The notes under the pieces were generated by a model. The model did not search any database and was not told where the DNA came from. It was given only the letters and a program-made list of their open reading frames with translations. Of a stretch of 9,293 nucleotides of DNA, positions 1 to 9,293 are shown piece after piece (positions within the stretch are counted from its first letter, which is position 1; the number at the start of each line of letters is the position of its first letter). Source of the DNA: Sphingobium sp. (GTDB taxonomy: Bacteria > Pseudomonadota > Alphaproteobacteria > Sphingomonadales > Sphingomonadaceae); assembly GCA_030148625.1 (NCBI GenBank), contig JASBTC010000057.1, forward strand, positions 1 to 9,293, read 5' to 3'. The translations under genes were made by a program, and so were the position numbers.

Positions 1-1
1 C

Positions 2-805
2 TTCGCCGACTATGTGAACCGGCTTTTTGTCATCAACGCCGGCCATAATCTGGGCCTGTCGCGCGAGGATTCGATCGAATGGCGGCGGCTGATCGATGAG
101 ACCATGCACCGCGAAAAGGGGCAGGTCGGCACCTCGTCGCCGCGCAACCAGGCCGCCGGCATGGCGCTGTTCGAGCAGCTGCACGCCTATGTGCAGAAGA
201 TCCGCGACAATCCCGAACTCGCCGGCGGCCATTGCCGGAAATATCTCGAGGCCGAGGTCGATGGCCGCCGCCTGGACAATCAGGACATCGTCAGCATCAT
301 CATCATCTTCCTGACCGTCGGTTCGGGCACGACCCCCAATGTCTGCGCGGGCGCCGTCTATCATCTGGCGCAGCACCCGGATCAGCAGGATGCGGTGCTC
401 GCGGATCTGTCGCTGACGCCCAAGGCATTCTTCGAAGCGGCGCGATTCGACCAGCCGACCAACATATTGTGCCGACGCGCGGTGAAGGACTTCACGGTCG
501 GCGGAAAGCAGATCAGGGCCGGCCAGAATCTGCTGATGGTCTATGCATCGGCCAATCGCGACGAAGCGGAGTTCGAGCGCGCCGACGTCTTCGACATCCA
601 TCGCAGCTATCCGCGCGACCTGACCTACGGGATCGGCGGGCATAAATGCCTGGGCATGCACCTCGCCACCATGGCGGGCACGATCGCGCTCGACGAGTTC
701 TTCAAGGTCGCCGGCCGTTACCGCGTCGACACCGATCGCTGTACGCGCGCCTACAGCGAATTCCTCTCTGGCTTCGATCATGTCCCCGTCGAGCTCGGCG
801 CCTAG
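2..805 (+). CDS. Cytochrome P450, C-terminal part (5' end cut by window edge)
   Basis: This is a haem-thiolate monooxygenase, probably hydroxylating a hydrophobic catabolic substrate with electrons from a ferredoxin. The frame is open to the left edge, so 267 codons of a typical ~400 are present; the GTG at 14 is internal, not a start. The I-helix lies at about 308-340 and reads VGSGTT. The K-helix ExxR is EAAR (434-445). The haem loop YGIGGHKCLG (626-655) supplies the Cys thiolate ligand at 647-649 with the usual His two residues before it. One oddity is that the acid normally preceding the I-helix Thr is Gly (codon 326-328). The next gene starts 34 bp downstream, consistent with one operon. 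By position it resembles cyp125 in the mycobacterial igr operon, but I cannot assign a CYP family. Confident as a P450; substrate unknown. Confidence 0.95.
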   Translation, partial: FADYVNRLFVINAGHNLGLSREDSIEWRRLIDETMHREKGQVGTSSPRNQAAGMALFEQLHAYVQKIRDNPELAGGHCRKYLEAEVDGRRLDNQDIVSIIIIFLTVGSGTTPNVCAGAVYHLAQHPDQQDAVLADLSLTPKAFFEAARFDQPTNILCRRAVKDFTVGGKQIRAGQNLLMVYASANRDEAEFERADVFDIHRSYPRDLTYGIGGHKCLGMHLATMAGTIALDEFFKVAGRYRVDTDRCTRAYSEFLSGFDHVPVELGA

Positions 806-810
806 CGCCG
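796..810 (+). other. Small perfect hairpin over the P450 stop codon
   Basis: CGGCGC-CTA-GCGCCG forms a 6-bp stem with a 3-nt loop that includes part of the TAG stop. No T-run follows and the dioxygenase gene begins 29 bp later, so it is unlikely to be a full terminator. It may be chance or a weak mRNA element. Confidence 0.25.
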
Positions 811-839
811 GCAACTCTCAGCAATTCAGGAGCGTTACC

Positions 840-1811
840 ATGTCAATTCGAAGCCTCGGCTATGTCGGGTTCGGCGCGCCGGATCCGGCGGTCTGGCTGG
901 ACTATGCCACCAATATCCTGGGGCTGATGCCCGCGCGCGCTTGTGCGGGCGAGGATTGGGGTATTCCCGCGATCCCGGGCTCCGGCCCGAAAAGCGCGGG
1001 CAGCGGCATCGCGGAGGATGGCAGCATCTATCTGAAGATGGACGAGTGGCAGTGGCGTATTGCTGTGCACCCGGACGAGACCAATCGCGGGATCCGGTAT
1101 ATCGGCCTGGAGGTCGAGGATCACGCCGATCTGGAGGAGTTTGTCGATCGGCTGAGGGACGCGGGCTTCCCCGCCGAAATGGGCACGACCGCACAGGCGC
1201 GGCAGCGCGCGGTGACCGCGATCGCCCATACGACCGATCCGTGCGGCAATGCGATCGAGCTGTTCGTCGGCCCGACGATCGACCGGAAATTCCAGTCGCC
1301 TCTGGGCATGGAGTTCCTCGCCGGCCATCTGGGGCTGGGCCATATCAACCTGATCACCTCCGACAAGCTCGAGGCCGCGCAGCATTTCTACACGCGCATC
1401 CTGGGCTTCGGCCTGACCGACTATATCCGGTTCGGTGGTGGCAATTCGGCCAATTTCTATGGCTGCAATCCCCGGCACCATTCGATCGGCCTGCTCAAGG
1501 TCGGCAACGTCGTCGGCATCCACCACATGATGCTGGAAGTGACGCAGGTCGACATGGTGCTGCAATGCCTTCAGCGCGTTCAGGACGCGGGCATCCACAT
1601 CACCTCCACGATCGGCCGGCACGTCAATGACGACATGCTGTCCTTCTACATGCGCTCCCCCTTTGGCTTCGAGGTCGAGATCGGCTTCGGCGGGCGGATC
1701 ATCGACGAGAGCTGGACCGCGAACGAATTCGTCGAGGGCGATATCTGGGGTCATCGCGGCCTCGATCCGGCGACGATCGAGAAGAACCTCGCTTCGGCGC
1801 CGAGAGGATAG
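840..1811 (+). CDS. Type I extradiol (catechol 2,3-cleaving) dioxygenase, HsaC/BphC-like
   Basis: A 323-aa two-domain VOC enzyme that opens a catecholic ring next to the diol using Fe(II) and O2. The N-terminal VOC half (about residues 1-145) is the structural repeat; the C-terminal half (about 160-285) is catalytic. Metal ligands are visible as H168 (GLGHINL), H228 or H229 (GIHHMMLEV) and E280 (FEVEIGFGG). Family active-site residues are also present: the RHHS motif (H213/H214), H261 in GRHVND, and Y270 in SFY. The opening MSIRSLGY, the CNPRHHS block and a WGH near the C-terminus resemble HsaC of steroid degradation (from memory of that protein). I chose the ATG at 840 because AGGAG (828-832) lies 7 nt upstream and the family start is conserved; the in-frame ATG at 780 would overlap the P450. 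A biphenyl- or diterpenoid-type catechol is an alternative substrate. Confidence 0.93.
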   Translation: MSIRSLGYVGFGAPDPAVWLDYATNILGLMPARACAGEDWGIPAIPGSGPKSAGSGIAEDGSIYLKMDEWQWRIAVHPDETNRGIRYIGLEVEDHADLEEFVDRLRDAGFPAEMGTTAQARQRAVTAIAHTTDPCGNAIELFVGPTIDRKFQSPLGMEFLAGHLGLGHINLITSDKLEAAQHFYTRILGFGLTDYIRFGGGNSANFYGCNPRHHSIGLLKVGNVVGIHHMMLEVTQVDMVLQCLQRVQDAGIHITSTIGRHVNDDMLSFYMRSPFGFEVEIGFGGRIIDESWTANEFVEGDIWGHRGLDPATIEKNLASAPRG

Positions 1812-1815
1812 GGCC

Positions 1816-2226
1816 ATGGTCGCGATTCTCACCGCTCCGCAGCTCGATATCGGGCTGGTCTCCGCCGACATCGCCGGGCCGACCCGCTTCTACCATGACG
1901 TGCTGGGCTTCCCGCTGGCGGGCAGCGTCGACATTCCGGGCGTCGGACAGGTCACGCGCTTCCAGGTCGGCAACAGCATCCTGCGTGTGCTCGTGCCGAT
2001 CGCGGCGCCCGCCCGCCCGCCCGCCGGGCGTGGTTTCTCCGGCACGATCGGCATCCGCTATCTCGCGCTCAAGATCGCCAATCTCGCCGAGACCGTCGAT
2101 CGCGTCGCGGCGGCGGGCTTCGCCGTCGCCGTGCCGATCCGGACATTGCGCCCCGGCGTACAGGTCGCGCTGGTCGAGGATGCCGATGGCAACACCGTCG
2201 AGCTGATGGAGGACAATGCGTCGTGA
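1816..2226 (+). CDS. Small VOC (glyoxalase/bleomycin-resistance fold) protein
   Basis: A 136-aa single-domain member of the vicinal oxygen chelate superfamily. The two beta-alpha-beta-beta-beta modules are recognisable: the first around residues 10-60 (LDIGLVSADIAGPTRFY, then VLGFPL) and the second around 75-135 (YLALKIANLAETVDRVAAAGF, then DADGNTVELME). The C-terminal Glu metal ligand is present, but the His usual in the first strand appears to be replaced (LDIGL). It may therefore be an isomerase- or epimerase-like enzyme rather than a dioxygenase, or a non-metal VOC protein. The start at 1816 has AGAGGA (1803-1808) 7 nt upstream and lies 4 bp after the dioxygenase stop. Its TGA overlaps the GTG start of the next gene, so translation is probably coupled. 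Its exact reaction cannot be told from sequence. Confidence 0.88.
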   Translation: MVAILTAPQLDIGLVSADIAGPTRFYHDVLGFPLAGSVDIPGVGQVTRFQVGNSILRVLVPIAAPARPPAGRGFSGTIGIRYLALKIANLAETVDRVAAAGFAVAVPIRTLRPGVQVALVEDADGNTVELMEDNAS

Positions 2227-3413
2227 ACTTTTCATTTTCCGATGAGGAGATGGATTTCCTGAAGCATTTCCAGGATTTCCTCGATCGCGAGAAACAGCGG
2301 CCCGACGCCGCGATCGTCTTCGCCCCGCAGCGGGAGACCGATTCCTGGCTGGTCGATTCTCCCGAACGGCGCGGCTTCATGAAGCGGCTGGCCGAGGCGG
2401 GCTATATCGGCATGTCCTGGGCGCGCGACTATGGCGGGCGCGAGATGCCGGGCATCTACGATTATCTGCTCAACGAAGAGCTTTCGAGCCAGGGCGCGCC
2501 GATCATCGGCAAGGGCGTCGGCTGTATCGGCAAGACCATCATCGCCCATGGTTCGGACCGGCTGAAACGGGAATTCCTGCCCCGGATCCTGGCGGCCGAC
2601 ATCGAATTCGCGCTGGGATATTCGGAACCGGGCGCGGGGTCCGACCTCGCGTCGCTCAAGCTGCGCGCCGAGCGACGGGGCGACGCCTGGGTGCTGAACG
2701 GCCAGAAGATGTGGACCACATCCGCTCATTTCGCGGACTGGTACTGGGTCGCCGCGCGCACCGATCCGGACGCGGCCAAGCATCAGGGGATCAGCGTCTT
2801 CCTGGTGCCGATGGATCATCCCGGCCTCACCATCACCGAAATCACGACGATGGGCGATCACCGCACCAACCAGGTGTTTTTCGACGATGTCGAGGTGCCC
2901 GGCGACTATCTGGTGGGGCAGGAGAATGCCGGCTGGCGCTACGTCTGCGAAGCGCTCGATTATGAGCGGTTCGCGCTCTACACGGTCGGGCCGCTGCTGC
3001 TGAAATTCCAGTCGCTGGTCGAGCTGCTGAAATTGACCAGGCGCGACGGCGCGCCACTGGCCGCCGATCCGGTCGTCCGCGCGCGCGTCGCCGAACTCGC
3101 CTGCGAGGTCGAAACCGCGAAGATGCTGCAACGGCGCGTGATCGCAAAGGCGATCAAGGACGAAGTGCCGAGCGTCGAAGCCGCGATGTACAAATTCTAC
3201 AGCACCCAGCTCGGCCGCCGCATCGCCAACTATGCAATCGACTGTCTCGGGCCACTGGGCCTGCTGCGAACCGAGGCGCCGCACGCGCCCTTCGGCGGCA
3301 AATGGGAGATGTCGGACCGGGCGACGGTGGTGGACACGATCGGCGGCGGATCGTCCGAAGTGCAGAAGAATATCGTTGCCCGGCGTGGGCTTGGCCTGAT
3401 GGTCGGAGCATAG
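2223..3413 (+). CDS. Acyl-CoA dehydrogenase, canonical subunit (FadE28-like position)
   Basis: A 396-aa FAD-dependent dehydrogenase introducing a 2,3 double bond into an acyl-CoA. The N-terminal helical domain covers about residues 1-128. The flavin/substrate signature is GYSEPGAGSD (132-141), followed by NGQKMWTTSA (159-168). The beta domain runs to about 235 and the C-terminal helical domain ends with GGGSSEVQKNIVARRGLGL (374-392). The MCAD-type catalytic Glu before GTS is Gly here (GGGSS). E248 in LDYERF sits where isovaleryl- and long-chain-type dehydrogenases carry their base, so it is the likely catalytic residue. The GTG start has GGAGGA (2208-2213) 9 nt upstream and overlaps the previous TGA. 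A second, degenerate ACAD gene starts 2 bp after this one, the arrangement of heterotetrameric steroid ACADs (FadE28/FadE29 type). The substrate is inferred, not shown. Confidence 0.95.
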   Translation: MNFSFSDEEMDFLKHFQDFLDREKQRPDAAIVFAPQRETDSWLVDSPERRGFMKRLAEAGYIGMSWARDYGGREMPGIYDYLLNEELSSQGAPIIGKGVGCIGKTIIAHGSDRLKREFLPRILAADIEFALGYSEPGAGSDLASLKLRAERRGDAWVLNGQKMWTTSAHFADWYWVAARTDPDAAKHQGISVFLVPMDHPGLTITEITTMGDHRTNQVFFDDVEVPGDYLVGQENAGWRYVCEALDYERFALYTVGPLLLKFQSLVELLKLTRRDGAPLAADPVVRARVAELACEVETAKMLQRRVIAKAIKDEVPSVEAAMYKFYSTQLGRRIANYAIDCLGPLGLLRTEAPHAPFGGKWEMSDRATVVDTIGGGSSEVQKNIVARRGLGLMVGA

Positions 3414-3415
3414 AC

Positions 3416-4504
3416 ATGGATCTCGACCTCAACGAAGAACAGCAGCTGCTGCGCGACACCGTCCGCCGGATCTGCGAGACGCTGTTCGACACGCAAAAGG
3501 TGCGCGCGCTCGAGAGCGATGCGGACAAGCTCAACCGCGATTTCTGGGATGCGCTTGGCGCCAATGGCCTGTGTGCGCTGCGCATCGACGAGGCCCATGG
3601 CGGTGCCGGCATGGGCGCGCTCGATCTTGCCTTGGTTTTCGAGGAATTCGGCCGGGCGCTGGCCTCGTCGCCTTTCCTCTCGAGCTGTGTGCTCTCGGCG
3701 AAGATCCTGTCGTCGCTCGGTTCCGATGCGGTGAAGGACCATTGGCTGCCCCGGATCGCCGGCGGCGAGGCAGTGGTCATCCCCGCCTGGCAGGAAGACG
3801 ACCTGGCCGGGGAAGGGCAGGGGACGGTGATCGATGCCGCGCGCAGCGTCGTCAACGGCGAGAAATTGCTCGTGCCCTTCGCCAGCGTCGCGGACCTGTT
3901 CCTGGTTCACGGAACCGGCGGCTGGGCGCTGGTGCCCGCCGATGCCAAGGGCGTCTCGATCGCCGCTCAGCCCAATTATGCGTCGCAGGCGCTGTTCGCG
4001 GTCCGCTTCGACGATGTGGCGATCGATCGCGCGCAGATCCTGGCCGACCCGGAGCCCCTGGGCGTCAGTGCGGAGGCGTTCGGCGACGTGCTGATCGCGG
4101 TCGCGGCCGAAGCGGTCGGGGCGTCGGATCGGCTGCTGGCGCTGACCGCCGACTATGCCAATCAGCGCAATCAGTTCGGCCGGCCGATCGCCGCTTTCCA
4201 GGCGGTGTCGCACCCGCTGGCCGATTGCGCGACCGAGCTGGAGGGCGTCCGCCATCTCGTCTACCAGGCCGCCTGGGCCAGCGACGGGCAGATGCCCTGT
4301 CGCCATCTCGCACAGATGGCCAAGCTCCAGGCGACGTCGCTGTTCCGGCGCCTCGCCACCGTCAGCGTGCAGGTGCATGGCGGCATCGGCTATTCGACCG
4401 AGGGCGATCCGCAGCTTTTCTACCGCCGCTCGAAATTCCACGAACTCATGTACGGCACCGCCGCCGATCTGAAGGCGCACATCGCCGATCATGTCTTCGC
4501 ATGA
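3416..4504 (+). CDS. Acyl-CoA dehydrogenase-like subunit, divergent (FadE29-like position)
   Basis: A 362-aa acyl-CoA dehydrogenase fold protein, shorter than the usual ~380-400. Family features include an N-terminal NEEQQLLRDTVRRI helix, EAHGGAGMG (residues 59-67), the NQFGRPI segment (C-terminal domain, FAD-contacting Arg-Gln-Phe-Gly region), and VHGGIGYSTEGDPQLFYRR near the end. The usual YTEPxAGSD signature is replaced by an unrelated stretch (PAWQEDDLAGEG), so one half of the flavin/substrate site is degenerate. In alpha2beta2 steroid ACADs the two subunits share FAD sites and one subunit lost residues in this way, so I infer a complex with the gene just upstream. The ATG at 3416 has GGAG (3405-3408) 7 nt before it; the longer in-frame extension from 3302 would run through the preceding gene. 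The stop TGA overlaps the next ATG. Confidence 0.93.
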   Translation: MDLDLNEEQQLLRDTVRRICETLFDTQKVRALESDADKLNRDFWDALGANGLCALRIDEAHGGAGMGALDLALVFEEFGRALASSPFLSSCVLSAKILSSLGSDAVKDHWLPRIAGGEAVVIPAWQEDDLAGEGQGTVIDAARSVVNGEKLLVPFASVADLFLVHGTGGWALVPADAKGVSIAAQPNYASQALFAVRFDDVAIDRAQILADPEPLGVSAEAFGDVLIAVAAEAVGASDRLLALTADYANQRNQFGRPIAAFQAVSHPLADCATELEGVRHLVYQAAWASDGQMPCRHLAQMAKLQATSLFRRLATVSVQVHGGIGYSTEGDPQLFYRRSKFHELMYGTAADLKAHIADHVFA

Positions 4505-5022
4505 CCGCGCCCGATGCATTGGACGATCGCGTCCTCCGCCTGATCGGCACGCCCCAATATGTGACCGACGCGGGCATCGCGGCGAACCACATCAACGTCC
4601 ATGCGATGTGCGCGGCGGTCGAGAACGGCAATCCGGCGCATTGGAGCGAGCCTGTCGCGATCGAACTGCTCGGCGCCCCCTGGTGCCCGGCGACGATGCT
4701 CGCCGCCTGGGGCCGGCCCGACTTGTGGCAGCCGGGGCAGGGCGAACCGCTCAAGGCGCTGCAGGCGCATTTCGATCTCAAGGCGCTGCTCGGCTATTCG
4801 GCGTCGATCGCGGTCTCCAACACCATAACATTCTATGCGCCCGTCCGGATCGGCGACCGGCTGAAGACGCAGCAGCTGCTGCGCAGCGTCGGCGATCTCG
4901 AACGGACCAGGCTCGGCCTGGGGCGGTTCTGGACGATCGACATGCAATATCTCGATGCGGAATCGAACCTCATGGGCGTCGAACGCTACGAGTTCTTCGG
5001 CTTCGAGCGGGGGGAGTCATGA
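4501..5022 (+). CDS. MaoC-like N-terminal (FAS1-like hot-dog) dehydratase subunit, ChsH2-like
   Basis: A 173-aa single hot-dog domain protein of the MaoC_dehydrat_N / FAS1-like type. The pattern includes AVENGNPAHW near residues 39-48, GAPWCPATMLAAWGRP in the middle, and FYAPVRIGDRLKTQ, typical of the second half of this fold. Members usually form the non-catalytic half of an enoyl-CoA hydratase, pairing with a catalytic MaoC subunit; the next gene encodes one. The mycobacterial counterpart ChsH2 is about 310 aa because it also carries a C-terminal DUF35 domain; that domain is absent here, as is any Ltp2 aldolase gene in the window. The ATG overlaps the TGA of the dehydrogenase gene (ATGA) and has no good Shine-Dalgarno, implying translational coupling. 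Confidence 0.87.
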   Translation: MTAPDALDDRVLRLIGTPQYVTDAGIAANHINVHAMCAAVENGNPAHWSEPVAIELLGAPWCPATMLAAWGRPDLWQPGQGEPLKALQAHFDLKALLGYSASIAVSNTITFYAPVRIGDRLKTQQLLRSVGDLERTRLGLGRFWTIDMQYLDAESNLMGVERYEFFGFERGES

Positions 5023-5498
5023 CACAGCGCCTGATCGGCGACGTCGCGCCCGGCACCACCATCCCCGCGCTCGCATTCGACGTCACCGCGACGCGGCTGA
5101 TCGCCGGCGCGCTGGCGAGCCGCGACTAGTCGCCGCTCCATCATGATGGCCGCTATGTCGCCGACATCGTCGGACAGCGGGATATCTTCGCCAACACCCA
5201 ATTCCAGGCGGCCTTGTTCGAGCGTTTCCTGAACGACTGGTCCGGCCCGTCCGGCCGGCTCGCGCGCATGACGTTCAAAATGGTCTCGTCGATCTTCGCC
5301 GGCGACGCCGTCACGATCACGGGCACGGTCGATCAGGTCCTCGCCGACGGCCCATGCGGCGCGGCCGTGGCGGTGACGATGCAAATGTCGGTCGGCTCGC
5401 TCGTCGCGACGTCCTGCGACGCGCTTTATGCCTTGCCGCCGTTCGCCGGCGACAATCCCTGGGATCGGCGCGGCGCGCAATGGCTTCGGCCGGATTGA
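5019..5498 (+). pseudogene. MaoC-like enoyl-CoA hydratase, catalytic subunit (ChsH1-like), broken by an in-frame TAG
   Basis: The reading frame would encode a 159-residue R-hydratase-type hot-dog protein but holds TAG at codon 37 (5127-5129). Before it stand ALASRD; after it, in the same frame, SPLHHDGRYVAD, so together they form the hydratase motif ASRD-x-SPLHHD with the stop exactly at the x position, which is normally an aromatic residue. TAG is one base from TAC, TAT (Tyr) and TGG (Trp). The remaining 122 codons stay open and family-like to TGA at 5496-5498, so the lesion is a single change, either recent or a sequencing error. The ATG at 5019 overlaps the previous TGA and has GGGGGAG (5010-5016) ahead of it. 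A 36-residue product would lack the catalytic His. The intact protein would complete the hydratase with the 4501-5022 product. Confidence 0.88.
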
Positions 5499-5519
5499 GG
5501 TGCGTGGACGGGAAGGGCG

Positions 5520-5912
5520 TCAGCGCGCCGCCATCGCCTCATGTTCGGCCCGGGCGGCGGCACGAAAGAAAGAAGCCGATATCAGCCACAGCGTCGTGAA
5601 GAGGCCGCTGAACAGCAGGATCCTGGACCCGCCGTCCGGCAGGCTCGCGGTCGACGGGTCGGTCGCAATGAGCAGGCCGAGCAGTATTTGCATGATCGCG
5701 ACGCCGAGCATCGTCCGCGCCATGCCGGCGGGCCGAAACCAGGCGGAAAACCCGCCAACGCCCGCGGCCATGATCAGCATGAAAAAGCCGATGCCATTGC
5801 CGTCGTCGCGAACCACTATGGTCCACAGCGTCAGGATCGATGTCAGGACTGCGGCGGCAACGCCGGCCCGATAGCGCCGATTTCCCTTCGCTTGTTCGTT
5901 TGACCCAGTCAT
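5520..5912 (-). CDS. Unnamed four-helix inner-membrane protein
   Basis: A 130-aa hydrophobic protein with predicted membrane helices at about residues 17-34, 39-58, 66-84 and 97-115, a charged N-terminus (NEQAKGNRRYR) and a charged tail (FFRAAARAEHEAMAAR). The segment AWFRPAGMARTM joins helices 2 and 3. It reminds me of small uncharacterised membrane proteins common in sphingomonads, but I cannot name a family or function. The start at 5912 has a good Shine-Dalgarno (GAGGTGA) about 6 nt upstream. It is convergent with the broken hydratase gene (21 bp between stops). It could be read with the DoxX/bufA1 genes upstream on the same strand, though a 277-bp gap with a hairpin makes that uncertain. 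Confidence 0.8.
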   Translation of the reverse strand: MTGSNEQAKGNRRYRAGVAAAVLTSILTLWTIVVRDDGNGIGFFMLIMAAGVGGFSAWFRPAGMARTMLGVAIMQILLGLLIATDPSTASLPDGGSRILLFSGLFTTLWLISASFFRAAARAEHEAMAAR

Positions 5913-6189
5913 GGATTCACCTCATGCGAATTGAGCGGATATCCTCTGAAATGCGGCATGAACCGCAAACGCACTGCCGCTTCGCGTCTGGCAGGCGAGG
6001 CAATCGCAAACCGAAATGCGAACGGGATCATCCGTGCATCGGGCTTCCAACTGGCCACAGCGACGGGTCGCGATGCGTTCAGCCATCATGTCTGCTTTTA
6101 ACGCAGAGCATGTGGCTGCGCAAAATCAAAGAGGAAGGGACTGATCGTCGGCAATCTCTGCGAACCGGTTCGGCCGACCGATATCCCGT
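5913..6189. other. Intergenic stretch with no gene seen
   Basis: I see no convincing coding sequence here. The plus-strand frame covering part of it begins inside the membrane protein gene and reads as low-quality, Arg-rich sequence. No GTAACC-N16-CGAA promoter is present. The one structured element is the hairpin at 6080-6118. Confidence 0.6.
6080..6118 (-). other. Imperfect 15-bp stem-loop downstream of the DoxX gene
   Basis: CAGCCA (6080-6085) pairs with TGGCTG (6113-6118), CATG (6087-6090) with CATG (6109-6112), and TCTGC (6091-6095) with GCAGA (6103-6107). There is one bulged base on each side and a 7-nt loop. It lies about 70 bp after the DoxX stop in minus-strand reading. No U-tract follows on either strand, so it is a possible 3'-end or processing structure, or an operator, not a clear intrinsic terminator. 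Confidence 0.35.
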
Positions 6190-6648
6190 CTATCGCCCTC
6201 CCGTGGCGGAGATCCACGGGAACAGGTGATCGAACGCCCAGCCGCCGCCGCCGCGGACCATCAATGGCAGCAGGATCGCCGCCCAGCTGAGATGCGTTGG
6301 CCAGGCATCGGGATAGACGAATATCTCGATCGTCAGGGTCATCATGAAGAGAGCCAGCGCGGAGAGGCGCGTGGCCAGCCCGAGGACCAGCAGGATTGGG
6401 AAGAGATGCTCGGACCAGGTCGCCGCGACCGCGGCGATTTCGGACGGGATCAGTGGCAACGCATATTCGGTGCGGAACAACTCGTAGGTGCTGTCGGTGA
6501 TGTGCAGCACACCGTCGACTTTGGTGCGGCCGGACATGAAGAACACTGCCGCGATGCCCAGTCGCGCGACCAGCAGCAGGAATGCGTCGGGTACCAGCGT
6601 GGATGCGCGACGGACGGTGCACTTGTACAGCGCGACGATCGGGATCAT
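6190..6648 (-). CDS. DoxX-family membrane protein of the bufferin locus
   Basis: A 152-aa integral membrane protein of the DoxX family. Predicted helices lie at about residues 21-40, 68-88, 92-112 and 117-133. The family's first-helix signature is seen as [14 protein letters not shown] (33-46, with the conserved Gly and Lys). [24 protein letters not shown] stretch is typical of the second half (residues 78-100). DoxX-like proteins recur in bufferin gene clusters, where a quinone- or redox-linked role at the inner membrane is suspected but not established. The start at 6648 has a weak GGAG-like site, and the gene follows bufA1 by 54 bp on the same strand, so it is probably the second gene of a bufA1-doxX operon under the SigF-type promoter at 7089-7115. 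The GC hairpin between them may lower its expression relative to bufA1. Confidence 0.9.
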
Positions 6649-6670
6649 GGCAAAGCTCCGAATTGGGACC

Positions 6671-6692
6671 GGGGCGCGACCCGTCGCGCCCC
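6671..6692 (-). other. Perfect 10-bp inverted repeat between bufA1 and the DoxX gene
   Basis: GGGGCGCGAC (6671-6680) and GTCGCGCCCC (6683-6692) are exact reverse complements separated by 2 nt. The RNA would fold as a very stable stem 11 nt after the bufA1 stop. No U-run follows on the minus strand, so I read it as a 3'-end stabiliser or partial attenuator limiting readthrough into doxX. Confidence 0.6.
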
Positions 6693-6702
6693 AGTGAGTG
6701 GG

Positions 6703-6981
6703 TCAGGCCTTGGGAGTCAGCGAGCCATTGCCCTTGGGCGTCTTGATGCCCGTGCAGGTGCCGGCCTTGACCAGCTTCCAGGCATTGCCCTGGTAGTTGA
6801 CCTTGGAGGTTCCGGCACAACTGGTGCCCGCACCCGCCTTGCAGTCGTTCTTGCCGGCGAGACTGACGCCGTAGCATTTTTCCATCATGGGCTTGGTCTG
6901 GGCCGAGGCGGAGGTCGCAAGTGCGGTTCCGGCAACCGCGATCGCCAGGCTGGCGGCGAGAGTGGCGTGAGTCGAACGCAT
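6703..6981 (-). CDS. bufA1: DUF2282 bufferin precursor (BufA1 family), periplasmic metallophore
   Basis: A 92-aa exported peptide of the DUF2282/BufA1 family. These are ribosomally made precursors whose cysteines are modified by a DUF692 iron oxidase to give copper-binding bufferins (known from Caulobacter). A Sec signal spans residues 1-27 with an ATSASA-Q cleavage site. The mature part holds four Cys: C36 and C47 in the hallmark [15 protein letters not shown]55 in GTSCAGTS, and C76 in [19 protein letters not shown] is also family-typical. The ATG at 6981 is preceded by AAGGAA (6989-6994) and begins the signal peptide; a start at 7080 would add 33 non-signal residues and overlap the promoter. 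The usual BufB1/BufC1 partners are not next to it; only doxX follows. It is controlled by the SigF-type promoter about 110 bp upstream. Confidence 0.93.
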
Positions 6982-7010
6982 GATCTTATTCCTTGATATC
7001 GAAGCCTCGG

Positions 7011-7046
7011 CGCGCGGCCTCGCCACAAGAGGGGCAAGGCCGCGCG
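7011..7046 (-). promoter_or_regulatory. Stem-loop in the bufA1 5' leader
   Basis: CGCGCGGCCT (7011-7020) pairs perfectly with AGGCCGCGCG (7037-7046). After one mismatch, GCC (7022-7024) pairs with GGC (7033-7035), leaving an 8-nt loop. It lies within the predicted bufA1 transcript, about 17 nt upstream of the Shine-Dalgarno. No U-tract follows, so a stabilising or regulatory leader structure is more likely than a terminator. Confidence 0.55.
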
Positions 7047-7088
7047 ATGACCCGGCGGGGGAGGCTGGATGCCGGATCACGTTGCCAG

Positions 7089-7115
7089 TTCGGCGCCGGC
7101 GGTCCGACGGTTACA
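7089..7115 (-). promoter_or_regulatory. SigF-type promoter for bufA1
   Basis: On the minus strand the -35 TGTAACC (7115-7109) is followed by exactly 16 nt and then the -10 CGAA (7092-7089). The same hexamer, spacer and tetramer occur before sigF and bufA2. As I recall, this matches the motif reported for Caulobacter SigF. It gives a leader of roughly 100 nt before the bufA1 ATG. Confidence 0.85.
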
Positions 7116-7157
7116 AAACAGGCCACGGAAAAACATGCGGCGGATCGCGCGCGTTAC

Positions 7158-7184
7158 TGTAACCTTCCACGCAGTTCGGGCGAA
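7158..7184 (+). promoter_or_regulatory. SigF-type autoregulatory promoter for sigF-nrsF
   Basis: The -35 TGTAACC (7158-7164), 16-nt spacer and -10 CGAA (7181-7184) lie just before the sigma gene. The leader would be only about 15 nt, including the Shine-Dalgarno AGGGAG (7194-7199). It is divergent from the bufA1 promoter, with 42 bp between the two -35 elements. Confidence 0.85.
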
Positions 7185-7204
7185 CCTCCTTTCAGGGAGC
7201 GCGG

Positions 7205-7738
7205 ATGCGAGCGAGCGAGGAAGAATTGCGCGGATTGATGATTGGCGGGTTGGATGGCAATGCCGCCGACCACGCCGCCTTGTTGCGCCTGCTCGTCCCG
7301 CTGCTGCGCGCCTTTTGCCAGCGGCGCTGCAGGGAGGACGATGTCGAGGATCTGGTCCAGGAAACACTGATCGCAGTGCACACGCGGCGCGGTACTTATG
7401 ATCGCGACCGGCCTTTTACCGCCTGGCTGTTTTCGATCGCGCGCTACAAGATGATCGATCATTTCCGGCGCAATCGCCGCTACCAGCAGATCGAGGGGTT
7501 CGAAGACATATTGATCGCCGAAGGATTCGAGGACGCATCGATCGCGCGATTGGATGTTGACGGGCTGCTGGAGGAATTGCCGGGGAAACAGGCGCGCATC
7601 ATCCGCGCGACACGGATCGAGGGGCTGTCGGTCGCCGAAGCGGCAGACGCGGATGGAATCAGCCTTTCGGACGCGAAGGTCTCGGTCCATCGCGGGCTGA
7701 AATCGCTGATGACCAGGATCCAGGGAGGCCGGCGATGA
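7205..7738 (+). CDS. sigF: ECF sigma factor, SigF-like
   Basis: A 177-aa extracytoplasmic-function RNA polymerase sigma factor, which directs transcription of the surrounding metal-stress genes. Region 2 (about residues 24-92) shows DDVEDLVQETLIAVH and DRPFTAWLFSIARYKMIDHFRR, the core-binding and -10-recognition segments. Region 4 (about 119-172) carries the helix-turn-helix (EGLSVAEAADADGISLSDAKVSVHRGL) that reads the -35. There is no sigma region 1 or 3, as expected for ECF factors. The start at 7205 has AGGGAG 5 nt upstream. Its stop overlaps the ATG of the DUF1109 anti-sigma gene, the arrangement of Caulobacter sigF-nrsF. A matching promoter lies immediately upstream, pointing to autoregulation. 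The SigF assignment rests on the partner and promoter motif. Confidence 0.95.
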   Translation: MRASEEELRGLMIGGLDGNAADHAALLRLLVPLLRAFCQRRCREDDVEDLVQETLIAVHTRRGTYDRDRPFTAWLFSIARYKMIDHFRRNRRYQQIEGFEDILIAEGFEDASIARLDVDGLLEELPGKQARIIRATRIEGLSVAEAADADGISLSDAKVSVHRGLKSLMTRIQGGRR

Positions 7739-8376
7739 ATACCGACGACCTCATCAATTCGCTTTCCGCCGATGTCGCGCCGGTGCGGCGCGGCGCGGTC
7801 GGGCGGCGGATCGTCCTCGGCATATTTGCCGGTGCGCTGGTCTCGCTTGCCTATGTCGTGCTCAATATGGGCGTGCGGCCCGATTTCGGTGTGGCGATGC
7901 GCGGTTTCCCGTTCTGGATGAAATGGGCGTACACGATCTCGCTGGCGGTGGGTGCGATAGCGATGACGGCGCAGTTGGCGCGGCCCGATACGAGGCGGCT
8001 GCGCGGGCTGTGGCTGATGGCGATTCCGGTGCTGCTGCTCGCCGGTGTGGGCGCGACCGAGCTTTTCAGCACGCCGCAGACCGAATGGCTGGCAATGTGG
8101 CTCGGGCATAGCTGGACGCAGTGCCCATGGCGCGTCCTGGGGCTGGCGATGCCGATCTTCGTCGGATTGCTCTGGTCGTTCCGGCGGCTGGCGCCCACCC
8201 GGTTGCGGGCGGCCGGCGCGGCGGCGGGGCTGGCGGCGGGGGCATTCGCCGCGACGGTCTATTGCCTGCATTGCCCCGAGGTGTCTGCGATCTTCGTGCT
8301 GACCTGGTATTCGCTCGGTATCCTGCTGGCGACTTTGGTGGGGGCGTTGCTCGGACCGCGGTTGCTGCGGTGGTAG
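7735..8376 (+). CDS. nrsF: NrsF-type (DUF1109) membrane anti-sigma factor
   Basis: A 213-aa inner-membrane protein expected to hold SigF inactive until metal stress. Six helices are predicted at about residues 25-43, 62-81, 90-108, 131-149, 158-176 and 184-206. The short cytosolic N-terminus (NTDDLINSLSADVAPVRRG) is typical of DUF1109 and likely contacts the sigma factor. Cysteines C130 (WTQCPW) and C177/C180 (YCLHCPE) lie at the ends of helices 4 to 6. From memory, NrsF of Caulobacter uses two conserved cysteines near these positions for its response to chromium and cadmium, so they are the likely sensor. The ATG overlaps the sigF TGA, ensuring coupled synthesis. Confidence 0.92.
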   Translation: MNTDDLINSLSADVAPVRRGAVGRRIVLGIFAGALVSLAYVVLNMGVRPDFGVAMRGFPFWMKWAYTISLAVGAIAMTAQLARPDTRRLRGLWLMAIPVLLLAGVGATELFSTPQTEWLAMWLGHSWTQCPWRVLGLAMPIFVGLLWSFRRLAPTRLRAAGAAAGLAAGAFAATVYCLHCPEVSAIFVLTWYSLGILLATLVGALLGPRLLRW

Positions 8377-8444
8377 AGGGCGCGATGCGCATCCGCTGTG
8401 TGGCATAGGCTCTTCGTTCAAACCGGCGCTTGGGGCGATCTGCG

Positions 8445-8464
8445 GTTCGATGGAATCATCGAAC
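8445..8464 (+). other. Perfect 8-bp hairpin after nrsF
   Basis: GTTCGATG (8445-8452) and CATCGAAC (8457-8464) enclose a GAAT loop. It lies 69 bp past the nrsF stop and 44 bp ahead of the bufA2 -35. No T-run follows; it could be a weak transcription end for sigF-nrsF or a regulator site. The rest of 8377-8507 shows nothing I recognise. Confidence 0.35.
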
Positions 8465-8506
8465 GACCCGAGCGCGACCGTTTCGTCCGCTTAATTTTCC
8501 CGGGAG

Positions 8507-8533
8507 TGTAACCGCACGCCTCCTCTCTGCGAA
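8507..8533 (+). promoter_or_regulatory. SigF-type promoter for bufA2
   Basis: The -35 TGTAACC (8507-8513), exactly 16 nt, then the -10 CGAA (8530-8533). It is the third copy of the motif, placed 41 nt before the bufA2 ATG. AGGAG at 8563-8567 provides a strong ribosome site. Confidence 0.85.
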
Positions 8534-8574
8534 AGGATGATGCCAACCCGGCAACACTTTTCAGGAGACTCTCA

Positions 8575-8841
8575 ATGACCATCCTTCGCACCGGCATGAG
8601 CTTCGCCGCCACCGCCGCCGTCATCGCCATCGCCGCCGCGGCGCCGACCCAGGCGGCTGCCTCCAAATCGGCTGGCGCCAAGGTCCATTGCTACGGCGTC
8701 AACGCTTGCAAGGGCACGTCGGACTGCAAGACTGCCAAGAACGACTGCAAGGGCATGAATGACTGCAAGGGCACGGGTTTCAAGGAAATGTCGGTCAAGG
8801 CCTGCAAGAAGGCCGGCGGCAGCGTGACCGCACCGATGTGA
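8575..8841 (+). CDS. bufA2: Six-cysteine bufferin precursor (BufA2 family)
   Basis: An 88-aa exported, Lys/Cys-rich peptide, the likely substrate of the DUF692 oxidase encoded next. Residues 1-28 form a Sec signal ([19 protein letters not shown], then TQA-AAS). The mature part has six Cys (39, 45, 51, 58, 64, 77) in a quasi-repeat: [13 protein letters not shown], then [19 protein letters not shown]. Similar low-complexity peptides precede MNIO genes in the second class of bufferin clusters and are thought to bind copper or related metals in the periplasm after modification. The ATG at 8575 has AGGAG 7 nt upstream and a SigF-type promoter close by. It is unlike BufA1 in sequence and length of Cys spacing, so the locus makes two distinct peptides. 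Confidence 0.92.
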
Positions 8842-8846
8842 TCGTC

Positions 8847-8879
8847 TCCGGCCCGGTCGTCAGGCGCGGCTGGGCCGGG
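8847..8879 (+). other. GC-rich hairpin between bufA2 and bufB2
   Basis: CCGGCCC (8848-8854) pairs with GGGCCGG (8872-8878), extended by a wobble pair at each end, with a 15-nt loop. It starts 6 nt after the bufA2 stop and lacks a U-tract. As with the repeat after bufA1, it may protect the precursor mRNA 3' end and reduce expression of the enzyme gene. Confidence 0.5.
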
Positions 8880-8912
8880 CCCTCGCAAGCAAACCTCTCC
8901 GAAAGTTCACCG

Positions 8913-9293
8913 ATGATCGCACCTTTTCAGGGCCATGGCCTCGGCCTGCGCAAGCCGCATTATGCTGCGTTTCTCGAGCAGCGTGTCGCCGTCGATTTCG
9001 TCGAAATGATCTCGGAGAATTTCATGGTCGATGGTGGCCAGCCGCGCCGGATATTGCGCGACGTCCGCGCGCTTTATCCGGTTGCGCTGCACGGCGTGTC
9101 GATGTCGCTCGGTTCGGCCGACGGGCTCGATGGCGCCTATCTCGCGCGGCTGCGCGCGCTGGTGGACGAGATCGAGCCGCTGTTCGTCTCGGACCATCTG
9201 AGCTGGTCGCGGATCGAGGGGTTCAATTCGCACGACCTGCTCCCGCTGCCCTATACGGTCGAGGCGCTCGATCTGGTCTGCGCCAATATCGGC
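8913..9293 (+). CDS. bufB2: DUF692 multinuclear non-haem iron oxidase (MNIO), 5' part
   Basis: The first 127 codons of a DUF692/MbnB-like TIM-barrel enzyme, usually about 280 aa; the rest lies past the window end. MNIOs use two or three iron ions and O2 to modify Cys in RiPP precursors; BufB enzymes make the metal-binding groups of bufferins. Visible family features are GHGLGLRKPHY (residues 7-17), VDFVEMISENFM (27-38), the metal-site H60 in LHGVSMSLGS, SDHLSW (93-98, with D94 and H95), and HDLLPLPYT (107-115). The ATG at 8913 begins the conserved N-terminus but has only a weak ribosome site, in contrast to bufA2. It follows bufA2 by 71 bp, so the pair is one operon. A DUF2063 partner (BufC) is expected further downstream but is not in view. 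Confidence 0.95.
   Translation, partial: MIAPFQGHGLGLRKPHYAAFLEQRVAVDFVEMISENFMVDGGQPRRILRDVRALYPVALHGVSMSLGSADGLDGAYLARLRALVDEIEPLFVSDHLSWSRIEGFNSHDLLPLPYTVEALDLVCANIG

Follow-up and report, generated by a model that had tools for sequence, protein, structure and literature searches.

In Caulobacter crescentus, SigF-NrsF controls CC3254-3257 and CC2907-2905 (PMC3511200, PMC8224329), two operons that are separate, as an earlier note on the DNA studied here had stated. CC2907 was labelled DUF2282 in a 2012 table, and a 2025 survey mentions Buf2 in C. vibrioides (PMC12452194); a search of the Caulobacter control genome with NF050166 gave no match. The same survey describes areas of the MNIO network that correspond to precursor families, reports that sigma/NrsF genes are found in Buf1 clusters and absent from Buf2 clusters (section 14), and does not settle whether a single MNIO pair can act on several precursors (PMC12452194).

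In the window analysed here, the whole 9,293-nucleotide stretch of DNA from Sphingobium sp., the earlier note described a DUF2282 precursor with four Cys and DoxX to the left of a single sigma/anti-sigma pair, and a six-Cys BufA2 precursor followed by a DUF692 gene to its right (Table 1). Profile searches confirmed each of these assignments, among them the three that the note had fixed beforehand as tests of its own reading (6703-6981 in DUF2282, 8575-8841 in BufA2 and 8913 onwards in DUF692). The left precursor matched PF10048 DUF2282 at 83.2 bits (curated cut-off 22.4), and its mature region, which follows an apparent Sec signal peptide recognised by eye, holds four Cys. The adjoining doxX, which lies outside and to the left of the span covered by the note (6703..9293), matched PF07681 at 62.1 bits (cut-off 23.6) and NF050144 HvfX at 48 bits, under the 80-bit cut-off of that model. 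On the right, bufA2 scored 108.1 bits with NF050166 BufA2 (curated cut-off 60), with six Cys in its mature region, and bufB scored 146.7 bits with PF05114, covering profile positions 2-120 of 263. The best NCBIfam model for bufB was NF050167 BufB, at 161 bits on 127 residues, below the cut-off of 310 because the window carries just this part of the gene; the full-length MNIO of a relative (L001) reached 379.2 bits with the same model.

Between the two arms, sigF matched TIGR02937 at 77.3 bits (cut-off 42.9) as well as Sigma70_r2 and r4_2, and nrsF, located directly downstream of the ECF sigma gene and containing Cys at 130, 177 and 180, matched PF06532 NrsF at 250.5 bits. Since nrsF scored 160.5 bits over its full length against the equivalog NF042994, missing the cut-off of 300, we do not name it Caulobacter NrsF itself. 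An ORF past doxX (5520-5912) was excluded as part of the island, as it matched itself alone among 74 sources and no Pfam family. We infer bufC and the genome-wide enzyme count for the window from its relatives, and metallophore production is putative.

Table 1 Features of the sigma-F bufferin island in the window.
Feature	Position	Strand	Remarks
doxX	6190..6648	-	second in the left-hand (Buf1) operon; start 54 bp past bufA1
bufA1 (DUF2282 Buf1 bufferin precursor)	6703..6981	-	four Cys; N-terminus signal-peptide-like by eye
sigma-F promoter of bufA1-doxX	7089..7114	-	GTAACC-N16-CGAA, exact
sigma-F promoter of sigF-nrsF	7159..7184	+	GTAACC-N16-CGAA, exact
sigF, ECF sigma factor	7205..7738	+	PF04542 (Sigma70_r2), PF08281 (r4_2)
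nrsF, membrane anti-sigma factor (DUF1109/NrsF)	7735..8376	+	PF06532; 4-base overlap with sigF
sigma-F promoter of bufA2-bufB	8508..8533	+	GTAACC-N16-CGAA, exact
bufA2, Buf2-type bufferin precursor	8575..8841	+	six Cys, Lys after most
bufB, MNIO bufferin maturase, partial	8913..9293	+	N-terminal 127 residues; gene truncated by the window end

The promoter motif occurred in 3, 6 and 0 of 20,000 random sequences for the regions upstream of bufA1, sigF and bufA2, respectively, the sequences being generated from a first-order Markov model fitted to each region. In complete islands of relatives and the window, a bufA1-side promoter of the form GTAACN-N16-CGWA was present in 48/48 and the bufA2-side promoter likewise in 48/48, with the sigF-side promoter in 45/48. 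The -10 letters were uniform within the island in 40 of the 45 that have all three promoters (33 all CGAA, 7 all CGTA). Joint regulation of both bufferin classes by a single SigF-NrsF pair, in line with the coordinated production that the earlier note had suggested, is well supported by the three exact promoters and the conservation of the set in relatives.

A search for both precursors near NrsF, which the same note had proposed, recovered bufA1, sigF, nrsF and bufA2 in 48 of 74 NrsF sources, window included, demonstrating that the island is a conserved sphingomonad locus and no curiosity of one window. In the window, as in 47 relatives, bufA2 is preceded by sigF-nrsF, and the island departs here from the rule given in PMC12452194, which is a survey finding and no strict definition. 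On the left arm, doxX lies on the bufA1 side in all 48 complete islands, and an MNIO or DUF2063 gene was found in none of the 48. This arm lacks what a Buf1 cluster usually has, an MNIO and a DUF2063 gene of its own; a usual cluster part has been lost, with DUF2282 family identity kept. The left arm without a maturase, with a single pair for both precursors in 28 of 38 island genomes, is a stranger feature than those in the earlier note, from which it is absent. Since profile iteration from bufA1 and bufA2 lumped the two families together, they were split by Cys number and with new profiles. Because the seeds of these profiles were picked by Cys number, Cys conservation is quoted per island side: all four Cys are retained in 51 of 52 left-arm peptides.

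We consider it likely that the locus is a sigma-F bufferin island in which one Buf2-type BufB-BufC pair matures the Buf2 and Buf1 precursors, having taken over BufA1; judging from the genes, one enzyme pair probably finishes both copper-binding peptides. In a Caulobacter-like alternative, with one enzyme per precursor, a second MNIO elsewhere in the genome would mature BufA1. Genome-wide counts bear on this directly. The 48 complete islands yielded 39 loci and, after L043 was dropped, 38 genomes; outside these counts are the window, L002, L028, L037, L052, L057, L059 (in the same genome as L038), L062 and L065. The island MNIO is the sole MNIO in 28/38 genomes, within search sensitivity and assembly completeness, as a missing gene may be an assembly gap, and each of the 28 has a single DUF2063 partner, a single DUF2282 gene and a single BufA2 gene above cut-off. 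More than one MNIO occurs in 10/38. Three of these (G015, G023 and G026) have a second, Buf1-type MNIO adjoining an extra DUF2282 gene, as the alternative would have it; the extra gene of G015 contains a TAG inside its frame. A fourth genome has a diverged MNIO of ambiguous kind. In G001, G016, G018 and G032 the additional MNIO adjoins no DUF2282, coming after a ferritin-like protein in the first three. Matched in 3/38 genomes and contradicted in 28/38, within the limits of search and assemblies, maturation of BufA1 by a separate MNIO appears very improbable. When 147 genomes were drawn evenly from the order, with G001, G005 and G015 in common with the 38-genome set, both precursors were present in 22, with one MNIO in 10/22 and two or three in 12/22. 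Loci around order-level matches were picked by hand from coordinates, and L227 and L228 were left out of the analysis.

Phylogenetic analysis places the island MNIO and its partner on the Buf2 side. In the careful tree, comprising 80 of 160 MNIOs and barring the long-branched L131, L134, L142, L147 and L162, the BufA1-adjoining MNIOs, except L215 and L130, separate from the others at 100/100. The same split was obtained at 100/97 in the partner-protein tree (78 proteins), with L215 and L130 likewise set aside, and at SH-aLRT 87 in a quick tree of all 160 MNIOs; a joint tree held 52. Forcing the island MNIOs together with Buf1-type MNIOs gave p = 6.7e-6 in an AU test; the groups for this and the AU tests below were defined after viewing a first tree. 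An Asp beside the catalytic Asp is found in 76/86 BufA2-adjoining MNIOs vs 5/65 BufA1-adjoining ones. Both the Buf2-type clade and this Asp are seen in the relatives, the corresponding part of the window gene lying beyond 9293. A co-change of the enzyme Asp with a BufA1 Lys was considered following an idea in PMC13097082 (section 14). The expected match of this Asp with a Lys following the second BufA1 Cys was clear in raw counts (45/60 vs 5/63) but not significant on independent pairs (median p 0.25), and the co-change was not taken as proof.

Both maturase pairs are kept at L174 and in Asticcacaulis pASTEX01, and since the latter keeps both, the Buf1-side pair was probably lost from the island. 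Three other genomes carry nrsF-sigF-doxX-bufA1 divergent from MNIO-DUF2063, with one MNIO and two DUF2282 genes each and no BufA2 match in a precursor search covering DUF2282 and BufA2. These genomes nest among the islands and still have an MNIO of Buf2 type with its partner; the DUF2282 side carries a sigma-F promoter in 3/3, the maturase side in 2/3. Forcing them with the Buf1 type gave AU p values of 0.043 (MNIO alone) and 2.9e-5 (MNIO and partner). They provide a putative natural experiment for BufA1 as the substrate of a Buf2-type pair. They also bear on the proposal that BufA1 is an unmodified, plain cysteine peptide working with DoxX after maturase loss, BufA2 alone being matured, an option listed in section 21 of the survey for genomes that have more than one precursor but a single MNIO pair (PMC12452194) and consistent with doxX as the sole left-arm companion of bufA1. 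This is rather improbable given the near-complete retention of the four left-arm Cys, together with the upkeep of the Buf2-type MNIO, its partner and the sigma-F promoters where DUF2282 genes are the only precursor matches. The loci together make likely a staged swap, with takeover by the Buf2-type pair, both peptides from one sigma-F hub, and later loss of the Buf2 substrate in one sublineage, perhaps in L215 too. Forcing L215 to a Buf1-type place was not rejected with the MNIO alone (AU p 0.19) and gave p 0.037 with the partner added; L215 is possibly a second independent substrate swap.

Building on the observed gene content, promoters, conservation, enzyme counts of relatives, and enzyme and partner phylogeny, we propose a model for the signal, the metal, the order of events and the enzyme action on both peptides. 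Metal stress (copper in Caulobacter) would be sensed via NrsF, freeing SigF to transcribe bufA1-doxX, sigF-nrsF and bufA2-bufB-bufC as three units. The two precursors, bearing predicted signal peptides, would be modified before export by the Buf2-type pair of BufB MNIO and BufC/DUF2063, and would bind copper in the periplasm. The Buf1-side pair, formerly between bufA1 and doxX, would have been lost, the Buf2-type pair then taking BufA1. The shared control may instead be mere convenience, the peptides serving different metals or stresses and sharing an enzyme without further meaning. Caulobacter sigma-F responds to chromate and cadmium too (PMC3511200), but preliminary results give C. vibrioides Buf2 a function similar to that of Buf1 (PMC12452194, section 21), and we regard co-regulation alone as unlikely; it does not conflict with maturation of both peptides by one pair.

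The island is a conserved natural case bearing on the match between MNIO network and precursor families, on the distribution of sigma/NrsF genes, and on whether one pair serves several precursors. Such a shared pair, if true, would answer the open question of enzyme choosiness, and the loci offer ready enzyme-substrate sets for recognition tests, with one enzyme for two precursor families in the first, both enzymes retained in the second and Buf1 by itself in the third. As in the island, sigma-F/NrsF of Caulobacter runs two MNIO operons via GTAACC-N16-CGAA promoters, with copper inducing both; in the published accounts, however, these operons lie apart, each with its own MNIO (DUF692) and DUF2063, one alone being located by sigF. 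In Sinorhizobium meliloti, the ECF16 pair rpoE7-ecfR7 is divergent from a DUF692 and DUF2063 operon with a promoter of the same kind as the island's, but this is a single operon on one side, and the description in PMC6180224 that we draw on mentions no second bufferin arm. The Buf2 clusters L181-L185 share the bufA2-MNIO-DUF2063 order, but have neither sigF-nrsF nor a BufA1 arm within 4.2-7 kb. Asticcacaulis excentricus pASTEX01 resembles the island in combining divergent bufA1 and bufA2 units with sigF-nrsF at one locus, but represents a fuller version with its own MNIO and partner on each arm, one MNIO being of the Buf1 type and the other nearest the Buf2-type island enzymes.

Pfam and NCBIfam searches placed a doxX-to-MNIO gene set in the right third of the window, in agreement with the earlier note, which had read a DUF2282 precursor with DoxX to the left of a sigma/anti-sigma pair and, to its right, a BufA2 precursor and a DUF692 (MNIO) gene from 8913 onwards. 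The best NCBIfam model for the window MNIO was the bufferin maturase BufB, under its cut-off because the gene is cut by the window end and too short; a full-length relative at locus L001 exceeds that cut-off. In the window NrsF, cysteines occupy positions 130, 177 and 180. Further left, 2-5022 (+) encodes a cytochrome P450, two glyoxalase/dioxygenase-superfamily proteins and two acyl-CoA dehydrogenases, a probable catabolic cluster. An ORF starting near 5020 (+) has an in-frame TAG at 5127-5129, with the same frame open beyond; a Pfam search with its two pieces gave no match, and it is possibly a broken gene closing this cluster.

Genes and sigma-F promoters of the bufferin island in the window
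Feature	Position	Strand	Evidence
doxX	6190-6648	-	DoxX match in Pfam
bufA1	6703-6981	-	DUF2282 match in Pfam
sigma-F promoter before bufA1	7089-7114	-	exact GTAACC-N16-CGAA
sigma-F promoter before sigF	7159-7184	+	exact GTAACC-N16-CGAA
sigF	7205-7738	+	sigma-70 regions 2 and 4 in Pfam
nrsF	7735-8376	+	NrsF match in Pfam
sigma-F promoter before bufA2	8508-8533	+	exact GTAACC-N16-CGAA
bufA2	8575-8841	+	BufA2 in NCBIfam, 108 bits vs cut-off 60
MNIO maturase gene (bufB), first 127 residues	8913-9293	+	MNIO match in Pfam

An NrsF scan of a genome collection yielded 73 loci, or 74 sources with the window. The genes bufA1, sigF, nrsF and bufA2 stand in the window's order in 48/74 sources, with doxX on the left in all 48. 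The right arm includes an MNIO in 47 of these complete islands and a DUF2063 partner gene in 46, the missing genes (MNIO in L028; DUF2063 in L028 and the window) being explained by stretches that end early. Six Cys were present in 50/50 right-arm peptides found and four in 51/52 left-arm peptides, the sole exception being a Pseudomonas locus (L070) that ends early. The locus is real and conserved; judged by record titles, almost every host belongs to Sphingomonas, Sphingobium or Novosphingobium, and it also occurs on annotated plasmids of Sphingomonas paeninsulae and Novosphingobium sp. EMRT-2.

Sphingomonad SigF-NrsF pairs can have other neighbours: 20/73 NrsF loci (e.g. L013, L016-L018, L022, L026, L029, L030) had no bufferin gene nearby, some through contig ends. 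At L203, L204 and L205, a bufA2-MNIO-DUF2063 unit follows sigF and nrsF, and the available stretch lacks bufA1 (the L203 sigma match is 1.2 kb from nrsF), an order that departs, as the island does, from the printed statement of Buf2 clusters without sigma genes. Another alphaproteobacterial locus, L120 (also L227), has a divergent pair of bufA1 and a weak bufA2-like gene; its available stretch shows two sigma-F motifs and a single MNIO, and it is possibly an independent case of the arrangement.

The Caulobacter sigma-F promoter is published as GTAACC-N16-CGAA (PMC3511200), and the window holds no exact copy beyond the three tabulated. Random sequences generated with a first-order model of these upstream regions matched 3, 6 and 0 times per 20,000 tries (bufA1, sigF and bufA2). 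Scored in relatives as GTAACN-N16-CGWA, the promoter precedes bufA1 and bufA2 in 48/48 complete islands each and sigF in 45/48; the strict form occurred 6 times in 0.94 Mb lying >2.5 kb from nrsF. Among the 45 islands with all three promoters, the last four letters were identical within the island in 40 (33 all CGAA, 7 all CGTA) and mixed in 5, a raw count ignoring kinship, in which the 7 CGTA islands may be kin. This tendency to co-vary fits a single sigma factor reading all three promoters. A common SigF switch for the three units is strongly predicted, and the exact, conserved promoters uphold the coordinated control of both peptide classes that the earlier note had proposed. In Caulobacter, the SigF regulon is copper-induced, and growth in copper is poor when sigF is mutated (PMC8224329); two conserved Cys of Caulobacter NrsF matter for low SigF target levels (PMC3511200). 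In the island, SigF release would jointly turn on sigF-nrsF, the two precursor genes and the maturase pair that these would share.

No MNIO or DUF2063 gene was found on the left arm in 48/48 islands. Exactly one MNIO, DUF2063, DUF2282 and over-cut-off BufA2 gene was present in 28/38 searchable island genomes, their assembly completeness being unreported. A Buf1-type MNIO adjoins an extra DUF2282 gene in genomes G015 (with a TAG within the frame of that gene), G023 and G026; G023 has two islands, G010 an extra diverged MNIO (L201), G020 another divergent bufA1/bufA2 pair and the MNIO that goes with it, and G008 a second BufA2 cluster (L211). A further MNIO without adjoining DUF2282 occurs in G001, G016, G018 and G032, following a ferritin-like protein in the first three; G018 also shows a third MNIO match, which is partial. 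When 147 genomes were drawn evenly from the order (G001, G005 and G015 being common to both sets), BufA2 exceeded the cut-off in 26, 22 of them also with DUF2282; these 22 had a single MNIO in 10 cases and two or three in 12, again with completeness unreported. At L226, a 690-residue ferritin-like protein (PF12902; 1102-3174), whose 14 Cys include several within a Gly-rich segment, precedes an MNIO and DUF2063 pair; relatives lie upstream of MNIO in L208, L209 and L222, and the protein may be a large MNIO substrate.

In a quick tree of 160 MNIOs, those beside BufA1 separated from the rest (SH-aLRT 87), and a careful tree of 80 gave the same Buf1/Buf2 separation at 100/100, with two exceptions, L215 and L130, both on the Buf2 side. 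A 78-row partner-protein tree reproduced the split at 100/97, L215 and L130 set aside. The island MNIOs group on the Buf2 side, and placement with the Buf1 type was rejected (AU p 6.7e-6) in tests whose groups, here and below, were defined only after the first tree had been seen. The residue after the catalytic Asp, linked to substrate choice in PMC13097082 (section 14), was Asp in 76/86 MNIOs beside BufA2 vs 5/65 beside BufA1 (the window copy ends before it); the expected co-change of this Asp with a BufA1 Lys was not significant. From gene content and trees, we infer that one BufB-BufC pair would mature both BufA1 and BufA2 of the island.

Two related gene orders bear on this reading. In Type II, nrsF-sigF-doxX-bufA1 is divergent from bufA2-MNIO-DUF2063 (eight genomes examined, L166-L173, all with a single MNIO; also a Sphingobium sp. 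RAC03 plasmid). In Type III (L175-L177), the same left unit is divergent from MNIO-DUF2063 without bufA2; each genome has one MNIO, one DUF2063 and two DUF2282 genes, and a BufA2 model search gave no match. Type III MNIOs, like their partners, fall within Type II (ten-member MNIO clade, 100/99). AU tests of a Buf1-type origin gave p 0.043 from the MNIO and 2.9e-5 from MNIO and partner combined. Content and nesting together indicate a Buf2-type pair left with only Buf1 precursors among the families searched (DUF2282 and BufA2, with EGKCG and others outside the search). An alternative raised in print would leave some precursors unmodified (PMC12452194, section 21); against it stand the Type III genomes, which keep the pair with BufA1 as sole precursor among these families, and the retained cysteines of the precursors. 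A Buf2-type maturase appears to have taken over a Buf1 precursor. L215, with two bufA1 genes followed by MNIO and partner in a genome with one MNIO, one DUF2063 and no over-cut-off BufA2, is a possible second case, less well supported than Type III (Buf1-type origin, AU p 0.19 alone, 0.037 with partner). Extra stand-alone bufA1 genes at L224 (2557-2784) and L225 (2423-2695), in genomes without bufA2, each have a sigma-F promoter and, by eye, a lipobox-like N-terminus.

Bufferin precursors are described in PMC12452194 as carrying signal peptides, being modified by MNIO and partner and binding copper in the periplasm, and the idea of one MNIO pair with several substrates is already in print there. 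Words beginning 'sphingo' are absent from its main text. The literature searched (figures and supplements of PMC12452194 and most subscription journals outside scope) held no report of the cross-family island with a single sigma-F switch, or of Buf1-pair loss and BufA1-only genomes. Of more interest than a hub with two precursors is the apparent takeover of a Buf1 precursor by a Buf2-type maturase.

Both arms have their own maturase pair at L174 and on Asticcacaulis excentricus pASTEX01, where doxX-DUF2063-MNIO-bufA1 is divergent from bufA2-MNIO-DUF2063-sigF-nrsF; two NrsF-family genes stand in tandem after sigF on this plasmid (L230 7930-9106). The window (Type I) lacks the maturase pair that pASTEX01 carries between its bufA1 and doxX, and gene orders and trees suggest a succession from two maturase pairs to Types I-III. 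The window-type left arm likewise differs from Caulobacter, where each of two operons carries its own MNIO (DUF692) and DUF2063 genes (PMC3511200, Table 1).
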